The notes below the pieces were generated by a model. The model saw only the letters and a list, made by a program, of their open reading frames with translations. It searched no databases and was not told the DNA's origin. The position numbers were made by a program, and so were the translations under genes. Shown piece by piece: positions 1-64,000 of a stretch of 64,000 nt of DNA (position 1 is its first letter; every line of letters begins with the position of its first letter). The stretch comes from an uncultured Alistipes sp. Its GTDB lineage: Bacteria > Bacteroidota > Bacteroidia > Bacteroidales > Rikenellaceae. The DNA lies in contig CALUNG010000001.1 in NCBI GenBank assembly GCA_944321955.1, positions 179,087-243,086 on the forward strand, given 5' to 3'.

Positions 1-1203
1 TGCCTCGGGGTTGGGAACGTATGCCTTGGCGGCTTCGTAGTCCTCCGGGGTGATGTAGTTCATCAGGTTGTTGATGACCTGCTGGATCTTGTCCGACTCG
101 ATGTTTACCAGACGGGGCGGAATCTTGCCGGTCGTCGGGTCCTGAAGGTCTTTCAGGTAGAGGGGTGATACGTATCCCTCCTGGCTGATGTAGACCATGC
201 AGCCGGTCTTGCCTTCGCTGAAGAGCTTGTAGACGCCCATACCCAGCTCGGAGCAGTATACGAGGTCGTATGCGATAGGAGTCTGGCAACGAACCTCGTA
301 GCCGATCTCTACCGGACGCGACTTGACCTTGATGCCGATCTCCTTGAGCTTCTTCTCGAGCAGCTCGTTGAAGATGTGTGCCTTCGATACCTTGCCGAGT
401 TCGGGGTGTCCATGCTCGTCATAGGTGAAGTGTACGCCCGAGTTCTTGATCTCCTCGTTGCTCAGAGCGTGGAATACGCCCTCCGAGATCATTGCCACAC
501 CGTATTCCACACCCATGATCTTGCGCTTGATGATCGAGGAAACCACGAGGTTGACGATCTTCTCGACCGTGATTTCGGTCTTGTTGAACATCTCGGGAAT
601 AACGATCATCGGGTAGTGGCATGCGGTACCGATACCGAATGCGAGGTGACCTGCCGAGCGGCCCATGGCTGCAACGACGAACCAGTTTGCCGACGTGCGG
701 GCGTCGTTGTATACGGCGCGGCCGATAACCGTACCGCCCTCCTTTGCCGACTGATATCCGAATGTCGGGGTGCCTGCCGGAAGCGGGAGGTCATTGTCGA
801 TGGTCTTGGGCACGTGGATGTTTGCGATGGGGTATTTCTTTGCCTCGAGGAACTTGGCGATGCGGTTTGCCGTCGAAGCGGTGTCGTCGCCGCCGACCGT
901 TACGAGCAGCTTGACGTTGTTCTCCTTGAAGAAGGTGAGGTTGAAGTTCTCCTCGAAATCCTTGTCGGTGGGCTTGAAACGGCTCATCGTGAGATAGGAA
1001 CCTCCCAGATTGAAGATGTAGTCCGCTTTTGCGAAATCGAGATCCTCGTGCTTGGGCGCGGGATTGAACAGACCCGAATAGCCGTAGTGCAGACCGATTA
1101 CGCGATATCCTTTTGCAAGGAATGTCTTGGCGACGCTGGCGACAACCGTATTCATGCCGGGTGCCGGTCCACCGCCGGTGAGAATTGCAATAGCCTCTTT
1201 CAT
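1..1203 (-). CDS. pfp: 6-phosphofructokinase, PPi-dependent type (C-terminus cut by window edge)
   Basis: Read on the minus strand from ATG at 1203; 401 codons stay open to the window edge, so the C-terminus is missing. The N-terminus carries the nucleotide-loop signature LTGGGPAPGMN (residues 8-18). Residues 104-108 are GGDDT where ATP-dependent enzymes have GGDGS (Asp107 replaces the Gly), and residues 132-138 are PKTIDND with Lys133 where ATP enzymes have Gly. In the PFK family these two changes mark use of pyrophosphate instead of ATP, so the reaction is probably fructose-6-phosphate + PPi to fructose-1,6-bisphosphate + Pi, which is reversible and cytoplasmic. Asp136 would be the catalytic base. 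A -7 element lies 43-50 bases upstream of the start. The cofactor assignment is inference from known family rules. Confidence 0.93.
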   Translation of the reverse strand, partial: MKEAIAILTGGGPAPGMNTVVASVAKTFLAKGYRVIGLHYGYSGLFNPAPKHEDLDFAKADYIFNLGGSYLTMSRFKPTDKDFEENFNLTFFKENNVKLLVTVGGDDTASTANRIAKFLEAKKYPIANIHVPKTIDNDLPLPAGTPTFGYQSAKEGGTVIGRAVYNDARTSANWFVVAAMGRSAGHLAFGIGTACHYPMIVIPEMFNKTEITVEKIVNLVVSSIIKRKIMGVEYGVAMISEGVFHALSNEEIKNSGVHFTYDEHGHPELGKVSKAHIFNELLEKKLKEIGIKVKSRPVEIGYEVRCQTPIAYDLVYCSELGMGVYKLFSEGKTGCMVYISQEGYVSPLYLKDLQDPTTGKIPPRLVNIESDKIQQVINNLMNYITPEDYEAAKAYVPNPEA

Positions 1204-1245
1204 TGTATTTGCGGTTTATAAAGTTAAAAATAGAATTTTCCGTCG

Positions 1246-1253
1246 CAAAGGTA
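1246..1253 (-). promoter_or_regulatory. -7 promoter element for the phosphofructokinase gene
   Basis: On the minus strand this reads TACCTTTG, a full match to the Bacteroidetes -7 consensus TAnnTTTG. It would give a leader of about 37 bases before the ATG at 1203. No clear -33 TTTG is visible at the usual distance. Confidence 0.6.
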
Positions 1254-1321
1254 AAAAAAAATAGCGTTGGTTGAATAATGTTCCCGAAAAATGAACGCAT
1301 TGCCGATACAATATCTCGTGA

Positions 1322-1360
1322 CGGCATGACCGTAAGGTCGTGCCGAATGTCCGAAAGGAC
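1322..1360. other. Two adjacent hairpins with GNRA-type loops
   Basis: A 10-bp stem (1322-1331 with 1336-1345, one G-U pair) is closed by the loop GTAA. A second 4-bp stem (1349-1352 with 1357-1360) is closed by GAAA. They lie in the intergenic region between the divergent phosphofructokinase gene and steroid-reductase operon, upstream of the proposed operon promoter. No U-tract follows, so neither is an obvious terminator. The function is unknown. Confidence 0.35.
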
Positions 1361-1433
1361 CAATCTACAGACGCACTCCGGTGAAAAAGAGTACCGAAGA
1401 TGGGCATCCGGTGTTTGGTTTGCGAAAAAATAC

Positions 1434-1441
1434 TATCTTTG
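1434..1441 (+). promoter_or_regulatory. -7 promoter element for the steroid-reductase operon
   Basis: TATCTTTG matches TAnnTTTG. A TTTG at 1414-1417 lies 16 bases upstream, slightly short of the usual 17-23. Transcription would begin near 1447, which excludes an upstream in-frame ATG at 1381 and supports the start at 1474. Confidence 0.55.
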
Positions 1442-1473
1442 TGAAGATTTTTGCAGAACTAATACCTCGCACG

Positions 1474-2235
1474 ATGAGTCTTTTCGACATTTTCCTGATC
1501 GTTATGGCGGTGCTTGCCCTGGTGGTATTCATCGCGCTCTACTTTTTCGAGGCCGGATACGGCTATCTTTTCAATCCCAGGTTCGGCTTTCCGATACCCA
1601 ACAGAATAGGGTGGGTGCTGATGGAGTCTCCGGTATTCATTGCCATGACCATATTGTGGGCCTTGTCGGACCAGACGTGGGCTCCGGCGCCGCTGGCGTT
1701 GTTTCTGATATTCCAGATACACTATTTCCAGCGTTCGTTCATCTTCCCGTTCCTTATTCGCGGCAACTCGAAGATGCCTTTCGGCATTGTGCTCATGGGC
1801 ATGGTGTTCAATACGCTCAATGCCCTGATGCAGGGCGGCTGGATCTTCTACGTGGCTCCGCAGAGCGACTACTATGCCGACTGGTTCTCCAAACCGTATT
1901 TCTATGTCGGGGCAGCGATATTCCTCTTCGGGTTCATCGTGAACCTTCAGTCCGACTACATTATCCGCCATCTGCGCAAGCCGGGCGATACGAAACACTA
2001 CATCCCGCGCGGCGGCATGTTCCGCTACGTCTCTTCGGCCAACTATTTCGGCGAGTTGATGGAGTGGGTGGGCTTCGCCATAGCGTCGTGGTCGTGGGCC
2101 GGCGCCGTGTTCGCATGGTGGACCTTCGCCAACCTCGCACCGCGTGCCAATTCGCTCTACAAACGCTATGAGCAGGAGTTCGGCGAAGAGTTTACATCGC
2201 TCAAACGCAAGAGAATAATTCCATTCATATATTGA
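1474..2235 (+). CDS. Steroid 5-alpha-reductase family protein (3-oxo-5-alpha-steroid 4-dehydrogenase)
   Basis: This is a 253-residue membrane protein, almost the length of human SRD5A1 and SRD5A2, with several hydrophobic segments (residues 5-25, 52-65, 70-82, 104-126, 142-157, 196-215). It keeps the family hallmarks: a Glu in LMESP (residue 51), His83-Tyr84, the NLQSD motif (157-161), RKPGDT (168-173), IPRGGMF (177-183) and ANYFGELMEW (189-198). The stretch after residue 157 is strikingly like SRD5A1 as I remember it. Known members use NADPH to reduce the C4-C5 double bond of 3-oxo-delta4 steroids to the 5-alpha (allo) product. The start at 1474 fits the promoter at 1434. The next gene begins 4 bases after the stop, so an operon is likely. 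The natural substrate (bile acid, steroid hormone or other sterol) is not shown by the sequence. Confidence 0.93.
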   Translation: MSLFDIFLIVMAVLALVVFIALYFFEAGYGYLFNPRFGFPIPNRIGWVLMESPVFIAMTILWALSDQTWAPAPLALFLIFQIHYFQRSFIFPFLIRGNSKMPFGIVLMGMVFNTLNALMQGGWIFYVAPQSDYYADWFSKPYFYVGAAIFLFGFIVNLQSDYIIRHLRKPGDTKHYIPRGGMFRYVSSANYFGELMEWVGFAIASWSWAGAVFAWWTFANLAPRANSLYKRYEQEFGEEFTSLKRKRIIPFIY

Positions 2236-2239
2236 TATT

Positions 2240-3481
2240 ATGGAGAAAGACCTCAAGGAGTCGAAACTCTTTACCCCCTATCGCCTGGGACATGTCACGT
2301 TGTGTAACCGAACCATACGTTCGGCGGCATTCGAATCCATGGGAAAGGATTTCGGTCCCACGCAGCAGCTCAAGGACTACCATGTAAGTGTCGCCCGCGG
2401 CGGAATCGGCATGACCACGCTGGCCTATGCGGCCGTCAACCGCAGCGGTCTGTCGTTCAACAAACAGCTGTGGCTGCGTCCCGAGATTGTTCCCGGACTG
2501 AAGGACATCACAGACGCCATACATGCCGAAGGTGCGGCCGCAGGCATACAGATAGGCCATTGCGGCAACATGACGCACTGGTCTACGGCCGGATGTTTCC
2601 CCGTCGGAGCATCTACGGGCTTCAATCTCTACTCTCCGACCTTCGTGCGCGGCATGCGTCGCAGCGAGTGTGTCGAGTTCGCCAAGGATTTCGGTAAGGC
2701 CGTGCTTACGGCACACGAGGCAGGTTTCGACAGCGTCGAGGTTCATGCCGGTCACGGTTACCTCATATCGCAGTTCCTGTCGCCCTATACCAACCACCGC
2801 CACGATGAATACGGCGGCTCGCTTGCCAACCGCATGCGCTTCATGAACATGTGCCTCGAAGAGGTTATGGAGGCTGCCGCGAAGACCGGTACCGCCGTGC
2901 TGGTCAAGCATAACATGGAGGATGGCTTCAAGCGCGGCATTCAGATCCCCGAGAGCATCGAGATTGCCAAACAGATCGAAAAGTTAGGAGTCGACGGCAT
3001 AGTCCTTACTTCGGGTTTCGTGTCGAAGGCCCCGATGGCCGTGATGCGCGGACGCATACCGACCAAGACCATGAGTTACTATATGCCGTGGTCGTCGTGG
3101 CCGCAGAAGATCGTGGTAAACCTTTTCGGCAACATGATGATCCGCCAGTACGATTTCGAGGAGTGCTACTTCCTCGAGAACGCCAAAAAGTTCCGTGCCG
3201 AACTGAAGTGCCCGCTGGTATATGTCGGCGGCCTCATATCGCGAGCCGGTATCGAACGCGTACTCGATGCCGGTTTCGAGATGGTGCAGATGGCGCGTGC
3301 GCTGGTCAACGACCCGGCCTTCGTGAACAAGCTGCGCGATGGCGACATCAATACCCGTTCGGGCTGCGACCACCGTGACTACTGCATGGCCCGCATGTAT
3401 TCTGTTGACATGCAGTGCTGCCACAACTGCAAGGAGCATATTCCCGACCGCCTCTGGAAGGAACTGAACAAAATCAAGTAG
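2240..3481 (+). CDS. Old-yellow-enzyme family NADH:flavin oxidoreductase, candidate 5-beta-reductase
   Basis: A 413-residue FMN-binding TIM-barrel enzyme. The N-terminus LFTPYRLGHVTLCNR and RSAAFESM are typical of the family. The active-site region reads HAGHGYLISQFLSP followed by EYGGSLANRMRF. The C-terminal tail holds five cysteines (376, 382, 393, 394, 397) in a spacing unlike the usual 2,4-dienoyl-CoA-reductase Fe-S motif, and there is no C-terminal NAD-binding domain as in BaiCD (about 640 residues). It lies 4 bases after the steroid 5-alpha-reductase and 3 bases before a short-chain dehydrogenase. In published bile-acid gene clusters of Bacteroidales an OYE-type protein acts as the 5-beta-reductase of 3-oxo-delta4 bile acids. 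That role here is inferred from context; the flavoenzyme call itself is firm. Confidence 0.88.
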   Translation: MEKDLKESKLFTPYRLGHVTLCNRTIRSAAFESMGKDFGPTQQLKDYHVSVARGGIGMTTLAYAAVNRSGLSFNKQLWLRPEIVPGLKDITDAIHAEGAAAGIQIGHCGNMTHWSTAGCFPVGASTGFNLYSPTFVRGMRRSECVEFAKDFGKAVLTAHEAGFDSVEVHAGHGYLISQFLSPYTNHRHDEYGGSLANRMRFMNMCLEEVMEAAAKTGTAVLVKHNMEDGFKRGIQIPESIEIAKQIEKLGVDGIVLTSGFVSKAPMAVMRGRIPTKTMSYYMPWSSWPQKIVVNLFGNMMIRQYDFEECYFLENAKKFRAELKCPLVYVGGLISRAGIERVLDAGFEMVQMARALVNDPAFVNKLRDGDINTRSGCDHRDYCMARMYSVDMQCCHNCKEHIPDRLWKELNKIK

Positions 3482-3484
3482 CCT

Positions 3485-4291
3485 ATGATACGAGGAGAGG
3501 TCGCTCCGGGAACGAAAACGGCTCTCGTGACCGGCGCTTCGGCTGGAATCGGACGCTGCTATGCACGACGTCTTGCGTCGCTTGGTTATAATCTGGTGAT
3601 CGTAAGCCGTCACGAGGATCGTCTGAACGAACTTGCCGAAGAGATACGCGGACAGCATCCCGTATCGGTTACGGTTCTGGCCATGGACCTTGCCCGCGAG
3701 CAGGCGTCGTATGAACTGTTCGAGGCCGTCAGGTCGCGTGGTATCGATGTCGACGTGCTGATCAACAACGCCGGCATGTTCTCGTTTCTCGACATACTGA
3801 AGACCCCGACGGAGCGCATATCGCGTCTGCTGTTGCTGCATGACATGACCCTTACGCTCAATTGCCGCCTGTTCGGCGAGGAGATGGCACGTCGCGGCGG
3901 CGGGCATATTCTGAACATGTCGTCGTTCTCGATATGGATGCCTTTTCCGGGTCTGTCGTTATACAGCGCCAGCAAATCCTACGTAAAGAGTTTTTCGGTG
4001 GCCTTCTCCAAGGAGGTTCAGGAACTCGGCATAAAGTGTACGGCCGTATGTCCGGCCGGTATCGCCACCGACCTTTACGGCTTGCCGGCTGACTGGCAGC
4101 GTTTCGGTGTGAGAATCGGTGTGCTGATGACGGCGGACCGTTGCGCCAAGAAGGGATTGAGGGCCATGTGGCGCGGACGCCGCAAGTGCGTCCCCGACTG
4201 GTGGAACAAGATCTTCATACCTTTCTGTCTGCTGATACCTTATCCGCTGATGAAACTCATACGGCGCTGGACGGCCCGTTTCCAGAAATAA
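3485..4291 (+). CDS. Short-chain dehydrogenase/reductase, candidate 3-hydroxysteroid dehydrogenase
   Basis: A 268-residue classical SDR. The cofactor loop is TGASAGIG (residues 16-23), followed by Ser41-Arg42 at the end of the second strand, which favours NADPH. NNAG is at 94-97, and the catalytic set is Ser147 or nearby, Tyr160 and Lys164 (YSASK). It starts 3 bases after the flavoenzyme stop and is followed by a strong terminator, so it is the last gene of the three-gene operon. The C-terminal part (about 225-268) has a hydrophobic stretch, as in the 17-beta-HSD12-like SDRs that attach to membranes. Oxidation or reduction of a 3-hydroxyl or 3-keto group on a steroid would complete the pathway implied by its neighbours. 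The substrate and stereochemistry are inferences. Confidence 0.9.
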   Translation: MIRGEVAPGTKTALVTGASAGIGRCYARRLASLGYNLVIVSRHEDRLNELAEEIRGQHPVSVTVLAMDLAREQASYELFEAVRSRGIDVDVLINNAGMFSFLDILKTPTERISRLLLLHDMTLTLNCRLFGEEMARRGGGHILNMSSFSIWMPFPGLSLYSASKSYVKSFSVAFSKEVQELGIKCTAVCPAGIATDLYGLPADWQRFGVRIGVLMTADRCAKKGLRAMWRGRRKCVPDWWNKIFIPFCLLIPYPLMKLIRRWTARFQK

Positions 4292-4300
4292 ACGACAATG

Positions 4301-4332
4301 GCAGGCAACCTCGATGGTTGCCTGCTTTTTTT
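4301..4332 (+). terminator. Rho-independent terminator of the steroid-reductase operon
   Basis: A perfect 10-bp stem (4301-4310 with 4316-4325) with the 5-base loop TCGAT is followed directly by seven T. Confidence 0.92.
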
Positions 4333-4544
4333 GTCGTATCGTCCTGAACAAAAAAGATTCGGCGGCGATACACTTTTTGTCATTATTTGTTAATTTCGCG
4401 CGCCAAAACAGATGTTGTGGGTTATCTCTAAATGTCATAATGTCGTTATTGGTAGGTTGTCAGGTTTTATGGTGCACCACTTGATTTCATCGGATGTGCG
4501 GCTGATGGTCGCCCGGAATCGCGTGTGCATTGAGAGTGAAAAAT

Positions 4545-5735
4545 ATGGAGAACAAAATGACATTGAAAAACTGGTTGCCTCTGATCGGGCTGACCTGCGC
4601 GGCGTTCATATTCAATACCTCGGAGTTCATACCCATAGGTCTGTTGAGCGACATAGCGGCCGATTTTGCCATTACCGAAGCACGTGCCGGAATGATAATA
4701 TCGGTATATGCATTTGTGGTCATGCTGATGTCGCTGCCGCTGATGATACTGGTATCCAAGGTAGAACTGCGCAAATTGATGCTGGTCATAGCATCGCTGT
4801 TCGTGCTGTTTCAGATGCTGTCGGGCATATCGACCGGCTACGGCATGCTCATGTTGTCGAGAATAGGCGTTGCCTGTACACATGCGATATTCTGGTCGAT
4901 AGTATCGCCATATGCCGTAAGGCTTGTTCCGGAGAAGTTCCAGCCGCTGGCTTTAGGAATGATTGCTACCGGCACCTCCATCGCCCTTATCTGCGGCATG
5001 CCGCTGGGACGTATTATCGGACTCTCAATCGGCTGGCGCATGGCGTTCATCTGTATCGGCATCTTCGCGTTCGTGCTGCTCGTCTATATGGCTGCCTTAT
5101 TGCCTAAGGCTCCGAGCCGCGGCGGATTTTCATTCCACAAGTTGCCGGTACTGCTCAAGGATCCGCTGCTCGTGGGACTATATGTCCTGTCGTTCGCCAT
5201 AGCAACATCCTATTATACCGGATACAGCTATATTGAACCGTTCCTTAAACAGGTAGCCGGCATGCACGATGGCATGATCACCACTACGATGGTCATTTTC
5301 GGCTGCATGGGTATTTTGGGCAGCATCTCATTCTCGCGTCTTTACGCCAGAAATCCGTTCAGGTACATGAGTATAGTGTTGGGTGGCGTTACCGTCTGCC
5401 TTTTACTGTTGCGGCCGGCTTCGTATTTCATGGTGGCCGCAATTGCGGTCTGTGCATTGTGGGGCGCTTTCTTTACCGCCTCGAACGTGGTAATGCAGTC
5501 GGAGATAATACACATGTCGCCGCAAGATGCCACTTCGGTGTCGATGTCGATTTTCTCTGGTATATTCAATCTGGGCATTGCGTGCGGTACCTATGTCGGC
5601 GGGTCGGTATGTACCCACATGTCGATAGCCGATATCGGTTATGTGGGCGGCGCCATGGCCCTTGTGACATTCATATACTGGCGCCGGTATGTCATGGCCC
5701 GGTTCCGCAAGGCTCTGCAGCTGCTGCACAGGTAG
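4545..5735 (+). CDS. sotB: MFS efflux transporter, SotB (sugar efflux) family
   Basis: A 396-residue, 12-helix major-facilitator protein. The beginning AAFIFNTSEFIPIGLLSDIA closely follows E. coli SotB, as do VELRKL in the 2-3 loop, SRIGVACTHAIFWSIVSP, and ATGTSIALICGMPLGRIIG in the fifth helix. SotB exports arabinose, IPTG and related compounds in E. coli; the substrate here is unknown. ATG 4545 is chosen over an upstream TTG at 4530; ATG 4557 is also possible. The gene lies beyond the terminator of the steroid operon, so it is probably transcribed separately. A role in exporting products of that operon is conceivable but unsupported. Confidence 0.88.
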   Translation: MENKMTLKNWLPLIGLTCAAFIFNTSEFIPIGLLSDIAADFAITEARAGMIISVYAFVVMLMSLPLMILVSKVELRKLMLVIASLFVLFQMLSGISTGYGMLMLSRIGVACTHAIFWSIVSPYAVRLVPEKFQPLALGMIATGTSIALICGMPLGRIIGLSIGWRMAFICIGIFAFVLLVYMAALLPKAPSRGGFSFHKLPVLLKDPLLVGLYVLSFAIATSYYTGYSYIEPFLKQVAGMHDGMITTTMVIFGCMGILGSISFSRLYARNPFRYMSIVLGGVTVCLLLLRPASYFMVAAIAVCALWGAFFTASNVVMQSEIIHMSPQDATSVSMSIFSGIFNLGIACGTYVGGSVCTHMSIADIGYVGGAMALVTFIYWRRYVMARFRKALQLLHR

Positions 5736-5807
5736 AATGCGAATGATTGGAAGGGCTCAGGAGCATGGGCCCTTTCGCTGTGATAAGAGTTGATAATACG
5801 AAAAAAA

Positions 5808-5833
5808 GCCGAACTTTACAGTTCGGCTTTTTT
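5808..5833. terminator. Bidirectional terminator between the exporter gene and tRNA-Ser
   Basis: GCCGAACT (5808-5815) pairs with AGTTCGGC (5820-5827) around the loop TTAC. Seven A precede the stem and T runs follow it, so it can stop transcription of sotB from the left and of the tRNA from the right. Confidence 0.88.
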
Positions 5834-5838
5834 CTTTT

Positions 5839-5928
<90 letters not shown>

Positions 5929-5956
5929 AAACCTGACTCCGTTCAAAAGAGTGGTG

Positions 5957-5988
5957 CAAATATACAATCTTTTTCTAAAACAAACAAG
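5957..5988 (-). promoter_or_regulatory. Promoter of tRNA-Ser
   Basis: On the minus strand the -7 element TATATTTG (5957-5964) lies 20 bases after CTTG (5985-5988). This matches the Bacteroidetes -33/-7 arrangement and sits just upstream of the tRNA 5' end at 5928. Confidence 0.7.
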
Positions 5989-6198
5989 ACATGCGGCCAA
6001 AAAACTCGAACCTCACAATCTTTCATCTTTGCGTGCCGTTTCCAATGTGCAGATGTATGGTGCGAATCAACATGTCTTCGGGTTGATGCCGTTGCGAATC
6101 GGGCGGATGCAGCCTGCAAAGAGACCTGAGGCCGCAATATCGACGTGCAGGCCATATTATATATGGTGTAAAGAGGTATGGCATTTGCATTTTTTTTG

Positions 6199-6206
6199 TA
6201 CATTTG
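6199..6206 (+). promoter_or_regulatory. -7 promoter element of the suf cluster
   Basis: TACATTTG followed by C matches the consensus fully. It lies 17 bases before the sufB start. A TTTG at 6184-6187 is only 11 bases upstream, so the -33 element is unclear. The rest of the intergenic stretch 5929-6198 shows no other feature. Confidence 0.65.
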
Positions 6207-6223
6207 CAAGTTAATGTACGACT

Positions 6224-7669
6224 ATGGATAAAAAAGAAGCTGACATAATCGGAGAGATTGAGAGTCAGGAGTATAAATACGGTTTTACTTCCGATATCGA
6301 GACCGAGACCATCCCGCGCGGATTGAGCGAGGATGTCGTACGCCTCATATCCAGGAAGAAAGGCGAGCCGGACTGGCTGCTTGAGATGCGCCTGAAGGCT
6401 TACCGTCACTGGCTTACGATGGAGATGCCTACATGGGCGCATCTCGATATTCCGGAGATAGATTTTCAGAACATAATATATTATGCCTCACCCAGAAAGC
6501 GTCCTCAGGTGGACTCGCTCGACGACATAGACCCCGAGTTGAAGCGCACCTTCGACAAGCTGGGCATTCCGCTCGAGGAGCAGATGGCGCTGTCGGGAGT
6601 GGCGGTCGATGCCGTCATGGACTCCGTGTCGATCAAGACCACGTTCAAGGATGTGCTGGCAGAGAAGGGTATCATATTCTGCTCGATGTCCGAGGCGGTG
6701 CGCGACTATCCGGATCTGGTCCGCAAGTATCTGGGTTCGGTCGTGTCGTATGCCGACAATTTCTATGCGGCGCTCAATACGGCCGTATTTTCGGACGGAT
6801 CGTTCTGCTACATACCCAAGGGGGTGCGTTGCCCGATGGAGCTGTCCACCTATTTCCGCATCAATGCTGCCGGTACGGGACAGTTCGAACGTACGCTGAT
6901 CGTTGCCGACGAAGGGGCATACGTAAGTTATCTCGAGGGCTGCACCGCACCGCGTCGTGACGAGAATCAGCTGCATGCTGCCGTCGTGGAGATCGTCGTG
7001 TTGCGCGATGCCGAGGTGAAGTACTCTACGGTGCAGAACTGGTATCCGGGAGACAAGGACGGCAAGGGCGGAATCTACAACTTTGTTACCAAGCGCGGCG
7101 TCTGCCATGAGAATGCACGCCTTTCGTGGACTCAGGTGGAGACCGGTTCGGCCATAACGTGGAAATACCCGAGCTGCGTGCTGTTGGGCGACAATTCGGT
7201 CGGGGAGTTTTATTCGGTGGCCATGACCAACAACTTCCAGCAGGCCGATACGGGTACCAAGATGATACACATCGGCAGCAATACCCGCAGCCGGATCGTG
7301 TCGAAGGGCATATCGGCCGGGCGCAGCCAGAACTCGTACCGCGGCATGGTCAAGGTGGCCAGGGGAGCGGCAAACGTGCGCAACTATTCGCAGTGCGATT
7401 CGCTGCTCATAGGTGACAGGTGCGGGGCGCATACGTTTCCGGTTATCGACAGCCGCAACGCATCGGCCGTAGTAGAACACGAAGCCACTACGTCGAAGAT
7501 ATCCGAGGAGCAGCTCTTCTACTGCAACCAGCGCGGTCTGTCGACCGAGGATGCCGTGGGGCTTATCGTCAACGGCTATGCGCGCGAGGTGCTGAACAAG
7601 TTGCCCATGGAGTTTGCCGTCGAGGCCCAGAAGCTGTTGGCGCTGAATCTTGAAGGAACGGTAGGATAA
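6224..7669 (+). CDS. sufB: Fe-S cluster assembly scaffold protein SufB
   Basis: A 481-residue protein with the SufB/SufD beta-helix core. Recognisable landmarks are [20 protein letters not shown] near residue 200, YLEGCTAP, the internal [21 protein letters not shown] segment, [15 protein letters not shown], and [15 protein letters not shown] at the C-terminal side. SufB assembles Fe-S clusters with SufC and SufD in the cytoplasm, taking sulfur from SufS. It is the first gene of a tight cluster (17 bases to sufC), with a -7 promoter element 17 bases upstream. The length is normal for the family. Confidence 0.97.
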
Positions 7670-7686
7670 AAAAGAAAAACAGATAT

Positions 7687-8439
7687 ATGCTTAGCGTAAA
7701 GAATTTGCACGCACGAGTTGCGGACAAGGAAATTTTGAAAGGAATAGACCTCGAGGTCAAGGCCGGGGAGGTGCACGCCATAATGGGCCCGAACGGTTCG
7801 GGCAAGAGTACGTTGGCCTCGGTTCTGGCCGGCAACGAGAAATATACGGTCACCGAAGGCGAAGTGCTGTTCGAGGGACGCAATCTGCTGGAGTTGCCGG
7901 TGGAGGAGCGGGCACGCATGGGACTCTTCCTCGGATTCCAGTATCCGGTGGAGATACCTGGAGTTACGATGGCCAACTTCATGAAGATGGCCGTTGGCGA
8001 GATCCGCAAGTACCGCGGTGAGGAGCCTCTGACGGCTGCCGAATTTCTGCGCATGATGCGCGAGAAGTGCGCCATCGTCGAACTCGATACCAGGATGACG
8101 TCGAGAGCCGTGAATGAAGGTTTCTCGGGCGGTGAGAAGAAGAAGAACGAGATATTCCAGATGGCCATGCTCGAGCCGAAGCTCGCCATTCTCGACGAGA
8201 CCGACAGCGGTCTGGATATCGATGCGTTGCGCATCGTGGCGACGGGTGTGACCAAACTGCGCACTCCGGAGAATGCTACGGTGGTCATCACGCACTACCA
8301 GCGTCTGCTCGACTACATAGTCCCGGATTACGTGCATGTGCTCTACAAGGGCCGCATTATCTATTCGGGCGACAAGACGTTGGCCCTGAAGCTGGAAAAG
8401 GAGGGTTACGACTGGCTCATAAACGATTATAAGGAGTAG
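7687..8439 (+). CDS. sufC: Fe-S cluster assembly ATPase SufC
   Basis: A 250-residue ABC-type ATPase without membrane domain. The Walker A motif is GPNGSGKST near residues 34-42, the signature region FSGGEKKKNEI, and the Walker B region LAILDETDSGLD, all diagnostic of SufC. It drives conformational change of the SufBCD complex. The gene lies 17 bases after sufB and 4 bases before sufD. Confidence 0.97.
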   Translation: MLSVKNLHARVADKEILKGIDLEVKAGEVHAIMGPNGSGKSTLASVLAGNEKYTVTEGEVLFEGRNLLELPVEERARMGLFLGFQYPVEIPGVTMANFMKMAVGEIRKYRGEEPLTAAEFLRMMREKCAIVELDTRMTSRAVNEGFSGGEKKKNEIFQMAMLEPKLAILDETDSGLDIDALRIVATGVTKLRTPENATVVITHYQRLLDYIVPDYVHVLYKGRIIYSGDKTLALKLEKEGYDWLINDYKE

Positions 8440-8443
8440 CGCG

Positions 8444-9262
8444 ATGGAACTTCTGGAGTTGATACGAAACGGAGAGTTCAGGCACTTCGGCGGCGGTCGC
8501 ATCGAGAGCGCGTGCGGGCCGTTGGCGGCCGTCGATCCGTCGAAACTGAAGATGACGGTGGCCTCGGGGGTGAGCGCGTCGATCGTGATACTGCATACCC
8601 GTGCGGATGAGACCGTCGTGGATATCGAACTCGAACCGGGAGCATCGCTTGTCGTGGATGATCTCTATCTGGCCGAGACCTTTGCCGAGGTGCGGATACG
8701 TCAGGCTGCCGACAGCAGATGTCGCCTGACGACGGTCGAGCTGCAGAGCGCCAATGCCGATTACGACATCGATCTCGACGGAGCCGGTGCATCGTTCGAG
8801 GCCGGAGGCGTATTTGTTGGGTCGGATTCGGACCATTGTGTTGTCGATCTGACCACACGTCACAACGTTCCCGACTGTACGAGTTCATCGATGGTCAAGG
8901 GCGTTGTGTCGGGCAAGGCCACGGGCGAGTTCCGCGGACATGTCTACGTCGCACCCGACGCGCAGCGTACCGATGCACGACAGCAGAGCCGCAACATCGA
9001 GTTGGGCGACAATGCTCATGTCATAACCAAACCCCAGCTCGAGATATATGCCGATGACGTCAAGTGCAGCCATGGCGCTACGGTCGGACAGATCGATGAC
9101 GATGCCGTGTTGTACATGCGCCAGCGCGGATTGAGCGAAGCCGAGGCCCGCCGGTTGCAGATCGAGGGCTTCGTGAGCGACGTGGTGATGCGCTGCTCGG
9201 TCGACGAGTCTTTCCGCGAAGCATTGAACGGGTGCGTGAAAACGAAACTTGAGAGATTGTGA
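8444..9262 (+). CDS. sufD: Fe-S cluster assembly protein SufD
   Basis: A 272-residue protein, shorter than E. coli SufD (about 420), with the SufB/D core in its second half: GVVSGKATGEFRGHVYVAPD, QQSRNIELGDNAHVITKPQLEIYADDVKCSHGATVG and LYMRQRGLSEAEAR. The His in KCSHGAT matches the conserved SufD histidine. It forms the scaffold with SufB and SufC. The start is 4 bases after sufC; its stop overlaps the sufS start as TGATG. The short N-terminus is usual in Bacteroidetes, as far as I recall. Confidence 0.94.
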   Translation: MELLELIRNGEFRHFGGGRIESACGPLAAVDPSKLKMTVASGVSASIVILHTRADETVVDIELEPGASLVVDDLYLAETFAEVRIRQAADSRCRLTTVELQSANADYDIDLDGAGASFEAGGVFVGSDSDHCVVDLTTRHNVPDCTSSSMVKGVVSGKATGEFRGHVYVAPDAQRTDARQQSRNIELGDNAHVITKPQLEIYADDVKCSHGATVGQIDDDAVLYMRQRGLSEAEARRLQIEGFVSDVVMRCSVDESFREALNGCVKTKLERL

Positions 9263-10479
9263 TGTTCGATATTGACAAGATACGCAGTGATTTCCCGATA
9301 CTCGGGCGCGAGGTTTACGGACACCCGCTGGTCTATCTCGACAGTGGGGCGACGGCTCAGAAACCGCGTTGCGTGACCGATACCGTACGGTATCTCCACG
9401 ACGAGATGAATGCAAACGTGCATCGCGGCGTGCATTATCTTTCGGAGACGGCGACCGAGCTGTACGAGGCGGCGCGCGAAAGCGTCCGCAAGTTCATCGA
9501 TGCCGAGAGCAGCGACCAGATAATCTTCACTGCAGGCGCTACGGCGTCGATCAATGCCGTGGCATACGCCTGGGGCGGAACGTTCATCGGTGCCGGTGAC
9601 AATGTGGTCATCAGCGAGATGGAGCACCACTCCAACCTCGTGCCGTGGCAGCAGGTGGCCTTCCGCAAGGGAGCCTCAGTGCGAGTGCTGCCGTTCGATG
9701 ACGATGGCCGGCTGATGACCGAACGTCTCGGCGAGCTGCTCGACGACCGCACGAAGGTGGTGGCCGTGACGCAGGCTTCCAATACGTTGGGTACGCGTCC
9801 CGATCTCAAGCCGCTGATCGAAGCGGCACATGCCGTTGGGGCGGTGGTCATGGTCGACGGCTGTCAGGGTGTCGTCCATGGCGGTGTGAGCGTCCGCGAC
9901 CTGGATTGCGACTTCTACGCCTTCTCAGGTCACAAGCTGTATGCTCCTACGGGCATAGGCGTACTCTACGGCAAGCGCGATCTGCTCGAGGCGATGCCTC
10001 CGTTCCTGTTCGGCGGCGACATGGTCGACCGCGTATCGTTCGAACGGACTACATTTGCGCCGCTGCCGCTGAAATTCGAGGCCGGTACGGCCAATTTTAT
10101 CGGGGCCATCGCTCTGGGGGAGGCAATAAAATATGTGACATCCTTCCCTGAAGGTGCGATTGCCGCACACGAGGAGCGACTGTTGCGGTATGCTACGGAA
10201 CGCCTCGAGACGATCGACGGCCTGAGAATATACGGCAATATGCCCGGCAAGTCGCCGATAATATCGTTCAATATCGAGGGTGCGCACCACTATGACGTGG
10301 GCATGATCCTCGACAAGCTGGGTATTGCCATCCGTACGGGACAGCATTGTGCCGAGCCCGTCATGACGCATTACGGCGTTACGGGCATGTGCCGGGCATC
10401 GTTTGCGATGTACAATACCGAGGCCGAGATCGACGCTCTGGTTGCAGGCGTCGAACGTGCCGCCCGAATGTTGAGATAA
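9262..10479 (+). CDS. sufS: Cysteine desulfurase SufS
   Basis: A 405-residue PLP enzyme. The PLP-binding lysine lies in SGHKLYAPTGIGVLYG (near residue 225), the catalytic Cys in RTGQHCAEPVM (near residue 360), and ASNTLGT and MVDGCQG are also present. It removes sulfur from cysteine for the SufBCD scaffold. ATG 9262 overlaps the sufD stop; a GTG at 9259 is an alternative. No sufE or sufU gene, the usual sulfur acceptor, is found in this cluster. Confidence 0.96.
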   Translation: MFDIDKIRSDFPILGREVYGHPLVYLDSGATAQKPRCVTDTVRYLHDEMNANVHRGVHYLSETATELYEAARESVRKFIDAESSDQIIFTAGATASINAVAYAWGGTFIGAGDNVVISEMEHHSNLVPWQQVAFRKGASVRVLPFDDDGRLMTERLGELLDDRTKVVAVTQASNTLGTRPDLKPLIEAAHAVGAVVMVDGCQGVVHGGVSVRDLDCDFYAFSGHKLYAPTGIGVLYGKRDLLEAMPPFLFGGDMVDRVSFERTTFAPLPLKFEAGTANFIGAIALGEAIKYVTSFPEGAIAAHEERLLRYATERLETIDGLRIYGNMPGKSPIISFNIEGAHHYDVGMILDKLGIAIRTGQHCAEPVMTHYGVTGMCRASFAMYNTEAEIDALVAGVERAARMLR

Positions 10480-10496
10480 ACAGAAGAGACTCAGAT

Positions 10497-11177
10497 ATGT
10501 TCATTGTACTTGAAGGGCTCGACGGAGCCGGCAAATCGACACAGATACGCAAGTTGAGGGAGCTGTTCCTCGCACGCGGCGTGGAGAGCGAATACCTCCA
10601 TTTTCCGCGTTTCGATGCTCCCGTGTACGGAGATCTGATCGCCCGTTTTCTGCGCGGCGAGTTCGGCAGCGCCGATCAGGTCGATCCATATCTTGTGGCG
10701 TTACTCTATGCCGGCGACCGTAACGATGCGGCACGGATGATACGCGGCTGGATAGATGCCGGCAAGGTAGTTATCGCCGACCGTTACGTATTCTCGAACA
10801 TCGGTTACCAGTGCGCCAAAATAGGCGATGCCGCGGGACGCGACAGACTGCGCCGCTGGATACTCGACCTCGAGTACGGTTACAACAACATACCGCGTCC
10901 CGATCTGTCGCTGTTTCTGGACGTGCCGTTCGCCTTTACCGAGCGCAAGCTGACCGAGCAGCGCGAGGGCGACGACCGCGAATACCTCAAGGGCGGCCAG
11001 GATATACACGAAGCGTCGTTGTCGCTGCAACAGGCCGTTCGGCGCGTATATCTCGAGACGGCTGCCGCGGATCCGACGTTGCAGGTAGTGGATTGCAGTA
11101 CGCCGGACGGGGAGATGGATACGCCCGAAGGAATATTCCGCAAAATCGAAGAGGCCCTCAGACCCTTACTTAAATAA
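10497..11177 (+). CDS. tmk: dTMP kinase (thymidylate kinase)
   Basis: A 226-residue P-loop kinase starting MFIVLEGLDGAGKST (P-loop at residues 7-15). DRYVFSNIGYQ near residue 90 holds the DR(Y/H) motif, and RPDLSLFLDVP precedes the lid region with TEQREGDDREY. It phosphorylates dTMP to dTDP in the cytoplasm. ATG 10497 is preceded by the purine-rich AGAAGAG. An in-frame upstream extension overlaps sufS and is rejected because the homologous N-terminus begins here. It lies 17 bases after sufS. Confidence 0.93.
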   Translation: MFIVLEGLDGAGKSTQIRKLRELFLARGVESEYLHFPRFDAPVYGDLIARFLRGEFGSADQVDPYLVALLYAGDRNDAARMIRGWIDAGKVVIADRYVFSNIGYQCAKIGDAAGRDRLRRWILDLEYGYNNIPRPDLSLFLDVPFAFTERKLTEQREGDDREYLKGGQDIHEASLSLQQAVRRVYLETAAADPTLQVVDCSTPDGEMDTPEGIFRKIEEALRPLLK

Positions 11178-11188
11178 AGTTGTGCAGT

Positions 11189-12313
11189 ATGTCGTTGATC
11201 CATCGCCGTGCATTCCGTAATTTCGCCCATGTGTGCCGACTTACCCTCGGTGCCGTATTCATATTCTCGGGTTTCGTCAAATCGGTGGATCCGTGGGGTA
11301 CGGCGCTCAAGGTCAACGAATATCTGTCGATATACGGTCTGGAGTGGATGCAGCCGGCATCGATGACCTTCTCGATATGGTTATGCGGTGCCGAACTGAT
11401 GATGGGACTCATGCTCACGTTCAAGGTGCGCATACGTCTGATATCGATCTTCGCCGTGCTGTCGATGATCTTCTTTACGGTGCTGACGTTCCTGAGCGCC
11501 ACGTGGCTGCCTGTCGAGGATTGCGGCTGCTTCGGCGATGCCCTGAAACTGTCGCCGTGGGGGACGTTCTTCAAGAACCTCATACTGTTGCCGCTTGCGA
11601 TAGTGGTGTGGTACCGTTACCGTCCCGACAAGATCCTTGCATTCTCCAAACTCGAGATATTCCTGACATGCCTCTTCTTTACGATAGGCATGGGTGTAGG
11701 TACATATTGTTACTATCATCTGCCGCTGATCGATTTTCTGCCTTATCGCGTCGGCGTGAACATTTACGACGAGATGCAGAAATCCGTCCGAGAGGATCAC
11801 TCCGAGAAGGTGGTGTTGGTTTGCCGCAACCGCCGTACGGGCAAGACGCGTGAATTCGATCTCAATGACGACGAGTGGCAGGATTCGCAGAAGTGGGAGT
11901 GGCTCGATACGCGCGTGGAATCGGACGAAAGCGAAAACCCGGTGGTGATAAAGCCTATTGTAAATGAATTTTCGCTGCGTGATGCCTATGGCGACGCTAC
12001 GGGTCTGGTGATCAATGCCAAAGGGCGTGTATACATGATTTGCGTCACGCGGTTCGACGATATAGGCCGCAAATGCGAGGAGCGTTTGCGCATGCTTGTC
12101 GACCGTGCCGAAGCCGAAGGAGCGTGGGTCGTATGCCTCACTCCCGAGTACATGTCCGAGATTACGTACCACTCCTTCGACGGCAGCGTGCCGGTAAAGT
12201 GTTACAACATAGACGCCACGGTGCTCAAAACCATGCTTCGCGCCGAAACGGGTGTCGTAGTACTCGATGACGGCACCATTACGCAGAAACTCAACTGCAG
12301 GGACATACGTTAA
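11189..12313 (+). CDS. DoxX/MauE-type membrane protein with C-terminal soluble domain (BT_3928-like)
   Basis: A 374-residue protein. The first half has four to five transmembrane helices (about residues 14-35, 62-80, 86-110, 130-150, 165-185). The conserved VEDCGCFGDALKLSPW lies between helices and is typical of the MauE/DoxX group, whose CxC cysteines suggest redox chemistry. The second half (about 200-374) is soluble and has no motif I can name. Such proteins in Bacteroidetes are annotated BT_3928-family; the function is unsettled. It lies 11 bases after tmk and 12 before the AsmA-type gene, in the same apparent transcript. ATG 11189 is preferred to TTG 11180. Confidence 0.8.
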   Translation: MSLIHRRAFRNFAHVCRLTLGAVFIFSGFVKSVDPWGTALKVNEYLSIYGLEWMQPASMTFSIWLCGAELMMGLMLTFKVRIRLISIFAVLSMIFFTVLTFLSATWLPVEDCGCFGDALKLSPWGTFFKNLILLPLAIVVWYRYRPDKILAFSKLEIFLTCLFFTIGMGVGTYCYYHLPLIDFLPYRVGVNIYDEMQKSVREDHSEKVVLVCRNRRTGKTREFDLNDDEWQDSQKWEWLDTRVESDESENPVVIKPIVNEFSLRDAYGDATGLVINAKGRVYMICVTRFDDIGRKCEERLRMLVDRAEAEGAWVVCLTPEYMSEITYHSFDGSVPVKCYNIDATVLKTMLRAETGVVVLDDGTITQKLNCRDIR

Positions 12314-12325
12314 ATATCAACCGAT

Positions 12326-15037
12326 ATGAAAACTACATTGAAAATCTTCGGTATCGTCATCGTAGTGATATTGGCTGTAGCCATTATCGTACCGATGGCA
12401 TTGAAGCCCAAAATCGGGGAGATCGTCAAACGTGAAGCCAACGCCATGCTTAATGCACGGCTCGATTTCGACGATCTCGACATCAGCCTGCTGAGGCATT
12501 TCCCTCACGCTTCTCTCGAATTGAAAGGCCTTGCGCTGACAGGCGTCGACCGTTTCGAGGGCGACACGATTGTCGCAGCCGACCGTGTGTCGGTGGTTGT
12601 AAACCTGATGTCGATTTTCGGCGATTCGGGATATGAGGTGACCAAGGTGCTTCTGAACAGGCCCGCGGTTCATGCCCATAAACTTGCGGACGGTGCAGTA
12701 AACTGGGACGTCATGAAGACGACCGATGAAGAGCCGCAGCCGGCTGAGGAGGCTCCGGCCGAGGAGGAGAGCGCATCCTCTGAAGAACCGTCGTCGTTCA
12801 AGCTGCAGGTGCGTGACCTGCGCATTAACGATGGTCGTCTGTCGTACGAGGATGATTCGACCAACATGAGTTTTGCCGTTGCGCCGATGGACCTGCGCCT
12901 TCGCGGCGACATGTCGGCCGATCAGACCGATCTCGATCTGCGGCTGCTGCTGTCGGGCATGAACCTCACCAACGGCGGCGTCAAACTGCTGAACAATGCC
13001 GAGCTGGAACTCAAGGGTGTAATAGCCGCCGATCTGGCAAACGGACGCTATACGTTGTCGAACAGCATGCTGCGCCTGAATACCATCGAACTCGGAATAG
13101 ACGGATGGGTAGAGACCGGTGCCGAGGCTGTCGGCATGGATATCGCCGTGAACAGCTCGAAAGTGCGTTTCAAGGATCTGCTCTCGATGATCCCGGCATT
13201 TTATACGAAGGACTTCAAGAACCTGACGGCATCGGGAACCCTGACTCTCGGGGCATGGGCCAAGGGAGAGCTCAAGGGTGACATGCTTCCGGCATTCGGA
13301 GTTGATCTGAAGGTTGCGGACGGCAGTTTCAAATACGATGCTCTTCCGGAATCGGTCAGCGGCATCAATCTCGATCTCGCCGTAGGCAACGAAGGCGGAA
13401 CGATGGACAAGACCGTTGTGGATGTCCGTAAGTTCACGATGACGATGGCCGGCAATACGCTTCAGGCTACGGCTCATGTTTCGACTCCGGTAAGCGATCT
13501 GCGTTTCAAGGTTGCGGCCGATGGTCGTGTCGACCTCGGGGCTATAGGCCGGGTATATCCGCTCGATGAATCTACTTCGCTGGCCGGTATCGTTACTCTC
13601 GATGTCAGCGCCGAAGGCCGCATGTCCGATATAGAGAAGCAGCGTTACGAATCGATGAAGGCTTCGGGATCGATTGCTGTCGAGCAGATGACCGCCCGCA
13701 TGAAGGGCCTTCCCGACGTGCAGATCGGCCGTATTGCCGCAAACATATCGCCTGCAGCGATGAATCTCGATGAGTGCAGCGTGACTGTCGGGTCGAGCGA
13801 TCTCAGCGCCAAGGGCAAACTCTCGAACTACATAGGCTATCTGCTGCGTGGCGATACGCTGCACGGTTCGTTGGACGTGACCTCCAAACTGCTCGACGTG
13901 AATGAACTCATGGCGCTTATGCCTGCGGACGAAACGACCGGTGCCGACGCTGTGGCCGACGCCGAAATTGAAGATACGACCGAAACGGCGGCAGAACCGG
14001 TGTCGGCCATCGAGGTGCCGAAGAATCTCGACCTGTCGCTTTCGGTAGCGATGAACAGGATACTTTTCCAGAAGATGACCATCGACAACTTCTCGGGCCG
14101 CATGAGCGTCAAGAATGGAACGCTGTCGCTCGACCGTCTCGCTTTGGGCGCTTTCGGCGGCAAAATGTCGGCATCGGGCAGCTACTCCACGGCGGCCGAT
14201 CCGTCGTCCCCGGCGCTGAAACTGTCGTTGGACGTAGCGGGCGCACGTTTTGACGAGACATTCAAACAGCTCGATCTGGTGCAGAAGATGGTGCCCATAT
14301 TCGAGAAGGTCGGCGGCGACTATTCGATGGACATGTCGCTCTCCACATCGCTCAAGTCGGACATGACCGTGGATTACGATTCGCTCAATGCTTCGGGTCT
14401 GATCAGTACGGGGCATCTCGACGTTGCGAATGTCGGCGCAATCGACAAACTCGCCGAGGTGCTCGGCAACGACAAGCTGCGCAATATTACGGCAAAGGAT
14501 GTCAAGATATCGTTCACCATACGCGACGGTCGCGTCAATACGTCGCCGTTCGATATCAGCATGGGCGATATCAATATGACGCTTTCGGGTTCAACAGGAC
14601 TTGACCAGAGCATCGACTACCGGGCCCGTGTGGCGCTGCCCGACAAGGTCGGAGGCGGTGTCGTGTCGGACGTGACGGCCGTGATCGGCGGTACGTTTAC
14701 GGCTCCGACCGTAACGGTCGATGTCGAGGATGTTGCACGTCAGGCCGTGACCAATATCGTGAACGATCAGGTGCAGAAACTTACCGGCAGCGAGAATCTG
14801 CAGGATGAGATCGAGAAGCAGGCTGCCAAATTGCGCGAGGAGGCTGAAAAGGCCGGCGACAAACTCGTGGAGGAGGCACGCAAGCAGCGTCAGAACCTTA
14901 TCGACAAGGCTTCGGGACCGATAGCCCGCCTGGCTGCCGAGAAGAGCGGCGATGCTCTGGTAAAGGCGGCCGAGAAGCAGGCTGCCAATCTCAAGGCCGA
15001 GGCCGAGAAGCAGATAAGCAAGCTTACGGCCGAATAG
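12326..15037 (+). CDS. AsmA-family inner-membrane/periplasmic protein
   Basis: A 903-residue protein with one N-terminal transmembrane helix (residues 7-26) and the AsmA-like opening that includes ISLLRHFPHASLELKGLAL. A long repetitive beta-rich region resembles the AsmA C-terminal/DUF3971-like bridge proteins, now thought to carry lipids between membranes. Two acidic low-complexity linkers occur near residues 132-152 and 532-556. The last ~85 residues are a highly charged Ala/Glu/Lys-rich helix, unusual for AsmA. It is the last gene of the suf-tmk-doxX-asmA run and is followed by a strong terminator. Confidence 0.85.
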   Translation: MKTTLKIFGIVIVVILAVAIIVPMALKPKIGEIVKREANAMLNARLDFDDLDISLLRHFPHASLELKGLALTGVDRFEGDTIVAADRVSVVVNLMSIFGDSGYEVTKVLLNRPAVHAHKLADGAVNWDVMKTTDEEPQPAEEAPAEEESASSEEPSSFKLQVRDLRINDGRLSYEDDSTNMSFAVAPMDLRLRGDMSADQTDLDLRLLLSGMNLTNGGVKLLNNAELELKGVIAADLANGRYTLSNSMLRLNTIELGIDGWVETGAEAVGMDIAVNSSKVRFKDLLSMIPAFYTKDFKNLTASGTLTLGAWAKGELKGDMLPAFGVDLKVADGSFKYDALPESVSGINLDLAVGNEGGTMDKTVVDVRKFTMTMAGNTLQATAHVSTPVSDLRFKVAADGRVDLGAIGRVYPLDESTSLAGIVTLDVSAEGRMSDIEKQRYESMKASGSIAVEQMTARMKGLPDVQIGRIAANISPAAMNLDECSVTVGSSDLSAKGKLSNYIGYLLRGDTLHGSLDVTSKLLDVNELMALMPADETTGADAVADAEIEDTTETAAEPVSAIEVPKNLDLSLSVAMNRILFQKMTIDNFSGRMSVKNGTLSLDRLALGAFGGKMSASGSYSTAADPSSPALKLSLDVAGARFDETFKQLDLVQKMVPIFEKVGGDYSMDMSLSTSLKSDMTVDYDSLNASGLISTGHLDVANVGAIDKLAEVLGNDKLRNITAKDVKISFTIRDGRVNTSPFDISMGDINMTLSGSTGLDQSIDYRARVALPDKVGGGVVSDVTAVIGGTFTAPTVTVDVEDVARQAVTNIVNDQVQKLTGSENLQDEIEKQAAKLREEAEKAGDKLVEEARKQRQNLIDKASGPIARLAAEKSGDALVKAAEKQAANLKAEAEKQISKLTAE

Positions 15038-15082
15038 GCGGCTTTATGCCTCATAAGGCCAATGGCGTTGCCATCGGTATAA

Positions 15083-15116
15083 AAATTGACTTTCCATCAG
15101 GAAAGTCAATTTTTTT
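15083..15116 (+). terminator. Terminator hairpin directly before the efflux operon
   Basis: A 13-bp perfect stem (15083-15095 with 15100-15112), loop ATCA, then a T run to 15116. The next gene's ATG is at 15117. The 3' arm contains GGAAAG (15100-15105), which would be the only plausible ribosome-binding site of the next gene, so the hairpin may both end the asmA transcript and mask that site. Confidence 0.85.
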
Positions 15117-16148
15117 ATGCGCATACCCGTATTGATACTGATCCTGCTCGTGTCGGCTGCCTGCGGCGGCGGACGGGCGGATGACAATGCCCGTGAGCGG
15201 GTCGTAAGGGTTACGACGGCCGTGCGGGCGAAATATATAGACAAGGATTTTGCAGGCCTGTCCACTGCCGACGACGCCACCAATCTGGCCTTCCGGATCT
15301 CGGGACAGGTTCTCTCGGTCAACGTGGCCAAGGGCGATGCCGTTGTCAAAGGCGCATTACTTGCCGTGCTTGATCCCCGCGAGGTCGAGCTGCAGGTCGC
15401 GGCCACGCGGTCGGCCTACGAAGAGGCGCGTTCGCGCCTCGATCGCGTAAAGCGGCTGCTCGAACATCAGGCCGTTTCGCGTCAGGAGTACGAATCGGCC
15501 CAGACGCTCTTCTCTCAGGCGCAGTCGTCGTACGAAAACGCCCTCGACCTGCTCGACGAGACCAAGCTGCGGGCCCCGTTTGCCGGTGTGATAGAGCGTA
15601 CATATGTCGATTCATATGAAAGGGTATCGGCCGGTCAGAGCATATTGCGTCTTGTCAATCCGGTGAGTACCACCGTCGGCTTTACGGTCCCCGAAAGCAG
15701 CCTTGCACAGCTTGCACGCAGTGACACGGAGTTTTCCGTGGAGTTCGACAACTACCGTGGCGTAAGGTTCGATGCCGCATTGAAGGACTATGCCCGTACG
15801 TCGTCCGACGCTTCGGGATTTCCCGTGTCGTTGAAGCTTACCGATGTCGATGCCGCACGTTATGACATCCTGCCCGGCATGTCGTGTACGGTTACCATGC
15901 GTACGGCCGACGAGCTGCCCGATGCCGTGTCGCTGCCGCTTTCGGCCGTATATGCACCGGCTGCAGGCGGTGAATACGTGTGGGTGGTCGACTCGTCGGA
16001 TGTCGTCGCGTTGCGCAGGGTGCGTCTCGGAGAGATCTTCGGCCGTGACCGTGTGATCATCGACAGCGGCGTGGACCCTGGCGACAGGATCGTTACGGCT
16101 GGAGTCTACCGCATACGCGAGGGGGAACATGTCAGGATCATTGAATAG
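15117..16148 (+). CDS. RND efflux periplasmic adaptor (membrane fusion lipoprotein)
   Basis: A 343-residue HlyD/AcrA-type adaptor. The signal peptide ends in a lipobox with Cys16 (LVSAAC), so it is a lipoprotein. Order: biotinyl-lipoyl half-motif (about 60-95), a coiled-coil hairpin of heptads (about 100-150), LRAPFAGVIERTYVD closing the lipoyl domain, a beta-barrel and a membrane-proximal domain to the end. It links the inner-membrane pump to the outer-membrane channel encoded downstream. The start codon abuts a terminator hairpin. No regulator gene lies next to the operon. Confidence 0.92.
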   Translation: MRIPVLILILLVSAACGGGRADDNARERVVRVTTAVRAKYIDKDFAGLSTADDATNLAFRISGQVLSVNVAKGDAVVKGALLAVLDPREVELQVAATRSAYEEARSRLDRVKRLLEHQAVSRQEYESAQTLFSQAQSSYENALDLLDETKLRAPFAGVIERTYVDSYERVSAGQSILRLVNPVSTTVGFTVPESSLAQLARSDTEFSVEFDNYRGVRFDAALKDYARTSSDASGFPVSLKLTDVDAARYDILPGMSCTVTMRTADELPDAVSLPLSAVYAPAAGGEYVWVVDSSDVVALRRVRLGEIFGRDRVIIDSGVDPGDRIVTAGVYRIREGEHVRIIE

Positions 16149-16158
16149 ACGTACGGGT

Positions 16159-19100
16159 ATGAATCTGCCTGAATATTCGTTGCGCAATTCGAAGGTCGTG
16201 GGATTCTTTCTGGCCGTACTTGTCGCAGGCGGCGTGTGGGGCTTTGTCCGCATGGGAAAGAAGGAGGACTCGACATTCGTCATCAAGAGCGCAGTCATTA
16301 CGGTGACATGCCCCGGAGCCACTCCGCTCGAGGTGGAACAGCTTGTGACCGAACCTGTTGAGCGCGAGGTGCAGTCGCTGCGCCGCGTGCACAAGATAAC
16401 ATCCGACTCCTATTACGGCATGTCGCGCATCATGGTCGAGGTCGAACCTTCGGTACGTCCGTCCGAAATCCCGCAACTGTGGGACGAACTGCGTCGCAAG
16501 GTGATGAACATTACGCCTCGCCTGCCTGACGGAGTGACCGATGTAACGGTGAGCGATGATTTCGGCGATGTGTACGGCATCTATTACGGCCTTTCGGCCG
16601 ACAACGGCTATACGTGGGACGAGATGCGGAACTGGGCGCAGTACGTCAAGACGCGCCTCTCGACCATTGACGGCGTGCAGAAGGTGGCGCTGTACGGCGA
16701 GCAGACGCCCGTCGTGAATGTCTGCATAGCGCTTGGCACGCTTGCGAACTTCGCCATACGCCCCGAAACCATAATCGCCACCATCGGTCAGCAGAACCGC
16801 ATAGTCAATACGGGAGAGAAGATCGCCGGCGTCATGGAGATCGAGATACTCGAGGGCAGCGCCTATCGCAGCCTCGATGACATACGCAACCAGCTGCTCA
16901 TGGCTTCCGACGGCAAACAGTACCGGCTCGGTGATGTAGCTCGCGTCGAGATGGGATACGCATCGCCTCCGACGGCCGTAATGCACGTCAACGGTGAGCG
17001 GGCCATAGGCATAGGCGTGTCGACCGAAGAGCATGTCGACGTGGTCAAGGTCGGACGCGAGATAGATGCCGTCATGGCTTCTATCGAGCGCGAGATGCCT
17101 GTCGGCCTTGGTATTACCGTACTATATCCCGAAAACCGCATAGCCCGTGAGGCCAACTACGCATTCCTGCTGAATCTGGCCGAATCGATAGCCATAGTCA
17201 TATTCATCATCATGCTCGTGATGGGGTTCCGTGCCGGTATCGTCGTCGGCAGTTCGCTGCTCTTCTCGATAGGAGGCACCATGCTCTTCATGGAGATGCT
17301 GGGCGAGGGTCTCAACCGTACCTCGCTTGCCGGTTTCATCATAGCCATGGGCATGCTTGTCGACAACGCCATCGTCGTTACGGACAATGCCCGCAACGAC
17401 ATGCTGCGCGGCATGACAAGGCGCGATGCCGTCATACGCGGGGCCGATGCCCCGAAGTGGGGATTGCTCGGGGCGACGCTCATAGCCATATTCTCGTTCC
17501 TGCCTCTCTATCTCGCACCGTCGGCCGTGGCCGAGATTGTCAAACCGCTGTTCGTGGTTATCGCCGTGTCGTTGCTGTTGAGCTGGGTGCTGGCACTGAC
17601 GCAGACACCGCTCTTCGGTAATGCGCTGCTCGTGCCGTCGGGGAGTGCGCATTCCGGTGAAGGAAAGGCCATGCGACTGCTGGACCGTATGCTGACATCG
17701 ATGCTGCGTCACCGCTGGACGGTCGTCGTGACGGCGGCCGTGCTGTTTGCCGTCTCGATAGTGCTTATGGGCGTCATGCCGCAGAACTTCTTCCCGTCGC
17801 TCGACAAACCCTATTTCCGTGCCGACGTGATCCTGCCCGAGGGTCACAACATCTATGAGACCGAAAGCAATCTGCGGCAGATGTCGGAGTGGCTGCGCGA
17901 GCAGCCCGAAGTCAGGAACGTCTCGACGACGGCCGGAGGATCGCCGCTGCGTTACTATCTGGCAAGCAGCAGCGTGGCTCTGCGACCGAATTTCGGCAAT
18001 CTGCTGGTCGAGCTGCATTCGTCGCGCCATACGGCCGACGTCGAGCGCCGTTTTGCCGACTACGTTGCGGAGCATTGTCCCGACGTGTGGCTGCGTTCGT
18101 CGCTGTTTGCGCTCTCGCCGGTCCCGGATGCCACAATCGAGATGGGATTTATCGGCGGCAACATCGATACGCTGCTCCGACTGACCTCCGATGTCGAGCG
18201 CATGATGTGGCGCAACCCCGACTGCGACAATATCCGTAACAGCTGGGGCAACAGGCGACCTGCATGGCTGCCGTCCTATTCGCAGATGAAGGGACAGCGC
18301 ATTGGCGTCAGCCGCAGTGCCATGGCCCAGGGCATAACCATTGCCACACATGGCTATACTCTCGGCGAGTACCGCAAGGGCGACCAGTTCATGCCCGTTC
18401 TTCTTAAGGACGACAATATCGACAACTATAATCTTACCAATCTCCAGGCTCTGCCGATCTTCTCGGTCGGCGGAAAGGTATATTCGGTCGAACAGGCCGT
18501 GGATTCGTTCAGATTCGGTTTCGACCGCGGAGTGATCAGACGATACAACCGTCAGCGTGTGATGAAGGCTCAGTGCGATCCGGCTGTCGGGGTCAACGCC
18601 AAACGCCTCTATACGGAGTTGTACGATTCGGTGCGCCGCAACGTCGTGCTGCCCGAAGGCTACGAGTTCAAGGTCTTCGGCGAACAGGAGACGCAGGCCG
18701 AGTCGAACGCCGCTCTCGGCGAGAACATGCCGCTTACGCTGCTGCTCATCTTTGCGGTGCTGTTGCTGCTGTTCCGGACGTACCGCGACCCGGTGGTCAT
18801 ACTTTTGATGATCCCGCTGATATTCATAGGCGTTGTGCTGGGGCTTGTCGTATTCGGCAAGAGTTTCAACTTCTTCTCGTTGCTGGGACTTCTCGGACTT
18901 GTCGGCATGAACATCAAGAACGCGGTGATACTTGTGGAGCGTATCGATGCCGAACGCGCTTCAGACGCCGGGGATGGAGTCGAGGCCATCAAGCGTGCCG
19001 TGCGGAGCCGGGTGGTGCCGGTGACGGTCGCCTCGGGTACGACCATTCTCGGAATGTTGCCGTTGCTCTTCGACTCGATGTTCGGCGGCATGTCGGCCAC

Positions 19101-19191
19101 GATCATGGGAGGGCTGCTGGTGGCTACTCTTCTGACCATATTCGTGCTGCCTGTGACGTATGCGCTCTTCTGCGGAATAAGGGTAAAATAA
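16159..19191 (+). CDS. RND-family efflux pump (AcrB/MexB/MdtC superfamily)
   Basis: A 1010-residue inner-membrane proton-driven transporter. It has the usual layout: TM1 (about 15-30), a large periplasmic loop, TM2-6 with GMLVDNAIVVTDNARND around residue 395 where the proton-relay Asp sits, a second periplasmic loop, and TM8-12 ending KNAVILVERID and FVLPVTYALFC. PGATPLEVEQLVTEPVE is the classic RND entry motif. ATG 16159 lies 10 bases after the adaptor stop; ATG 16129, overlapping it, is an alternative. The substrate cannot be predicted. Confidence 0.95.
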   Translation: MNLPEYSLRNSKVVGFFLAVLVAGGVWGFVRMGKKEDSTFVIKSAVITVTCPGATPLEVEQLVTEPVEREVQSLRRVHKITSDSYYGMSRIMVEVEPSVRPSEIPQLWDELRRKVMNITPRLPDGVTDVTVSDDFGDVYGIYYGLSADNGYTWDEMRNWAQYVKTRLSTIDGVQKVALYGEQTPVVNVCIALGTLANFAIRPETIIATIGQQNRIVNTGEKIAGVMEIEILEGSAYRSLDDIRNQLLMASDGKQYRLGDVARVEMGYASPPTAVMHVNGERAIGIGVSTEEHVDVVKVGREIDAVMASIEREMPVGLGITVLYPENRIAREANYAFLLNLAESIAIVIFIIMLVMGFRAGIVVGSSLLFSIGGTMLFMEMLGEGLNRTSLAGFIIAMGMLVDNAIVVTDNARNDMLRGMTRRDAVIRGADAPKWGLLGATLIAIFSFLPLYLAPSAVAEIVKPLFVVIAVSLLLSWVLALTQTPLFGNALLVPSGSAHSGEGKAMRLLDRMLTSMLRHRWTVVVTAAVLFAVSIVLMGVMPQNFFPSLDKPYFRADVILPEGHNIYETESNLRQMSEWLREQPEVRNVSTTAGGSPLRYYLASSSVALRPNFGNLLVELHSSRHTADVERRFADYVAEHCPDVWLRSSLFALSPVPDATIEMGFIGGNIDTLLRLTSDVERMMWRNPDCDNIRNSWGNRRPAWLPSYSQMKGQRIGVSRSAMAQGITIATHGYTLGEYRKGDQFMPVLLKDDNIDNYNLTNLQALPIFSVGGKVYSVEQAVDSFRFGFDRGVIRRYNRQRVMKAQCDPAVGVNAKRLYTELYDSVRRNVVLPEGYEFKVFGEQETQAESNAALGENMPLTLLLIFAVLLLLFRTYRDPVVILLMIPLIFIGVVLGLVVFGKSFNFFSLLGLLGLVGMNIKNAVILVERIDAERASDAGDGVEAIKRAVRSRVVPVTVASGTTILGMLPLLFDSMFGGMSATIMGGLLVATLLTIFVLPVTYALFCGIRVK

Positions 19192-19202
19192 AGACTGAAA
19201 AG

Positions 19203-20441
19203 ATGAGATATGCCATTCTTTTAATTCTGTTGCTTGCGGGTCGGACGGCATTCGGGCAGATAGCGATCGAGGATTACCGTACGAGCGTCGCCGATTACAG
19301 CTGGAGGCTCAAAAGCAGCCGTGCGGCCGTGGAATCGGCAGACGAAACCCGCAACAAGGCCCGTACCGGCTATTTGCCGTCGCTGTCGATGAACGGACGC
19401 TTTGCCGTCCAGTTCAGGAATACGCCGGGCGTACGCCGTTGGGACTTCGCCCTCGAGCCGCAGGTCATACAGACTATCTATGGCGGCGGATCCGTCAGGG
19501 CGGCATACGAATCGGCGACCCTCGATTACGACATAGCCCTATGCAACGAGGAGTTCGCCATGTTCGATGTGCGTTATGCGGCCGATTACGCCTACTGGAC
19601 GCTTTCGGCCATGTGGCAGTATCTCGAATCGATACGCCACTATGTCGATATCATACGTTCGCTCAAGGATCTTGTGGACCGCCGCTTCGCCGAGGGGTAC
19701 ATAGCCAAGGGCGACGTGCTGCAGATCGAGTCGCGTTTGAGCGAAGCCGAATACGAACTGTCGGTAGCAGAACAGAACCATGCGGTGGCACTGCACAACT
19801 TCAACATACTGCGCGGTATGCCGCTGGAGGAGAGTGTCGAGCTTGCACAGACCATTCTCGATTCGATACCCATGCCTTCGCGCAGCAGCGTCGACGAGAT
19901 CATGGCGACACGCCCCGACTATGCGGCCGCGTTGCTGCGCAGCGAGAGGGTTAAGACGGCCGTACGTACGGCTCGTGCCGCCTACAATCCTCAGCTGAGT
20001 GTGGGAGTGGGCGGAGCATGGACGCCGTACACCCCCAACCGTACCGGTGAGACCGTTATCAACGGTTCCGCATTCGTGCAGCTGAGCGTGCCGATATTCC
20101 ATTGGGGCGAACGGCGCCGCAGCGTTGGTGCGGCACGGGCCCTGCAGTTGCAGAGCGAACTGGATGTGGCGCAACTTCACGACGACATCATGCGCGAGGA
20201 GATGAACGGCTGGGTGACGCTCGTCGACAGCCGTGCACAGGTCGAGGCGTCGTTGCGCAGCCTGCGCATTGCGGGCGAGAACCTCTCGATAAGCACCTAT
20301 TCCTATGGTGAGGGCGTCGCTACGGTACTCGACGTGCTGCAGGCGCAGCTGAGCTGGCTGCAGCTCTACACCAACGCCATTACCGCACAGTACAACTATG
20401 CGGTAGCGGTGTCGGCGTACGAACGTATCGCGGCGCGTTAG
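19203..20441 (+). CDS. TolC-family outer-membrane efflux channel
   Basis: A 412-residue protein with a signal peptide (cleavage near TAFGQ, residues 15-19) and two OEP repeats of long helices plus short barrel segments: ARTGYLPSLSMNGRF in the first half, ARAAYNPQLSVGVGGAWT and SYGEGVATVLDVLQAQLSW in the second. It completes the three-part efflux system. The gene starts 11 bases after the pump. Its stop TAG overlaps, in convergent orientation, the stop codon of the osmC-type gene. Confidence 0.92.
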   Translation: MRYAILLILLLAGRTAFGQIAIEDYRTSVADYSWRLKSSRAAVESADETRNKARTGYLPSLSMNGRFAVQFRNTPGVRRWDFALEPQVIQTIYGGGSVRAAYESATLDYDIALCNEEFAMFDVRYAADYAYWTLSAMWQYLESIRHYVDIIRSLKDLVDRRFAEGYIAKGDVLQIESRLSEAEYELSVAEQNHAVALHNFNILRGMPLEESVELAQTILDSIPMPSRSSVDEIMATRPDYAAALLRSERVKTAVRTARAAYNPQLSVGVGGAWTPYTPNRTGETVINGSAFVQLSVPIFHWGERRRSVGAARALQLQSELDVAQLHDDIMREEMNGWVTLVDSRAQVEASLRSLRIAGENLSISTYSYGEGVATVLDVLQAQLSWLQLYTNAITAQYNYAVAVSAYERIAAR

Positions 20442-20845
20442 GCATTCACCTCTTCGCTGCTGACGATCGAAGTCTCGTGTGACAGGGGCGCTATGCGGCG
20501 CAGCATCTGCAGCGTTCCGCAATACTTGTCGTTGGTCAGGTTGACGGCACGGCTGACCTTGGTCTGGTCGTCGATGTTGCGGCATTCGACATTGTAGGCG
20601 ATGTGGAATGACCGGAAGACGCTCCGGGCCATGACCGTATCGGTGTCGAGGACTCCCGACATCGTGATTTCGAGATTTACGGGTTCGATGCGCTCCTTCG
20701 CGAGAATGGAGATTACGGTTATGCCGGCACATTCGGCGGCCGCATAAAGCATCATCTGCTTCGGATTGAGCGAATCGCATCCGGATTCGCCCGAGAGCCT
20801 GAACTTAGTGTCATGGCTCCATTCGATTGTTACCTGTTCAGTCAT
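20438..20845 (-). CDS. OsmC family protein
   Basis: A 135-residue OsmC/Ohr-fold protein. NPKQMMLYAAAECAGITVISIL (residues 27-48) holds the first conserved Cys (residue 39), and NLTNDKYCGTLQML holds the second (Cys109). These two cysteines are the peroxidatic pair in the family, which detoxifies organic hydroperoxides in the cytoplasm. The gene is convergent with the tolC-like gene; the stop codons overlap by 3 bases, leaving no room for a terminator between them. Confidence 0.9.
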   Translation of the reverse strand: MTEQVTIEWSHDTKFRLSGESGCDSLNPKQMMLYAAAECAGITVISILAKERIEPVNLEITMSGVLDTDTVMARSVFRSFHIAYNVECRNIDDQTKVSRAVNLTNDKYCGTLQMLRRIAPLSHETSIVSSEEVNA

Positions 20846-20981
20846 AATTCGTGGAATATTTGTTCATCCCTGCAAGAGGCAATAATCGTTCCCAAAAGGG
20901 TCGCCGTACCATGGCCATCCTTATTGAATGTTTTTGTCTCCATAATATTCCGAAAGTGCCGGCCGTTTGGTTAAAAATTCC

Positions 20982-20989
20982 TATATTTG
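20982..20989 (+). promoter_or_regulatory. -7 promoter element before the TPR gene
   Basis: TATATTTG followed by C matches the consensus and lies 22 bases before the proposed ATG at 21012. A TTTG at 20966-20969 is only 12 bases upstream, shorter than usual. Confidence 0.55.
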
Positions 20990-21011
20990 CGAAGTATATC
21001 AAAGGTTGGTT

Positions 21012-23993
21012 ATGCGAAAAATCTCAATGATACTTGCGATGTCGTTCATGGTGGCGGTAAGCGCTGCGGCCATGACCCCGTCGGAACCCGAAGTTTCGAT
21101 GAAACGCGGCATCGAACTCTACGAACAGGGACGCTGGAGCGATGCCCGCCATCAGTTCATGAAGCTGCGCGAAGCGCTGCCGCGTGAGCAGCGCGGAATC
21201 TTGCAGGACATAGACTTCTACCTGGCAATGTGTGCCATGGAACTCGGCGATTCGGATGTCGAGCAGCGCCTGCTGTCGTATATGGATACCTATTCCGGTT
21301 CAGTCTACAACAACGACATACGGTTTGCCCTGGCCATGTATTACTGTACGCGTGACGATTACGCCCGGGCCCGCGAGGCGTTCGCCGACGTGAACTACCG
21401 TATGCTCACTCCCAAACAGCGTGAAAAATACGACGTGCGCATGGGTTATATCGAGTTTCTCGAAGGTCATTACGATGCAGCATTCATCTATTTCGACCGT
21501 ATCGGCTCCTCGAGCGAATATTACGACCATGCCGTATACTACAAGGCTTATGTCGAGTACATACGCGGCAACTATCAGGTGTCGAAACGGCTCTTCACGT
21601 CGTTGCGCAAGAGCGACGCCTATGCCGAAATAGTACCTTACTACCTGTTGCAGATAGAGTACAAGGAGGGCAACTATCCCTATGTAGTCGAGACAGGCGC
21701 GTCGCTCCTGCCGAACTCTTCGGCGGCGCAGCGCGTGGACCTGCAGCGAATCATGGCCGAGTCCTATTTCCGCATGAACAACTATCGCAAGGCCATCGAT
21801 CTGATCCGCGCCTTCGAGAAGTCGGGCGGCGAAATGGGGCGCGAAGAGAACTACATACTCGGATATTCGCTCTACCGTACGGCCAATTATGACGAGGCCC
21901 GTGCGGCACTTCAGAAGGTTTGCGGTGCGGACGACGCCCTGACACAGAACGCATCGTATCATCTGGCCGACTGCTGCCTGCGTCTCGGCGACAAGGTCAA
22001 TGCCAGCAAGGCCTTTGCCATGGCCTCTAACGAGGCATTCGATGCCCGCATAGCCGAGGATGCCCTGTTCAACTACGGCAAACTGCAGTATGAGCTCGGC
22101 GGCGGAACATTCAACGAAGCGGTGAACGTCCTGACCCGGTATATTGAGACGTACCCCTCGTCGGATCGCCAGACCGAGGCGCGGGAGTTGCTGATAGCCG
22201 CCTATTTCAACTCGCATAACTACGAGAGCGCATATACGGCCATCAAGTCGTTCCCCGATCCCGACAGCAGCATACGTGCCGCCCTGCAGAAGATCACCTA
22301 TTTCCGCGCTCTCGAGGCTTATACGCAGGGTGATCCCGACCGCGCCGAAAACCTGCTCGAGGAGTCGCTTGCCATAGACATAAGTCCCAAATACAATGCG
22401 CTGGGTTCGTTCTGGCTCGGCGAGATATATTACGGCCGCGGCGACTACCGTACGGCAGCCGAAAAATATATAGGTTATCTCGAGCGGGCGCCGCGCAGCG
22501 AACGCGAATACAAGCTTGCCCTCTACAATCTGGGCTATGCCCGTTTCTCGATGGGGGAGATGGCCGAGGCCCAACGCAACTTCTCGTCGTTCCTGTCGAG
22601 TTACAGGCTGCAGGACAGCTATCGGGCCGATGCCTTCAACCGTCGCGGGGACGCATACTATTCGCTGCGTCAGTTCGATTCGGCCGTAAAGGATTACGAG
22701 TCGGCGGCGGCTGTCGGAACCAATGAACGCTACTATGCACAGTATCAGCGTGCACTGGCACTCGGTATTCTCGGCCGAACGGGGCAGAAGATAGATGCAC
22801 TGAAGAGTATTGTCGACAACGACCGGGGCAACTATGTGGATGACGCCACATACGAACTCGGACGTACGTACATAGCACAGGAGCAGTATCGCAACGGCGC
22901 CGACATGCTCGAGCGTTTCATCGCCGGATATCCCAATTCGCAGTATTATACGTCGGCGCTGCTCGATCTCGGTCTTGCATACGCAAATCTCAACGAGACG
23001 GACCGATCGCTGCAGTATTATGACAAGGTGATATCGCAGGATCCGCAGTCGTCGGATGCCAAGGAGGCGCTGCGCAGCGTGCGTGAGATATACGTGGCTT
23101 CGGGTAACGTCGATTCATATTTCGACTATGCCGCAAAGGCCGGCGTGGAGTGTGACCTCAGTCAGATGGCACGCGACTCGCTGTCGTTCGAATCGGCCCA
23201 GAAGATCTATTCGGCCGGTAAAACCGGTGAAGCCATCAAATTGCTCGAACGTTACGTTGCCGAGTATCCCAAGGGCTATTATCTCAACGATGCGCTCTTC
23301 TATCTCGGCGACAGCTATCTGAAGAGCGATCGCCCGGATGATGCCATAACTACTCTCATAACATTGTCCGAGCGTCCGACAAGCCAGTATACGCAGCGCG
23401 TGCTCGACGAGCTGTCGCGCCTCACTTATGACGAGGGCCGTTACGGAGATGCCGCCAAAGCATACCGCAAGCTTTACGACGTGGAGACGCAGGTACAGGC
23501 CCGCAACGATGCCATGACCGGTTACGTTCGTTCGGTCAAGGCGCTCGGAGACGACGATGCTGTTGTTGCCATGGCCGACGACGTGGAGGCTCAGGCCGAT
23601 GCAGGCGAAGTGGCTTTGCGAGAGGCGCGTTACGCCAAGGCACGCGTTTTGGAGAAGCGCGGAGATGTGGACGGTGCTGTCGAAATCTATCGTAAGCTGA
23701 GTGCGGACGTACGTTATGCCGAAGGCGCCGAGGCGTCGTACAAGGTCATTGCCCGCGAATTCGACAAGGGCAATACCGACGAGGCCGAGAAGCTGGTGTA
23801 CGCATTCGCCGACAAGAATACGCCGCATTCGTACTGGCTCGGCAAGTCGTTCATACTGTTGGGAGACATATATCGCATGAAGGGCGATACGTTCCAGGCA
23901 CGTGCCACCTATCAGAGCGTTGTCGACGGATATACGCCGACGGATGACGGTATCGTGGACGAGGCCCGCGAGCGTATAGCAAAACTGAATTAG
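21012..23993 (+). CDS. Large secreted tetratricopeptide-repeat protein
   Basis: A 993-residue protein with a signal peptide (about residues 1-20) and TPR or TPR-like repeats along nearly its whole length (for example GIELYEQGRWSDARHQF, SFWLGEIYYGRGDYRTAAEK, DALFYLGDSYLKSDRPDDA). A periplasmic protein-interaction scaffold is likely. The next gene, an outer-membrane barrel protein, starts 3 bases after the stop, so the pair probably works together at the outer membrane. The start 21012 fits both the signal peptide and the -7 element; an upstream start at 20967 would lie before the promoter. The exact role is unknown. Confidence 0.87.
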   Translation: MRKISMILAMSFMVAVSAAAMTPSEPEVSMKRGIELYEQGRWSDARHQFMKLREALPREQRGILQDIDFYLAMCAMELGDSDVEQRLLSYMDTYSGSVYNNDIRFALAMYYCTRDDYARAREAFADVNYRMLTPKQREKYDVRMGYIEFLEGHYDAAFIYFDRIGSSSEYYDHAVYYKAYVEYIRGNYQVSKRLFTSLRKSDAYAEIVPYYLLQIEYKEGNYPYVVETGASLLPNSSAAQRVDLQRIMAESYFRMNNYRKAIDLIRAFEKSGGEMGREENYILGYSLYRTANYDEARAALQKVCGADDALTQNASYHLADCCLRLGDKVNASKAFAMASNEAFDARIAEDALFNYGKLQYELGGGTFNEAVNVLTRYIETYPSSDRQTEARELLIAAYFNSHNYESAYTAIKSFPDPDSSIRAALQKITYFRALEAYTQGDPDRAENLLEESLAIDISPKYNALGSFWLGEIYYGRGDYRTAAEKYIGYLERAPRSEREYKLALYNLGYARFSMGEMAEAQRNFSSFLSSYRLQDSYRADAFNRRGDAYYSLRQFDSAVKDYESAAAVGTNERYYAQYQRALALGILGRTGQKIDALKSIVDNDRGNYVDDATYELGRTYIAQEQYRNGADMLERFIAGYPNSQYYTSALLDLGLAYANLNETDRSLQYYDKVISQDPQSSDAKEALRSVREIYVASGNVDSYFDYAAKAGVECDLSQMARDSLSFESAQKIYSAGKTGEAIKLLERYVAEYPKGYYLNDALFYLGDSYLKSDRPDDAITTLITLSERPTSQYTQRVLDELSRLTYDEGRYGDAAKAYRKLYDVETQVQARNDAMTGYVRSVKALGDDDAVVAMADDVEAQADAGEVALREARYAKARVLEKRGDVDGAVEIYRKLSADVRYAEGAEASYKVIAREFDKGNTDEAEKLVYAFADKNTPHSYWLGKSFILLGDIYRMKGDTFQARATYQSVVDGYTPTDDGIVDEARERIAKLN

Positions 23994-23996
23994 AGC

Positions 23997-25700
23997 ATGA
24001 GTATCATGAAACACAGAATCATAATTCCGTATGTTTGCGGGTTGCTGGCCTGCTGCATGGCGCCGCTGGCCTCGTCGGCTCAGGTAGCCAAACAGGTCGA
24101 GGTCACGAAGGCCTATGTTCCGGAGGTGTCGGAGGCCGTAAAGCTTCCGATCGTACCAAACATGGTCGATACGGTCAAGATGCATCCCGATATCGAATAC
24201 CGCATTACGCCGTTGATGTATTCGACCGACCTGGCCACGCACCAGTTCAAGCCGGCGACGGTTACGTACTGGGAGTTCAATCGTCCGATGGCCTTCTATG
24301 CTAAGCTGGGAGCCGGTTATCCGCTCAATTCGATAGCCGACGTGTATGCTTCGACATACAATGCCCGTGTAGGCTATGTGATGGCCTATGTAAACCATCA
24401 GGGCCAGTACGGCGATATCAAGAACTATCAGGGAGTCAAGACCGATGCCGTTCAGGTGCAGACTCGTGCCGGGGTTGCCGGAGGCGTCTTCTGGGGCAAG
24501 CGCATGTTCGAGGGTGACGTGTGGTATCAGTCCGACATGTACAGGCGTTATGCGGATACGGGTCTCGGCGTCGATTTCGAGGATGTTAACCTCAAGTTGC
24601 GTCTGGGTGACGATTTCGTGGATCTCAGCCGCATGAATTTCAATATCGAGGTGCAGGGCTCGTACTTTCACGACAAGTCGGAGTGGCTGTCGACGACAAG
24701 ACCAAACATACAGCAGGCCGATTTCGGTGCCAAGGCCAAAATTGCGCGCCGCTTCGGACGCCACACCATCGGAATGAACGCAGGTTACGACGGATATTGG
24801 GGCATAAAGGACTATTCGGATTATCGCGACAACATTGCCAGTGCCGGCCTGCATTACGGTTATGCATCGGAGTTCCTGGAGTTCGAACTCGGTGCCGACT
24901 ACTATTACGACCATAGTGCCACGACCTTCAAGAAGGCGCACCACTATGTTATCCCGCGCGCGCGTATACAGCTCAACGTAAGCGCCCGCGACATAATAAC
25001 TCCGTTCGTGGCGCTCGACGGTTCGCTGCACAACAACAGCTACTATTCGCTTGTGGAGCGGAATCCGTATTTCGACTTTTTCGATCCGGCGCTGATGACG
25101 CTGCCCAATACGGTCGACTACAACCTGAGCTTCGGTATCGACGGACACTTTGCTCAGGACAAGTTCTCGTACAGACTTTACGCCAACATGGACTTTATCG
25201 AGAACAGCCTCTACTGGTACAACTACGACATAATGTGGATACGTGCCGAAAATGCGCGTCAGAACATCATGTCGCTCAATCTGGAGTTCGAGTACAAGCC
25301 GGTCAATAAGTTTATTCTTGCAGCCGGTGTGCACGGATACATCTATACGGACTTTACCGATATATGCAACGGACGCAGCCCGATCGACGGATACGTCAGG
25401 GCCCGTTACACGTTCGGCAAGTTTGCGATAGGGGCCTCGGCCGACGTTCGCGGCGTTTCGAAATGGAGCAGTTTCGAGCGCATCGATCCCGAGCAGCCTG
25501 CACTGCCGGAGAACATGCGCATGCGCAATCTGACGGCACCGTTCTATGTGAACGTCGGTCTCAGTTTCGACTGGAAGGTGGCTGAGCACTGTACGGTTTT
25601 CCTCGAAGGCCGCAACCTTGCCAACATGAACATTTATCCGTGGGCATTCTACCGCGAATACGGCGCAAACTTCACGGTCGGAGCGAAATTCCAGTTCTGA
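23997..25700 (+). CDS. Outer-membrane beta-barrel protein (TonB-dependent-receptor-like)
   Basis: A 567-residue protein with a signal peptide ending near ASSAQ (residue 30). The body is rich in alternating aromatic/polar strands typical of outer-membrane barrels, with periodic turns such as DYYYDHSA and NYDIMW, and ends in GAKFQF with a C-terminal aromatic residue. No TonB box or plug motif is clear, so it may be a plugless barrel. It is coupled to the TPR gene (3-base gap) and followed by a terminator. The substrate is unknown. ATG 24006 is an alternative start. Confidence 0.75.
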   Translation: MSIMKHRIIIPYVCGLLACCMAPLASSAQVAKQVEVTKAYVPEVSEAVKLPIVPNMVDTVKMHPDIEYRITPLMYSTDLATHQFKPATVTYWEFNRPMAFYAKLGAGYPLNSIADVYASTYNARVGYVMAYVNHQGQYGDIKNYQGVKTDAVQVQTRAGVAGGVFWGKRMFEGDVWYQSDMYRRYADTGLGVDFEDVNLKLRLGDDFVDLSRMNFNIEVQGSYFHDKSEWLSTTRPNIQQADFGAKAKIARRFGRHTIGMNAGYDGYWGIKDYSDYRDNIASAGLHYGYASEFLEFELGADYYYDHSATTFKKAHHYVIPRARIQLNVSARDIITPFVALDGSLHNNSYYSLVERNPYFDFFDPALMTLPNTVDYNLSFGIDGHFAQDKFSYRLYANMDFIENSLYWYNYDIMWIRAENARQNIMSLNLEFEYKPVNKFILAAGVHGYIYTDFTDICNGRSPIDGYVRARYTFGKFAIGASADVRGVSKWSSFERIDPEQPALPENMRMRNLTAPFYVNVGLSFDWKVAEHCTVFLEGRNLANMNIYPWAFYREYGANFTVGAKFQF

Positions 25701-25722
25701 TACGGCGTAGATGCACTTTGAC

Positions 25723-25762
25723 GGTCGGCACGCATGTCAATCAGTGCGTGCCGACCTGTTTT
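25723..25762 (+). terminator. Terminator after the TPR/outer-membrane pair
   Basis: A 12-bp perfect stem (25723-25734 with 25745-25756) with a 10-base loop, followed by TGTTTT. Confidence 0.85.
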
Positions 25763-25805
25763 GTCGTCCGACGCGAGGCCCGAAAACTTTTTTTCATATT
25801 AGGGG

Positions 25806-25835
25806 CTTGCGAATGGAAAAATTTTCGTATCTTTG
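25806..25835 (+). promoter_or_regulatory. Promoter of the rplM-rpsI cluster
   Basis: CTTG (25806-25809) is followed after 18 bases by TATCTTTG (25828-25835), a full -7 match. Transcription would begin near 25840. Confidence 0.8.
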
Positions 25836-25839
25836 CGCA

Positions 25840-25854
25840 CCCGCAAAGTGCGGG
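25840..25854 (+). promoter_or_regulatory. Leader hairpin at the 5' end of the rplM mRNA
   Basis: CCCGCA (25840-25845) pairs with TGCGGG (25849-25854) around AAG, right at the predicted transcription start and about 45 bases before the rplM start. Ribosomal-protein leaders with autoregulatory hairpins are known, and I recall one described for L13 in Bacteroidia. Equating this hairpin with it is inference. Confidence 0.45.
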
Positions 25855-25897
25855 GTTGGATTACAATAAATTAACAAGTATTAAAACGTAAAGTAAA

Positions 25898-26353
25898 GTG
25901 GATTCATTAAGCTACAAAACTATCTCGGCGAATGCATCGACTGTTGAAAAGCAGTGGTATGTCATCGATGCTACGAACGAGGTATTGGGTCGTCTTTGCT
26001 CGCAGGTCGCGAAGATCCTGCGCGGAAAGAACAAGCCGAGCTACACTCCACATGTCGACTGCGGTGATTACGTTATCGTTATCAACGCCGACAAAGTGAA
26101 GCTTACGGGCAAGAAAATGACCGACAAGGTCTATGTACGTCACACGGGCTATCCCGGCGGACAGCGTTATGCAACTCCTGCGGAGTATCTGGCCAAGAAG
26201 CCCCAGTTCGTTATCGAGGAGGCCGTACGCGGCATGCTTCCCAAGACGCGTCTTGGTGATGCGCTCTTCAAGAATCTGAAGGTCTATGCAGGTGCCGAGC
26301 ATCCGCACACCGCACAGAACCCTACACTCATTAAATTAAACGAGATCAAGTAA
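25898..26353 (+). CDS. rplM: 50S ribosomal protein L13
   Basis: A 151-residue protein with the L13 landmarks [48 protein letters not shown] and [12 protein letters not shown]. It binds 23S rRNA early in large-subunit assembly. It starts with GTG at 25898 (MDSLSYKT), which matches the Bacteroidetes L13 N-terminus and has no in-frame ATG alternative nearby. rpsI follows after 5 bases, the usual rplM-rpsI pair. Confidence 0.98.
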
Positions 26354-26358
26354 AGACT

Positions 26359-26745
26359 ATGGAAGTTGTAAACACCGTTGGTCGCCGTAAGGCAGCTGTG
26401 GCTCGCGTATTCGTGAAGCCGGGAAAAGGTCAGATTACAATCAACCGCAAATCTCTCGAAGACTATTTTCCGTTGGAGATCCTCCAGTTCGAGGTTAAAC
26501 AGCCTCTGATGGTAACCGAGACCCTCGGAAGCTATGACGTGACCATCAATCTCGATGGTGGCGGCATCAAAGGTCAGGCCGAGGCAGCACGCATGGGTAT
26601 CGCACGTGCACTGTGCGAAGTGAATGCGGAATACCGTCCTGTTCTCAAGAAGAACGGTTTCCTCACACGTGATCCCCGTGAGGTTGAGCGTAAGAAGCCC
26701 GGACAGCCCGGAGCACGTCGCAAGTTCCAGTTCAGCAAACGTTAA
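26359..26745 (+). CDS. rpsI: 30S ribosomal protein S9
   Basis: A 128-residue protein: [20 protein letters not shown] at the N-terminus, the [19 protein letters not shown] core, and the basic tail ending RKFQFSKR that reaches the ribosomal P site. It is co-transcribed with rplM. Confidence 0.98.
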
Positions 26746-26932
26746 TCGTTACGGACCAAACTTTCGGCAAAGCACGACAAGGGTTTCAAATCGTTGCGAC
26801 TACCTGTTGAATACGGCGTATTACCTGACGGTTGCCCTGTCGCGGAAAACTTCCCGGATTGGCTGTTGAGCCACTGCCAGGGAGGTTGAAGGAAAGAGAT
26901 TAAAACAAAAAACAAAAAACAGAACATTAAAA
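26746..26932 (+). other. 187-base spacer between rpsI and rpsB, possible S2 leader
   Basis: No coding region and no TAnnTTTG promoter on the plus strand. It contains a small hairpin (TGGCT 26860-26864 with AGCCA 26869-26873) and an A-rich stretch just before rpsB. rpsB is probably read from the rplM promoter, and this spacer is the natural place for S2 feedback control; that is inference. Confidence 0.3.
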
Positions 26933-27823
26933 ATGTCACGCACAGATTTTAATACATTGTTGGAAGCCGGCGTACACTTCGGACACCAGAAGCGCAAGTG
27001 GAATCCCAAAATGGCTCCGTATATCTTTATGGAGAAGAACGGTATCCACATCATCGACCTGTACAAAACCGCAGTGAAGCTCGACGAAGCAGCCGCAGCG
27101 CTGAAGCAGATCGCCAAGAGCGGCCGTCGCGTACTGTTCGTTGCTACCAAGAAACAAGCCAAGGAAATAGTTGCCGAAAAGGTGTCGGCAATAGGCATGC
27201 CTTACGTTACGGAGCGTTGGGCAGGCGGTATGCTGACAAACTTCCCCACCATAAGAAAGGCCGTTAAGAAGATGGCTACCATCGACAAGATGACCAACGA
27301 CGGCACTTTCGACAACTTCTCGAAACGTGAGAAGCTGCAGATCGCACGTCAGCGTGCAAAACTCGAGAAGAACCTCGGATCAATCGCAGACCTTACCCGT
27401 CTGCCGGCAGCTCTGTTCGTCGTAGACGTACAGAAGGAGGCCAATGCAGTCAAGGAGGCCAACCGACTGAACATCCCCGTATTTGCAATGGTAGATACTT
27501 GTTGTGATCCAACCAACATCGATTACGTTATACCTGCAAACGACGATGGAACCAAGTCGATAGCCGTAATTCTGGATACCGTATGCGCCGCTATCGCCGA
27601 GGGAACCGAAGAGCGCAAGCTCGAGAAGGAGAAGGAGGCACTCGAGGCTGAAGCAAATGCAGCCGAGGGCGCTCCCGCCAGGAAAGAGGCGAAACCCCGC
27701 ATCAAGAAGGCCGTAAAGGAGGCTATCGACGCTGAAGAGGCAGCCGTAGCCGACGTAGTTGCAGCAACCGAGAAGCCCGCAGAGGCTGAATCGGAGGCTG
27801 AGGCCGAAGAGAAAGCTGAATAA
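26933..27823 (+). CDS. rpsB: 30S ribosomal protein S2 with extended acidic tail
   Basis: A 296-residue protein. The S2 core shows LLEAGVHFGHQKRKWNPKM, FVATKKQAKEIV, ERWAGGMLTNF and PVFAMVDTCCDPTNIDYVIPANDD. After about residue 230 a long Ala/Glu/Lys tail extends the protein about 55 residues beyond the E. coli length (241), ending with several acidic repeats. Such tails are common in Bacteroidetes S2. tsf follows after 25 bases, as in most bacteria. Confidence 0.97.
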   Translation: MSRTDFNTLLEAGVHFGHQKRKWNPKMAPYIFMEKNGIHIIDLYKTAVKLDEAAAALKQIAKSGRRVLFVATKKQAKEIVAEKVSAIGMPYVTERWAGGMLTNFPTIRKAVKKMATIDKMTNDGTFDNFSKREKLQIARQRAKLEKNLGSIADLTRLPAALFVVDVQKEANAVKEANRLNIPVFAMVDTCCDPTNIDYVIPANDDGTKSIAVILDTVCAAIAEGTEERKLEKEKEALEAEANAAEGAPARKEAKPRIKKAVKEAIDAEEAAVADVVAATEKPAEAESEAEAEEKAE

Positions 27824-27848
27824 CAATTTAACAGGAAAGGACCATATT

Positions 27849-28679
27849 ATGGAAATCAAAGCAGCTGATGTAATGAAGCTCCGCAAGATGACCGGTGCGG
27901 GCATGATGGATTGCAAGAAGGCCCTTATCGAGGCCGAAGGCGATTACGACCGTGCACAGGACATCATTCGCGAAAAGGGCAAGCTCGTAGTGAGCAAGCG
28001 TGCCGATCGCAATGCTTCGGAGGGTGTAGTCGTTACGAAGATCGTAGGTCAGAAGGCATATCTTCTCTGCCTTGCCTGCGAGACCGACTTCGTTGCGCAG
28101 AACGCCGAGTTCGGAGCTTCGGCAAACGCCATACTCGATATCGCCGTTGCGGCTGATGCAGCCGACCGCGAGACTCTGCTTGGCGTGAAGAATGCCGAGG
28201 GCCGTACCGTCGAGGAGATGGTAACCGAGAAATCGGGTCAGACCGGCGAGAAGGTAGAGCTCGCATACTATGCACGTATCGAGGCTCCCTACTGCAATGC
28301 ATACGTTCACTTCAACAAGAAACTGGGTACGATTCTCGGTTTCAACAAGGTAGTTCCCGAGGAGGTTGCTCATACCGTTGCCATGCAGGCTACGGCCATG
28401 GCTCCTATCTCGATCGATGTTGACGACTGCCCTGCAGACGTTGTCGCTCACGAGAAGACCATCGCTCTCGAGCAGATGAAACTCGATCCGAAGAACGCCA
28501 ACAAGCCCGAGGCCATTCTCGAGAAAATCGCCGAGGGTAAGATGCGCAAGTTCTACGAGGAGAACACCCTTCTGAACCAGACGCTGGTAGGTGAGAAGAT
28601 CACCATCCGCGAATATATCCAGCAGGCCGACAAGGAGGCAACGGTTGTAGCTTACAAGCGTTTCGCTCTGGAGGCATAA
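27849..28679 (+). CDS. tsf: Translation elongation factor Ts
   Basis: A 276-residue protein with the EF-Ts entry signatures VMKLRKMTGAGMMDCKKAL and EAEGDYDRAQDIIREKG, then ACETDFVAQN. It recycles EF-Tu by nucleotide exchange. ATG 27849 is the family start; an in-frame extension back to 27759 overlaps rpsB and is rejected. A strong terminator follows. Confidence 0.97.
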   Translation: MEIKAADVMKLRKMTGAGMMDCKKALIEAEGDYDRAQDIIREKGKLVVSKRADRNASEGVVVTKIVGQKAYLLCLACETDFVAQNAEFGASANAILDIAVAADAADRETLLGVKNAEGRTVEEMVTEKSGQTGEKVELAYYARIEAPYCNAYVHFNKKLGTILGFNKVVPEEVAHTVAMQATAMAPISIDVDDCPADVVAHEKTIALEQMKLDPKNANKPEAILEKIAEGKMRKFYEENTLLNQTLVGEKITIREYIQQADKEATVVAYKRFALEA

Positions 28680-28698
28680 CAGGAGTCTGATCATATTG

Positions 28699-28732
28699 AA
28701 AAGGCCGGAAGAATCGTCTTCCGGCCTTTTTT
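28699..28732 (+). terminator. Terminator of the rplM-tsf cluster
   Basis: A 14-bp perfect stem (28699-28712 with 28717-28730), loop ATCG, and a T run; the A run on the other side lets it also serve the convergent LuxR gene. Confidence 0.93.
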
Positions 28733-28752
28733 GTACCTGATATTCGGCTGTG

Positions 28753-29517
28753 TCATATCAGCCCCAGATCTCTGGCTATGCGGCAGGCTTCGATGGAGTT
28801 TTTTACGTGCAGGTTGTTCAGTATCTCCTGACGGTGCCGGCTGACAGTGTTTACGCTGATCGACAGTGTGGCGGCTATCCGCTTGCTTGTCAATCCCTGA
28901 TCTATCAGCCTGAGTACCTCTGTTTCGCGGTCGGACAATATCCTGATTCTGTTCTGCTCTTCCGACTCGATGATCTGCCCCGTAGCAGAATTGACTATCA
29001 TGTAGGGCTTCGGCAGGTCGACGATCATCCGGTTGTAGAGACACAGGGTCAGCCACAACGTATTGTTTTGAGGGTCCGAAATGTAGAACAGCCTGTGAAT
29101 TGCCGGTATGTTGTATCCGAGGCTGTCACGCATGCGCAGCTTGTTTATCAGATGAAAGTCCTGCAGCTGCTCGCGTGGAAGGCGCTTTGCGAAGTGAAAA
29201 AAACGCAGCTCCTGCAGATATTTGTTGTGCAGGTCTGTAGGGTGGATGCGGTTCAGAATCTCCTTCTCCCATATCGAGTCGATGCTGTCCTCGTCGTGTT
29301 GCGGATGGCTGATTCCGAGCACGTCGGCAAATCCCCCGTAACATATGTGGCTTCGGTTCGAATGCAGGTCGCTGAGTACCGCAATCGAGTTCTCCATGCG
29401 GGCGTAGTTTCGGGCCATGTCGATGTAATGTTCGATATCGGCACTCACTCCTGTATGTTTCACGGAACCCGGGTCCTGATTGAGGAACTCGGAATTCAGC
29501 CTGTCTATGATATTCAT
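28753..29517 (-). CDS. LuxR-type helix-turn-helix transcriptional regulator
   Basis: A 254-residue protein. The C-terminal ~60 residues form a LuxR/GerE helix-turn-helix: LSDRETEVLRLIDQGLTS, then KRIAATLSISVNTVSRHRQ and EILNNLHVKNSIEACRIA. The first ~180 residues have no TPR or receiver signature and look like a PAS-type sensor, which I cannot assign further. It is divergent from the DUF1349 gene (104-base gap) and could regulate it. No phosphorylation site is evident. Confidence 0.85.
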   Translation of the reverse strand: MNIIDRLNSEFLNQDPGSVKHTGVSADIEHYIDMARNYARMENSIAVLSDLHSNRSHICYGGFADVLGISHPQHDEDSIDSIWEKEILNRIHPTDLHNKYLQELRFFHFAKRLPREQLQDFHLINKLRMRDSLGYNIPAIHRLFYISDPQNNTLWLTLCLYNRMIVDLPKPYMIVNSATGQIIESEEQNRIRILSDRETEVLRLIDQGLTSKRIAATLSISVNTVSRHRQEILNNLHVKNSIEACRIARDLGLI

Positions 29518-29541
29518 GATTGAAAATGGTTATTTATAATC

Positions 29542-29573
29542 ATTGTATTGTATGTTTCAACATGATACCTTTG
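29542..29573 (+). promoter_or_regulatory. Promoter of the DUF1349 gene
   Basis: ATTG (29542-29545) is followed after 20 bases by TACCTTTG (29566-29573), a full -7 match. This gives a leader of about 40 bases before ATG 29622. Confidence 0.72.
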
Positions 29574-29621
29574 TATCGACAATACAAAAATATGGTTAAT
29601 TATATATAATACATACTTGAT

Positions 29622-30278
29622 ATGAAGAAATTTCTTTTTTTGAGTCTGGCTCTTTTCCCGTTCATGCAGTCGGGAACGGCACAATCGCTCGAGAAGATGC
29701 AGTGGTTCAACGAACCGGAGCAGTGGGAGATCAAGGACGGGGTATTGTCGATGTTCGTGACCCCTCAGAGCGACTACTGGCGCATTTCGCACTATGGCTT
29801 TACGGTAGACGACGCACCGTTCTACTTCACGACCTACGGCGGCGAGTTCGAGGTTAAGGTAAAGGTTTCGGGCGATTACAAGACCCGTTTCGATCAGGCG
29901 GGCCTGATGCTGCGTATCGACCACGAGAACTACATCAAGGCCGGCATCGAGTTTGTCGACGGCAAATTCAACATCAGCACCGTCGTTACGCACAAGACTT
30001 CGGACTGGAGCGTGATCACGCTCGACAAGGCCGTGCCGTACATCTGGATCAAGGCTGTACGTCGGCTCGATGCCGTCGAGTTGTTCTACTCGTTCGATGA
30101 CAAGGAGTATGTCATGATGCGCAATGCGTGGCTGCAGGACAATACTCCGGTGCATGTCGGTTTGATGGCCGCAAGTCCCGACGGTGACGGATTCCGTGCT
30201 ACGTTCGAGCACTTCAAGGTACGTCATCTGCCCGACAAGCGTCGCCTGGAGTGGTTGAGCAAGAATTCAGCCGAGTAG
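29622..30278 (+). CDS. Secreted DUF1349 domain protein
   Basis: A 218-residue protein with a signal peptide (cleavage near GTAQS, residues 18-22). The rest matches the DUF1349 concanavalin-like fold: QSDYWRISHYGFTVDDAPFY, GEFEVKVKVSGDYKTRFDQAG, LMLRIDHENYIKAGIEFV and the closing FRATFEHFKVRHL. Members are thought to bind carbohydrate or act in sugar metabolism, but no reaction is established. It stands alone between its own promoter and a hairpin. Confidence 0.85.
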   Translation: MKKFLFLSLALFPFMQSGTAQSLEKMQWFNEPEQWEIKDGVLSMFVTPQSDYWRISHYGFTVDDAPFYFTTYGGEFEVKVKVSGDYKTRFDQAGLMLRIDHENYIKAGIEFVDGKFNISTVVTHKTSDWSVITLDKAVPYIWIKAVRRLDAVELFYSFDDKEYVMMRNAWLQDNTPVHVGLMAASPDGDGFRATFEHFKVRHLPDKRRLEWLSKNSAE

Positions 30279-30304
30279 TAGAAATACATTGGCAGTTGGT
30301 GATG

Positions 30305-30333
30305 AAGCCGGTGTTGCATTGCACACCGGCTTT
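30305..30333 (+). terminator. Probable terminator after the DUF1349 gene
   Basis: A 10-bp stem (30305-30314 with 30323-30332) with an 8-base loop; the following T run is short (TTTG), so termination may be partial. Confidence 0.6.
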
Positions 30334-30523
30334 GTCGTATTTACTCATGATAAGGACAATATGATTTTCACTGTATTGGAAATTTCCTAGAGAAAGTTTT
30401 TTTGTATGGATATAATGTGTAAATTTGCATATAATCAAGTATAAGTAGAGTTGCCTATGAAAAAATAGCATCTAACGATGCGTACATTTTAGACATATAA
30501 GGAAAATGCGTTAGCTTTATTTC
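30334..30523 (+). other. AT-rich gene-free stretch with a weak promoter candidate
   Basis: No coding region was seen. TAAATTTG at 30420-30427 matches the -7 consensus, with TTTG at 30401-30404 15 bases before it. A tiny hairpin (GCATC 30468-30472 with GATGC 30477-30481) follows. Base composition drops clearly compared with the genes on both sides. Confidence 0.4.
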
Positions 30524-30642
30524 TTGCTGTTGGAACTTCGACAATTTCAAATGTGGCAAAAGAAGTGAAGTTGATGCTCACGTTACGGCGTGGGCTTCAC
30601 TTTGATATTTGTGCCACAGGTAGTCGAAGACCTCAACAGCAA
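30524..30642. repeat. 119-nt nested palindrome (REP-like element or structured RNA)
   Basis: Five stem segments pair in nested order: 30524-30532 with 30634-30642 (9 bp), 30536-30542 with 30623-30629 (7 bp), 30552-30558 with 30612-30618 (7 bp), 30563-30570 with 30595-30602 (8 bp) and 30577-30582 with 30589-30594 (6 bp, one G-U), closing on the loop TTACGG. The internal loops between segments are mostly unequal or unpaired. Such order cannot be chance. It could be a REP/RAYT-type dispersed palindrome or a non-coding RNA; I have an impression of having seen similar sequence in other Bacteroidales genomes, which I cannot verify here. Confidence 0.75.
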
Positions 30643-30735
30643 ATTGAAAAGATGTGTCCGCGCTTTTTTTTGTACGTATCATCATTTTTTTTAATAAGGA
30701 CACACATTAGAATTACTAATAATCCTAATTGCGTA

Positions 30736-30987
30736 ATGAAGATTCTATTGTTTATTCTTGTTTTGTCCTTACCGATAACTTTCACCTCCTGCGGAGTTTT
30801 TGATCCTGGTAATTTTTCACATGTGCAATCTGCGGCGCAACAATATAGCCAGTCTCAAAGAGGTGGAACGTATGTTGGAAAGGCATCTACTCAAGCCGAG
30901 GCCAAGAGTATTGCCCAAAGGGCAGGATTCCCTTATTATCAATGGTATCCATCAACAGGCAGATGTTATGGTTACAAACATAAATAA
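30736..30987 (+). CDS. Small putative lipoprotein, unknown function
   Basis: An 83-residue protein with a lipoprotein signal peptide ending ITFTSC (Cys19). The mature part is about 64 residues, with a C-terminal aromatic cluster GFPYYQWYPSTGRCYGYKHK. I do not recognise the family. The frame stays open upstream through the palindrome, but no signal peptide would then be at the N-terminus, so ATG 30736 is chosen. Codon use is AT-richer than its neighbours, which suggests transfer. Confidence 0.6.
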   Translation: MKILLFILVLSLPITFTSCGVFDPGNFSHVQSAAQQYSQSQRGGTYVGKASTQAEAKSIAQRAGFPYYQWYPSTGRCYGYKHK

Positions 30988-31022
30988 AACGAATTATGCA
31001 AATGCTAAATTTTAATGAGATC

Positions 31023-31403
31023 ATGAAAAAGGTTATTTTATTTGTGGCAATATTTGTTATTGCTTGTGTGAGTGCACATGCCCAGAATTATTCTAACAGA
31101 AATGCGGCAAAGGCAATTGTCGATGCTATTGAAGAATCCAATGGTACGTGCTATGATCGTGATAGCAATGGTAATATTTATAAAGGTACGTTGAAAAGGC
31201 AATCGCAGGAGGTTGTCAGCTCTTCTGAACAGTCATATAGCAATACATCCAATTCTGGCAGTTGGAGTGCTGAAGGTGAAGTAAGTACGGATAGAATAGG
31301 CGCCAGTGGCCGGTATAATTCTGGAAATTCTTCATCGACGAATAATAAATCATCAGACAAGCAGACGAAGACTACATATATTTGTGTTCCAAACCGTGAA
31401 TGA
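31023..31403 (+). CDS. Small secreted Ser/Asn-rich protein, unknown function
   Basis: A 126-residue protein. A clean signal peptide MKKVILFVAIFVIACVSAHA is followed by a mature part rich in Ser, Asn and Thr (about residues 60-115), with one Cys pair far apart (TCYDRD and YICVPN). I do not recognise the family. It lies 35 bases after the small lipoprotein and ends at a strong bidirectional terminator. ATG 31023 is preferred over 30996 because of the signal peptide. It shares the low GC of this patch. Confidence 0.6.
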   Translation: MKKVILFVAIFVIACVSAHAQNYSNRNAAKAIVDAIEESNGTCYDRDSNGNIYKGTLKRQSQEVVSSSEQSYSNTSNSGSWSAEGEVSTDRIGASGRYNSGNSSSTNNKSSDKQTKTTYICVPNRE

Positions 31404-31410
31404 TTAAATC

Positions 31411-31447
31411 ATATGGCCGTGCCTACATTGGGCACGGCCATATTTTA
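31411..31447. terminator. Bidirectional terminator between convergent transcripts
   Basis: A 13-bp perfect stem (31411-31423 with 31431-31443), loop TACATTG, then TTTAT. It separates the small secreted genes from the minus-strand export operon and overlaps the last codons of the latter. Confidence 0.88.
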
Positions 31448-31894
31448 TCTTACGCCCAGTCTCCAGAGTGCGCCGAGTATGCAGCGGCGGATTAGCGGCG
31501 GCATCGCAACCCATATTGCCGATGCCGTGCGCCAGCGGCGTGACCGGCAATCGGTGCGGCGTCCGTCCCGACTGATTATGCAGCTGACTTCGGCCACTAC
31601 GTCGGCTGTAGTGCAGTGTTCGACCTTCCTGTAGTTGCCGTCGCCGGCAAGCGTAAGTCTTTCGCCGTCGCGCGCTACAATGCGGTGCATGACATGGTGG
31701 CCGTGGTACCGGAACAATACTATGTCTCCCTTGCCGAGAGACGAAGCATTGCACGGCGACAACTGAACCGATGTGCGCCCGCTGCGTATGAACGGCCGCA
31801 TGCTGTGTCCCTTGACGCGTATGACGACCTCCTTGCCTTCGGCGATCATCGACTCCACGTGGGCGAAGAATATGTCGTTGTCTATGGTGATCAT
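31445..31894 (-). CDS. S24/S26-type signal-peptidase-like protease
   Basis: A 149-residue protein. KGHSMRPFI (residues 28-36) holds the nucleophile Ser31, and GDIVLFR (56-62) and VMHRIV (68-73) follow, with His70 at the place of the general base. A His rather than Lys dyad is the pattern of the SipW/Sec11 branch. A weakly hydrophobic C-terminal region (about 118-142) could anchor it. The start overlaps the kinase-like gene stop as ATGA, so translation is coupled. In other genomes such small peptidases accompany peptide-maturation clusters, which is the basis for proposing a role in processing an exported peptide. Confidence 0.8.
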   Translation of the reverse strand: MITIDNDIFFAHVESMIAEGKEVVIRVKGHSMRPFIRSGRTSVQLSPCNASSLGKGDIVLFRYHGHHVMHRIVARDGERLTLAGDGNYRKVEHCTTADVVAEVSCIISRDGRRTDCRSRRWRTASAIWVAMPPLIRRCILGALWRLGVR

Positions 31895-32802
31895 GCCTCG
31901 GATGTTTCCGTGCCGAATATGGTCGAATACGACAGCCTTGCCGCATCGGCATCGGGCAGACACTCCAGATGGTAGACCGGAACAGCAGCAAGTACGTCCG
32001 AGAGCGTATCGCAGATGTTGTCCTGCAGTTCGGTGTCGTAGGCGAATGCCGGCGGACAGGAGGGTAGCAGTGCGCCGAGGGCGTTGATCGTACCCAGACG
32101 GTGCATCTTGTTGTATGGAGCCTGACTGAGACGCACTATCGCCTTTATCGGGAACCTGCGGTTTACATAGCACGGGGTCTTGCCGCTCCATGCCGAACCG
32201 AAGGCCGTAGGTATGCCGTCGACGCATCGTATTATCGGGCTGTCGTCGTTCAGCAGCCTTGCCCCGTCGATATTCTCGCGCCACAGACGTGTGTGTGTAC
32301 TTTTGCCGGTGCCGGATTCCCCGAGAAAGAGTACGGCGCCGCCATCCTTTACGATTACCGATGAATGGATGGCTATTGCGTGGTGCGGATTTATGGCAAG
32401 GCCGAACATCATCCAGAGACCGAAGCGCAACAGAGACGGATCGGGAGCCTTGCCTGCGGCTATGTTGCTGTAAACCTTTGCCGATCCGAACTCCTTTATG
32501 AATATGGTATCGTGCAACGTGTCGTTGCAGCCTTGCGGGCGCATGTAGAAGAGATGCCCGCCTTCGTAGCGGCAGAAGAAGCAGTCGTGTCTGGCATCCT
32601 CGAATTCGAACGCGTGCAGCAGATGCAGATCGTAATCCGCAATGGCGGTCGGCAGGTCGGGGTGAAGCTCCATCACGACTCTGGCATCTTCGTCGAAGTC
32701 GACGGCGAAAGGTTTGAATCCGCGCAGGCCGTCGTCTGCAAGGTCTGCATAGGGCTCGAAAGTACGCAGGCGGAAGCCCGCCAGTATGTAATCCTTACTC
32801 AT
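31891..32802 (-). CDS. HPr-kinase-like (HprK/PEPCK fold) P-loop protein
   Basis: A 303-residue protein. The P-loop GESGTGKSTHTRLW lies near residue 165, followed by GARLLNDDSPII, whose acidic pair matches the HprK active site. SAWSGKTP and RFPIKAIVRLSQ follow. The N-terminal half has no match to the HprK N-domain. Similar stand-alone kinases occur in lasso-peptide and PqqD-type clusters, where some phosphorylate a precursor peptide. It overlaps the upstream exporter by 8 bases and the downstream peptidase by 4. No HPr or PTS gene is nearby, so a carbon-regulation role is unlikely. Confidence 0.8.
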   Translation of the reverse strand: MSKDYILAGFRLRTFEPYADLADDGLRGFKPFAVDFDEDARVVMELHPDLPTAIADYDLHLLHAFEFEDARHDCFFCRYEGGHLFYMRPQGCNDTLHDTIFIKEFGSAKVYSNIAAGKAPDPSLLRFGLWMMFGLAINPHHAIAIHSSVIVKDGGAVLFLGESGTGKSTHTRLWRENIDGARLLNDDSPIIRCVDGIPTAFGSAWSGKTPCYVNRRFPIKAIVRLSQAPYNKMHRLGTINALGALLPSCPPAFAYDTELQDNICDTLSDVLAAVPVYHLECLPDADAARLSYSTIFGTETSEA

Positions 32803-34501
32803 GGCTGTCAAGTGTGATTATGCGGTCGCAATAGTCGAGCGAACTCTCGCGATGGGCTATTACGATAATTGTCAGTTCCTTGTTCCTCGCGGACAACTCC
32901 TCGATGGCGGCATTGATGTTCTGCTCTGTTGAATTGTCGAGCGACGATGTGGCTTCGTCGAAGAACAGTACGTCGGCCTCCTTGTACAGGGCCCGCGCTA
33001 TGCCTATGCGCTGGCGCTGTCCTCCAGACAGACGGTTGCCGCACTCGCCGGCGGGAGTATCCACTCCGAGCGGCAGCGAATCGATGAATTCGCGCAGATT
33101 GGCCATGTCGATGGCACGGTCGAGCCTTTGTCGGTCTATCTCTTCGGGACGCGATCCGAGCGCTATGTTCTCGACGAAGGTGCCGTCTGCTATGAATACG
33201 TTTTGCGAGACGTAGCCGATCGTATTCTGCCATTTCCGGCGATTGTCGTCGGTCAGAGGTTCGCCGTCGACGTATATGGCTCCTCCGGTAGGCTTGTAGA
33301 AGCCGAGCATGAGGTTGAAGAGCGTGGTTTTGCCGGCACCGGAACGTCCCCGTATGCCGAGGCGTTCGCCTTTGGCTATCGTGAGCGAGAAGTCGTGGAT
33401 GACGTCGCGGTCGCTGTCGTCGAAACGGAATGACAGCCTGTCGAGACGTATCTCACGGCTGAATTCGAAACGCTCGGCCGAAGAGTCTACCGTCGTGTCG
33501 ATATCGTCTACGTGTTCGTCGCGTATTATCGGAATAGTGTATCTGTTGTATCTCAACGATGCCCATGATCCCATGATGTTGCGAATCGAAGGCATCAGCC
33601 GCAGCGCCGCAACGGCAAATACTCCGAAGAGTATCTTTATCTGGTTGCCCTCGATGCCGAGGTTTGCGAGTACCATCAACGACAGGCCTATGGCCAGTCC
33701 CGTCTCGGTGAACATCTGCGGCAGCATCGACAGCGAGGCGTTTCTCGAACGGACGCTGACCACTTCCTCCATGGCCTTGTCGAAGCGGGCGAGCATCCGG
33801 GGGAATGCATTGCATATCTCGATGTCGGAATATCCGCGGTATGTATCGATGACGCTGCGTGTCTTGGCCCTCTGCGCTCTGTTTTCAGCCTCTCCGTATC
33901 TGTTCAGACGGTTGCGCACGAGCCTGACATACAGCCATACCGCCGGCAGGAAGATGACCACGATCAGAACGGCGGCCACCACGTTGTATAGCGCCAGCGC
34001 CACGAACAGCAGCATGAAGAGTGTAGCCTCGCTGAATATGACGGCCATCGGGCGCAGCACACCGGCGACGAACGTCAGGCTTACGACATTGACGTTGCGC
34101 GACAGTACGGCCGAATTGCGGCTCTTGATGAATGCGAGGCCGCGGTTGTGGTAGTCGATGTACAGGCGTCGCGAGAGATACCTGTACATCGAGTATATGT
34201 AGTCCCGTTCGGAACGGTACAGCCAAAGGCTTAGGAGTGACTTGGCCACGATGAAGATGACGACGGCCGCACAGATGCATGCGACGAACCATCCGGTACT
34301 TTCGAACCCGCCGAGTTGATATAGATGTGCGAGTATGCGGTTCGATGCGATGCTTTCGGGATCGAGTATGAGTACCAGTACCGGCAGAAGCATGGCCAGC
34401 CCCAGAAAATTCAGCAGACCGCGCATGAAGATGGTTGCCACGACCCATACACCCTTACGGCGGAAAGGCTTCGGTATGATATCTGAAGCGGGAAATTTCA
34501 T
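32795..34501 (-). CDS. ABC exporter (fused permease and ATPase)
   Basis: A 568-residue half-transporter. Residues about 20-320 form six transmembrane helices. The nucleotide-binding part has Walker A GRSGAGKTT (near 384-392), signature LSGGQRQRIGIARAL and Walker B VLFFDEATSSLD. There is no C39 peptidase domain at the N-terminus, so any leader cleavage must come from elsewhere, perhaps the S26-type peptidase of the same operon. A minus-strand -7 element ends 6 bases before the ATG, so the mRNA may be leaderless. The substrate is unknown; a peptide or lipid-linked molecule is possible. Confidence 0.9.
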   Translation of the reverse strand: MKFPASDIIPKPFRRKGVWVVATIFMRGLLNFLGLAMLLPVLVLILDPESIASNRILAHLYQLGGFESTGWFVACICAAVVIFIVAKSLLSLWLYRSERDYIYSMYRYLSRRLYIDYHNRGLAFIKSRNSAVLSRNVNVVSLTFVAGVLRPMAVIFSEATLFMLLFVALALYNVVAAVLIVVIFLPAVWLYVRLVRNRLNRYGEAENRAQRAKTRSVIDTYRGYSDIEICNAFPRMLARFDKAMEEVVSVRSRNASLSMLPQMFTETGLAIGLSLMVLANLGIEGNQIKILFGVFAVAALRLMPSIRNIMGSWASLRYNRYTIPIIRDEHVDDIDTTVDSSAERFEFSREIRLDRLSFRFDDSDRDVIHDFSLTIAKGERLGIRGRSGAGKTTLFNLMLGFYKPTGGAIYVDGEPLTDDNRRKWQNTIGYVSQNVFIADGTFVENIALGSRPEEIDRQRLDRAIDMANLREFIDSLPLGVDTPAGECGNRLSGGQRQRIGIARALYKEADVLFFDEATSSLDNSTEQNINAAIEELSARNKELTIIVIAHRESSLDYCDRIITLDSHE

Positions 34502-34506
34502 GAATA

Positions 34507-34514
34507 CAAAGTTA
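34507..34514 (-). promoter_or_regulatory. -7 promoter element for the exporter operon
   Basis: On the minus strand TAACTTTG matches the consensus and ends 6 bases before the ATG at 34501, so transcription would start at or next to the start codon. Confidence 0.55.
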
Positions 34515-34547
34515 TTGTTTTTTTTTGAATATCCTCCTTGAATTGCT

Positions 34548-34555
34548 TACATTTG
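34548..34555 (+). promoter_or_regulatory. -7 promoter element for the DUF6377 gene
   Basis: TACATTTG followed by C matches the consensus and lies one base before ATG 34557, so transcription would begin near the second ATG at 34560. Confidence 0.55.
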
Positions 34556-34556
34556 C

Positions 34557-36221
34557 ATGATGGCACGATTCGGCGGTATTTATTGTCTTTTTATCCTTTT
34601 CTTTGTCTTGTCGGCGGCTGGTTGCGGCGGTCGGGTTTCCGACGGCGGCAACGAAGCGCTGTTGCAGCAGCTTGACCGCGCGGTTGAGGAGCGCCACACA
34701 TGGGACGAAAAGTTTAACCGGCAGCTCGACAGACTTAAATCGCGGCTCGATGGCTCGACGCCGCGTGAACGTGTCGATATCTGTTACGAGCTGTGCAACC
34801 TTTACCGCTTCCACAACATGGATTCGGCCCTGCATTACGTCTCGCTCATACGGCATGCGGCTGTGAAGTCCGCATCGCGGAGGAGCATGCAGCAGGCACA
34901 CCTCATGGCTGCCATGATATATCAGGCTGTCGGGCGCAGCCATGAATCGTATGACGAGCTGCAGTCGACGGATACGCTTCTGCTGTCGGCAGCCGAGATG
35001 GTCGACTATCTTTCGACGGAACGGTCGTTGTTGCGCCTGAGAATGCAGCGATCCGAAAACGACTCGCTGCGTGCCGCATGCAGTGCGCGTATGGCCGAGT
35101 GCGGACGCCGTCGGCTCGAACTCGTCGATCCGGACGGAGCCGAGCATGGTTGGTACGTGGGTCTTGACAAGCGCGCGGCAGGTGATGTGGCGGGTGCAAT
35201 CGAATATCTCTCCCGGGCTTTCGATGCGGCTGAAGATGCCCATTTGCGTGCTCGCATAGCCGTGGATCTTGCGGCTTGTTACAGGAGTATGGGCGATATG
35301 GCTCGATATGAGCACATGCTTGCCGTCTCGGCTCTCAATGATCTGAAGGCTTCGGTCAAGGAGTACACGTCATTGCCGCAACTCGCCATTTTGCTGTTCG
35401 AACAGGGAGATGTAGACCGTGCAAACCGATACATGCGCTGCACTATGGAGGATGTTCTCGCATGCAACCACAATTCACGCGTGGTGCAGTTTTCGGCGGC
35501 CAACGAAGCCATCAGCGCCGCCTATGCCGGTGTATTGGCATCGCGTCGCCGCATAGCGATGGCCATGATCGTTGCCGTCTGTATCTTTGCCATAGCCATA
35601 GCCCTGGCATTGCGTTTGGCGCTGCTGCAGAAACGGCGCGTGCAGACGATGAACGCCGAGTTGTCCGATGCCAATTCACAGCTCGTGGCCCGCAACGACG
35701 AACTGTCCGATCTCAACCGACAGCTAAGCGAAATGAACTACCGCCTGACCGATGCCAACCATATCAAGGAGCAGTATGTGGGCCATTATATGGATCTGTG
35801 CTCGTCGTATATCGGCAAACTCGACGAATACCGTCATCAGCTCAACAGAACGGTTACGGCCGGGGGCCTTGAGGCCGTGAAACGCGAGCTGCTGTCGCCC
35901 GATGTCGCCGAACGCGAGCGCCGCGATTTCTACAGGATGTTCGACGCGACGTTCCTCGACATATTCCCTGATTTCGTCGGACAGGTCAATGCACTGCTGG
36001 CCGAACCTTCGAGATTCAAGCCGCGTGCCGCGCGTACTCTCAATACCGAACTTCGCATACTGGCCGTCATTCGTCTCGGAATTACCGACAGCGTGAAGAT
36101 TGCCTATTTTCTTAACTGTTCGCTCTCCACAATATACAATTACCGCACTAAAATGCGTAATGCCGCGCTCGGAGACCGCGATGATTTCGAGGCCGCGGTA
36201 CAGCGTATCGCCGCTGAATAA
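34557..36221 (+). CDS. DUF6377-type TPR/transmembrane regulator
   Basis: A 554-residue protein. The signal region ends in a possible lipobox (SAAGC, Cys23). Helical TPR-like repeats fill about residues 60-320, then comes one transmembrane helix (about 332-355), a coiled coil (about 358-400, repeated L-x-x-x-N/L pattern) and a conserved C-terminal domain ending in a helix-turn-helix-like stretch (IAYFLNCSLSTIYNYRTKMR). This layout, sensing outside and DNA-binding-like inside, is that of DUF6377 regulators found next to SusC/D loci in Bacteroidetes. It precedes a GH31 gene and the SusC/D operon and may control them. Confidence 0.82.
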   Translation: MMARFGGIYCLFILFFVLSAAGCGGRVSDGGNEALLQQLDRAVEERHTWDEKFNRQLDRLKSRLDGSTPRERVDICYELCNLYRFHNMDSALHYVSLIRHAAVKSASRRSMQQAHLMAAMIYQAVGRSHESYDELQSTDTLLLSAAEMVDYLSTERSLLRLRMQRSENDSLRAACSARMAECGRRRLELVDPDGAEHGWYVGLDKRAAGDVAGAIEYLSRAFDAAEDAHLRARIAVDLAACYRSMGDMARYEHMLAVSALNDLKASVKEYTSLPQLAILLFEQGDVDRANRYMRCTMEDVLACNHNSRVVQFSAANEAISAAYAGVLASRRRIAMAMIVAVCIFAIAIALALRLALLQKRRVQTMNAELSDANSQLVARNDELSDLNRQLSEMNYRLTDANHIKEQYVGHYMDLCSSYIGKLDEYRHQLNRTVTAGGLEAVKRELLSPDVAERERRDFYRMFDATFLDIFPDFVGQVNALLAEPSRFKPRAARTLNTELRILAVIRLGITDSVKIAYFLNCSLSTIYNYRTKMRNAALGDRDDFEAAVQRIAAE

Positions 36222-36331
36222 CTACATAACAAGTGTTGCAGGTTGGTACTAATGTGCTGTAATTCAGTAATATTATATTCAATAACCTCTACATACTTTG
36301 TTCTCTGTATCGGAACATGCATTTTTATGGT

Positions 36332-36339
36332 TAATTTTG
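36332..36339 (+). promoter_or_regulatory. Possible -7 promoter element for the GH31 gene
   Basis: TAATTTTG fits TAnnTTTG and lies 43 bases before the GH31 start. No -33 element is seen at the usual distance. Confidence 0.4.
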
Positions 36340-36382
36340 TATTGGACCTGAGAAAACAGTAACCAATCATAAATTACAACCC

Positions 36383-39007
36383 ATGAAAAGCATTAAATTT
36401 TATCTCTGTCTGGCTGCGGCTCTGGCATGCGGGCATCTTTCGCTCTCGGCACAGGAGGATCCGCAGGCGGATGAACGTGCCGTTATCGTTGCCGGCGACG
36501 CACGATTTACCGTATTGACTCCGCGCATGGTGCGCATGGAGTGGAGCGCCGACGGCGTATTCGAGGACCGCGCTACGCTGACATTCGTCAACCGCAAGCT
36601 GCCCGTTCCCGAATTCAAGGTGCGCAATACGCGTTCGAAACTGGTCATTACGACCGCCGATCTTACCGTCACCTATACTAAAACAGGCAAGTTTACACCC
36701 GAAAACCTCAAGGCCGAGTTCATGTTGGGCGACGAGAAGGTCGTATGGCACTACGGCGACAAGGATTCGCTCAACCTGATGGGTACGACGCGTACGCTCG
36801 ACGGTACATATGGCTGGAAAGTAGGCCGCGAACCGATGGAGCAGGGTCTTGTATCGAGGTCTGGGTGGAGCGTGGTGGACGATTCGTCACGTCACGTACT
36901 GGCCGACATAGACTCGCACTGGAAAAAATGGGTGGAGTGCCGTTCCGATGTCGATCGTCAGGATGTCTACCTCTTCGCCTACGGCCACGACTACATGGAT
37001 GCCATGGGCGACTACATAAAGGTTGCCGGTCGCATTCCGTTGCCTCCGAAGTTCGCGTTCGGCTACTGGTGGAGCCGCTATTGGCAATATTCCGACAACG
37101 AGATGGTCGATCTCGTAAATACGATCAAGGGTTTCGATATTCCTATTGACGTGTTTATTGTTGACATGGACTGGCATGAAACGTGGTCTTTGCGCAGCCG
37201 TAAGCCGCAACGTGACGCCTATGGCCAAAGAACAGGTTGGACCGGCTATACATGGAACTACAAATTGTTCCCATCGCCCGAGAATTTCCTGCAGTGGTGC
37301 CACAATCAGCGAATGAAGACGGCTCTGAACCTGCATCCGGCGTCGGGCATAGAACCTTTCGAGGAGCCTTACGAGCGCTTTGCGGCCGATTATGGATGGA
37401 CTGAGAAGGGTAAGGGTGTGCCTTTCCACATCGATGATCCGAAGTGGGCGGACAGCTATTTCAAGACCGTGCTTGGCCCCATGGAGAAACAGGGCGTCGA
37501 TTTCTGGTGGCTCGACTGGCAGCAGTGGATCGAGAGCAAGTACACCAAAGACCTCAGCAATACATTCTGGCTCAACCATGTATTCAATCAGCACATGGAG
37601 GAGAAGGGCGACGAGCGCCCGTTGATCTACCATCGTTGGGGCGGTCTCGGTTCGCACCGCTATCAGGTTGGTTTCTCGGGCGATGCCTACATTGCGTGGG
37701 AGACGCTCGGCTTCCTGCCGTGGTTTACGGCGACGGCATCCAATGTGGGTTACGGATATTGGGGCCACGACATCGGCGGCCACATGTATCCGAAGGGAGT
37801 ATCGACAACCGATCCGGAGATGTATACGCGTTGGCTGCAGTACGGTGTCTTCACGCCGATATTCAAAACCCACAGCACGCGTGACAGCAACATTGAACGC
37901 CGCATATGGCGCTTCCCGGACTACATGATGACCATGCGCGAAGCTATTCGCCTGCGTTACGACCTTGCACCTTATATATATACGGCTGCGCGTCAGGCTT
38001 TCGATACCGGTGTGTCGATGTGCCGCCCGATGTATTATTACTGGCCCGAGGCCGACGAGGCGTATGACTACAAGGAACAGTACATGTTCGGCGACGACAT
38101 CATCGCTACGGCCGTATGGCATCCAGTGGACAAGGTGACCGGCCTGGCACAGCGTACCATGTGGTTTCCCGAAGGTGAATGGTTCGATTGCGCAACCGGT
38201 GCCATGATCGATGGAGGTAAGGTCTACACGTTGCAGTATACGATTGACGAAAATCCGTATTATGCCCGTGCCGGTGCGATCATCCCGATGAATCCTTCCG
38301 ATATAGACAATCTTCAGGATCCGTGCGACAAGCTCGTCCTGACGGTAATCCCGGGCGGCAATGGCGAGACTTCGCTCTATGAGGATGACGGTATGGCCAA
38401 GGATTATGCGGATGTGTATGCTACTACCAGAATTACAAAGGCGGTCGACGGCAACAGGATTCGCGTGACGATCTTCCCGCGTGAGGGGTCATATGAAGGA
38501 GCTCCCGATTCGCGCCGCTATGAAATCCGTATGCCAGCCCATTTCCCGCCTGTAAATGTCGAGGTCAACGGTCGCAAATATGAATATTCGCGCTTTGCTA
38601 CGGATGGTGAGTGGGGATATGACGGTTATACGCTCGCCCCGATCGTGTATGTTCCCGCGATGCCATGTTCCGAGGCTTGTGTGGTCGAGTTCACGTTCGA
38701 TGACAAGGCCATGAATCAGCAGTCGCGTCTCTATGGCAAGCAGGGTGTGTTCCGCCGTTTCGTAAAGCTTACTAACGAGTTCAAGGAGAAGTTCCCAGGC
38801 GGTTATGACGCCTATACCGGAGACTCGTCGGAGTATCTCTACGTATCCCAGTCGCCTAACTTCATCATGGAGTATCCCGAGCGTATCGTCGAGTGGCTCG
38901 ACAGGTTCGATGCCAACAGGGATCTGGTCGTTCCTTCGCTCCAGAAGGTTGATAGGATAAACCCTGACTTTATCGAGCGCGTCAAAAGTCAAATGGAGAT
39001 AGAGTAG
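36383..39007 (+). CDS. Glycoside hydrolase family 31 (alpha-glucosidase/alpha-xylosidase type)
   Basis: An 874-residue secreted enzyme with a signal peptide (cleavage near LSAQ, residue 24). After an N-terminal beta-sandwich the GH31 barrel shows GYWWSRYWQYSDN, IPIDVFIVDMDWHETW, the nucleophile region VDFWWLDWQQW (Asp378) and GFSGDAYIAW with the acid/base Asp434. A DUF5110-like beta domain (about 640-720) and an extra C-terminal ~120 residues follow. It releases alpha-linked sugars from oligosaccharides in the periplasm or at the surface. WLDW instead of the common WxDMNE suggests a non-standard specificity. It has its own terminator. Confidence 0.93.
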   Translation: MKSIKFYLCLAAALACGHLSLSAQEDPQADERAVIVAGDARFTVLTPRMVRMEWSADGVFEDRATLTFVNRKLPVPEFKVRNTRSKLVITTADLTVTYTKTGKFTPENLKAEFMLGDEKVVWHYGDKDSLNLMGTTRTLDGTYGWKVGREPMEQGLVSRSGWSVVDDSSRHVLADIDSHWKKWVECRSDVDRQDVYLFAYGHDYMDAMGDYIKVAGRIPLPPKFAFGYWWSRYWQYSDNEMVDLVNTIKGFDIPIDVFIVDMDWHETWSLRSRKPQRDAYGQRTGWTGYTWNYKLFPSPENFLQWCHNQRMKTALNLHPASGIEPFEEPYERFAADYGWTEKGKGVPFHIDDPKWADSYFKTVLGPMEKQGVDFWWLDWQQWIESKYTKDLSNTFWLNHVFNQHMEEKGDERPLIYHRWGGLGSHRYQVGFSGDAYIAWETLGFLPWFTATASNVGYGYWGHDIGGHMYPKGVSTTDPEMYTRWLQYGVFTPIFKTHSTRDSNIERRIWRFPDYMMTMREAIRLRYDLAPYIYTAARQAFDTGVSMCRPMYYYWPEADEAYDYKEQYMFGDDIIATAVWHPVDKVTGLAQRTMWFPEGEWFDCATGAMIDGGKVYTLQYTIDENPYYARAGAIIPMNPSDIDNLQDPCDKLVLTVIPGGNGETSLYEDDGMAKDYADVYATTRITKAVDGNRIRVTIFPREGSYEGAPDSRRYEIRMPAHFPPVNVEVNGRKYEYSRFATDGEWGYDGYTLAPIVYVPAMPCSEACVVEFTFDDKAMNQQSRLYGKQGVFRRFVKLTNEFKEKFPGGYDAYTGDSSEYLYVSQSPNFIMEYPERIVEWLDRFDANRDLVVPSLQKVDRINPDFIERVKSQMEIE

Positions 39008-39026
39008 CGCTCCTAATCTTTCCCTG

Positions 39027-39061
39027 CAGGGCGGCATGCTTGAGACATGCCGCCCTGTTTT
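39027..39061 (+). terminator. Terminator of the GH31 gene
   Basis: A 12-bp perfect stem (39027-39038 with 39046-39057) with a 7-base loop, followed by TTTTG. Confidence 0.88.
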
Positions 39062-39549
39062 GTAAATTATTTGATAATATTATTCAATAATCTTTCTATT
39101 TTATTAAATAAATGGACGGGTGGAGTAAATCTTTCTAACTGTTTCGCGGGTCTTGTTTGCATTATTAAAATAGTTTACAAAACTGTTACTTTTATATGTA
39201 TTTATGCTGTTTTTTGATCTGCTTTCTTGCGGATGTCGCTGTGTTTTGTTACTTTTGTTTAGGGTATTCAGTGAATTGTATATGAAATGAAATATGCGGT
39301 TAAATGCAGTGCTAAAGAGAACCGGCATGTTTACTTTGACATTTTACAATCTTAGTTGCGTTTCGTTTCATAACAGGCTCGAGAGTGTAGTATAATGCAA
39401 GATTTGCCTATTTTTATATATTTTTTAGGATAATATTTGTAAGTGATATTCTTTTTGTTTATTTTTGTTAGTGTTTAGACAGAAATGTAAAGCAAAACGT
39501 AGCTATATTATCGTACAACAAGAACTACTACCTGTTTTTAACCTAAACT
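39062..39549. other. AT-rich gene-free stretch upstream of the SusC/D operon
   Basis: About 490 bases with strongly reduced GC and no supported coding region. Several short frames on both strands have no recognisable product or ribosome-binding site. It probably carries upstream regulatory sequence for the operon. Confidence 0.5.
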
Positions 39550-39582
39550 TATCTTTGATGGATTGCTTCAAATATATCTTTG
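39550..39582 (+). promoter_or_regulatory. Promoter candidate for the SusC/D operon
   Basis: TATCTTTG occurs at 39550-39557 and again at 39575-39582. The TTTG at the end of the first copy lies 17 bases before the second, so the pair reads as -33 TTTG and -7 TATCTTTG; the first copy could also be a -7 element itself. The leader would be about 190 bases. Confidence 0.55.
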
Positions 39583-39639
39583 CGGTTGTATCCGGAGTTT
39601 TCTTGGCGAGAGGTGATATGTCATTGTATTGGCGCATTA

Positions 39640-39648
39640 CCCCCCCCC
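39640..39648 (+). repeat. Run of nine cytosines in the operon leader
   Basis: An uninterrupted C9 tract in an otherwise AT-rich leader. It lies in no gene. Length change by slippage is possible. Confidence 0.6.
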
Positions 39649-39693
39649 GATATATATCTGCGGTATGTAACTGCTCTGCATACAAGTTGAATG

Positions 39694-39739
39694 TCGCATG
39701 TGCGTAGGCCGTTTAGGCTTGTGCACGTGCGATTTTTTT
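39694..39739 (+). terminator. Attenuator-like hairpin in the SusC/D operon leader
   Basis: Nested stems TCGCA (39694-39698) with TGCGA (39728-39732), GTGC (39700-39703) with GCAC (39723-39726) and GGCC with GGCT (39707-39710 with 39716-39719) are followed by seven T (39733-39739). It lies 45 bases before the first gene, so it could act as a conditional terminator. Confidence 0.6.
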
Positions 39740-39783
39740 GTATGCGCGTGCTGATGAAAACCAAACCTAAAAACCGATAATAT

Positions 39784-42294
39784 ATGAATTTAACTTTACG
39801 CAAATCATTTGGTCGCTTTTTGAGATCCGGTTTGTTGCTTTTCGCAAGCCTTGCGGTGGCCTGCGGTGGTGACAAGACTGTTGATGATGTGAAGAAACCG
39901 GGTGAAGGATCCGGCGGAAATACTGGAGAAGACGAATACCAGGATATTGAGGTCGTCGACGGCAAGGTGCGTTTCTATCTCTATGAAGACGACGATGCCG
40001 CCCGCAAGGCTCTTGGTGCCGGATCTTACGATTGGGCTACGGCCAAGGTGGCGGTAAACGGCAAGTCGTATGAGATATCGACTGACAGTGACAGCCGTCG
40101 TTATGTCGATGTCGATGCTTCGAGTTCTGAAACATACTATGCGGCGCTGACGGCTTCGGGTTCCGACAAGTGGTACGGATCGTCGGTATATGCCGACATT
40201 AAGTTGCCGTATTCACAGTTCTGGAATACTACGGCCGCATCGCTGAAGAACTATCCGATGTATGCCACCTATACCAAGGAAAACGGTAATAAGTTGAAGT
40301 TCAACGACGGGTTTGCGGTACTGGACATCGCTTTGACGGGTTCGGCCAAAATATCGTCGATAAAGGTCGAAAGCCTCGACGAGACTCTTGTGGCAGGTTT
40401 TGCCAACATGATGCCTTCGAAGGGTTCCTTCACGATGAATTCGGGCCTCGACTTTGCCGTTTTGAACTGTACCGACAACGGAAACTTTGTCCCGTTGACC
40501 AGCGGATCGGCAAAACATTTCTACGTCCTTGTAGCGCCCGGAACATATTCCGATGGTCTGAAAATCACTATCTGCGACTCCAGTCGCAAGGCGATAGTAC
40601 ATACGCTCCAGTCTCCCAAACTTACGGCAGGCGAAACGACGCTTGTCGATTTGTCGTATTCGCCCGACAGCGATTTGGTTTTCTATGAATCGTTCGACAA
40701 CTTCGTATGGGGCGGCGACATCATGGGCGGTCAGGAAGCCGTGGGCTATGCTCCCAATGACGATGAGATCACATATTCGACCGGCCTTGATCGTGAAGGT
40801 TATGCCGATTCATTTACCGCTGTCGAGTGCAACATGCCCGGAACGGGTTTCATTCAGTCCAACACCTGGGCCGATGTCAGCGGTTATACTGTCGGCGATT
40901 CGCACATTGTTACCGACTCGTATGTCGCAAGCCGCAATATCGCCGATTATACATATCTGTTCCGCTGTCAGGAGTATCAGGGCTGCATGGCTGTCGGCGC
41001 AGGCAACTCGGGCCGCGGTGTCATGCAGATGTGCCCGATGACCAATATCGAGGGCATCTGTACGCTTAAGGTCGCTTTCGACTTCTGCTTCCAGAGCGGT
41101 ATTCAGGACAACATGCTTTTCCAGATAGTCAACGGTGGAATGATAGAGTCGGTGACTCTCAACGGCGTTGACGTGCAGCTGACAGATGACAATTACGGAT
41201 ATATCTCCAACGCTTCGCAGTTGATTACCGACATCAAGTCCGTAACCATTCCTTCGAGCGATGTGGCTCCGAAGGAGTGGGCTCACGTCGAGGTTACTGT
41301 CAAGAATGCTACAAGCGGTACAGCCCTCTATTTCGGAGGCAACGATGCAAATCTCTCGGGCAAGCATGGTTTCTATGTCGACAATGTGGTCGTTCGTCGT
41401 GACGGCGATTACTATCAGCGCGGAGCCAACACCCTGCGTGTGCTCTATTGGAACATACAGAACGGCATGTGGGCAGACCAGCCTTACAATTACGACAACT
41501 TCGTGAAGTGGGTCAAGAAATATGATCCGGACGTATGCGTATGGTGCGAATCGTCGACCAACTACAAGGACAACTCCAGTTCACCGATTAGCGGAACCCG
41601 CTACCTTCCCGACGGATGGCCTGTGCTGGCGGCGCGTTACGGACATGCATACACTGCCATAGGCGGATGGCGCGACAATTTCCCGCAGGTAGTTACGTCG
41701 AAGTATCCTATCAAGACGCTGTTGAAGATTACCGATTCGGACGTGCCGGGCAAACCCATAACCCATGGAGCCGGCATACAGCAGATCGAGGTCAACGGTA
41801 AGGCCATCAACATAGTGACTCTTCACATGTGGCCGCAGGCCTATGCTTACGGCGGTTCGAGTACCTCCAACAACGAGGGTGACTACTATCGTGAATTCGA
41901 AATGCAGTATATACTTGCCCATACGATCAACGATGCCACCTATGCATCGCAGCAGGACTGGCTGATGATGGGTGACTTCAACTCGCGTTCGCGTTTGGAT
42001 GAATGGTACTACAACTACGGTCTGGACGATACCCGTTATCTCGTTCACAACCAGATACTCGACAACTCGGACATGATCGATATCATGGCCAACTACTATC
42101 CCGGTTTCTTCATTTCGTCCACAGGCGGCAACTCCCGTATCGATTATATGTATGCGTCGCCTTCGATGTATGAACGTATTGAAAAGACCATGACGCTTAT
42201 CGATGACTGGACCGTGATAGTCAAGACGCCATACTCCAACTTCTCCGATCCGTCCGATCACCGTCCGATCATGACTGATTTCAAGATGGATTGA
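39784..42294 (+). CDS. Surface lipoprotein with C-terminal endonuclease/exonuclease/phosphatase domain
   Basis: An 836-residue lipoprotein (lipobox LAVAC, Cys27). The region after Cys is acidic/Gly-rich (about 30-55), a surface-export type tether. The middle (about 55-540) holds beta-sandwich-like modules I cannot name. The last ~280 residues carry the EEP fold: LYWNIQNGM, the metal-binding Glu in WCESS, IVTLHMW, WLMMGDFNSRSRLDEW and the final SDHRPI. This fold cuts phosphodiesters (DNases, sphingomyelinases, inositol-phosphate phosphatases). It is the first gene of the SusC/D operon. Confidence 0.85.
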   Translation: MNLTLRKSFGRFLRSGLLLFASLAVACGGDKTVDDVKKPGEGSGGNTGEDEYQDIEVVDGKVRFYLYEDDDAARKALGAGSYDWATAKVAVNGKSYEISTDSDSRRYVDVDASSSETYYAALTASGSDKWYGSSVYADIKLPYSQFWNTTAASLKNYPMYATYTKENGNKLKFNDGFAVLDIALTGSAKISSIKVESLDETLVAGFANMMPSKGSFTMNSGLDFAVLNCTDNGNFVPLTSGSAKHFYVLVAPGTYSDGLKITICDSSRKAIVHTLQSPKLTAGETTLVDLSYSPDSDLVFYESFDNFVWGGDIMGGQEAVGYAPNDDEITYSTGLDREGYADSFTAVECNMPGTGFIQSNTWADVSGYTVGDSHIVTDSYVASRNIADYTYLFRCQEYQGCMAVGAGNSGRGVMQMCPMTNIEGICTLKVAFDFCFQSGIQDNMLFQIVNGGMIESVTLNGVDVQLTDDNYGYISNASQLITDIKSVTIPSSDVAPKEWAHVEVTVKNATSGTALYFGGNDANLSGKHGFYVDNVVVRRDGDYYQRGANTLRVLYWNIQNGMWADQPYNYDNFVKWVKKYDPDVCVWCESSTNYKDNSSSPISGTRYLPDGWPVLAARYGHAYTAIGGWRDNFPQVVTSKYPIKTLLKITDSDVPGKPITHGAGIQQIEVNGKAINIVTLHMWPQAYAYGGSSTSNNEGDYYREFEMQYILAHTINDATYASQQDWLMMGDFNSRSRLDEWYYNYGLDDTRYLVHNQILDNSDMIDIMANYYPGFFISSTGGNSRIDYMYASPSMYERIEKTMTLIDDWTVIVKTPYSNFSDPSDHRPIMTDFKMD

Positions 42295-42360
42295 CACGTA
42301 ACACCGTAACCATAAATAATTTCAAACCAACAAAACATTAATTGCTAACCTTTATTGATT

Positions 42361-43497
42361 ATGAAAAGAACATTATTGATGAAGAGTTTTGCGGGTTTTT
42401 CGCGGAGGTTGGCAGTCGTGACGCTGACGGCGGCGTCACTGGTCTGCATAACTTCCTGCGAGAAGCACTCTAACTCCGATCGCAGTGAATCGATCGTGGT
42501 CTACGCGGCCCCGGCCGATAGCGAGCCTGTCGACGTCGGTTATGTAGGCGTTCGTGGAGGTATCGAGAAATTCTATGTGAAATCCAATGTCGATTTCGTG
42601 GTATCATGGGAGGACGATACAACAAGTCCGTGGGTGAATATCGTGGATTACACTACGGTCGATCCCGCAACCGGATATCGCGTGATTACGTTGGATGTGC
42701 AGCGTCGCCATACGACGATGAGCTACTACACCCGTCGTACCGGTATGTTGATCATTTCGGCGACGGACGGAAGTCTTAATTACAACAAGATCATTCCGGT
42801 GCATCAGGGCTCGACGGCTCGTATAAGCAACGATTTCTCCAACTTCAAGTACGGCAAGACTGATCCTCGTTTTACCGACGGTGAGACATCCATCGAAAAC
42901 TGGACCACCGCGCAGAAAAACTACGGTTTCACATCTACCGTGATCGAGGGCGAGGAGATAGCGCATTGCTATGCCAAGAACGGTTATCTGAAGCTCGGTG
43001 ACGACAAGGGACATGGTGCGGATATCATATCGCCGTATACAAATACGCTTCGCAGCGATTCGTTGCTCATGTTATCTTTCCGGGCAGTGGCCAATACCGA
43101 CTTTTTCACTGGGGTGAAGGACGACAACAAGATCCGTGTAGAGGTGCTTAACGGCGGAGTTATCGCCGATTTCGCAGAAGAGGGCAGAACCTCGATCGAC
43201 CTCGAGGCCGCATACTACGACATTACGAGCGAGGATTTTCCGAGCGACATGTGGGTAGGCGGTGATTTCCTGGTATTCATAGCCAGCACTGAGCATAATC
43301 CCATTACGGTCAATACTCAGGTTCGTATAATCTGCGGTTCTCTCGAACAGGGATCGACCACCAACAACCGCATATTCCTCGATAACTTTTATCTCCGCCG
43401 CTTGACGGTTGACGAAGAGGACTATTATACCGAGAACAACGGTAGCGGTAAAGATATGATTCTCGGCGCACCTTACGGTGAGGACGTAGAGCAGTAA
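42361..43497 (+). CDS. Putative surface lipoprotein of the SusC/D operon, unknown function
   Basis: A 378-residue lipoprotein with signal peptide and lipobox ITSC (Cys33), followed by a Ser/Asn/Asp tether. Residues about 50-155 look like a BACON-type Ig domain (FYVKSNVDFVVSWEDDT, VNIVDYTTVDP). The rest is a jelly-roll-like region ending in the acidic EDVEQ. No catalytic motif is seen, so a binding role is likely. It lies between the first phosphoesterase gene and susC. ATG 42361 is chosen over TTG 42355. Confidence 0.7.
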   Translation: MKRTLLMKSFAGFSRRLAVVTLTAASLVCITSCEKHSNSDRSESIVVYAAPADSEPVDVGYVGVRGGIEKFYVKSNVDFVVSWEDDTTSPWVNIVDYTTVDPATGYRVITLDVQRRHTTMSYYTRRTGMLIISATDGSLNYNKIIPVHQGSTARISNDFSNFKYGKTDPRFTDGETSIENWTTAQKNYGFTSTVIEGEEIAHCYAKNGYLKLGDDKGHGADIISPYTNTLRSDSLLMLSFRAVANTDFFTGVKDDNKIRVEVLNGGVIADFAEEGRTSIDLEAAYYDITSEDFPSDMWVGGDFLVFIASTEHNPITVNTQVRIICGSLEQGSTTNNRIFLDNFYLRRLTVDEEDYYTENNGSGKDMILGAPYGEDVEQ

Positions 43498-43526
43498 GAA
43501 GTCGTAATACCTAAAAAAACCTAAAC

Positions 43527-46500
43527 ATGAATAAATTTCTGCACAACATGAAATCATCCGTCCGAGTGATTTCGCTGGTGGCGTTCCTGATGTTGTTTGC
43601 TGCATATGCCATGCCGGCTATTGCACAGCAACAGACGGTAACGGTCAGCGGTACGGTTCTCGATCCGGACGGTAAACCGTTGAACGGTGCGACGGTGGCC
43701 GTGTACAACGGTACTCAAGGAACGATTACCAATGCGGACGGTAAATTTACCCTGAAGGTAAAGACTACCGACAAGTTGGAGTTCTCATACCTCGGATATA
43801 AGACGCAGGTACACAATATCGGCACTCGTACCAATTTCAAGGTTCAGATGGAGTCCGACGAATCGACCAACATCGAAGATGTCGTAGTCATCGGTTACGG
43901 TTCGGTGGCCAAGAAGGACCTTACCGGTTCGGTCGCATCGGTGAAGATGAACGATATCAAGGACGTTCCCGTATTGTCGGTCGACAATGCACTTCAGGGA
44001 CGTATCGCCGGTGCCGACTTCCTGTCGACCACAGGAGAGCCCGGATCGACGACTTCGATCCGTATCCGCGGTACCCGTTCTATCAACGCTTCGAACGAGC
44101 CTTTGATCGTTGTTGACGGTGTGATGGATGCCATCCATGACCTTAACGATATCAACTCCGACGATATCGCTTCGATCTCGGTCCTGAAGGATGCTTCTTC
44201 GACGGCCATCTACGGTTCTCGCGGTGCGAACGGCGTTATCATCATCACGACGAAGCAGGGTCTGGGTGTCAAGGACAAGACCAACGTAACGTTCAAGGCC
44301 GACATGGGATTCTCGCAACTGCCCCGCCATCTCGACATCATGAACGCTTCGGAGTTTGCACAGTACCGCAACGACTATGCATCGTTCGGAGGTGATGCCA
44401 ACCACCCCGACGTAGGTCAGGACACTCCTCTTTCGGGATCGGTCTATCCCGACCCGTTCTCGTTGGGCGAAGGTACCGACTGGATCAAGGAGATCACCCG
44501 TACGGCACTCTACATGAACTATGCTCTTTCGCTTTCGGGCACTACCGAGAAATCGTCGTACTATGCATCGTTCTCGTATAACGATACCGACGGTATCATT
44601 CAGGACAGCGGCCAGAAACGTTTTACCGGCAGCATCAATCTCAAGCGTCAGCTCTTCAAGTGGCTGAATGTCGGTTATACGGGCCGTTATACATGGCGTC
44701 ACAACGACCAGAACAAGGCCACGATCGGTGGTACAAGCTGGTGGAGCGGTGCACAGTATCTTTCGCCTCTGTTGAAGCCGACCGATACCTACAACCCTCT
44801 GTACTACAACGGACAGAAGATCAATACGCCGCGTGCGTTGATCGATCAGAATACCTATTTCCTCGAGCGTCACTCGACCAACCACACCTTCACGGCTTTG
44901 ATTCAGCCCGTGAAGAATTTCGAGATCAAGAGTATTTTCTCGTACTATCTCTATCAGCGTCACACCTATCGTTACTATCCCGGAACACTTCCCATGAAGG
45001 CCGAGAACGAGGGTGGTGAAGCATACCGTGCCGAGTGGGACGAGCAGTCGTTCTCGTCGGAGACCACCGCAACCTACAAATTTGAGAAGAACGATCACAA
45101 GTTCGATATCATGGGCGGTTTTTCGGCATATCGATTCACTTCTCACGACTTCAACCTTTCGGGTAAGGGCTACATGGACGACGCCATCAAATGGAACAAC
45201 ATGAACGCCGTTATCGACAAGGAGACTTATTCTGCCAACACCGCATATTCGCGTTCAACCAAGATGTCGGTATTCGCTCGTGCCAACTACAACTACGGTT
45301 CCCGCTACTACCTGACCGTTACGGGTCGTTACGACGGTGCTTCGAACTTTGCAGACTTCAACAAGTGGGCATTCTTCCCGTCGGCAGCCGTCAAGTGGAA
45401 TGTCTCCAATGAAAACTTCATGAAGGATGTCAAGTGGATCGACGAGTTGTCGGTACGATTGAGTGCCGGTATTTCGGGTAACGATGCCATCAGCACCTAT
45501 CGTTCGCTTGCAGCTCTTTCGTCGACGACCGGCGGTTATCTGTTCGACGGTTCGCAGCCCGTTGCCTTCTACCGCAGCCGACTCGGCTCGCCTGACCTGA
45601 CGTGGGAGAAAACCACATCGTACAACCTGGGTATCGACTGGTCGATGTTCAACAACCGACTCAACATTACGGCCGAGGCCTACATGTCGAAGACAACCGA
45701 CCTGCTCATGTCGCTGGCCGTAGCAAGCCAGACCGGTTACACCTCGCGTTGGACCAATATCGGCGGTACGTCGAACAAGGGTATCGAGTTTACCATCGAG
45801 AGCCAGAATATCGTACGTCCGAACTTCCACTGGTCGACGACCCTTACGGTGTCGCACAACAAACAGATGGTCGACGATATCGGTACCGAGGAGTTCATTT
45901 CGGCATACGATTCTCCGGGTAACAACCCCTACATGATGTACGGTTATGTAAAGGGCTATCCGCTCAACTCCCTGTGGGGCTTCAAGTACGGCGGTACATG
46001 GAAGAACGCTCAGGAGCGTGAGGAGAATACCGTAACCAAGACCTATGCTACTACGACGAACGTGGATGGCGGCCCCCGCTACTACGATATCAACCACGAC
46101 GGCGTATTGTCGAAGGACGACCTCGTATATCAGGGTAATGCCGATCCGGTTCTTTACGGTGGTTTGCAGAACACGTTCTACATCTACGGCTTCAGACTGA
46201 GCGTCTACTTCGCATACTCGCTCGGCGGTAAGATCTACAACTATTCGGAGATCTACATGGCCGGTTCGCAGTTTACCAACCAGTACCGTTACATGGCCAA
46301 TGCATGGCATCCCGTTCGTAACCCGAATTCGGATATCCCGCGTGCCGGTGCCAAGACCGATGCGGCTCTTCCGAGTGACTTCATGATTCACGATGCATCG
46401 TACCTTCGTCTGAAGAACGTATCGGTATCGTACACGTTCGATCTGAGAAAGAAGTGCTCGTGGCTGCGTGACATAACGCTGAGCGTCTCGGGTGAGAACC

Positions 46501-46637
46501 TCTATCTGTGGAAGAAGTACAACGGTTTCGACCCGGATGTATCGAGCGAAGGAACTTCGTCGACCCTGCGTCGTATGGACCTCGGTGCGTACCCCAAACC
46601 TCGTACAATCATCTTCAGCCTTCAGGTAAGATACTAA
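43527..46637 (+). CDS. SusC/RagA-type TonB-linked outer-membrane transporter
   Basis: A 1036-residue protein. The signal peptide ends near AIAQ, followed by a carboxypeptidase-regulatory-like domain (VSGTVLDPDGKPLNGATVAV to FKVQME), the TonB-box region EDVVVIGYG, the plug (LQGRIAG, SIRIRGTRSINASNEPLIVV, IYGSRGANGVIIITTKQG) and a 22-strand barrel ending in LQVRY. It imports the substrate captured by the SusD partner encoded 13 bases downstream. The substrate is not evident. Confidence 0.96.
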   Translation: MNKFLHNMKSSVRVISLVAFLMLFAAYAMPAIAQQQTVTVSGTVLDPDGKPLNGATVAVYNGTQGTITNADGKFTLKVKTTDKLEFSYLGYKTQVHNIGTRTNFKVQMESDESTNIEDVVVIGYGSVAKKDLTGSVASVKMNDIKDVPVLSVDNALQGRIAGADFLSTTGEPGSTTSIRIRGTRSINASNEPLIVVDGVMDAIHDLNDINSDDIASISVLKDASSTAIYGSRGANGVIIITTKQGLGVKDKTNVTFKADMGFSQLPRHLDIMNASEFAQYRNDYASFGGDANHPDVGQDTPLSGSVYPDPFSLGEGTDWIKEITRTALYMNYALSLSGTTEKSSYYASFSYNDTDGIIQDSGQKRFTGSINLKRQLFKWLNVGYTGRYTWRHNDQNKATIGGTSWWSGAQYLSPLLKPTDTYNPLYYNGQKINTPRALIDQNTYFLERHSTNHTFTALIQPVKNFEIKSIFSYYLYQRHTYRYYPGTLPMKAENEGGEAYRAEWDEQSFSSETTATYKFEKNDHKFDIMGGFSAYRFTSHDFNLSGKGYMDDAIKWNNMNAVIDKETYSANTAYSRSTKMSVFARANYNYGSRYYLTVTGRYDGASNFADFNKWAFFPSAAVKWNVSNENFMKDVKWIDELSVRLSAGISGNDAISTYRSLAALSSTTGGYLFDGSQPVAFYRSRLGSPDLTWEKTTSYNLGIDWSMFNNRLNITAEAYMSKTTDLLMSLAVASQTGYTSRWTNIGGTSNKGIEFTIESQNIVRPNFHWSTTLTVSHNKQMVDDIGTEEFISAYDSPGNNPYMMYGYVKGYPLNSLWGFKYGGTWKNAQEREENTVTKTYATTTNVDGGPRYYDINHDGVLSKDDLVYQGNADPVLYGGLQNTFYIYGFRLSVYFAYSLGGKIYNYSEIYMAGSQFTNQYRYMANAWHPVRNPNSDIPRAGAKTDAALPSDFMIHDASYLRLKNVSVSYTFDLRKKCSWLRDITLSVSGENLYLWKKYNGFDPDVSSEGTSSTLRRMDLGAYPKPRTIIFSLQVRY

Positions 46638-46650
46638 CATTAACAAGATC

Positions 46651-48210
46651 ATGACTATGAAACTTAAACATATATTATATGCAGCCGCTGCCACGGTAAT
46701 GCTCTCGTTCCAGTCATGTACGCTGGAAGAGGATACCTCGGGTTTGTCGACGCCGGATGATTTCTTCCGTAAGTTCTCGGAGTGCCAGTCGGTTGTAAAC
46801 AGCTGCTATATTCCCATCAAGAACTTTTACAACTATACCTATATGATCGCTACCGAGTGTGTGACCGATACGGCATACTGCCCGTCCGGTACGCTCGATG
46901 CGCGCCTCGATATCTCTCCAGCCGTTCCTCGTCATGGCTCGACCGTGTGGACTCAGTGCTATATCGGAGTTCAGCGTTGCAACTTTGCGGTTAACGGCAT
47001 TGAACGTGCATACAAGAGCGGTGTACTGACAGAAGAGCAGTACATACAGCTGCTTTGTGAAGCCAAGACACTGCGTGCGTTCTTCTATTACACGCTGACC
47101 TGCTTCTTCGGAGATGTTCCGTTCTATTTCGACGATGTAACCGACAACGAGGTACTGAATCGCATACAGGTTCTTCCGCGTATGGATGCCAACGAGACCC
47201 GCAAAACGGTTATCGAGGATCTGCAGTCCATCGCTCCGCTTGCAACGCAGACGCGTACCTATGATAATGAGGGCAACCGTCTGGGCGCATCGGCAGCCTA
47301 CATGCTTATCGCCAAGATGGCGTTGTGGAATGCATACAAGGACAAGAATGCCGAGCCTACGTATTGGACTGATGTTGCTCTCGAGGCATTGCAGAGCATC
47401 GAGGCCATATACGGTTCGCTCGCTTCATATGACTACGAAGAGAATATTCTGTTCCGCAACAAGAATACACCGGAGTCGATCATGGAGATTCAGCATACCT
47501 ACACTCAGGGCGGTCTGGTCTATACGTCGAATGTAGCTTGCATCTGCCAGCCTTATCCCCGTTCGGCCAACTCGGCCATCTATGACGGCGTAGAGGTCCC
47601 CGAGCTCGGTGACCAGTCGACCGTATGGTCGGCAATGCGTCCCAACGTATATTTCTCGCAGGGTCTTCAGTCGAAGCTCGGCAAGGACAAGCGTGCTCAG
47701 ATCAACATGGCATGGGGTTACGGCGACAAGACCTTCAACAGCACGAACTCGCGTCCGTGGTGCGGTCCCAAGTTCTGGTGTCCGAACATGCAGGCCTCTT
47801 CCGACGGCAACAACTACAAGGTGTTCCGATATGCGGATGTCATACTGATGATGTCGGAGTGCTATTTCATCAAGGGCGAATATGAGACAGCGGTAAGATA
47901 TCTTGACATGACCCGTACGCGTGCCGGTCTTGATCCTTATACTTATCGTACACCCGTACGTCTCGAGGAGGAGATCCGCAACGAACGTGCCCGTGAGCTT
48001 TTCGGCGAGTTCCAGCGTAAGTTCGACCTTGTACGTTGGGGCATATGGTATGACTCTGTAACAGCCAACAGCGACTATGCATATTTGCAGCTGAATACGT
48101 CGCAGAGCCTTATCAAGCCGTGTCACGAATACTACCCGATACCCGATACCGAGGTTACCTATTCGAAGTACAATCTCGATAACGACGAATACAAGAAATA
48201 CGGCTTGTAA
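46651..48210 (+). CDS. SusD/RagB-type nutrient-binding lipoprotein
   Basis: A 519-residue lipoprotein (lipobox SFQSC, Cys23) with acidic residues right after the Cys, a surface-export signal in Bacteroidetes. The SusD fold shows CYIGVQRCNFAVNGIERA, LCEAKTLRAFFYYTLTCFFG with the typical TPR helices, YVRYADVILMMSEC-like YADVILMMSECYF, and EEIRNERARELFGEFQRKFDL near the C-terminus. It forms the lid of the SusC transporter. The next gene follows after 20 bases. Confidence 0.95.
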   Translation: MTMKLKHILYAAAATVMLSFQSCTLEEDTSGLSTPDDFFRKFSECQSVVNSCYIPIKNFYNYTYMIATECVTDTAYCPSGTLDARLDISPAVPRHGSTVWTQCYIGVQRCNFAVNGIERAYKSGVLTEEQYIQLLCEAKTLRAFFYYTLTCFFGDVPFYFDDVTDNEVLNRIQVLPRMDANETRKTVIEDLQSIAPLATQTRTYDNEGNRLGASAAYMLIAKMALWNAYKDKNAEPTYWTDVALEALQSIEAIYGSLASYDYEENILFRNKNTPESIMEIQHTYTQGGLVYTSNVACICQPYPRSANSAIYDGVEVPELGDQSTVWSAMRPNVYFSQGLQSKLGKDKRAQINMAWGYGDKTFNSTNSRPWCGPKFWCPNMQASSDGNNYKVFRYADVILMMSECYFIKGEYETAVRYLDMTRTRAGLDPYTYRTPVRLEEEIRNERARELFGEFQRKFDLVRWGIWYDSVTANSDYAYLQLNTSQSLIKPCHEYYPIPDTEVTYSKYNLDNDEYKKYGL

Positions 48211-48230
48211 CAAACAGAAACTGTCAGATT

Positions 48231-50828
48231 ATGAAAACAATATTCAATAAGCAGAAAAAATCGGTTGTCGGGGCCGTGATTGCCATGCTGGCATTCACGT
48301 CGGTCGTGACTACCGGTTGTCAGAAGGATTTTGAGTTGGATCTGCCGTTGGCGGTATCCTCGCGCGAACTCTCTTTGACAAAGGATGCCGGATCGACACA
48401 CGTTCTCGTGTACTCGAACGGGGAGTGGACTGCGCGTTTCACCCGTAACGTTAAGTGGGCATCGCTCAACAAACAGCAGGGTTACGGCAACCATGAGATC
48501 ATATTCACCTATGCGGCCAACTATGGCGTATCGCGCAAGATAGGTGTAGTTCTTCAGAAAGGTGATTTGGCCGATACGGTCATGTTTACGCAGGCCGGAG
48601 CCATTTCGGAACCGTCGTTGGCTTTCAATAAGTCGACAGTTTCACTGTTGAAGGCTCCGTCGCCGGTACTGGCTCCCATTTCGACCAATCTTCGCTATTG
48701 CATCGATGATTTGGAGGCGACCGTTACATATTATGACGAGAACGGCTTGGCCAATGATCCCGTACCAGTAGTAACCCGTGCCGAAGGTGACGAAACCGAG
48801 GGTGAAGGAACCGGTGAGGGTGAAGAAGGCGGCGAGGAAGAGGGTCCTCAGGCTATTCCGGTAGATCCGTGGATATCGAACGTGTCGATCGCATACGAGG
48901 GCGTATCGTTCGAGGTTCTGGAGAATGCCACCGGATTCCCGCGTCAGGCAGACCTTACAATCTTCATTACCGATGCGCAGAATGTCGTAACCAGAGCAAC
49001 GCTCTCGATTCTTCAGGGTATCGCCGATCCGGTATTCTCGTTGGACAGCGAATCAGGTACCTATGAGGGTTATGCACAGTCGTGTGTGGTTCCCGCTACC
49101 AGCAACAACCTCGTACCCTATGCCGATCAGTTCGTGTATGAGATAGCTTATGACGTTCCGGTTGAGGAAGGTGCCGAGTGGATTTTGAATCCTACTATTA
49201 CCGACGAAGGACTTCAGTTTGTGCTTGCCATGAACGAAGGCGATGCCAATCGTACCGCAACGATCAATCTCTCTTATACCGATGGTCTGGGCAATGCCGT
49301 TGCATCACATTTCAGTGTTACTCAGAAACCGTATCCTGCAGCAGCTGATTTCGCCACGATACGTGCTTTGACGCCTGGCGAGATTAACCTGCAGCAGTAT
49401 ATCGAGGGATATGTCGTAAGCGATCCTACAAGCAAGAACATCATATCGAGTCCTCAGACCGGACAGTTCGCATTTGACAGAACACTTAACGACAAGACTG
49501 CTTATATTGAAAGCACGGACGGCCGTTACGGATTCTGCCTGCAGTTCGCCACCGAAGAGGACAACACTCTCGAACGTTTCTCGAAGGTTAAGATTGCGGT
49601 GGCAGGCTTGACTCTTGAGAAGAATGTCGATCCCGAATACTATACTCTTACAGGCCTGACGGCAGCCAACATTCTTGAGACTGCTGCAGCCGACGAGTTC
49701 AAGGTTCCGACCAAGACCAAGAATATTGCAGAACTTACCGACGACGATATCTTTACGCTTGTATCAATTCCCAATCTTGAGATACTGCAGAAGGACGGTG
49801 CCTATACCAACTGCACTGACGGTTATTCGTTGAAAGATGATATCAACCCGATAGGTGCGACTGCACCGCGTTGGGACGTCGCCCCGCTCAAGATGTACGA
49901 CCGCGACGGTAATACCATCAACATGCTGACCAATGCGGCAGTACCCTGGCGTCGTTACAGCTCCGGTCACGACCTTGAGTTCTATTCGGTTGTACCGCAG
50001 GGTTCGGGAACGTTCCGCGGTATCGTCGTAGCCGACGATGTTATCAAGGTGCGTTACGGAAACGTCGGCCGATATCAGTTGCGTGCAATGACCGAAGAGG
50101 AGATCGATTTGAACGATGAACCGTTTGCCAAGACCATTGTCGAGTGGAACTGGAATGACCGCACCGTCGATCTTGTTCCAGAGATCGGTTCTGGTGAGAT
50201 CAACCGATACAATGCTACACAGGCAGGAGCTTCCGACTTCAACAATGTTGTATGTTCCGGTACAGCTGGTGCCGCGAAGGATCAGAAGGGCCTCGTTCCC
50301 AATGGAGGTATTCGCTTCGACAATACATGGTGGGATTTCAACAACAATGTCGGCAAGTATTTCGACATTTCGTTCTCGACGGCCGGAATCAGCGGTAATA
50401 CGATGCTGTTCGGTATAGTCTGGGGAGCAGGCGATATGGGTGGAACCAATATCAAGGCTCCGTCAAACTGGAACCTGCTCTACTCGGTAGATGGAGGCGA
50501 ATCGTTCCAGGCAGTGCCCAACTGCGATCCCATCAAGCTTCGTTGCATCGTATGGTGGACTACTACTCCTGTCGATTGTGCACCTGGCTTTACGGAGCAT
50601 GTACGCATGTTGCCTGCCGATTGCTTCGGCAAGGACAAGGTGGTTCTGCGTCTGCAGGCTGCCAGCACCGTGACGAACCTTGATCCCAAGTCGGACTCGT
50701 CAAACTATCAAACGGCGTTGTGTGTAGAGAAGGGTACTATCACGGAATCTGATCCTGAATCTGATCCTGAAAAAGCCAAGGAGCAGCAGCAGGTTCGTAT
50801 CGGTACGATTACGGTACGTTACAATTAG
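48231..50828 (+). CDS. Surface lipoprotein with BACON-like and DUF5689 domains
   Basis: An 865-residue lipoprotein (Cys30, followed by QKDFELD, a surface-export type signal). N-terminal BACON-like Ig repeats (about 45-120, and further copies to about 375) are interrupted by a Glu/Gly-rich linker (about 184-204). A DUF5689-type domain spans about 380-620 (IRALTPGEINLQQYIEGYVV, YIESTDGRYGFCLQF, ELTDDDIFTLVSI, GTFRGIVVADDV). A C-terminal beta domain follows. Near the end a 12-base tandem duplication (50745-50768) encodes ESDP twice. It probably binds substrate at the cell surface next to SusC/D. Confidence 0.8.
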   Translation: MKTIFNKQKKSVVGAVIAMLAFTSVVTTGCQKDFELDLPLAVSSRELSLTKDAGSTHVLVYSNGEWTARFTRNVKWASLNKQQGYGNHEIIFTYAANYGVSRKIGVVLQKGDLADTVMFTQAGAISEPSLAFNKSTVSLLKAPSPVLAPISTNLRYCIDDLEATVTYYDENGLANDPVPVVTRAEGDETEGEGTGEGEEGGEEEGPQAIPVDPWISNVSIAYEGVSFEVLENATGFPRQADLTIFITDAQNVVTRATLSILQGIADPVFSLDSESGTYEGYAQSCVVPATSNNLVPYADQFVYEIAYDVPVEEGAEWILNPTITDEGLQFVLAMNEGDANRTATINLSYTDGLGNAVASHFSVTQKPYPAAADFATIRALTPGEINLQQYIEGYVVSDPTSKNIISSPQTGQFAFDRTLNDKTAYIESTDGRYGFCLQFATEEDNTLERFSKVKIAVAGLTLEKNVDPEYYTLTGLTAANILETAAADEFKVPTKTKNIAELTDDDIFTLVSIPNLEILQKDGAYTNCTDGYSLKDDINPIGATAPRWDVAPLKMYDRDGNTINMLTNAAVPWRRYSSGHDLEFYSVVPQGSGTFRGIVVADDVIKVRYGNVGRYQLRAMTEEEIDLNDEPFAKTIVEWNWNDRTVDLVPEIGSGEINRYNATQAGASDFNNVVCSGTAGAAKDQKGLVPNGGIRFDNTWWDFNNNVGKYFDISFSTAGISGNTMLFGIVWGAGDMGGTNIKAPSNWNLLYSVDGGESFQAVPNCDPIKLRCIVWWTTTPVDCAPGFTEHVRMLPADCFGKDKVVLRLQAASTVTNLDPKSDSSNYQTALCVEKGTITESDPESDPEKAKEQQQVRIGTITVRYN

Positions 50829-50846
50829 TCAAATCAGGACGTGGAG

Positions 50847-50864
50847 GCGGGCCTTCGGGCCCGC
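50847..50864 (+). other. Intergenic UUCG hairpin inside the operon
   Basis: GCGGGCC (50847-50853) and GGCCCGC (50858-50864) close the very stable tetraloop TTCG. No T run follows. It lies between the two DUF5689 lipoprotein genes and may protect the upstream mRNA end or cause partial termination. Confidence 0.7.
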
Positions 50865-50909
50865 GGCCGCGGCCGATAAAAGTGAGAAACAAATAAAAAC
50901 TGAAGCAAT

Positions 50910-53387
50910 ATGAAATGTCGTAATTCGATATTCAAGTTTTTGGGTATTGCAGTCGTATCGATGTCCATGGTGGCTTGTACGATCGACGACGCCGCCGATG
51001 TGCCTCTGGTAAAACTGGGCGCAGTGGAGAAGGAGTTCGTTGTCGAGGCCGACGCCAGTACGTTCGATATCGACATCTATACCAATGGCGCTTATCATAT
51101 CGAGCGCATCAATGAGGCCGACTGGTTGAGCCTGACATGCGGCGAAACCGTTGATGGCAAGGCTAAGATCAAGGCAGAGTGCACCTTTAACGAGGACTTC
51201 AAGCGTAAGGCCGGTTTTGTACTCTGCTCCGATGTTGACGCACGTCGCGATACCCTTTATGTAAAGCAGAAAGCATTGATCGATGCTGAGATTTCATTCG
51301 AGAACTCGTCTGTTATAGTTCCGGGTGCCGGCGGTGAGAACAAGTCTGCCATCAAGACAAATGTTCCGTTCGAAGACATCACGGTAGATATTACCTATGC
51401 AAACGAGGAAGTCGCAGACTGGATCGATAAGATTGAGATCATAGATGCCGAGACAGAGGATCGTGAACTTGTCATATCGACCACCCCCAATGAGAATGAG
51501 GAGGCACCGCGTTCGGCCATGGTAGAGTTGTCGTTCACGGATGGTTGGGACGAGACTGTGGCTGTTGAGTTCAACCTTCTGCAGCGTACTGCCAACGAGG
51601 CTCTCGGACGCAGCATTACGCTCGAAGAATTCAGAACTGACTATGCTCTCGACAAGACCATCGAGGATTATGTTATCATCGAGGGTATTATAGTCAGCAA
51701 TACGGAAAACCGCAATGCCGGTGAGAATACCCAGATAACGACTTCGTCGATCGATTATACTGTTTCGCAGCGTACTGCATATCTCGAATCGTATGACGGC
51801 AAGTACGGCATCTCGATCGAGACGGTTACTGCGGAAGACAACGTGTTCGAACAGTACGATCATGTACAGATTCTTGTACAAGGTGCTTCGGCTTACCTCG
51901 TAATGAATCCTGACCGTTACGAATTGCGTGATGTAACCCGTGCGATGGTTATTTCGCGTGTTGCCGGTTCGGCATCGGATGTACCCGTCAAGGAGAAGTA
52001 CATGAATGAATTGACTGATGACGATATCTATACCTATGTAACGCTGAAGGATGTAGAGTTCCCAATACGTAAGGGTGGCCTTACCCCCATTAACGGCGGA
52101 TATGCGATCGAGACCAATGCAAACCGTCTCAGCAAGTATCCTTTGCTGGTTCGCGACATCAACGGCGATGACATGTATGTGATGACAAACACTACCTGCA
52201 AATATCGTAGCGACGGATCCCGTCTGCCGTATGGTTCGGGTAAGATCTCTGGCGTGATCGTTCACGAGCGCTTCTCGCGTTTCGAGTGGCGTAACGGTGC
52301 CGATCCGGCCGAAATTCAGGATGATCCTACATTGGGCTTTATCGGTCGTTACCAGATCCGTCACCAGACCAAAGGCGATATCTGGGACAACATGAGCAAT
52401 AGTGTCGAAGACAGTTTCTCGGCTTTGTTAACAGAGTACCGTTATTGGAATCCCGACCTTGAAAACAAGGTTCAGCGTCCTACGTACGGCACCAATGGCT
52501 GGTTGACTCATACGTATCAGGCGAAGTACTCAGGCTCTGCCAACAAGGAGTACCTGCAGGCAACATACCAGCAGCATATGTGGGGAGCCGGTACGTACGA
52601 CTATCTTGGTCCTGTAGGTAATAATGCATCATATTATTTTGGTGCCAATTACGGCAATAAGAACGGTATTGGAGTTGTCATAGATCCGAGCAAGGAGAGC
52701 TGGAATCCTTTGATGGATGATCTGGTAAGTCATAATCCCGATGGAACGCTCGAATGGTGCGGTCCGTATGCTGCCGATCCCAATGCGGCAAGCGGCACGG
52801 GCGGTTGGCCTGGCAACGACGCTATACCTACGAATTCGGCGCAGATCAACTATAACGGTGGTACCGGTATGCGTGGTAAAGGTAATGTCTATGGATCATG
52901 CTATACGGCTTTTGCAAACCACTTCTGGTGGGATGACGATACGAACCGTCCGTATGCATGGCTGATCAATTTCTCGACCGCCGGTATTACCACGTCGCAC
53001 ATCTCGATGCAGATATATGTCATGAATACGCAGCAGTCGTTCTTCTCGCCGCGATTCTGGTGTGCAGAGTGGTCGCTGACCGATTCGCAGGCTCCCGAAG
53101 ATGATTCGCAGTGGAACATGATAGGTGAGTACACTATCCCCGACGTGTCGGTATGGGCGAATACCCTTTATTCGTCGATTACGGCATACAAGGGTATCAA
53201 CTTCGAACTGCCTCAGGAGATTCTTGGACATGACAATGTCTATATACGTCTGCGTCCGACAAGCGATATTTGCAGCAACGGTGCCGACTATGCCAATGCT
53301 CACCTGAACGAGAGTGCCGGTGGTGCAGCTCTTGATGATGAACATGCAAGTAGCCTTGCTTACTTTGCAATACGTTACAACAAATAG
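50910..53387 (+). CDS. Second surface lipoprotein with BACON-like and DUF5689 domains
   Basis: An 825-residue lipoprotein (lipobox MVAC, Cys23, followed by TIDDAAD). It has the same plan as the previous gene: BACON-like repeats (about 35-230), a DUF5689-type domain (about 235-480; TLEEFRTDYALDKTIEDYVI, YLESYDGKYGISIE, ELTDDDIYTYVTL, GKISGVIVHERFS) and a C-terminal beta region with many Trp and Asn. The two lipoproteins look like an old duplication that has diverged strongly. It is the last gene before the operon's terminator. Confidence 0.8.
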   Translation: MKCRNSIFKFLGIAVVSMSMVACTIDDAADVPLVKLGAVEKEFVVEADASTFDIDIYTNGAYHIERINEADWLSLTCGETVDGKAKIKAECTFNEDFKRKAGFVLCSDVDARRDTLYVKQKALIDAEISFENSSVIVPGAGGENKSAIKTNVPFEDITVDITYANEEVADWIDKIEIIDAETEDRELVISTTPNENEEAPRSAMVELSFTDGWDETVAVEFNLLQRTANEALGRSITLEEFRTDYALDKTIEDYVIIEGIIVSNTENRNAGENTQITTSSIDYTVSQRTAYLESYDGKYGISIETVTAEDNVFEQYDHVQILVQGASAYLVMNPDRYELRDVTRAMVISRVAGSASDVPVKEKYMNELTDDDIYTYVTLKDVEFPIRKGGLTPINGGYAIETNANRLSKYPLLVRDINGDDMYVMTNTTCKYRSDGSRLPYGSGKISGVIVHERFSRFEWRNGADPAEIQDDPTLGFIGRYQIRHQTKGDIWDNMSNSVEDSFSALLTEYRYWNPDLENKVQRPTYGTNGWLTHTYQAKYSGSANKEYLQATYQQHMWGAGTYDYLGPVGNNASYYFGANYGNKNGIGVVIDPSKESWNPLMDDLVSHNPDGTLEWCGPYAADPNAASGTGGWPGNDAIPTNSAQINYNGGTGMRGKGNVYGSCYTAFANHFWWDDDTNRPYAWLINFSTAGITTSHISMQIYVMNTQQSFFSPRFWCAEWSLTDSQAPEDDSQWNMIGEYTIPDVSVWANTLYSSITAYKGINFELPQEILGHDNVYIRLRPTSDICSNGADYANAHLNESAGGAALDDEHASSLAYFAIRYNK

Positions 53388-53408
53388 TATTGTGATCGTA
53401 TAAGTCGA

Positions 53409-53444
53409 AGCGGGAAGGGGTTCAGTACCCCTTCCCCGCTTTTT
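53409..53444 (+). terminator. Terminator after the second DUF5689 gene
   Basis: AGCGGGAAGGGG (53409-53420) pairs with CCCCTTCCCCGCT (53428-53440) with one bulged C, then a T run. The next gene begins at 53460 and could still be read by leak-through. Confidence 0.8.
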
Positions 53445-53459
53445 GATTTTGTAAATGTC

Positions 53460-54368
53460 ATGAAAAAGATCATGCTATTGATTGCAGCCGTTGCCTTTGG
53501 AAGCAGCTTTGCAGTCTCACAAAATAAAGCCGTTGCGGCCGATGTCGGTGACGACGCCGTTTTGTCCAGGATCGCCGCAAAGGCCGACCTCAAGCTAATG
53601 TCGTTCAATATCCGCTACTACAAGCCCGGAGCAGACGGCGATAACTGTTGGGAGAACCGTCGAGACGCCGTTTTGAAGGTTGTACGTGAGGAGAATCCCG
53701 ATATTGTAGGATTTCAGGAACCGCACAGACCGCAGGTGGACTTTCTGAAGATCAATCTCAACGATTACGGCAGTCTCGACATGGGCCGTGATGCCGATAC
53801 CGACATCAAGAAAAAACCCGATGGCGGCGAGCATTTGATGCTGATGTACCGTAAATCCCGCTTCATATTGCTTGACAGCGGATTCTTCTGGTTGAGCGAG
53901 ACTCCCGAAAGGGCTTCCCGTGGATGGGATGCCATGTGCCGTCGCGTTACTGTCTGGGGTAAATTCCGTGACAAGAAGTCTGGAAAGGAGTTCTACTATT
54001 TCGATACGCATTTCGACCATATAGGTACGAACGCCCGCAAGCATGAAGCGGAGATGATCGTCGCCGAGATGAAAAAAATAGCAGGCGAGAAGGCTGCGGT
54101 AATAGTGTCCGGCGATTTGAATACCACATTCGGGAACGAGGCCCTTGCTCCTTTACGCGAATGGATGTCGGGAGCGCGTGAAACCGCACCCGTAACCGAT
54201 TCGTTGCCGACATTCAACGATTGGGGAGCGCGTAATTTGTGGATAGACCATATTTTCTACCGTAATGCAAAGGCTTTGGGATACCGTACCATAATGAACG
54301 ACGAGCAGCGTTACGGAGTTCCATATACCTCCGATCACAATCCTGTTGTAGCATACTTCAAACTTTGA
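53460..54368 (+). CDS. Secreted endonuclease/exonuclease/phosphatase family protein
   Basis: A 302-residue protein with a signal peptide (about 1-20) and the whole EEP fold: LKLMSFNIRYYKPG, ENPDIVGFQEPHRPQ with the metal-binding Glu, FYYFDTHFDHIGTNARKHEA, VIVSGDLNTTF, and IDHIFYR and SDHNPVVAYF at the end. It would hydrolyse a phosphodiester or phosphomonoester outside the cytoplasm. It is unlike the first EEP protein of the locus outside the catalytic motifs. The next gene follows after 4 bases. Confidence 0.92.
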   Translation: MKKIMLLIAAVAFGSSFAVSQNKAVAADVGDDAVLSRIAAKADLKLMSFNIRYYKPGADGDNCWENRRDAVLKVVREENPDIVGFQEPHRPQVDFLKINLNDYGSLDMGRDADTDIKKKPDGGEHLMLMYRKSRFILLDSGFFWLSETPERASRGWDAMCRRVTVWGKFRDKKSGKEFYYFDTHFDHIGTNARKHEAEMIVAEMKKIAGEKAAVIVSGDLNTTFGNEALAPLREWMSGARETAPVTDSLPTFNDWGARNLWIDHIFYRNAKALGYRTIMNDEQRYGVPYTSDHNPVVAYFKL

Positions 54369-54372
54369 CAAT

Positions 54373-56055
54373 ATGAAAATAAAGAATCTTTTTATTTTAC
54401 TGACAGCGTTGTTTGCAATGTCGGTGTGTGCCGTCTCTTGTCAGAAGTCGGGAACCGATGACGGCAAGACCGAAGAACCGGTCGATCCGGATCCCGATGA
54501 AACTGAAGACGGCGAGATCGACTGGTCGCTTGTCGATTCCAAGGCTACGGTGCGCGGTGTCGTTACGTGCAACGGTGTCGGTGTGCAGGGTGTCGTTGTG
54601 ACCGACGGCGTGAACATGACACGTACCAATAAACAGGGCGCCTATGGATTGCGTACATCGTCGGACGAGTCCAAACTCGTGTATCTGACGATTCCGTCGG
54701 GTTACGAGGTTCCCTCGACGCGAGGCTTCCTGCCGTACTTCTACCGCCGTATATCTTCGCCCACGAGCATCGATAAGGTGCAGCAGTATGATTTTACTCT
54801 CAAAAAGGTGGATAACGACCATCATATCATGATCGTGTCGGCCGACATGCATATTCGTAACCGGGCCATGATAAAGACGACCACGTCGACTACGCCGTCG
54901 ATCTGTCCGCCGGCCAATGAACTCGATTCGACTACATTCCGGCGCATATATCTGGCTGCGCTGCGCGATTACGTTAAGAAACTGCCGTCTGGAGTACGTG
55001 TTTATGGTATGAATCTCGGTGACATGACGCAGGAGTCGCATTGGACCAACTCCAACAAGGCCGATATCCCGAATTACATAACCGTGCTCGAACGCGGGTG
55101 CATGCCTATTCAGACATTCCACCTGATCGGCAATCACGATCATGACATGGCTGCACAGAACATTACCGGAGAGGACGATTCTGCGGCGGAACTTGCATAT
55201 GTCGCCTCGTTCGGCCCTACATATTATGCCTTTAATATCGGCAAGGTGCATTATGTCGTTCTCGATAACATGAAGTATATCAACAATGGCGGTGACCGTG
55301 CATTCGACATCCGGCTGACTCAAAAACAACTTGATTGGATTCAGAAGGATGCCGATTATATGCCGGCTGATATCGAACATATTGTCATTGCATGGCATTG
55401 TGCAGCGTTTCGTCGCAATCCTCTGGCGTCATCGCCCAATCCCATGACCAATGCCAACGAAGTCCTCGACGTTTACAAGGACAAGAATGTCCCCATAACC
55501 ATCTGGGCCGGTCACCAGCATATCGCCGAGACGGTTACCGTCCCCCGCAGCGACGTGCAGGCCACCGAATATATACATTCGGCCGTATGTGGTGCATGGT
55601 GGTATTATCCGCTCAGCGGTGACGGTGCACCTTCGACTTTTACCGTTTATGATTTCGACGGAGGCAAGCTGACGGGGCGTACGAGTGTCAATTTCAATGA
55701 TGCAAACGAGCAGTTCTACCGAGTCTACAACTCAGGCCTGAAGAACGCATCCGGGAAATCGGTTATCCATATCAATATCTGGGACTGGAATACCGACTGG
55801 AAATTCGAATGCCGCGAAAATGGTGCGGCCGTACCGTCAACGCAGTTGCAGCAAATCAGCCGTAAGGATTATCTCTTTGTCGAGGCTCATGACAACTGCG
55901 GTAACGGCATCGAGGATTTCAGTTTCCTCAGTGCCTATACAACCGATCACTTCTTCGAGTATACGCCGGTTACGGCTGATGCCGATATCGAGATTACGGC
56001 TACAGACGAGTTCGGCAAGCAGCTTTTCGTTATCAAGACAAAACTCGAACAGTAG
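54373..56055 (+). CDS. Calcineurin-like metallophosphoesterase lipoprotein
   Basis: A 560-residue lipoprotein (lipobox AVSC, Cys23) with an acidic tether. An N-terminal beta domain (about 58-150, RGVVTCNGVGVQGVVVTDG, carboxypeptidase-regulatory-like) precedes the phosphoesterase core: SADMHIRN, NLGDMTQ, LIGNHDHDM, VIAWHCA and IWAGHQHI supply the metal ligands. A C-terminal beta-sandwich follows (about 405-560). The domain order is that of the MetallophosN/C group in Bacteroidetes. It is paired with the EEP gene, 4 bases apart. Confidence 0.92.
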   Translation: MKIKNLFILLTALFAMSVCAVSCQKSGTDDGKTEEPVDPDPDETEDGEIDWSLVDSKATVRGVVTCNGVGVQGVVVTDGVNMTRTNKQGAYGLRTSSDESKLVYLTIPSGYEVPSTRGFLPYFYRRISSPTSIDKVQQYDFTLKKVDNDHHIMIVSADMHIRNRAMIKTTTSTTPSICPPANELDSTTFRRIYLAALRDYVKKLPSGVRVYGMNLGDMTQESHWTNSNKADIPNYITVLERGCMPIQTFHLIGNHDHDMAAQNITGEDDSAAELAYVASFGPTYYAFNIGKVHYVVLDNMKYINNGGDRAFDIRLTQKQLDWIQKDADYMPADIEHIVIAWHCAAFRRNPLASSPNPMTNANEVLDVYKDKNVPITIWAGHQHIAETVTVPRSDVQATEYIHSAVCGAWWYYPLSGDGAPSTFTVYDFDGGKLTGRTSVNFNDANEQFYRVYNSGLKNASGKSVIHINIWDWNTDWKFECRENGAAVPSTQLQQISRKDYLFVEAHDNCGNGIEDFSFLSAYTTDHFFEYTPVTADADIEITATDEFGKQLFVIKTKLEQ

Positions 56056-56071
56056 TCGTCCATCAATAAAA

Positions 56072-56109
56072 AGAGAGCCGGTTTCCAGCGGAAACCGGCT
56101 CTCTCTTTT
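56072..56109. terminator. Bidirectional terminator between the phosphoesterase and GH3 genes
   Basis: A 15-bp perfect stem (56072-56086 with 56090-56104), loop AGC, with T run on the plus side and A run on the other. Confidence 0.93.
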
Positions 56110-56120
56110 TCGTGTTGCTG

Positions 56121-58208
56121 TTATTTGGCTGTCAGCGGCAACTCGCATGCAATGTCTGCCGACGATGTTCCGAGCGATATGGTGAAATCGCCCTCGTTGA
56201 CGTCCCATGCGTGTGTCTTGTCGTTCCAGAAGGCGAGATCCTGCCAGTCTACCTCGAACTCGACTACGGTTTTGCCGTTAGGCTCGAGCAAAACCTTTTT
56301 GAAGCCCTTGAGCTCCTTTTTGGGACGGAGTACCGTTGGGTTGTTCTCCGATACGTAGAGCTGAACGACTTCGGCACCCTCGCGCTTGCCGGTATTGGTC
56401 AGCGTAACGCTTACCTTTACAGGCTTGTCCTTGGAGATGGTTTTGGACGACACTTTTGCCTTGTCGAGCGAGAAAGTCGTATATGACAGTCCGAATCCGA
56501 ACGGGAAAAGAGGTTCGATTCCCTTGGTTTCATACCAACGATAGCCTACAAGTACCGATTCATCATAGTTCACATCGAAAACCTTGAAGAAGTATTCGTT
56601 GACGTTGGGGATGAGCTTGGCTCCCTTCGGAACGCTGTTTTTGGCCGGAGAATCGGCAAACTCCCTCTCGATGGTCATCGGCAGCTTGCCCGACGGATTG
56701 ACCTTGCCGGTGATTACGTCGACGATGGCACGGAATCCGTTCTGGCCGGGATACCAACCGTAGATGATTGCGGCGCTGTCGTCAGCCCAGTCGGTCATAC
56801 GTATGCCCGAACCCGAGTTTACGAGGACTATCGTATTCGCATTTGCATTTACAGCGCGTTTTACCAGCGCCTCCTCTTTCGAAGGAAGGGCGAATGGACG
56901 CTCCTCGCTTTCGGCGTCTACAGTGCCGACGCTGACTATTACGGCATCGGCCGTACTCAGCACCTCGTCGCTCGGGTTGGATACGAACACCACGTTCTCG
57001 CCGAACGTCTCGCGCAGGGCCTTGGCCAGCGTAACGTTGTTGTAGCCCGGCACGGCTGCTGAACCCTGTCCGCGGGGAATCTCATTGATAAACTTGCCGG
57101 TAACGACAACCTTGCGCCCCTCTTTCGGATCGAACGGCAGTATGCCGTTGTTTTTGAGCAGTACGATACCTTCGGTAGCAACCTTGTAAGCGTTTGCCTC
57201 GTGCTCGGGAAATTTCTCGAGGAGCGAGGGATCATACTTCTCACGGTCGTAGAAGTCGAATGCGATGCAGGTTGCTATTATCGGACGGATCATATCCTCG
57301 ATCTGCTTCTCCGTGACTTTGCCTTCGGCCAGAAGGTCGCCGGCGGTCTTGTCGATGTAGAATTGAGGTGTACCGGGCATTTCGATGTTCTGTCCGGATG
57401 TTATGACCTTCTCCCAGTCGTATATCGACTTCCAGTCGGTCATGATACCGCCGCGGAATCCGAGATAGCCGCGCAACAGCTCCTTGATTACGAATTCGCT
57501 TTGGCCGGCCCATTCGCCGTTCACCTGGTTGTATGAGGTCATGACCGTAGCCGCACCGGCATCGATACCGGCCTTGAATCCCGGCAGGTAGATCTCATGC
57601 AGGGCTCGTTCGTCGACTACCGAGTTCGAACGGCGGCGGAAAAACTCGAGGTTGTTGCATACGAAGTGTTTCATGCAGGCAGCCGTTCCTGTAGACTGCA
57701 TTCCCGTTACATACTTCTCTGCCATGCGCGAGGTTAGATATGGGTCTTCGCCGAAGTACTCGAAGTTGCGCCCGCACTGCGAATCGCGGTAGATGTTGAT
57801 TCCGGGGCCCAACAGCACCTCGACACCACCGGCGCGGCACTCTTCACCTACCGATCTGGCATACGTATAGGCAAGGTCGGGATTGAACGTGGCCGAAAGC
57901 ATTATCGGGCAAGGAAACGCCGTCGAACGCTCCAACTGTTTGAGCGTACTCGATGCAGGCAGATATGTGCGGATATGCACGCCCTGTGTGGCATCCGAAA
58001 GATAGACGTAGGGAATTCCCTTTTCAGGTACTCCGTTGAAGAAGAATTCGCTGTAACCCTGCGTCATTTTGACCTTCTCTTCGGTCGTAAGTCTTGCGAT
58101 GACTTCGTCGGCCTTTTTGTAGGCTTCGTCCCAGCTCATGATTTGCTGGGCGCTGGCGATACCGCCCGTGAAAGCAGCGGCTGCCAGAAGCAGTAGGGTT
58201 TTTTTCAT
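56121..58208 (-). CDS. Glycoside hydrolase family 3 (beta-glucosidase type)
   Basis: A 695-residue secreted enzyme with signal peptide (cleavage near IASAQ, residue 21). The catalytic barrel shows YVYLSDATQGVHIR, CMKHFVCNN, VMTSYNQVNG and the nucleophile in GGIMTDWKS (Asp258). The second domain (about 345-550) carries VLLKNNGILPF and the segment with Glu residues where the acid/base should lie; the C-terminal Fn3-like domain begins near 600. It cleaves beta-linked glucose or xylose units. No promoter of its own is visible, so it may be the distal gene of the yajC transcript. Confidence 0.94.
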   Translation of the reverse strand: MKKTLLLLAAAAFTGGIASAQQIMSWDEAYKKADEVIARLTTEEKVKMTQGYSEFFFNGVPEKGIPYVYLSDATQGVHIRTYLPASSTLKQLERSTAFPCPIMLSATFNPDLAYTYARSVGEECRAGGVEVLLGPGINIYRDSQCGRNFEYFGEDPYLTSRMAEKYVTGMQSTGTAACMKHFVCNNLEFFRRRSNSVVDERALHEIYLPGFKAGIDAGAATVMTSYNQVNGEWAGQSEFVIKELLRGYLGFRGGIMTDWKSIYDWEKVITSGQNIEMPGTPQFYIDKTAGDLLAEGKVTEKQIEDMIRPIIATCIAFDFYDREKYDPSLLEKFPEHEANAYKVATEGIVLLKNNGILPFDPKEGRKVVVTGKFINEIPRGQGSAAVPGYNNVTLAKALRETFGENVVFVSNPSDEVLSTADAVIVSVGTVDAESEERPFALPSKEEALVKRAVNANANTIVLVNSGSGIRMTDWADDSAAIIYGWYPGQNGFRAIVDVITGKVNPSGKLPMTIEREFADSPAKNSVPKGAKLIPNVNEYFFKVFDVNYDESVLVGYRWYETKGIEPLFPFGFGLSYTTFSLDKAKVSSKTISKDKPVKVSVTLTNTGKREGAEVVQLYVSENNPTVLRPKKELKGFKKVLLEPNGKTVVEFEVDWQDLAFWNDKTHAWDVNEGDFTISLGTSSADIACELPLTAK

Positions 58209-58255
58209 TCTGGATAGGTTTGGATTGATAGGTTATAATAAACTTGTTGTTTCTT

Positions 58256-58549
58256 CTATTTCAGTTTCAGTGTACGCAGGGCCTTGGCCAGCTGGTCAGG
58301 ACACGATGTTCCCTTGCCATGACAGTCTATGCCTTCGAGGCGTCGTATGGCCTCGAAGGCATCCATGCCGCGCAGCAGGGCGGACAATCCCTGCGTGTTG
58401 CCGTGGCATCCTCCTACAAAAGCGACGTCGATGATCGTGTTGTCATCGACGTCGACAGTTATAAGTTTGGAGCATGTTCCCGTGGGGATATACTTCAGAC
58501 TTTTTTCATCCGTTCTATTTCTGGGGCTGCTGGGCCGAAGCGTCGGCAA
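58256..58549 (-). CDS. TSCPD domain protein (TIGR03905-like), start region probably frame-shifted
   Basis: The 97-codon open frame contains a complete TSCPD domain: GTCSKLITV, FVGGCHGNTQGLS and HGKGTSCPDQLAKAL, with the Cys and Gly residues that may bind a metal or nucleotide. The frame has no ATG start and overlaps yajC by 35 bases from a TTG. An ATG at 58507-58509, just after the yajC stop, is one base out of frame and is followed by a run of six A. One more A would give MKKSLKYIPTGTC, the length expected for the family. CTG at 58496-58498 is another option. Such domains also occur at the end of some ribonucleotide reductases. Confidence 0.75.
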   Translation of the reverse strand: MPTLRPSSPRNRTDEKSLKYIPTGTCSKLITVDVDDNTIIDVAFVGGCHGNTQGLSALLRGMDAFEAIRRLEGIDCHGKGTSCPDQLAKALRTLKLK

Positions 58550-58856
58550 CCACCATGTTCTTGTCGATGCGCAGTGTTACGTTGCTGTCCACTTCGATGA
58601 GCAGGGTGTTGTCCTTTATCTCCTTAACCGTACCGTAGATGCCACCGGCCGTAACGATCTTGTCGCCTTTCTTCAGGCCGTCGCGGAACTTCTGCATCTC
58701 CTTGCGGCGCTTCGATTCGGGACGCCACATGAAGAGCCAAAGTACCAGAATTATGGCTACCATCATGATCCAGAAGGTCCAGGGGCTGCCCTGCTGAGGA
58801 GCTGCGGGTGCTGAAACTTCCTCGATGACCTCAGTTGCTTGCAATAGATTGATCAT
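58515..58856 (-). CDS. yajC: Preprotein translocase subunit YajC
   Basis: A 113-residue protein with one transmembrane helix (about 26-44), then MWRPESKRRKEMQKFRDGLKKGD-type basic segment and VTAGGIYGTVKEIKDNTLLIEV, the YajC signature. It associates with SecDF in the inner membrane. It has a textbook promoter 50 bases upstream. The stop is followed closely by the TSCPD gene. Confidence 0.95.
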   Translation of the reverse strand: MINLLQATEVIEEVSAPAAPQQGSPWTFWIMMVAIILVLWLFMWRPESKRRKEMQKFRDGLKKGDKIVTAGGIYGTVKEIKDNTLLIEVDSNVTLRIDKNMVVADASAQQPQK

Positions 58857-58906
58857 AGTTTTGTTGTAATATTTAGTGGTTTGACAATTTTCCTGTTATA
58901 TCCTTA

Positions 58907-58937
58907 CAAAGATAGTGCTTTTTAATGAATATGCAAA
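58907..58937 (-). promoter_or_regulatory. Promoter of yajC
   Basis: On the minus strand TTTG (58934-58937) is followed after exactly 19 bases by TATCTTTG (58907-58914): a complete Bacteroidetes -33/-7 pair. Confidence 0.88.
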
Positions 58938-58991
58938 TATTCAACAAGGATTGCAATCTTGTCTGTATGGGTGTATTTTTAGGCTTGTTCG

Positions 58992-59021
58992 GACATGAAC
59001 GGCCTGACTGGCCTTCATGTC
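58992..59021 (-). terminator. Hairpin at the end of the DUF1573 gene
   Basis: An imperfect stem of 12 bp with one bulge (58992-59021) begins at the stop codon of the DUF1573 gene. No T run follows on the minus strand, so it may be a processing or stability element more than a true terminator. Confidence 0.45.
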
Positions 59022-59452
59022 TATTCGATATCGGCTTCGACGAAGAGCCTGAACGGATGCTCCGAACCTGAAATATGGAAGTTGACAAGCTTCATCTGCC
59101 ATCCGTATTCGCCGCGGCTGTCGAACGTGCATTCGATATCGATCTCCTCGCCGGGCTTGACCGGACGTTTGTCGTACTGCATCGACGTGCAGTGACATGT
59201 AGTCTCATGTCGCAGAATTACGAACGGTTTGTCTGTGTCGTTGCGCAGGGTGATCGTCTTCACGGCCATCTCGCCCGAGTGCAGACGTCCGAGCCTGAGT
59301 GTGTCGGTGGCGCCTGCCTTCAGCAGCGAATCCGTCAGGGACAGGAGCTCTCCGTTGTGCTCAACGGTTTTGGGTTGCGCGCAGGCCACGATTGTCGCGG
59401 CAACTGCAATGGCGACAATCGCTGCAAATATATTGCTCCAACACCGTGTCAT
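59021..59452 (-). CDS. DUF1573 lipoprotein
   Basis: A 143-residue lipoprotein (lipobox TIVAC, Cys24). The DUF1573 Ig-like domain is clear: LRLGRLHSGEMAVKTITLRN, TDKPFVILRHETTCHCTS and VKPGEEIDIECTFDSRGEYG. The CHCT motif is the domain's conserved cysteine pair. The function is unknown. The start overlaps the nusB stop as ATGA, so the two are translationally coupled. Confidence 0.9.
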   Translation of the reverse strand: MTRCWSNIFAAIVAIAVAATIVACAQPKTVEHNGELLSLTDSLLKAGATDTLRLGRLHSGEMAVKTITLRNDTDKPFVILRHETTCHCTSMQYDKRPVKPGEEIDIECTFDSRGEYGWQMKLVNFHISGSEHPFRLFVEADIE

Positions 59453-60387
59453 ATGAGTCCGCGACCGGTCTTTTTGATTTTGCCTTCGGCTTCGAGCGAC
59501 TCCACGACCTTGTCCAGAACACCGTTGATAAAGGTGCTGCTGCCCTGCGTGGAGTAGTATTTCGATATTTCGATATATTCGTCGAGCGAAACTTTTACCG
59601 GAATCGATGGGAATGTTACGATTTCGGTTATGGCGGTTGACATTATCAGAATATCCATGAAAGCGATGCGTTCGACATCCCAGTTGCGGGTGAACTTGTC
59701 GATATATGTCTGGTTCTGCCTGAACTGGAGTGCTGCCGTTTCGAACAGCGTCTTGGCGAATTCGAGATCTTCGGGGCTCTTGAACTTTGGCAGGAGCTTG
59801 ATCGAGGTCTGCGATTCTCGCATGCCCGACAATGTCCTGATTACCATCAGCAACGCAAAGCCCAGATCGTCGGACCACAATATGGACTGCTCTTCGAGAA
59901 CATCCTCGAGAACCTCGTCGTTTTCGAGCTCGAGCGTGTAGAAGTCGGTAACCAGCTGAAGATCCTCCTTGAATGACCGCTGGCCCGAAGTCATGTATTT
60001 CTGATAGTATTCGGTCTTGATGAGGCGATTGTATATCTCTTTGATGAGCTCGGGATACTGCGACCATCCGAGGGCGCGTTTGCCGAGATAGGCCTTCACT
60101 GCCTCGTCGTCGGCGATACGTGCGATGACGCTGTTCTCGACGAACTTGCGGTTGGGGTTGAGGTCTTCGTGTGTCGGGAGTTTCTTATGTCGGGCAATCT
60201 CCTGCCTCTCTTCGGCATAGCGGGCTATGTCGACTATGAGCTCCAGCATCTGGAAATAGAGGTCGTAGGTCTTGTCGATCGATGCTACAAGGCTTTTCTC
60301 CGAAGCCTGCAAGTTGTCGGACTCCGATTCGATGTGTGCGTAGAGGGCTTTTATCACTTTCAGCCTCAGCAATCTTCTGCTCAACAT
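59449..60387 (-). CDS. nusB: Transcription antitermination factor NusB
   Basis: A 312-residue protein, more than twice the length of E. coli NusB (139), as is normal in Bacteroidetes. MLSRRLLRLKVIKALYAH opens the protein, and the conserved NusB core is at the C-terminal end: NWDVERIAFMDILIMSTAITEI, PVKVSLDEYIEISKYYS and STFINGVLDKV. It binds boxA RNA in rRNA antitermination. The middle ~120 residues are an insertion relative to short NusB. It has its own promoter. Confidence 0.95.
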   Translation of the reverse strand: MLSRRLLRLKVIKALYAHIESESDNLQASEKSLVASIDKTYDLYFQMLELIVDIARYAEERQEIARHKKLPTHEDLNPNRKFVENSVIARIADDEAVKAYLGKRALGWSQYPELIKEIYNRLIKTEYYQKYMTSGQRSFKEDLQLVTDFYTLELENDEVLEDVLEEQSILWSDDLGFALLMVIRTLSGMRESQTSIKLLPKFKSPEDLEFAKTLFETAALQFRQNQTYIDKFTRNWDVERIAFMDILIMSTAITEIVTFPSIPVKVSLDEYIEISKYYSTQGSSTFINGVLDKVVESLEAEGKIKKTGRGLI

Positions 60388-60410
60388 AATTCAGAACTTT
60401 ATTTCGACCG

Positions 60411-60442
60411 CAAAAGTATAAAATAAAATCCGCAGTTGCAAT
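60411..60442 (-). promoter_or_regulatory. Promoter of nusB
   Basis: On the minus strand ATTG (60439-60442) is followed after 20 bases by TACTTTTG (60411-60418), giving a leader of roughly 20 bases. Confidence 0.75.
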
Positions 60443-60490
60443 AACCGCATGCCGAACGTGTGAATAAATTTCCGGTTGGAGCAGAAGCGT

Positions 60491-60521
60491 ATTGCGGCTA
60501 ATGAAAGATTTATTAATTTTG
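60491..60521 (+). promoter_or_regulatory. Promoter of the acetyltransferase gene
   Basis: ATTG (60491-60494) is followed after 19 bases by TAATTTTG (60514-60521). Transcription would begin near 60527, which decides for ATG 60544 over GTG 60526. Confidence 0.75.
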
Positions 60522-60543
60522 GTATGTGAAACACGTCAATGCA

Positions 60544-61119
60544 ATGAAAAACGAATACGACAAGATGACGAGCGGCGAGCTTTACGACTATACCGCGCCC
60601 GAGACATCGGGTAGCTGGTTTGCCTGCCGTGAACGGTTGCGCCGCTTCAATTCGGAGATGCCATACGGTGAAGGATACCGCGCGGCATTGCGCGAACTTA
60701 TACCTTCCATTCCCGACACGACGGCCATATATCCGCCGTTCCAGTGCGACCACGGAACCCCGATCAAGATAGGGGAGTACGTTGTCGTGAACATGAACTG
60801 CGTATTTCTCGACGGCGGCGGCATATCGATAGGCGACCATACGCTCATAGGCCCGTCGTGCGGTCTCTATACGCCGCAGCACCCGATCGATTACATCGAG
60901 CGCCGGAAGACGGTCGAACGCGGTCTTAAGATCACCATCGGCCGCGACTGCTGGCTCGGAGGCGGAGTTACGGTATGTCCGGGCGTGACGATAGGCGACC
61001 GCTGCATAATAGCTGCCGGAAGCGTTGTCGTACACGACATTCCGGACGATTCGCTTGCCGCGGGCAATCCGGCCGTGGTAAAACGCAAATTGAACGGAAC
61101 GGAAAATAAACCTCGCTGA
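60544..61119 (+). CDS. Sugar O-acetyltransferase (maltose/galactoside acetyltransferase family)
   Basis: A 191-residue protein. The N-terminal Mac domain (KMTSGELYDYTAPE) precedes a left-handed beta-helix of hexapeptide repeats (ISIGDHTLIGPSC, ITIGRDCWLGGGVTVCPGVTIGDRCIIAAGSVV). YTPQHPID carries the catalytic His. It transfers acetyl from acetyl-CoA to a sugar hydroxyl in the cytoplasm. It stands alone with its own promoter. Confidence 0.93.
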   Translation: MKNEYDKMTSGELYDYTAPETSGSWFACRERLRRFNSEMPYGEGYRAALRELIPSIPDTTAIYPPFQCDHGTPIKIGEYVVVNMNCVFLDGGGISIGDHTLIGPSCGLYTPQHPIDYIERRKTVERGLKITIGRDCWLGGGVTVCPGVTIGDRCIIAAGSVVVHDIPDDSLAAGNPAVVKRKLNGTENKPR

Positions 61120-61147
61120 CAATCGACGTATTGCGGATAAGTTTTAG

Positions 61148-61155
61148 TACCTTTG
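61148..61155 (+). promoter_or_regulatory. -7 promoter element of the HI0933-type operon
   Basis: TACCTTTG followed by C matches the consensus and ends 10 bases before ATG 61166, so the mRNA leader would be only a few bases long. TTG at 61131-61133 is 14 bases upstream, closer than usual. Confidence 0.6.
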
Positions 61156-61165
61156 CGTCTGCTTT

Positions 61166-62425
61166 ATGGAAAATTTGGAATATGATGTAGTGGTGATAGG
61201 CGCCGGAGCAGCCGGCCTGATGGCCGCCGGAACGGCGGCTCGGAACGGCTCGCGCGTATTGCTGCTCGAAAAGATGGAGAAACCGGCGCGCAAGGTGCGC
61301 ATTACCGGCAAGGGACGTTGCAATCTGACGAATGCCCGTCCGCCCGAGGAGCTCGTACAGCAGGTTCGCACCAATGCCGATTTTCTGGCTCCGGCATTTG
61401 CCGAGTTCAACAATCGTTCGACCATGCGTTTCTTCGAACGCAACGGTGTGAAACTCGAAACCGAACGCGGCGACAGGGTGTTCCCCAAGAGCGGTAAGGC
61501 TGGCGACATAGCAAATGCACTGGAGTACTATTGCCGCGACAACGGCGTGGATATAGAGTGCAATTCGCGGGTTACGGAGATACTAACGGCTGCCGGAAGG
61601 GTATACGGCGTATTGTATTTCAACAAACGCGGCTATGAACGCAAGGTCGAGGCCCCGAACGTCATAATCGCTACGGGCGGAGTGTCGTATCCGGCTACCG
61701 GTTCGACCGGCGACGGATACCTTTTTGCAGACGCGTTGGGCCATACGATCGAGCCGGTACGTCCGTCGCTGACACCGCTGGTTACGTCGCATTCTCAGCG
61801 TTCGTACATGAACGGACTGCTTTTACGCAATGTCCGGGCCGTGCTGTATGTCGACAATGTGCCGGTGCGTGAAGAGTTCGGCGAAATCGGTTTCTCCGAA
61901 CGGGGAGTCGAAGGGGCTGTGGCGTTGCGCATGAGCCGCGATGCTGTCGATGCGCTTATCGACGGCAAGAGCGTCAAGATCGTTCTCGACCTCAAGCCAG
62001 CCTTGACCGATGAGGTGCTGCGAGAACGTATCAAGCGCGAAGTCGCCGAAATGCAGCCCGAAGAGTTTTTCGGCGAACTGCTGCGCAAACTTGTGCCCAA
62101 ACAGCTGGTGGTGCCGTTGGCAAAGGAGCTGGACGTACACTCGAAACTCTACATATCGAAGGTCTCCGAAGCCGAATTCGAACGTCTCGTCAAGGTACTG
62201 AAGGGTTTCGTGCTGCCAATTACGGACTATGCGCCTTTCGAGTATGCCGTGGTTACGGCCGGCGGTGTGCATTGCGACGAGGTCAATCCACGTACCATGG
62301 AGTCGTTGAAGGTCAAGGGACTCTATTTTGCCGGCGAGGTGCTCGACGTCGATGCCAATACCGGCGGATACAATTTGCAGATAGCTTTTTCGACCGGACA
62401 TCTGGCCGGCATGTTGAAAAAATGA
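61166..62425 (+). CDS. HI0933-family FAD/NAD(P)-dependent oxidoreductase
   Basis: A 419-residue flavoprotein. The FAD-binding loop is VVVIGAGAAGLMAAGTAA (residues 8-25), followed by LLLEKMEKPARKVRITGKGRCNLTNA, the mark of this family, and IIATGGVSYPATGSTGDGY. The C-terminal TAGGVHCDEVNPRTMESLKVKGLYFAGEV closes the FAD site. The family includes BaiN of bile-acid-converting clostridia, but most members have no known substrate. It heads a three-gene operon with ATGA overlaps. It lies about 57 kb from the steroid operon, so a link is not implied. Confidence 0.92.
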   Translation: MENLEYDVVVIGAGAAGLMAAGTAARNGSRVLLLEKMEKPARKVRITGKGRCNLTNARPPEELVQQVRTNADFLAPAFAEFNNRSTMRFFERNGVKLETERGDRVFPKSGKAGDIANALEYYCRDNGVDIECNSRVTEILTAAGRVYGVLYFNKRGYERKVEAPNVIIATGGVSYPATGSTGDGYLFADALGHTIEPVRPSLTPLVTSHSQRSYMNGLLLRNVRAVLYVDNVPVREEFGEIGFSERGVEGAVALRMSRDAVDALIDGKSVKIVLDLKPALTDEVLRERIKREVAEMQPEEFFGELLRKLVPKQLVVPLAKELDVHSKLYISKVSEAEFERLVKVLKGFVLPITDYAPFEYAVVTAGGVHCDEVNPRTMESLKVKGLYFAGEVLDVDANTGGYNLQIAFSTGHLAGMLKK

Positions 62426-62937
62426 AGATAAACGGACGCAGCATCAAACGACGCCTTTACGGCATCAGAAAATTGACCGACAGATTGTCGCGCGCGCGTT
62501 ACTTTCGCGGACACGGCATTCATTCGCCTTTTGTCTACTCGATAGTAAGGCAGGTCTTCATGAAGTCGAATTTCACGACCGATCGTCGCGATTTGTATGA
62601 TGCCTTGATTGCAAGGGGTGTTCCTGAACGGCGCGCCGTGCAGTTGCAGAACCTTTTCGTGCATTGCCGTTACGGATCGTTCGGTATAGATTGCCCGTGT
62701 GAAGGAGTCGATTTTGTGGTGTTGACACGGGAATTTCCGACCGAGTCTCTCGCCGATGCTGCGGCCGATGCCCGCAAGTGTGGTACGACTCTTGCCATCA
62801 TGAGCCCGTACGACAGACGTGAACGCGATGCGGCCTGCAAGAAAATTGTTGCAGCGCATGTGTGTACGACAGTCGATAACCGCGGCTATCTGTTGGTATT
62901 CAACAACAGGCTGCCGAAACAACACTTCAAGTTATGA
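62422..62937 (+). CDS. Small protein related to the N-terminus of Bacteroidetes SAM-methyltransferases, function unknown
   Basis: A 171-residue protein. The segment RYFRGHGIHSPFVYSIVRQVF (residues 27-47, shown in part) resembles the opening of a Bacteroidetes class I methyltransferase-like family as I remember it. The SAM-binding DxGxGxG motif is absent and the protein is about 80 residues shorter than those enzymes, so it is a degenerate or specialised member. It overlaps the upstream and downstream genes by 4 bases each (ATGA), so it is translated in coupling with both. Confidence 0.65.
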   Translation: MKINGRSIKRRLYGIRKLTDRLSRARYFRGHGIHSPFVYSIVRQVFMKSNFTTDRRDLYDALIARGVPERRAVQLQNLFVHCRYGSFGIDCPCEGVDFVVLTREFPTESLADAAADARKCGTTLAIMSPYDRRERDAACKKIVAAHVCTTVDNRGYLLVFNNRLPKQHFKL

Positions 62938-63485
62938 AAGTATATACCAAAACAGGCGATAAGGGTAAAACATCTCTTGTCGGCGGAGAACGTGTCGCCA
63001 AATGCGACGTCAGAGTGGAGGCATACGGTACCGTCGACGAACTGATGGCGTTCGTGGCCCTTCTTGGCGACAATCTGCGTACAGACTCACGTCTCGGCGA
63101 TATTGCCGAAGATACCGACCGCATCAATTCCCAGCTTATGACCGTTGCGTCGCTGCTTGCCGTAGGTGCCGGCGGTGAGGGTAAGATACAACCGTTGAAG
63201 CCAGAGGCTGTCGGATATCTTGAAAACCGTATCGATGCGTTGCAGGCGGAAGTTCCACCAATTACCAAGTTTACCATACCGGGCGGCGATGTGAAGGTCT
63301 CGTTGTGCCATGTTTGCCGTACCGTTTGCCGACGTGCCGAACGTGCCGCACTTCGTTCTGCGGCACAATATGACCTCGAACCTTCGGCAACCGTTTATCT
63401 AAACCGGCTGTCTGACTATTTCTATCTGGCAGGTCGTGCCGTTACTGAGCGATTGGGCGTTGAGGAGCATTTGTGGATTCCTTAG
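62934..63485 (+). CDS. Cob(I)yrinic acid a,c-diamide adenosyltransferase, PduO type
   Basis: A 183-residue PduO-type ATR. The ATP-binding N-terminus is TKTGDKGKTSLVGGERVAK (residues 5-23), and VEAYGTVDELMAFV, CRTVCRRAERAAL and YLNRLSDYFYLAGR follow. It attaches the adenosyl group to cob(I)alamin, giving coenzyme B12 for mutases. The start overlaps the upstream stop (ATGA). No other cobalamin gene is in the window. Confidence 0.95.
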   Translation: MKVYTKTGDKGKTSLVGGERVAKCDVRVEAYGTVDELMAFVALLGDNLRTDSRLGDIAEDTDRINSQLMTVASLLAVGAGGEGKIQPLKPEAVGYLENRIDALQAEVPPITKFTIPGGDVKVSLCHVCRTVCRRAERAALRSAAQYDLEPSATVYLNRLSDYFYLAGRAVTERLGVEEHLWIP

Positions 63486-63579
63486 TTTTGTCAGTATACA
63501 TAATATGCTGGCAATAAATGGTTTAGTGTAGACGCGTCCATAAAAATGCAAGTAATTTGCGCACTTTGCGCATAAAATA

Positions 63580-63609
63580 TTTGTATATATGGAATTTTTT
63601 ATACATTTG
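63580..63609 (+). promoter_or_regulatory. Promoter of the DUF2795 gene
   Basis: TTTG (63580-63583) is followed after 18 bases by TACATTTG (63602-63609) and C: a complete -33/-7 pair with a leader of about 65 bases. Confidence 0.82.
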
Positions 63610-63679
63610 CGGAAAATTTCTTCGCGTCAGCCAACAACACGAAGTGAATGATAAGATTGTACACTAAAATTTATTGCTT

Positions 63680-63901
63680 ATGTACTGGACACTTGAACTT
63701 GCATCGAAACTTGAAGATGCCCCATGGCCTGCGACAAAAGACGAATTGATAGACTATGCCGTTCGTTCTGGCGCGCCCCTGGAAGTTCTGGAGAACCTGC
63801 AGGAGATAGAAGACGAAGGTGAGATTTATGAGTCTATCGAGGATATATGGCCCGACTATCCGTCCAAGGACGATTTCTTCTTCAACGAGGAGGAATATTA
63901 G
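63680..63901 (+). CDS. DUF2795 domain protein
   Basis: A 73-residue acidic protein starting MYWTLELASKLEDAPWPAT, with the DUF2795 core YAVRSGAPLEVLENLQEIED and the conserved tail WPDYPSKDDFFFNEEEY. It is a widely conserved, strongly invariant small protein in Bacteroidetes; the function is unknown. ATG 63680 is the family start; TTG 63674 is upstream. It has a strong promoter and its own terminator, so it is a stand-alone, probably highly expressed gene. Confidence 0.93.
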   Translation: MYWTLELASKLEDAPWPATKDELIDYAVRSGAPLEVLENLQEIEDEGEIYESIEDIWPDYPSKDDFFFNEEEY

Positions 63902-63929
63902 TGCGATTTTAAGCACAGAAACAACTATT

Positions 63930-63970
63930 AAATCCCTGTCAATCAATAAGATTGGCGGGGATTTAATTTG
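63930..63970 (+). terminator. Terminator of the DUF2795 gene
   Basis: A 14-bp stem with two G-U pairs (63931-63944 with 63950-63963), loop AATAA, then an A/T-rich tail with TTTG. Confidence 0.8.
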
Positions 63971-64000
63971 TTTGGACAACAGTGTTTGACCGCCTCAAAT

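Follow-up and report, generated by a model that had tools for sequence, protein, structure and literature searches.

The window analysed here is a stretch of 64,000 nucleotides from an uncultured Alistipes sp. Near its start lie three genes on the forward strand, spaced by 4 bases (5AR to OYE) and 3 bases (OYE to SDR), together with the flanking elements given below.

1434..1441, + strand: Bacteroidota -7-like element TATCTTTG (TAtcTTTG), read from the sequence, weak
1474..2235, + strand: 5AR, SRD5A-type membrane steroid 5-alpha-reductase, from ATG 1474 to the stop, 253 aa, PF02544
2240..3481, + strand: OYE-family FMN ene-reductase, probable 3-oxo-5-beta-steroid/delta4 oxidoreductase (5BR), 413 aa, PF00724
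3485..4291, + strand: SDR with a hydrophobic C-terminal tail, probable 3-beta-hydroxysteroid dehydrogenase (substrate inferred), 268 aa, PF00106
4300..4326, + strand: intrinsic terminator from a terminator scan, an 11-pair stem followed by T6

The sequence-only reading of this DNA had proposed three genes at 1474-4291 with these gaps, and all the ORFs were found where it put them. The mechanical ORF of 5AR starts at GTG 1381; this start was rejected in favour of ATG 1474, which fits since homologues of at least 50% identity begin aligning at residue 1-5. The one strong terminator of that reading corresponds to the 11-pair stem with six T at 4300-4326, which ranked first of 8 found (shuffled sequence gave a mean of 3.5). 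Its one promoter element stands in part. Bacteroidota promoters have the consensus TTTG / TAnnTTTG, which was used to call the -7-like element. TAtcTTTG is there, with TTTG upstream at 1414-1417, but the spacer of 16 bases is short, a search with the consensus TTTG-N18-22-TAnnTTTG did not return the pair, and a sigma-70-type promoter scan gave no site in the 1414-1441 region. An MFS transporter at 4530-5735 was considered as a member of the system and rejected: at E 1e-10 it matched none of the other 149 loci, many of which are short-flanked.

Family, fold and cofactor pocket of the 5AR protein

5AR scores 148 bits against the Pfam family Steroid_dh (PF02544; curated cut-off 22.6), and its sequence matches PbSRD5A (7c83, E 7e-52) and human SRD5A2 (7bw1, E 3.1e-41). 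A Foldseek search with its AlphaFold model (pLDDT 89.2) returned 7c83 at TMq 0.90 and 7bw1 at 0.84, with the next match at 0.48; the protein is predicted to adopt the SRD5A membrane fold. All four signature motifs named in the sequence-only reading were found, with Glu51, His83-Tyr84, NLQSD and ANYFGELMEW aligning to E57, H90-Y91, NIHSD and ANFLGEIIEW of SRD5A2, so that both active-site residues fall on Glu57 and Tyr91. In a phylogenetic tree of near-clade, far and other Bacteroidota sequences, the equivalents of this catalytic pair (E51/Y84) are kept throughout (118/118, 28/28 and 6/6, respectively). We rejected a role of 5AR in fatty-acid elongation (TECR/KAR) on these residues and on match scores, which are 179.5 and 144.6 bits to the steroid reductases (SRD5As) versus 40.6 to the TECR 22of_A (E 1.6e-9).

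The motif match to SRD5A is incomplete. Han et al. 2021 published the motif QEY, containing Gln56, as an SRD5A signature, and the substitutions Q56A/L kill human SRD5A2 (PMC7815742). The residue beside Glu51 in 5AR is Met50, where SRD5A2 and PbSRD5A carry the QEY Gln; the sequence-only reading had not remarked on it. Met occupies this position in all 152 Bacteroidota homologues examined (118/118 near, 28/28 far, 6/6 other), and being common to these three groups it is not gut-specific, so we rejected it as a gut-specific switch. Strict QEY thus fails for each of the full-length Bacteroidota homologues examined, and we place 5AR in the SRD5A family solely by its family score, its fold and the Glu and Tyr.

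PbSRD5A makes hydrogen-bond contacts to NADPH from 13 positions. Ten of these are kept in at least 113 of the 118 near-clade sequences; R34, Y177 and H230 are kept in 0, 2 and 0, and are Y31, H175 and L228 in the window 5AR. Across this monophyletic clade R34 and H230 have mostly become hydrophobic or aromatic residues and Y177 has become His. The clade of 5ARs belonging to the cluster retains the Glu and Tyr of the motif match. Judged by its residues, the cofactor pocket of the window 5AR seems to be changed, and the three replaced contacts perhaps alter cofactor choice. Adjacency of OYE as the cause of the change is unsupported as such: in 13 near-clade 5ARs the available DNA shows no OYE, and these are likewise without His230, although the only two near-clade sequences with Tyr177 (L121 and L123) are both among these 13.

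The OYE and SDR proteins

That the second gene encodes an OYE-family reductase was borne out by fold prediction and by a score of 170.6 bits to Oxidored_FMN (PF00724), the sole Pfam match; the Pfam search of the 413 aa found no FAD/NADH domain. Against the BaiCD profile the protein scores 172.5 bits, far under the cut-off of 825, partly because it is single-domain, and its best-matching segment spans profile positions 3-256 out of 642. Foldseek placed its model nearest to 2-naphthoyl-CoA reductase, 2,4-dienoyl-CoA reductase and YqjM. In an alignment of 39 of the 99 orthologues, H169, H172 and Y174 are invariant (39/39), as are C376, C382 and C393, which form a C-terminal pattern C-x5-C-x10-C; His378 is found in 37/39. 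FadH-type flavoenzymes carry a four-Cys Fe-S motif. The aligned orthologues do not carry this motif, having three invariant Cys (39/39) and His378 (37/39) instead. These residues make a metal site at the Cys3-His cluster possible.

The third gene had been called an SDR and linked to known 3-beta-HSDH genes. Its family is clear (PF00106 adh_short, 139.3 bits), and S147, Y160 and K164 are present in 36/36 sequences of an alignment drawn from 71 homologues. The 3-beta-HSDH identity, in contrast, is absent from its sequence matches: profile and structure-database searches gave no HSDH-specific match, and the protein resembles a generic ketoacyl-reductase-like SDR. The nearest solved structures are ketoacyl reductases for SDR and enone reductases for OYE. 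We regard SDR as a probable 3-beta-HSDH from its position in the cluster.

Conservation of the gene set

Where 1.4 kb or more of DNA is available at a near-clade locus, OYE lies within 1 kb downstream of 5AR in 100/114 (it is missing from this interval in the other 14/114), versus 0/26 for outgroup Bacteroidales 5ARs; distant Bacteroidales 5ARs do occur without an adjacent OYE. An SDR of at least 30% identity follows, within 0.9-4.5 kb, in 74/77 of those OYE-bearing near-clade loci for which 2.3 kb or more is available. Co-occurrence holds at the level of whole genomes too: of 295 genomes from the order, 55 bear OYE and 53 of these have a substantial 5AR match, and only 2 of the 225 genomes without such a match have OYE. 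In a single one (G001) of 40 near-clade genomes no OYE was found anywhere.

The 5AR-OYE-SDR set is conserved among the Alistipes-like genomes that have 5AR, and the record titles of these name several animal hosts; the list of candidate isoallo producers therefore becomes longer. In the window's own genome (92% complete) the operon's OYE was the only OYE found, and a gene of the choloylglycine-hydrolase family is present (221.6 bits). A search of this genome with SDR gave just three weaker SDRs, and other bacteria may therefore be needed to supply the 3-oxo substrate.

Proposed reactions and relation to known systems

Gene identities, catalytic residues, fold predictions for 5AR and OYE, cluster conservation and genome-wide co-occurrence are results of this analysis, and with them we consider it likely that the operon inverts the A/B ring junction of 3-oxo bile acids, possibly of other 3-oxo steroids. 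The reactions and their order would be those that reviews give for Parabacteroides merdae, Odoribacter and Bacteroides; by analogy with these we infer the same conversion in this organism, the stereochemistry of SDR and the direction of OYE. OYE (5BR) would take hydrogen from a 3-oxo-5-beta-cholanoate to give the 3-oxo-delta4 compound. Glu51 and Tyr84 of 5AR would then polarise the C3 carbonyl while hydride is delivered to the alpha face of C5, and SDR would reduce the 3-oxo group to a 3-beta-OH. The product would be a flat-ringed isoallo bile acid, e.g. isoallolithocholate from 3-oxolithocholate.

Passages of three reviews describe this order for the Bacteroidota cluster, with the flavin enzyme oxidising 3-oxo-5-beta to 3-oxo-delta4 and 5AR re-reducing it to 5-alpha (PMC9645264, PMC10672800, PMC10382948), although one of them terms the 5BR role of the flavin enzyme hypothesised (PMC10382948). 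The inversion reading also has against it the Met at the Gln56 position, the lack of an HSDH-specific match for SDR, the near-clade loci where OYE is missing within 1 kb and the near-clade genome where none was found. We also count in favour a passage on chicken caecal Bacteroidetes (PMC6069880), and a review excerpt lists Alistipes sp. among 5-alpha-reductase carriers (PMC12789469). The link to Bacteroidota isoallo-bile-acid clusters made in the sequence-only reading is thus upheld, for 5AR by sequence and fold, for the gene set by synteny and literature. What calls for revision is its suggestion that one cell could make either the 5-alpha or the 5-beta product: because the reviews assign the oxidising direction to the flavin enzyme, inversion of the ring junction is the more likely outcome.

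A bolder version, which we hold tentatively and think rather doubtful, is that the 5ARs of the gut cluster have switched cofactor to NADH. 5AR would then give back to the alpha face the hydride that OYE removes from the 5-beta substrate, making the operon a redox-neutral ring-flipping machine. In this version OYE, which keeps its degenerate Fe-S-like Cys3-His site despite having no FAD domain, might in addition hand electrons on to a carrier of its own. NADH use would follow if R34, Y177 and H230 lie at the adenosine-phosphate end of the cofactor, the residue touching the NADPH 2'-phosphate being taken from the text of Han et al. and Xiao et al. Our confidence is slightly lower because, in the SRD5A2 text, loop 1 and TM7 are located at the diphosphate too, so that two of the three replaced positions cannot be assigned firmly to the adenosine end.

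It is unlikely that OYE instead works forward as a 5-beta-reductase, with a common 3-oxo-delta4 intermediate from which the cell can go to either a 5-alpha or a 5-beta product, steroid hormones perhaps being the substrates. Such OYE-type enzymes acting on progesterone are described, in the passage cited, from Clostridium innocuum and relatives (PMC11722256), the active-site Tyr and His pair is conserved in OYE, and in one review passage the reduction of the delta4 bond, whether to 5-alpha or to 5-beta, is described as irreversible, which counts against a 5BR running backwards (PMC12789469). The oxidising direction in the review passages on the Bacteroidota cluster (PMC9645264, PMC10672800) argues the other way, as does the shortfall of OYE against the BaiCD cut-off, itself partly a matter of its single domain; a tight operon with opposite products would also be wasteful, which is an argument and not data.

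It is quite improbable that the operon serves to detoxify or scavenge 3-oxo steroids of dietary or plant origin and not bile acids. Such a function would suit the occurrence of distant Bacteroidales 5ARs with no adjacent OYE and the statement, in one source excerpt, that SRD5A relatives evolved for differing steroid or lipid substrates (PMC7591894), but bile acids are the substrates of the Bacteroidota members reviewed in the passage cited (PMC10382948), and the choloylglycine-hydrolase-family gene also points to bile acids. Least of all do we credit lipid housekeeping, with 5AR and SDR acting on very-long-chain enoyl-/ketoacyl-CoA or polyprenols and OYE as a dienoyl reductase: distant kinship of 5AR with TECR, the generic SDR and a dienoyl-CoA reductase among the fold neighbours of OYE are outweighed by the match scores of 5AR and its steroid-carbonyl Glu and Tyr, and its absence as a substantial match from 225/295 genomes means that it is not universal housekeeping.

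The products of such a ring inversion may matter to the host: isoallo bile acids are reported, in the passages cited, to inhibit Gram-positive pathogens, e.g. C. difficile (PMC10382948), and to promote regulatory T cells (PMC12697870). The residue pattern makes a vague annotation testable, since a Gln56 whose loss abolishes function in the human enzyme is Met in all the Bacteroidota homologues; that the three replaced cofactor contacts fall in exactly the cluster-owning 5AR clade is a second testable point.

The window holds a three-gene set of an already described kind (5AR/5BR/3-beta-HSDH, Bacteroidota, isoallolithocholate), here in a gut Alistipes-like bacterium, and its proposed role is to turn bent bile acids of the host into the flat isoallo form. 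By the reviews' description it resembles the isoallo cluster of Parabacteroides merdae and the Odoribacteraceae, with the same three gene families clustered in the same phylum. The primary papers on that cluster are reportedly those of Sato et al. and Li et al. By record title, P. merdae was not among the best 80 loci listed in the genome-contig scan. 5AR shares with PbSRD5A and human SRD5A2 the SRD5A fold, as predicted, and the Glu57/Tyr91 equivalents, and with PbSRD5A ten of the thirteen NADPH contacts; it differs from both in its Met for Gln56, and from PbSRD5A in the three replaced contacts. OYE is like BaiCD and the Clostridium innocuum protein ci2350 in its FMN barrel ene-reductase domain and catalytic Tyr, and unlike them in that no FAD/NADH domain was found and in its three Cys plus near-invariant His in place of a FadH-type four-Cys motif. 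The 5-alpha-reductases BaiP and BaiJ likewise make allo bile acids, but are, according to a review passage, confined to Firmicutes and different from the membrane-associated 5ARs of Bacteroidetes (PMC9645264).

Operon layout and genomic setting

The sequence-only reading described an operon at 1474-4291, and this observation is borne out: three co-directional genes are separated by 4 and 3 bases and followed by a terminator. The operon and its surroundings comprise the following features.

1-1203, minus strand: gene divergent from the operon (MKEAIAILTGGGPAPGMNTVV...), presumably phosphofructokinase-like (named from motif)
1434-1441: TATCTTTG element 5′ of the operon, candidate promoter
1474-2235: SRD5A-type protein (5AR), 253 aa, first gene of the operon
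2240-3481: old-yellow-enzyme-family protein (OYE), 413 aa, second gene
3485-4291: SDR, 268 aa, third gene
4300-4326: terminator directly 3′ of the operon, 11-pair stem with T6 tail
4530-5735: gene 3′ of the terminator, whose product we take to be MFS-type transporter-like
6224-10479: run of ORFs that we take to resemble sufB, sufC, sufD and sufS

The promoter is only suggestive, because the TTTG partner is too close to the TATCTTTG element. The source genome is a 2.06-Mb assembly of 30 contigs (92% complete), with the window at 179087-243086 of contig 1. The nearest named record found is "Candidatus Alistipes excrementipullorum", with which the operon proteins share 96, 99 and 90% identity; own-genome or very near records may be missing from this comparison. 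The source is presumably an Alistipes-like bacterium.

The divergent gene is matched in 14 of 149 other loci, which points to partial conservation of this neighbourhood among relatives. The gene at 4530-5735 has no match at E 1e-10 among the same 149 loci, many with short flanks, and its position here therefore looks private. The suf-like run begins about 1.9 kb past the operon, whose OYE has a candidate Fe-S site.

Synteny and co-occurrence in Bacteroidales

The order search covered 295 genomes, 88 of which had any 5AR match: 70 substantial (40 near, 30 far) and 18 weak or fragmentary. Near-clade 5ARs are at least 49.5% identical to that of the window; the far clade comprises outgroup Bacteroidales 5ARs. 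To these were added 40 further regions and 80 named loci, the top-scoring 80 of 583 and many of them from Alistipes; far genomes G035 (truncated at a contig end) and G186 were left out. Removal of two extra copies of the window locus and four duplicates gave 118 near 5ARs (window included) and 28 far. The near clade is monophyletic (FastTree, local support 0.914).

Loci with <1.4 kb downstream (four near, two far) were excluded from synteny counts. Of the 114 near loci, 100 have an OYE gene within 1 kb downstream of 5AR, against none of the 26 far loci. Where a near locus has the OYE and the downstream sequence extends for 2.3 kb or more (77 loci), an SDR gene (≥30% identity) comes next in 74, in the tight position in 68. 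One of the 14 near loci lacking an adjoining OYE (L096) has it 1.9 kb off, and for some others it is on a separate contig (e.g. genomes G109, G192 and G257).

Genome-wide, an OYE orthologue (E 1e-60) was found in 39/40 near genomes, 14/30 far genomes and 2/225 genomes without a substantial 5AR (Fisher p 8e-41, ignoring relatedness), so that the two genes are linked even where they stand apart. Among these 55 OYE genomes, the match contains a stop in two (G159, G227) and is in two pieces in one (G133). Three loci with a distant-clade 5AR (L126, L132 and L133, from genomes G068, G233 and G159) have, roughly 9 kb off on the same contig, an OYE relative at 39-43% identity. This suggests that other Bacteroidales keep the same pathway in a looser layout.

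The reductases, the SDR and the cofactor pocket

Family scores and predicted fold both identify the first protein as a steroid 5-alpha-reductase. It scores 179.5 bits against PbSRD5A, 144.6 against human SRD5A2 and 40.6 against very-long-chain enoyl-CoA reductase, and its AlphaFold model (16-sequence input, mean pLDDT 89.2) finds 7c83 (PbSRD5A; TM 0.90) and 7bw1 (SRD5A2; TM 0.84) with Foldseek before a drop to 0.48. The counterparts of Glu57 and Tyr91, the pair that polarises the C3 carbonyl in published mechanisms (PMC7591894, PMC7815742), are E51 and Y84. The Gln of human "QEY", whose A and L variants are reported inactive and R variant mostly inactive (PMC7815742), is instead Met50. This Met is not peculiar to the operon, because it occupies the position in all 118 near-clade, 28 distant Bacteroidales and 6 other Bacteroidota sequences.

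Han et al. give 13 residues as direct NADPH hydrogen-bond partners, and 10 of these positions are conserved in at least 113 of the 118 near-clade 5ARs. The other three are nearly lost: R34 is retained in 0/118 (Lys in 7), Y177 in 2/118 and H230 in 0/118. The far clade keeps R34 in 24/28 (28/28 with Lys), Y177 in 28/28 and H230 in 22/28, and diverges instead at Y193 (retained in 9/28). The 42 near-clade sequences of the order-wide sample, where the Alistipes share is smaller than in the pooled set, behave likewise (Arg34 0, Lys 5; Tyr177 2; His230 0). R34 and Y177 belong to intracellular loops and H230 to TM7 (Han et al.); in SRD5A2, the adenine-ribose-phosphate end is bound mainly by three cytosolic loops, and the diphosphate by loop 1 and TM6-7 (PMC7591894). 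We infer that all three positions are at the adenosine end, with R34 and H230 possibly at either end of the cofactor because loop 1 and TM6-7 also hold the diphosphate. From these alignments the near-clade pocket is read as remodelled, and the enzyme may use NADH. Among the papers listed on gut 5AR cofactor use and the QEY motif, drawn from a collection with few subscription journals, no title or abstract opening reported the residue pattern.

The second protein is an FMN ene-reductase whose model (pLDDT 88.6) has the barrel of YqjM and of Fe-S enzymes; its Foldseek neighbours include YqjM and, among the Fe-S enzymes, 2-naphthoyl-CoA reductase and 2,4-dienoyl-CoA reductase. In an alignment of 39 sequences including the window's, drawn from a set with 99 other orthologues, H169, H172, Y174, C376, C382 and C393 are present in all and H378 in 37. 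The Cys pattern presumably approximates a FadH-type Fe-S site with His in place of one Cys, in the least confident region of the model (pLDDT <50 at 383-389). A profile search of the protein found no FAD/NADH domain, and it scores 172.5 bits against the BaiCD profile (cut-off 825). Residues 284-300 (...WPQKIVVNLFGNMMIRQ...) form a predicted extra helix with hydrophobic residues outside the YqjM alignment, which might serve for docking to the membrane or to the 5AR.

The third protein belongs to the classical SDRs; its C-terminal tail is hydrophobic, and S147, Y160 and K164 are present in 36/36 aligned sequences (71 other orthologues in the set). Neither the 25 top-scoring profile families of 215 nor the solved structures listed (top 60 of 605 chains in one comparison, 30 chains in another) mark it as a hydroxysteroid dehydrogenase, so the label "3-beta-HSDH" comes from the gene's place in the cluster and from published work.

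In the genome of the window, the OYE search returned only the operon's own gene and the SDR search three weaker relatives; the latter, narrower than a full HSDH search, identified no dedicated 3-alpha-HSDH. Deconjugation is plausible, since there is one choloylglycine-hydrolase-family gene (L181:1393-2514, 221.6 bits). Its reading frame opens with a signal-like stretch, and the Cys following AAA is a candidate for the N-terminal residue.

Comparison with known clusters

Reviews describe Bacteroidota clusters in which 5AR is joined by a predicted 3-beta-HSDH and by a flavin oxidoreductase with a hypothesised role as 5-beta-reductase (5BR), and report that disruption of 5AR in P. merdae prevented formation of alloLCA derivatives (PMC9645264, PMC10672800, PMC12789469, PMC10382948). 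The sequence-only reading, in which the operon makes 5-alpha or 5-beta products from a 3-oxo-delta4 intermediate, thus stands as to the kind of system and is probably wrong as to direction, since 5BR is reported to form 3-oxo-delta4-LCA from 3-oxoLCA (PMC9645264, PMC10672800). Against such a backward step, one review terms delta4 reduction irreversible; it also names Alistipes sp. as an owner of 5-alpha-reductase (PMC12789469). Among chicken-caecum Bacteroidetes isolates reported in 2018, including Alistipes An66, all but two Odoribacter and one P. distasonis had a 5AR gene (PMC6069880); a record in our set bearing the strain name An66 (L041) has the whole trio. The 5AR-OYE-SDR system is already known, and the residue pattern of the cofactor pocket is the part that a specialist might not expect.
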